Shown piece after piece: positions 1 to 7,669 of a DNA stretch of 7,669 bases. The position numbers and the translations under genes are program-made. The notes under the pieces were generated by a model. That model had not been told where the DNA came from and did no database searches. It saw only the letters and a list, made by a program, of their open reading frames with translations. Source of the stretch: Nitrospinae bacterium RIFCSPLOWO2_12_FULL_45_22 (lineage in GTDB: Bacteria; 2-12-FULL-45-22); contig MHDQ01000249.1 in the NCBI GenBank assembly GCA_001803565.1, forward strand, positions 1 through 7,669. The letters run 5' to 3'. Within the stretch, counting starts at the first letter, position 1, and every line of letters starts with the position of its first letter.

Positions 1-904
1 TAGCTATTCCCTGGATAGGCTGACCAGTTTTAGGGTCCAGGATATGGCTATAGCGTTTACCATTTAAGACAAAAAAATTCTCATAGTTGCCTGAGGTAGC
101 TACTGCCTGGTCTCTTACCTGTAGGGTACTGACAACCCGGTCCGGGACAAAAGGGTGCCGGATACCAAGATGCCAAAATTTTCTTGTGGGAGGATGTCCC
201 AGGGCAAACAGGTCTCCACCGGCATTAACCAGGGCCCGCTGTATGCCATTATTTTTCAGAACCTCAATAGCCCTGTCTACTGCATACCCTTTAGCTATAC
301 CACCCAGGTCAATCGCCATCCCAGGTAACTTCAATTTAACCCGGTTCTTTTCCTGGTCAATAAGGATGTTTTTGTAATTGACCAGGGGTAAAAGCTTGTG
401 GATTTCTTCTTCCGGAGGCATATGGCCGCTTTTCTTGTGAAAGCCCCATAATTGCACCAGGGGAGCTACCGTGATGTCAAAAGCGCCTCCACTGAGTTCT
501 GCTATCCCTATGGCCATATTAATAACCTTCAATACCTCTGGCGCTACCCTAACATAATCCCTCCCAGCTTGCTGATTGATTAAGGATAATTGGCTATCAG
601 CTTTATAATTACTCATCAATCCATCTACCCGGCTAATTGCCTGAAAAGCCAATTCTATAGCCTCTTCTTCGGGTTCCCGGCCCGCCTTGATCTCTTTGGG
701 GGAAGAGGTATCTCTAAAGACAGTAATCTCGACCATAGTACCCATCATGGGCCTAGCCCTTTCTACCTTTGACTCCTGGCTATAACCCAGAGAAAAAGGG
801 AGTATGGCCAGGCATAGAAGCCATACTCCCGCTCCCTGCCTAAATCGGCTTAGGACGGTTAAATAGATTAATACTAAGCGGATCACTATAAGACTCTTCT
901 CCAT
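1..904 (-). CDS. apbE: FAD:protein FMN transferase (ApbE family), C-terminus beyond window
   Basis: ApbE enzymes use FAD to attach FMN covalently to a Thr/Ser of exported flavoproteins, with Mg2+, outside the cytoplasm. The reverse strand reads open for 301 codons from an ATG at 904 to the window edge with no stop, so the C-terminal part is missing. Visible hallmarks are RPMMGTMVEI (51-60), GGAFDITVAPLVQLWGF (139-155), the signature IDLGGIAKGYAVD (198-210), NAGGDL (227-232), ATSGNYENFF (269-278) and SHILDPKTG (286-294), the last including the Asp expected at the metal site. The N-terminus is odd: two hydrophobic stretches (5-18 and 27-39) precede the mature domain, the second resembling a signal peptide ending near GYSQ (40-43). 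No lipobox is obvious. An in-frame TAG three codons upstream limits the start. The Shine-Dalgarno sequence is poor, and an in-frame GTG at 886 is an alternative start. It is divergent from a cluster encoding a likely substrate (3477-4019). The family call is very secure; the start is uncertain. Confidence 0.95.
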   Translation of the reverse strand, partial: MEKSLIVIRLVLIYLTVLSRFRQGAGVWLLCLAILPFSLGYSQESKVERARPMMGTMVEITVFRDTSSPKEIKAGREPEEEAIELAFQAISRVDGLMSNYKADSQLSLINQQAGRDYVRVAPEVLKVINMAIGIAELSGGAFDITVAPLVQLWGFHKKSGHMPPEEEIHKLLPLVNYKNILIDQEKNRVKLKLPGMAIDLGGIAKGYAVDRAIEVLKNNGIQRALVNAGGDLFALGHPPTRKFWHLGIRHPFVPDRVVSTLQVRDQAVATSGNYENFFVLNGKRYSHILDPKTGQPIQGIA

Positions 905-997
905 ATCTAGCTAAATGTCTACAACCAATTTAGAAAATAAAATATGATAGCAAAGCTTGCCTTGGAGGTTTTTTAAGGGACCAGGAGTCGAATCCAG

Positions 998-1120
998 GTA
1001 ACAGTTCAGCCCCTATCGAAAATGAATGTCATTCCGACCGAAGGGAGGAATCTTTATTTACCTCCGGTCTGGGAAAGATTTCTCGCTATGCTCGAAATGA
1101 CAAAGAACCTGAACGGTTAC
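998..1120. repeat. Palindromic interspersed-type element A
   Basis: Nested inverted repeats are visible. The outer arms GTAACAGTTCAG (998-1009) and CTGAACGGTTAC (1109-1120) pair at 11 of 12 positions. The inner arms run from 1027 (TGTCATTCCGACCG...) and back from 1102 (...GCTCGAAATGACA), pairing at about 22 of 29 positions around a 20-nt centre. There is no coding potential. From memory, GTCATTCC...AATGAC palindromes are common dispersed repeats in environmental bacterial genomes; this is recollection, not a search. Its right half resembles element B at 1332-1418. Confidence 0.75.
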
Positions 1121-1167
1121 GAATCTACTTTTTGTTACCAATCAAATCTTACCCTCTTTTTTTGGAC

Positions 1168-1196
1168 TTGACAACGTTGATCATCCCATATAAAAT
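1168..1196 (+). promoter_or_regulatory. Near-consensus sigma70 promoter
   Basis: TTGACA (1168-1173) is followed after exactly 17 nt by TAAAAT (1191-1196), five of six matches to the -10 consensus. Transcription would start near 1203, heading right. The nearest ORF begins at 1239 and is very short. The next real gene, the porin, starts 790 nt further on. The promoter could drive a gene remnant, a small RNA, or a long leader reaching the porin cluster. Confidence 0.6.
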
Positions 1197-1238
1197 AGAT
1201 GCAATTGATTTTTTATCGCAAATAGGTGGGTATCAGCC

Positions 1239-1373
1239 ATGATAGAACAACGCTTTGCCACCCTTCACCAGGCCAGTTACCCTGATCTATTCGCTCTATT
1301 CAGGATATACTCCACGAAGGGTCTCAAAGGAGAAAGATTCTTCGGCTGCCCCTTCGCCTGGCTCAGGGCTTAG
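1239..1373 (+). pseudogene. Short ORF (44 aa), possible gene remnant cut by repeat B
   Basis: An ATG at 1239 opens a 44-codon frame ending at TAG 1371-1373. It has a plausible Shine-Dalgarno (AGGTGG, about 9 nt upstream) and a near-consensus promoter 43 nt upstream. The first roughly 30 residues (MIEQRFATLHQASYPDLF...) are not repeat-derived. The last dozen or so are encoded by the palindromic repeat at 1332-1418, suggesting that an insertion truncated a longer gene. I recognise no family, and the peptide could equally be spurious. Confidence 0.25.
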
Positions 1374-1418
1374 GCTCAGAATGACCGTACCAGATGGGAT
1401 AAATGGGTAAACGGTTAC
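1332..1418. repeat. Half-copy of palindromic element family (element B)
   Basis: AAAGATTCTTCGG near 1333 leads to CTCAGAATGAC (1374-1384) and then AACGGTTAC (1410-1418). This is the same order as the right half of element A: AAAGATTTCTCG, CTCGAAATGAC, AACGGTTAC. The middle is longer and GC-rich. No matching left half is visible upstream, so it appears to be a solitary or decayed half-element. Confidence 0.55.
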
Positions 1419-1818
1419 AAAGTTTTTATCTCTCTTGCCCTGGGGAAGGGAGATAGGGAAGCAATAGGTGGTGATGTTTATGGTCGTGAAGGTCTATATT
1501 ATTGCTGAGGGTGATTTTTAGCATAAATTTTACCTACTGATTGAGATTGAATAAAAATTAAATCTGCTTGCTATATTGAAGGGCAAGGGGCATGACCTCC
1601 AGCCACAATAGGTAATAATCAGGATGAAGAAAAGGTAGGAGCGGGTAGTTAATTTAGGTCTGGCATTTTATTGGGAAGGGGGGTGATATCAGTATGAGGA
1701 AGTATTGGTTCAGGTTAACCCTTGAAAGGGCCTCACCGACTTTTCTAGATAATAGGGGTAGTTTTTGTATAAAGGTGAGGATATAGGAAAATACGATATA
1801 CAAAAATAGACTAACATT

Positions 1819-1971
1819 GATGAAGTCGTAAAAAGTCAAAAATCAGACGGCACAGTAAAAAGCTCCAGATGCAAGGCGCGCAAATCCTGAGGAGTGAGGC
1901 GTACTTAGAGGTACGCCGCAACGACGAAGGATGCAACGTAACGCCGCAGATGGACTTTTTGCGAAGCCGTC
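1819..1971. mobile_element. MITE-like palindromic element of 153 bp with 6-bp flanking repeats
   Basis: The terminal inverted repeats at 1817-1837 and 1953-1973 match at 16 of 21 positions, with a shared AAAAAGTC core. The centre is a perfect 7-bp hairpin, GGCGTAC/GTACGCC (1898-1904 and 1911-1917), and the halves between are loosely complementary. The hexamer AACATT occurs immediately outside both ends (1813-1818 and 1972-1977), as expected for a target-site duplication. There is no ORF inside. From memory, similar segments recur in several anaerobic bacterial genomes. The right end lies about 5 nt from the porin ribosome-binding site. Confidence 0.7.
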
Positions 1972-1992
1972 AACATTAAGGAGGGAAAAGAG

Positions 1993-3408
1993 ATGCGTAG
2001 GTGGATAAGCCTGGTGATAATCTTCTTGATATTAAACCTTTCTTCAGTAATGGCTCAGGAGCTTGGGGATAAGGCTGCCAAGTTAGAACAGAATATTGAA
2101 GAGCTAAGGAAGGAGTTGGAGTCTTTAAGAGTAGAGCAGAAGGCATTGAAGGAACTGCAGGGACAACAGACCGGTGGGTTGGCAGAAGAATTGAGAAAGT
2201 TAAAGCTCGAAATATTTGCCCCCGAGGCAGAGTATAAGAGCTATACCGGATTGGGGCCGGCTGCCTCTAAGGTCTATTTTAAGGATCGAGGTCTTTCTAT
2301 TGGGGGCTATGGTGAGCTTAATTATGAGGGGTATCAACACAAGAGCAAGAAGGACCGGGCTGATGCCTCGAGGTTTGTGCTTTACACTGGCTATAAGTTT
2401 ACTGATAGGATATTGATGAATGCTGAGTTTGAATATGAACATGCTGGTATTAATAACGTAGGAGGGAGTACTGGTGGTGTTACTCCCTCGGTTTCCAGCA
2501 GTCGGAATCCTGAGGTTTATCTTGAGTTCGGTTACTTGGATTTCCTCTTACATCCTAGGTTTAACCTGAGGAGTGGCTTACTCCTTACCCCTATCGGTTT
2601 AATTAACGAGTATCATGAGCCTACAATCTTTCATGGGGTACTGAGACCGGATGTAGAAAGGATACTTATCCCCTCCACCTGGCGGGATTTAGGGGTGATG
2701 GGTTATGGTGGAATGGGAGATTTTGAGTATAAGGTGGGGCTGCTTAATGGACTCCGGTCTGATAGACTTAGCTCTTCTGACTGGATAAGAGGGGGGAGAC
2801 AGCAAGGTGCAGGGGCAAGTGCTGAGGGTCTTGCTGGCGTAGGGAGGCTTGATTACAAAGGAATCCCCGGACTAACATTAGGTGGGAGCTATTATTTTGG
2901 ACAGGCAGATTTTGGGCGCGGTGCGGATACGGATCCAATTGGCCCAGGAGAAAAGAAGGCCGATATAAACCTATGGGAGTTGCATGCGGATTATAAGTTT
3001 AAGGGTTTAGAGCTCAGGGGGCTCTTTACCCGGGGTTCTCTGGATGGGAATCGGGCTTTTGATCTCTCCCCTCCAGGAGGTGTTGGAGAGGAGGTTCAAG
3101 GATGGTATCTGGAAACGGCTTATGATCTGATGCCCCTAATCCGTGCCGGTTTAGCAATGTCTTTAACCCCTTTTATGAGATATGAAAACTATGACACCCA
3201 TGAGCAAGTTTTTTCGGGAAGAAAAAACCCCACCCTTGACCGTGAGGTCATAACCCTTGGTTTGGGCTTCAAACCTCATCCTAATGTGGTGATCAAGGCA
3301 GATTATCAATGGAGGGGTACGGACTCTAGACTTCCGGTTGGCAAGGGAGCCGGTAGGGACGAGGGTAAGATTGATCAATTTAATGTTGGTATAGGGTTTA
3401 TCTTTTAA
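1993..3408 (+). CDS. Outer-membrane beta-barrel porin with N-terminal coiled coil
   Basis: The 471-residue product has a clear Sec signal peptide (MRRW followed by a hydrophobic core, likely cleaved after SVMA, residue 21). Next comes a heptad-patterned charged stretch (about 27-57, rich in Leu, Glu and Lys) suited to a periplasmic coiled-coil trimer stalk. The rest shows alternating aromatic/polar strands typical of a barrel, starting at GLSIGGYGELNYEGY (100-114) and ending in a C-terminal Phe (FNVGIGFIF), the usual outer-membrane insertion signal. Residues about 218-240 (RPDVERILIPSTW...LGVMGYGG) resemble porins annotated as phosphate-selective O/P-like or DcaP-like. Substrate specificity cannot be read from sequence. 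The start has a strong AAGGAGG site 8 nt upstream. It is first in a rightward cluster with the FMN-binding protein, 68 nt away from that gene's preferred start, and sits directly downstream of a MITE-like insertion. Confidence 0.85.
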   Translation: MRRWISLVIIFLILNLSSVMAQELGDKAAKLEQNIEELRKELESLRVEQKALKELQGQQTGGLAEELRKLKLEIFAPEAEYKSYTGLGPAASKVYFKDRGLSIGGYGELNYEGYQHKSKKDRADASRFVLYTGYKFTDRILMNAEFEYEHAGINNVGGSTGGVTPSVSSSRNPEVYLEFGYLDFLLHPRFNLRSGLLLTPIGLINEYHEPTIFHGVLRPDVERILIPSTWRDLGVMGYGGMGDFEYKVGLLNGLRSDRLSSSDWIRGGRQQGAGASAEGLAGVGRLDYKGIPGLTLGGSYYFGQADFGRGADTDPIGPGEKKADINLWELHADYKFKGLELRGLFTRGSLDGNRAFDLSPPGGVGEEVQGWYLETAYDLMPLIRAGLAMSLTPFMRYENYDTHEQVFSGRKNPTLDREVITLGLGFKPHPNVVIKADYQWRGTDSRLPVGKGAGRDEGKIDQFNVGIGFIF

Positions 3409-3423
3409 ACTAATGATGGCTTA

Positions 3424-3457
3424 ATCTGCCTGGGTAGAAGAATCTGCCCAGGCAGAT
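3424..3457 (+). repeat. Inverted repeat/hairpin between porin and FMN-binding gene
   Basis: ATCTGCCTGGG (3424-3434) and CCCAGGCAGAT (3447-3457) are perfect 11-bp complements around a 12-nt loop. A second, mutually exclusive fold is ATCTGCC/GGCAGAT (3442-3448 and 3451-3457). No T-run follows, so it is not a typical intrinsic terminator. It may be an mRNA processing or stabilising structure between the porin and downstream genes, or a small mobile repeat. Confidence 0.7.
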
Positions 3458-3476
3458 GGAAGAGGAGGAGGGCTTA

Positions 3477-4019
3477 GTGAAAGGCATTAGCTTTATCTTC
3501 TTTTTGGTTCTTCTGACACCTATTACTTCATCCTGGGCGGCGGTTTTTAAGTTACCCATGGAGGCAGTAAAAGAAGTCTTTCCTGAGGCCAGGGAAGTAG
3601 AAATTAAAAACATTATTTTGACTCCGGAGCAGGTGCTCAAGATAGAGAAAATTTCAAAATTAAAGATAAATGATCGGCTGGTAAGTTTCTACCTGGGAAA
3701 GAAAGGGGGCGATGTCCTTGGTTTTGCCGTCATTGATACCCATATAGTCAGGACCCAACCAGAGACCTTCCTCCTGATCATGGATAAGAGAGGAGAGGTG
3801 AAGCACGTAGAGGTGATTGCCTTTTACGAACCCTTAGAGTATCTGCTCTCCCAGAAATGGTTAAATTTATTGATCGGTAAGGGGCTAAACGACAAACTTA
3901 GGGTTAAGGTGGACCTGCCTCATGTTACCGGGGCTACCATGTCAGCAAGAGCTATAATAGAAGCAGTGAGGAAGAATCTTGCTATCTATCAAGTAGTTTT
4001 TGGAAAGGATAAACCATGA
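3477..4019 (+). CDS. Exported FMN-binding domain protein with covalent flavin site
   Basis: This is a small secreted protein of the FMN_bind (RnfG/NqrC C-terminal domain) family, in which ApbE links FMN through a phosphoester to a Thr. I prefer the GTG at 3477 (180 aa) to the ATG at 3456. AGGAGGAGGG lies just upstream of the GTG, the product then begins MKGISFIFFLVLL with a compact signal peptide (cleavage near SSWA, residue 21), and the ATG lies inside a hairpin and would add an acidic MEEEEG leader. The flavinylation motif is D146-LPHV-T151-G-A-T154, with Thr154 the predicted FMN carrier. Residues about 79-118 (DVLGFAVID...FLLIMDKRGEVKHVEVIAFYEP) match the domain core. There is no cytochrome, ferredoxin or membrane domain, so it is a solo flavin carrier. 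Its stop overlaps the next start (ATGA at 4016-4019), implying translational coupling to the membrane protein. Family call is confident; electron donor and acceptor are unknown. Confidence 0.88.
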   Translation: MKGISFIFFLVLLTPITSSWAAVFKLPMEAVKEVFPEAREVEIKNIILTPEQVLKIEKISKLKINDRLVSFYLGKKGGDVLGFAVIDTHIVRTQPETFLLIMDKRGEVKHVEVIAFYEPLEYLLSQKWLNLLIGKGLNDKLRVKVDLPHVTGATMSARAIIEAVRKNLAIYQVVFGKDKP

Positions 4020-4498
4020 AGTTTTTTCTCTCTCATAATTTGAAAAATAACTCCCATATTAAGCTCGTAATCCCCTTTTTTATCTCGTTTATAGTTCTCT
4101 TTCTGATAGGGGACTGCTTATATTCCATTAATAATCTTGGCCTGACTCCTGTATCTATAACAGACTACTATAGGGGAAATGAAGAGAAGCTTTTGGAACC
4201 AAGGGGGATAGTGTTAATCCTTGAGGAAGTCCATATAAGGTCATTCCTCTTTGGATTTATGCTACTTTCCTTGTCCAGTCTTATATTGCAGACCAATATA
4301 AGCCCCATAAGTAAAAAGATATTAATTATTACCTCCTTTACTAGTGCCCTGATGGATTCGGTAGGAGGAATATTTATCGCCTACCTCAATTCCATCTTTG
4401 CTTACCTGAAGATATTATCTCTTCTGGGCCTATACATTTCCTTAACCATAATGATCCTGATCATAATGGCCTACCTCTGGGGAGAAGAGGAGGGATAG
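4016..4498 (+). CDS. Four-helix integral membrane protein, first of a paralogous pair
   Basis: I do not recognise this 160-residue family. Hydrophobicity suggests four transmembrane helices: about 17-37, 74-92, 100-123 and 130-154. A loop of about 35 residues follows helix 1 and contains a TPVSITDYYRGNEE segment (44-57). Helix 2 begins with EEVH (His73), and helix 3 carries ALMDSVGG (Asp114). The next gene has the same helix plan and matching motifs at equivalent places, so the two are probable paralogues acting together. The start codon overlaps the stop of the FMN-binding gene, so both are likely made in step. A role as membrane partner of the exported flavoprotein (anchoring, electron transfer or quinone contact) is inferred from context only. 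Confidence 0.8.
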   Translation: MKFFLSHNLKNNSHIKLVIPFFISFIVLFLIGDCLYSINNLGLTPVSITDYYRGNEEKLLEPRGIVLILEEVHIRSFLFGFMLLSLSSLILQTNISPISKKILIITSFTSALMDSVGGIFIAYLNSIFAYLKILSLLGLYISLTIMILIIMAYLWGEEEG

Positions 4499-4501
4499 AG
4501 A

Positions 4502-4960
4502 ATGACTAAAGAGTCCTTACGGATAATATTGTTCTTTTTCACCATTTTCTTGATAGTTCAAGCCCTGAGTGGCATATCTCTTTTTGTGGTCAAGATAGGG
4601 TATAATCCTGCGCATATAGCAGAGTATTTCCTGGGATCAGAAGATGAATTTATCAAGGCCAAGAGCTTTTGGGGACTTCTGGAGGTCGCTGTTCCGCACC
4701 TAGTTGGGATAAGTATTTATATCCTGGTTATGGGGCATTTCCTTTTTCTCTTTCCCCTCAAGAAAGGACTTATCGTCAGTGTCACTTATTTGGCTTCCTT
4801 AGGTGATGTGCTAAGTGGTTTCTTAATAAGATATGGCGGGGCTTTTTTTTCTCCTTTTAAGATTTTATTCTTTGTCCTCTTTGAGCTAACAATTTGTTAT
4901 TTCATCGGGATGTTAGTGATCGCACTTTTTCAAGATAAGTTTTTCCCCGATAGGGTTTAA
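4502..4960 (+). CDS. Four-helix integral membrane protein, second of a paralogous pair
   Basis: This 152-residue protein belongs to no family I recognise. Predicted helices lie at about 7-31, 60-85, 88-110 and 118-144. It parallels the upstream protein: NPAHIAEYFLGSEDE (35-49) against TPVSITDYYRGNEE, His66 at the start of helix 2 against His73, and SLGDVLSG (Asp102) in helix 3 against ALMDSVGG. A second His79 lies 13 residues after His66 in the same helix, a spacing seen in b-type cytochromes, but the partner protein lacks it, so haem binding is only a possibility. AGGAGGG sits 7-8 nt before the ATG, and the gap to the upstream gene is 3 nt. The gene ends 13 nt from the convergent Fur-family gene with no visible intrinsic terminator between them. 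Confidence 0.8.
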   Translation: MTKESLRIILFFFTIFLIVQALSGISLFVVKIGYNPAHIAEYFLGSEDEFIKAKSFWGLLEVAVPHLVGISIYILVMGHFLFLFPLKKGLIVSVTYLASLGDVLSGFLIRYGGAFFSPFKILFFVLFELTICYFIGMLVIALFQDKFFPDRV

Positions 4961-4973
4961 TCATTTCGTTACT

Positions 4974-5396
4974 TCAGCGGCATTTGGTGCAATAGCCGAA
5001 AATCTGCAAGCAGTGGGAATCAGGGGTAAAATCATAATCTGTGCAGACTCGTTCTTGGATCTCTTCTATGGTAGGGTTGCTAAATTCCAGCACACTACCG
5101 CATTTAAGGCAGACCAGATGGTCATGGTGTTTATGACCATAGGTATGTTCGTAGTGGGTATGCTCTTCCCCGAAGCTAATCTTTCTTACCAGTTGGCTAT
5201 TTACTAAGAGCTCCAGGGTGCGATAGATAGTAGCCCGCGATACCCGGATGTCTTTTTTCTTTAACCGGAAGAGGAGGTCATCGGCTTCAAAATGATCATG
5301 GGAGGCAAATACTTCCTCTAATATGGCCTTCCTCTCCGGAGTCCATTTCATCTTCTTCTCTGCCAGGAACTTATGGAAGAGCTCAATGTTTTCCAA
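4974..5396 (-). CDS. Fur-family metal-responsive transcriptional regulator
   Basis: At 140 aa it has the standard Fur/PerR/Zur length and layout. A winged-helix DNA-binding domain (about 15-75) contains the recognition helix VSRATIYRTLELL (52-64), and a C-terminal dimerisation domain follows. The structural zinc site is C96-x2-C99 with C136-x2-C139. The linker is unusually His-rich: H79, H81, H84, H88, H90, H91 and H93 within 15 residues, covering the expected regulatory-metal ligands. Whether it senses Fe, Zn, Mn or peroxide cannot be decided. The start is TTG at 5396; no ATG or GTG is available before Met16, and the length fits the family. A GGGGG tract about 10 nt upstream may serve as a weak ribosome site. 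It lies 5 nt after the activase stop, so the two genes are probably co-transcribed and translation of this one may depend on the upstream gene. Confidence 0.93.
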   Translation of the reverse strand: MENIELFHKFLAEKKMKWTPERKAILEEVFASHDHFEADDLLFRLKKKDIRVSRATIYRTLELLVNSQLVRKISFGEEHTHYEHTYGHKHHDHLVCLKCGSVLEFSNPTIEEIQERVCTDYDFTPDSHCLQIFGYCTKCR

Positions 5397-5401
5397 AAAG
5401 A

Positions 5402-6181
5402 TTAGCCCCCAAGTTCTTGTTGGGCAAAGAGGGCCGCCCCTAAGGCGCCAAATAGTTGAGGATCGGTGGTGTAGGTAGGAATCTTGGTCTTTATCTTGTC
5501 CTCAATCATCTTAACTACCCCGATATTCTTGGCTACCCCACCCGAGATCACTACGTCTTCTTCAATCCCTATTCGATAAAGCATAGATACCAGCCGGTTA
5601 GCTACAGAATGGTTTATACCAGCCAGGATATCTATCGGGTCTTTCTTCTCGGCAATGAGGGAGATAACCTCTGACTCGGCAAAGACACTGCATTGGCTGC
5701 TGATCTCAACTATCTCTTTGGCTTTGAGAGAAATCTTACCCATTTCTTCCAGCTTTACATCTAAGATGCGAGCCATAGTCTCCAGGAACTTGCCGGTGCC
5801 AGCCGCACACTTATCATTCAGGACAAAGTCTTTTACTACGCCATGCTTATCTATCTTGATTACCTTGGCATCCTGACCGCCGATATCAATCACGGTGCGG
5901 GCTTTATTATTGTTCCAGAAGGCCCCTTTACCGTGGCAAGCGATCTCAGTAACTATCTTTTTTGCAAAAGGTATATCTACCCTCCCATAGCCGGTACCAA
6001 TTGTTAGATTGATATCGTTCATGGTAACGTTTTTCCCTTTCAGAGCCTTTTCCATGGCATTCTTAGCCGTCACATCTGACAGTGGGTCATTAGGAACGAT
6101 ACTGTGGGCAACAATCTTGCCATCCTGCAAAATGACTACTTTTCCTGAGGTTGAGCCTACATCACAGCCTGCAACTAACAT
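5402..6181 (-). CDS. BadF/HgdC-type CoA-dehydratase activase (ATPase, 4Fe-4S)
   Basis: This family injects a high-energy electron, driven by ATP, into 2-hydroxyacyl-CoA dehydratases or benzoyl-CoA reductases. The ASKHA fold is clear: phosphate loop CDVGSTSGK (6-14), DIGGQD (99-104) and the adenosine motif ISGGVAKN (212-219). Cys125 (NDKCAAGTGKF) and Cys164 (SSQCSVFAESEV) are the conserved ligands of the single [4Fe-4S] cluster that bridges the homodimer. The 259-aa length equals stand-alone activators such as HgdC. I chose ATG at 6181 over the GTG at 6187 because GGAGG (6190-6194) lies 8 nt from the ATG but only 2 nt from the GTG. No dehydratase subunit is in the window: downstream is a Fur-family regulator and upstream a divergent kinase-like gene. 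The target is therefore encoded elsewhere or is atypical. Confidence 0.95.
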   Translation of the reverse strand: MLVAGCDVGSTSGKVVILQDGKIVAHSIVPNDPLSDVTAKNAMEKALKGKNVTMNDINLTIGTGYGRVDIPFAKKIVTEIACHGKGAFWNNNKARTVIDIGGQDAKVIKIDKHGVVKDFVLNDKCAAGTGKFLETMARILDVKLEEMGKISLKAKEIVEISSQCSVFAESEVISLIAEKKDPIDILAGINHSVANRLVSMLYRIGIEEDVVISGGVAKNIGVVKMIEDKIKTKIPTYTTDPQLFGALGAALFAQQELGG

Positions 6182-6250
6182 TCTCACTTCCTCCTATAAA
6201 GACTGGATTCTAAATCATTGATAAATTAGCGTTTAGGGAAATTCCCTCCT

Positions 6251-6272
6251 TTAAGATAATTTTTTATCTTAA
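6251..6272. promoter_or_regulatory. Palindromic operator candidate over the activase-fur promoter
   Basis: TTAAGATAA (6251-6259) and TTATCTTAA (6264-6272) are perfect 9-bp inverted repeats separated by TTTT. The palindrome overlaps the -10 hexamer of the leftward promoter and its predicted start point, a usual repressor position. The GATAA...TTATC arms are reminiscent of Fur-type boxes, but the spacing is even rather than the odd spacing of classical 7-1-7 Fur or PerR boxes. The regulator that binds it is unproven. Confidence 0.6.
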
Positions 6273-6297
6273 TAACAAAAGCTAATGGGAATGTCAA
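6269..6297 (-). promoter_or_regulatory. Sigma70-type promoter for the activase-fur operon
   Basis: On the reverse strand, TTGACA (6297-6292) is followed after 17 nt by TATTAA (6274-6269), four of six matches to the -10 consensus. The start point would be near 6262, giving a leader of about 80 nt before the ATG at 6181. The leader contains a short AGGGAA/TTCCCT palindrome (6235-6247). Confidence 0.6.
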
Positions 6298-6306
6298 GGA
6301 GAAAAG

Positions 6307-6453
6307 GCACAAAAAAAACCACGGTAACGTCAAAGTGATCCTGAGCATCCCCTGTAACTCAACCCTTCAGGGTTGATCTGTCAAGGCTAAAGCCTTGAGT
6401 TACCCAATCGACTTCTAAGATGACTTCGACGTGGCCCTGCACAAAAAAAACCA
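6307..6453. mobile_element. Cruciform palindromic element flanked by 15-bp direct repeats
   Basis: GCACAAAAAAAACCA occurs perfectly at 6307-6321 and 6439-6453. Between the copies, GTAACTCAA (6354-6362) pairs with TTGAGTTAC (6395-6403), enclosing two hairpins: AACCC-TTCA-GGGTT (6361-6374) and TCAAGGCT-AA-AGCCTTGA (6381-6398). The outer ends CCACG (6319-6323) and CGTGG (6430-6434) are also complementary. There is no ORF and no T-run after the hairpins, so a terminator is unlikely. The structure resembles a non-autonomous insertion with a duplicated target, although the direct repeats do not abut the inverted ends cleanly. Confidence 0.65.
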
Positions 6454-6482
6454 TTGACAAGCAGTTTCAAGTCGGTAAATAA
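6454..6482 (+). promoter_or_regulatory. Promoter candidate for the kinase-like gene
   Basis: A perfect TTGACA (6454-6459) directly follows the right 15-bp repeat. After 17 nt lies AAATAA (6477-6482), a weak -10; TAAATA at 16 nt is equally possible. Transcription would start near 6489, downstream of the ATG at 6482, supporting ATG 6524 as the true start. Confidence 0.4.
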
Positions 6483-6523
6483 TGGCCCATCAAGGAGGAG
6501 ATAGCTCTACCAGTGGGGGTGTT

Positions 6524-7561
6524 ATGTCTCAATCTAGTTATTCCGGTGAGTCCTTAAGGAATTTTAGTTGGTCTCTATTACATAAAGGGAGATGGGCCCA
6601 GGCGGACGTCTATCTGATCCCATTTAACGGTAGACTAGCGGTGGTAAAAGATTATCGTTCCCGTCGCCGCCTGATAAGGTTTATGGCAAGGGTTATTTTG
6701 ATCGAGAGGGAAATAGCTATTTATAAGCGATTAGAGGGGATTTTAGGAGTTCCGGAGGTTTATGGCAAGTTGGGTAAATATGACTTTATCCTGGAGTATA
6801 AAGAAGGTAAGACCCTTTCTAAATTCCAGCCCGGCCAATTGCCGGCCCAGTTTTTTGATCAGTTAGAGGGTATAATTGGACAGATGCACCAGCGAGGGGT
6901 AGTTCATTGTGATATTAGGCGGAAAAATGTACTGGTATCGTCAGAATATATGCCCTGGGTGATAGATTTTAATACTGGTTTTTATAAAAAGAAGGGCTAT
7001 AATCTTATCAACCGGCTATTTTTCCCTATATTTTGTCGCCTGGATCGGCAGGCCTTTTTGAAGTTAAAAAGTTCTTTAGCCTCCCAACTCATTACTGACA
7101 AAGAGCGAGTTTGTTTAGAAAAGGAGATTTTTTTACATCAGTTAGGCAGGTGGCTCAGGAAAAGGGTCTATCGGAAGGTAAAACGACAATGGAAAAAGAG
7201 AAACTCCCTCTGTCCCCCAGCTATTCATGCCTGGGAAAAGGGGTATACTTCTGATCCGTATAATATCTTGTTAAACCTGGTAAGGGGTCTAATGTTACGG
7301 GGATATATCTTAGAAAAGATCATAAAAATTGGTATGAGCCTGAATATCAATCATGGGGTAATAATAAGAGACGAAAAGGGCTTGATAGATTATATAAAGG
7401 CTTGCTACCGACAGGTATTAGGAGAGTATAAAGAAAAAACCTGTGCTGACTATTTTTGCTTATTTCTAAAGGAACAAGCTTTCTGTAAACGAGAACTTTG
7501 TCATTGTGGATGGAGAGAGTCCTTCCAAGATTCCTTTCGCCCTATTAGGGACGACTATTAA
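6524..7561 (+). CDS. Protein-kinase-fold protein, RIO/Kdo-kinase-like, with Cys-rich tail
   Basis: The first roughly 155 residues form a compact kinase fold: ATP-anchoring Lys42 (AVVKDY), helix-C Glu (EREIAIYKRL, 61-70), hinge ILEYKEGKTL (89-98), catalytic loop HCDIRRKN (H128, D130, N135) and metal-binding D148-F-N. The short lobes and HxD-x4-N loop resemble RIO or lipopolysaccharide Kdo/heptose kinases more than eukaryote-type Ser/Thr kinases, so a sugar, lipid or protein substrate is possible. The C-terminal roughly 190 residues are basic (KRVYRKVKRQWKKR, 213-226) and unfamiliar, ending in five cysteines (C307, C312, C321, C326, C328). I chose ATG 6524 (345 aa) because a promoter appears to overlap the in-frame ATG at 6482 and that codon has no ribosome site. 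However, GGGGG sits only 4 nt from 6524, and an AAGGAGGAG at 6492 serves neither codon, so the start is unsettled (359 aa from 6482). It appears monocistronic here. Confidence 0.82.
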   Translation: MSQSSYSGESLRNFSWSLLHKGRWAQADVYLIPFNGRLAVVKDYRSRRRLIRFMARVILIEREIAIYKRLEGILGVPEVYGKLGKYDFILEYKEGKTLSKFQPGQLPAQFFDQLEGIIGQMHQRGVVHCDIRRKNVLVSSEYMPWVIDFNTGFYKKKGYNLINRLFFPIFCRLDRQAFLKLKSSLASQLITDKERVCLEKEIFLHQLGRWLRKRVYRKVKRQWKKRNSLCPPAIHAWEKGYTSDPYNILLNLVRGLMLRGYILEKIIKIGMSLNINHGVIIRDEKGLIDYIKACYRQVLGEYKEKTCADYFCLFLKEQAFCKRELCHCGWRESFQDSFRPIRDDY

Positions 7562-7669
7562 TTTGACATTGTCACATTACTATACTTTCGCACTTTTTGA
7601 TTTCTGACACTTAATTATGCATTAAATTATTGAAATATTTATGGAAAGAAGATATCTTACCTCCAGATA
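7562..7669. other. AT-rich 3' flank, no gene seen
   Basis: After the kinase stop there is a small TGACA-T-TGTCA palindrome (7564-7574) followed by TATACT (7581-7586), but no well-spaced -35 hexamer. No intrinsic terminator and no ORF of note is visible before the window ends. Confidence 0.5.

Follow-up and report, generated by a model that had tools for sequence, protein, structure and literature searches.

Genes for an outer-membrane porin, an exported FMN_bind protein and a small four-helix membrane protein (4-TM) form, with apbE, a unit that is widespread among bacteria. Its sequence features and gene neighbourhood suggest a flavin-based redox system that acts on iron outside the cytoplasm and would reduce Fe(III) in the periplasm before uptake; we put the probability of this reading at about one half. 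We describe the unit as it occurs in a Nitrospinae bacterium, on a stretch of 7,669 nt (the window) that is the entire contig C249 of a 321-contig, 3.67-Mb assembly.

Gene organization of the window

The plus strand carries, in this order, the porin gene, the FMN_bind gene, two 4-TM genes (4TM-A and 4TM-B) and a last, kinase-like gene, and apbE occupies the left contig end on the minus strand. Between 4TM-B and the kinase-like gene, the minus strand encodes a regulator of the Fur family and an activase of the BadF/HgdC type. The features are as follows.

2..904, minus strand: apbE (FAD:protein FMN transferase; Pfam ApbE, E = 6.3e-78)
1827-1985: palindrome-rich stretch directly upstream of the porin gene, resembling a mobile or REP-type element
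1993..3408, plus strand: outer-membrane porin, 471 aa (AF2 model, Foldseek, family alignment)
3477..4019, plus strand: exported FMN_bind protein, 180 aa (signal peptide; Pfam FMN_bind, E = 0.0014; RnfG profile match)
3927..3938, plus strand: codons of the TGAT flavinylation motif, with Thr154 the predicted FMN site (direct sequence reading)
4016..4498, plus strand: 4TM-A, 160-aa four-helix membrane protein (sequence, hydrophobicity, alignment)
4232..4240, plus strand: 4TM-A codons for His73-Ile-Arg75, HxH in 67 of 67 relatives (sequence and conservation)
4502..4960, plus strand: 4TM-B, 152-aa paralogue of 4TM-A (sequence, hydrophobicity, alignment)
4697..4699, plus strand: 4TM-B codon for His66, equivalent of His75 (sequence and conservation)
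4736..4738, plus strand: 4TM-B codon for His79, equivalent of His88 (sequence and conservation)
4974..5396, minus strand: Fur-family regulator, tail to tail with 4TM-B (Pfam FUR, E = 1.3e-32)
5402-6187, minus strand: BadF/HgdC-type acyl-CoA dehydratase activase, adjoining the Fur gene (TIGR00241, E = 1e-80)
6482-7561, plus strand: kinase-like protein (weak RIO/Bud32/APH/Kdo-kinase matches)

An earlier note on this DNA had described a divergent apbE gene and a porin gene preceding a tightly packed set. Both genes are present; apbE, whose product has an N-terminal signal or anchor, is incomplete because the contig end cuts the gene. The coordinates also confirm the packing, in that the start codon of 4TM-A overlaps the stop codon of the FMN_bind gene (4017-4019) as ATGA and 4TM-B begins 3 nt past the stop codon of 4TM-A. 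The palindrome-rich stretch was rejected as a dispersed repeat, since it is present in a single copy in the assembly. A scan of the window gave no Rfam match, and scans for promoters and terminators gave scores no better than those of shuffled sequence. The activase is a sign of anaerobic metabolism.

FMN_bind protein and porin

The FMN_bind gene starts with a GTG at position 3477, with an AGGAGG-like site immediately 5'; an in-frame ATG at 3456 is an alternative start that would give a protein of 187 aa. As the earlier note had read, the protein has a hydrophobic signal peptide, which ends in SSWAA, and a TGAT motif, which lies within VDLPHVTGAT and corresponds to residues 151-154. The match of the window protein alone to Pfam FMN_bind was slightly below the gathering score (19.7 bits vs. 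22), and a profile built from eight close relatives matched RnfG of the Rnf complex among solved structures (E = 3e-9). The alignment shows [STAG]G[AS][TS] at the TGAT position in most relatives. Both an exported FMN_bind protein with an [S/T]GA[S/T] motif and a co-encoded ApbE (904..2) are present, as in ApbE-flavinylated extracytosolic redox systems, and the protein is predicted to be flavinylated by ApbE at Thr154. It resembles RnfG and NqrC in its exported FMN_bind domain with a putatively flavinylated Thr; unlike them, it is encoded with a 4-TM protein as its partner, and the window holds no other Rnf or Nqr gene, as had been noted before. One other FMN_bind protein of the same assembly, and only one, exceeded the Pfam cut-off, a 491-aa protein on contig C302 (L001 1438-2913, minus strand).

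In the AF2 model of the porin (pLDDT 81), about 16 strands form a barrel and the N-terminal region is helical and coiled-coil-like; Foldseek matched the model to trimeric porins of the OmpU/OmpF type (best E = 1e-14). Judged by this model, it would be a general porin with an outer-membrane barrel of about 16 strands. It is 35-46% identical to the porins of other clusters in the family alignment. The porins of the module fit no curated family, and their family, present in 41 of 280 genomes, is broader than the 4-TM family.

Conservation of the gene cluster

When five close 4-TM relatives were used as queries against 84,980 species genomes, 67 loci were retrieved. An FMN_bind gene is located directly upstream of the 4-TM gene at all 67, a homologue of the window porin lies upstream of the FMN gene at 60, and apbE was found inside the fetched flank at 31, being divergent as in the window in Dadabacteria. 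Only the 4-TM protein served to find these loci, and yet the order recurs at every one of them; the arrangement is far too consistent to be due to chance. Loci without a porin or apbE are partly explained by contig ends, yet L078 and L090 have long upstream flanks and no porin match. The loci span Methylococcaceae (methanotrophs), Methylomirabilota, Rokubacteria, Tectomicrobia, Myxococcota and other deltaproteobacteria, Dadabacteria, Nitrospiria (Nitrospirota), Elusimicrobia and Calditrichota, and the hosts include the cultured methanotrophs Methylovulum psychrotolerans and Methylotetracoccus oryzae. Linkage of the 4-TM gene to FMN_bind, which the earlier note had made the mark of its proposal, is thus conserved across phyla, together with the porin and often ApbE.

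In a broad sample of 289 other bacterial genomes, a profile built from 4TM-A and 4TM-B detected the family in 18. An FMN_bind gene, apbE or both lie beside the 4-TM gene in 14 of these distant genomes, and neither was found close by in the other four. The collection includes one other genome of the window's phylum (68% complete), in which the 4-TM gene was not found. Contigs labelled Klebsiella pneumoniae (L073) and Methyloversatilis universalis MAG (L050) grouped with Myxococcota and Methylococcaceae in the 4-TM tree and, given these positions, are probably mis-binned.

The 4-TM family

Scans of 20 members against Pfam and NCBIfam yielded no model that fits the family, with only stray matches of single members, and a sequence search of the PDB with a 20-row profile gave nothing better than E = 0.2. 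The model of the M. psychrotolerans protein (pLDDT 90, pTM 0.81) consists of four long helices and a short helix at residues 45-53. Foldseek found no significant match to it among solved structures; a second inspection returned generic helix bundles only, from which novelty of the fold does not follow. The 4-TM proteins, whose family the earlier note could not name, thus matched no known family in Pfam, NCBIfam, the PDB profile search or Foldseek. In the Pfam and NCBIfam scans of the 20 members, no match to a PepSY-, MsrQ-, NapH-, DsbD- or NQR/RNF-like membrane component was obtained, and profile searches and Foldseek gave no significant match, in sequence or fold, to known cytochromes.

The family signature is YYxGSE…P(R/K)SY…LLExxHxHxF…LTHL. 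E70, H73 and H75 are invariant across the 67 relatives, H88 and W119 are conserved in 66 of 66 covering rows, and R122 in 64 of 66. The three His residues all lie on helix 2, 13-15 residues apart, and the other helices carry no conserved His; a bis-His heme on a 4-TM protein would therefore need a dimer. These positions are compatible with a b-type cytochrome, and the 4-TM protein is possibly heme-binding. The ferrosome cytochrome FezC has been modelled with heme sites formed by homodimerization (PMC11334425), the arrangement that we propose for the 4-TM family, in which heme itself is inferred. The 4-TM proteins are like the DUF4405/FezC proteins (Huang et al. 2024, PMC11334425) in being small membrane proteins with His residues and a link to ApbE clusters or iron storage; unlike DUF4405, which has six helices and four central His, they have four long helices and three conserved His, and no Pfam match to DUF4405.

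The same residues could instead bind iron or another metal. The 4-TM protein would then be a metal-binding or metal-transport protein, with ExxHxH and the third His as ligands, and the flavin protein would act on the delivered metal. The grouping of these invariant residues on one helix, the lack of a relation to known cytochromes in the searches made and the iron-transport context described below all agree with such a role. However, the 4-TM gene is kept in clusters that already hold FeoB or FTR1, and in related clusters a PepSY_TM or four-His protein takes its place, a replacement that fits an electron-transfer role; we consider a metal-handling 4-TM protein quite improbable.

The tandem 4-TM pair

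4TM-A and 4TM-B have four hydrophobic stretches each and are 18% identical. Each is the only second match of the other in the genome (E = 7e-5 and 1.5e-5), which bears out their description as paralogues. A second 4-TM gene is absent from all 67 relatives, which are single-copy, so the tandem pair looks like a lineage-specific duplication. A tree in which A and B were constrained as one clade was not rejected (p = 0.63) and had a slightly higher likelihood; their monophyly fits a duplication in this lineage without proving it. The earlier proposal of a flavin redox module built around a membrane pair must be revised accordingly: the module, with its porin, is well founded, but the pair is not the rule. 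A plasmid search with 4TM-B gave no match.

A and B are the only members without HxH in the alignment with the 67 relatives. 4TM-A keeps His73 and has Arg75 and Ser88 at the other two His positions, whereas 4TM-B has Val64 at the His73 position and keeps His66 and His79, the equivalents of His75 and His88. Such complementary loss is the pattern expected of a heterodimer derived from a homodimer, with rapid decay as a live rival, and these substitutions make it probable that the two copies work together as a heterodimer. In an alignment prepared for a fused A-B chain, homologues covered the A half only. More tentatively, the 4-TM family might be a minimal transmembrane cytochrome, a homodimer with cofactor sites formed by the helix-2 His of both subunits, which became duplicated here into an obligate A/B heterodimer, each copy losing the His kept by the other and one of the two symmetric sites surviving; we rate this full scenario as speculative. 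The pair is a natural experiment on which His matter.

That A and B lack most of the conserved His counts against the iron and heme model in the window itself, and the pair may instead be decaying in this genome, having lost its conserved His after duplication, with a module that no longer works as it does elsewhere. Such decay would account for the tree branches of A and B (4.6 and 7.0 changes per column vs. a median of 0.39) and for the loss of W119 from both copies and of R122 from A. There is also a precedent for a broken second copy, a frame-broken piece in an FTR1/MacB-type cluster of genome G058 (L039 7428-7655, minus strand). Yet both frames are intact and tightly packed, G54, E56, E70, K100 and K132 are retained by both copies, the three His losses are complementary rather than common to the two, and the porin and FMN gene are still well conserved; we regard decay as unlikely.

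Iron-gene neighbourhood and proposed function

Genes for FTR1, FeoB, Fur or DtxR were found within about 7 kb of the cluster at 13 of 67 loci and in none of 40 random 14.5-kb regions, drawn from the survey genomes and searched in the same way (Fisher p = 0.002); the 67 loci are not all independent, and the iron-positive ones belong partly to one clade (Dadabacteria), yet to several lineages overall. Dadabacteria loci encode an FTR1 with a cytochrome c domain, FTR1 also lies near the cluster in Rokubacteria (L048), and Fur is nearby in Myxococcota and other deltaproteobacteria. In Nitrospiria (L099), Fur, FTR1, FeoB and a DtxR–FeoA protein are followed by porin–FMN–4TM. Two genomes of one family encode an FMN_bind–ApbE fusion (L043 5267-6766, L044 7554-9272) directly upstream of the 4-TM gene, with DtxR and FeoB consecutively thereafter. 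Iron genes are close to the 4-TM cluster in six of the 18 further genomes, among whose distant members FTR1 occurs in G058, with an FtrD-like domain and a MacB-type permease, and in G289, with an FMN_bind-ApbE protein. Because Fur occurs near the cluster in other lineages too (at 5 of 67 loci, as well as in G084 and G230), the Fur-family protein of the window is a possible regulator of the module.

This recurrent linkage to iron transporters and regulators points to iron reduction and uptake. The earlier note had proposed a possible link of the module to an unspecified substrate entering through the porin; the iron-uptake neighbours now point instead to iron reduction or assimilation. We propose that small iron species would enter the periplasm via the porin and that the FMN_bind protein, once ApbE had attached FMN to Thr154, would reduce Fe(III) to Fe(II) there. 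With the quinol pool or the cytoplasm as their source, electrons would reach the FMN by way of the 4-TM protein of the inner membrane, probably via heme held by the helix-2 His of a dimer. FeoB or FTR1, controlled by Fur/DtxR, would then take up the Fe(II). In the window, an ancestral single 4-TM gene would have been duplicated to give the probable A/B heterodimer. The genome encodes FeoB elsewhere than in the window, as well as cytochrome c assembly proteins and cytochromes c, and the idea of an organism without heme was rejected on the latter ground.

No iron gene is present inside the flank at 54 of 67 loci, and at some of these loci the neighbours are MauG/CCP, CDF or ABC genes. The cluster might thus encode a general extracytoplasmic electron-transfer chain. 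In such a chain, electrons would move between the quinone pool and the 4-TM protein, and the FMN protein would either supply an acceptor in the periplasm, for instance a diheme peroxidase, or respire a substrate that enters through the porin. The MauG/CCP-type diheme genes within or next to the cluster at six Methylococcaceae loci (L069 5056-6258, L052, L054, L060, L071 and L075), another preceding the equivalent cluster in Ideonella, and the small CxxCH protein encoded beside the porin at the position of the FMN gene in three genomes would suit a chain of this kind. It explains less well why iron genes recur in several lineages and inside the operon itself, and no recurrent respiratory reductase was found in the neighbourhoods; we consider such a chain possible but doubtful and prefer the iron module.

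Relation to known flavinylation systems

ApbE-flavinylated extracytosolic redox systems are already known, and the membrane electron-transfer classes associated with flavinylation comprise NapH-like, MsrQ-like, PepSY-like, DsbD and NQR/RNF-like components (Meheust et al. 2021, PMC8238504). The present module shares with them ApbE, an exported [S/T]GA[S/T] substrate, a clustered membrane component and recurrent links to iron transporters or Fur. It differs in its conserved porin and in its 4-TM membrane component, which lies outside the five classes and has no Pfam or NCBIfam model. Distant 4-TM members, with FTR1 and FMN_bind, recall the P19-FTR1 iron clusters that contain an FMN-binding gene (PMC8238504); unlike those clusters, the core members consist of porin-FMN_bind-4TM, and the examined loci yielded no P19 gene.

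The main texts of PMC8238504 and PMC11334425 name classes that include neither the 4-TM family nor the porin, and a literature search beyond the flavinylation surveys, partial in coverage and without supplements, found no description of the cluster. As far as these texts go, the new elements are the 4-TM membrane family and the dedicated porin, which extend the known set of flavinylation-based periplasmic redox systems by an undescribed membrane component and its porin and suggest a way, accessible to experiment, in which iron may be reduced in the periplasm and taken up.

Related clusters without a 4-TM gene

The same porin family also occurs without a 4-TM gene, beside FeoB in G010 and after Fur and ApbE in G084. 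In G230 the genes are ordered Fur–FeoB–PepSY_TM–porin–FMN_bind, with a weak match for PepSY_TM (E = 0.0008). PepSY-like and P19 clusters have been tied to iron (PMC8238504), and since the PepSY class is linked there to iron reduction, we take the G230 cluster as support for the iron reading. The porin lies near a DtxR-type regulator and is followed by a small CxxCH protein in G172 and G025, and such a protein also follows the porin in G144. The CxxCH genes in the place of the FMN gene are L167 5487-5882, L169 5635-6015 and L170 6637-7023, a possible swap of heme for flavin; exchange of flavin and cytochrome components has been described for flavinylation systems (PMC8238504).

Plasmids of alpha- and betaproteobacteria carry an equivalent cluster (L028, L027, L131, L132 and L163), composed of outer-membrane-protein, FMN_bind and ApbE genes, whose last gene encodes a membrane protein of about 145 aa with four conserved His; we count this protein, too, in favour of the iron reading. 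Homology of this protein to the 4-TM family, suggested by a common YYxGSEE-like stretch, was unsupported by hhalign (probability 5.6%), and the one four-His protein scanned (P0002) matched no Pfam family. These alternative clusters indicate that the variable part of the unit is the membrane component (4-TM, four-His or PepSY_TM) and, seemingly, sometimes the soluble carrier (flavin or heme). In Methylocystis heyeri, the four-His gene is followed by genes for a multicopper oxidase and ferritin-like proteins.
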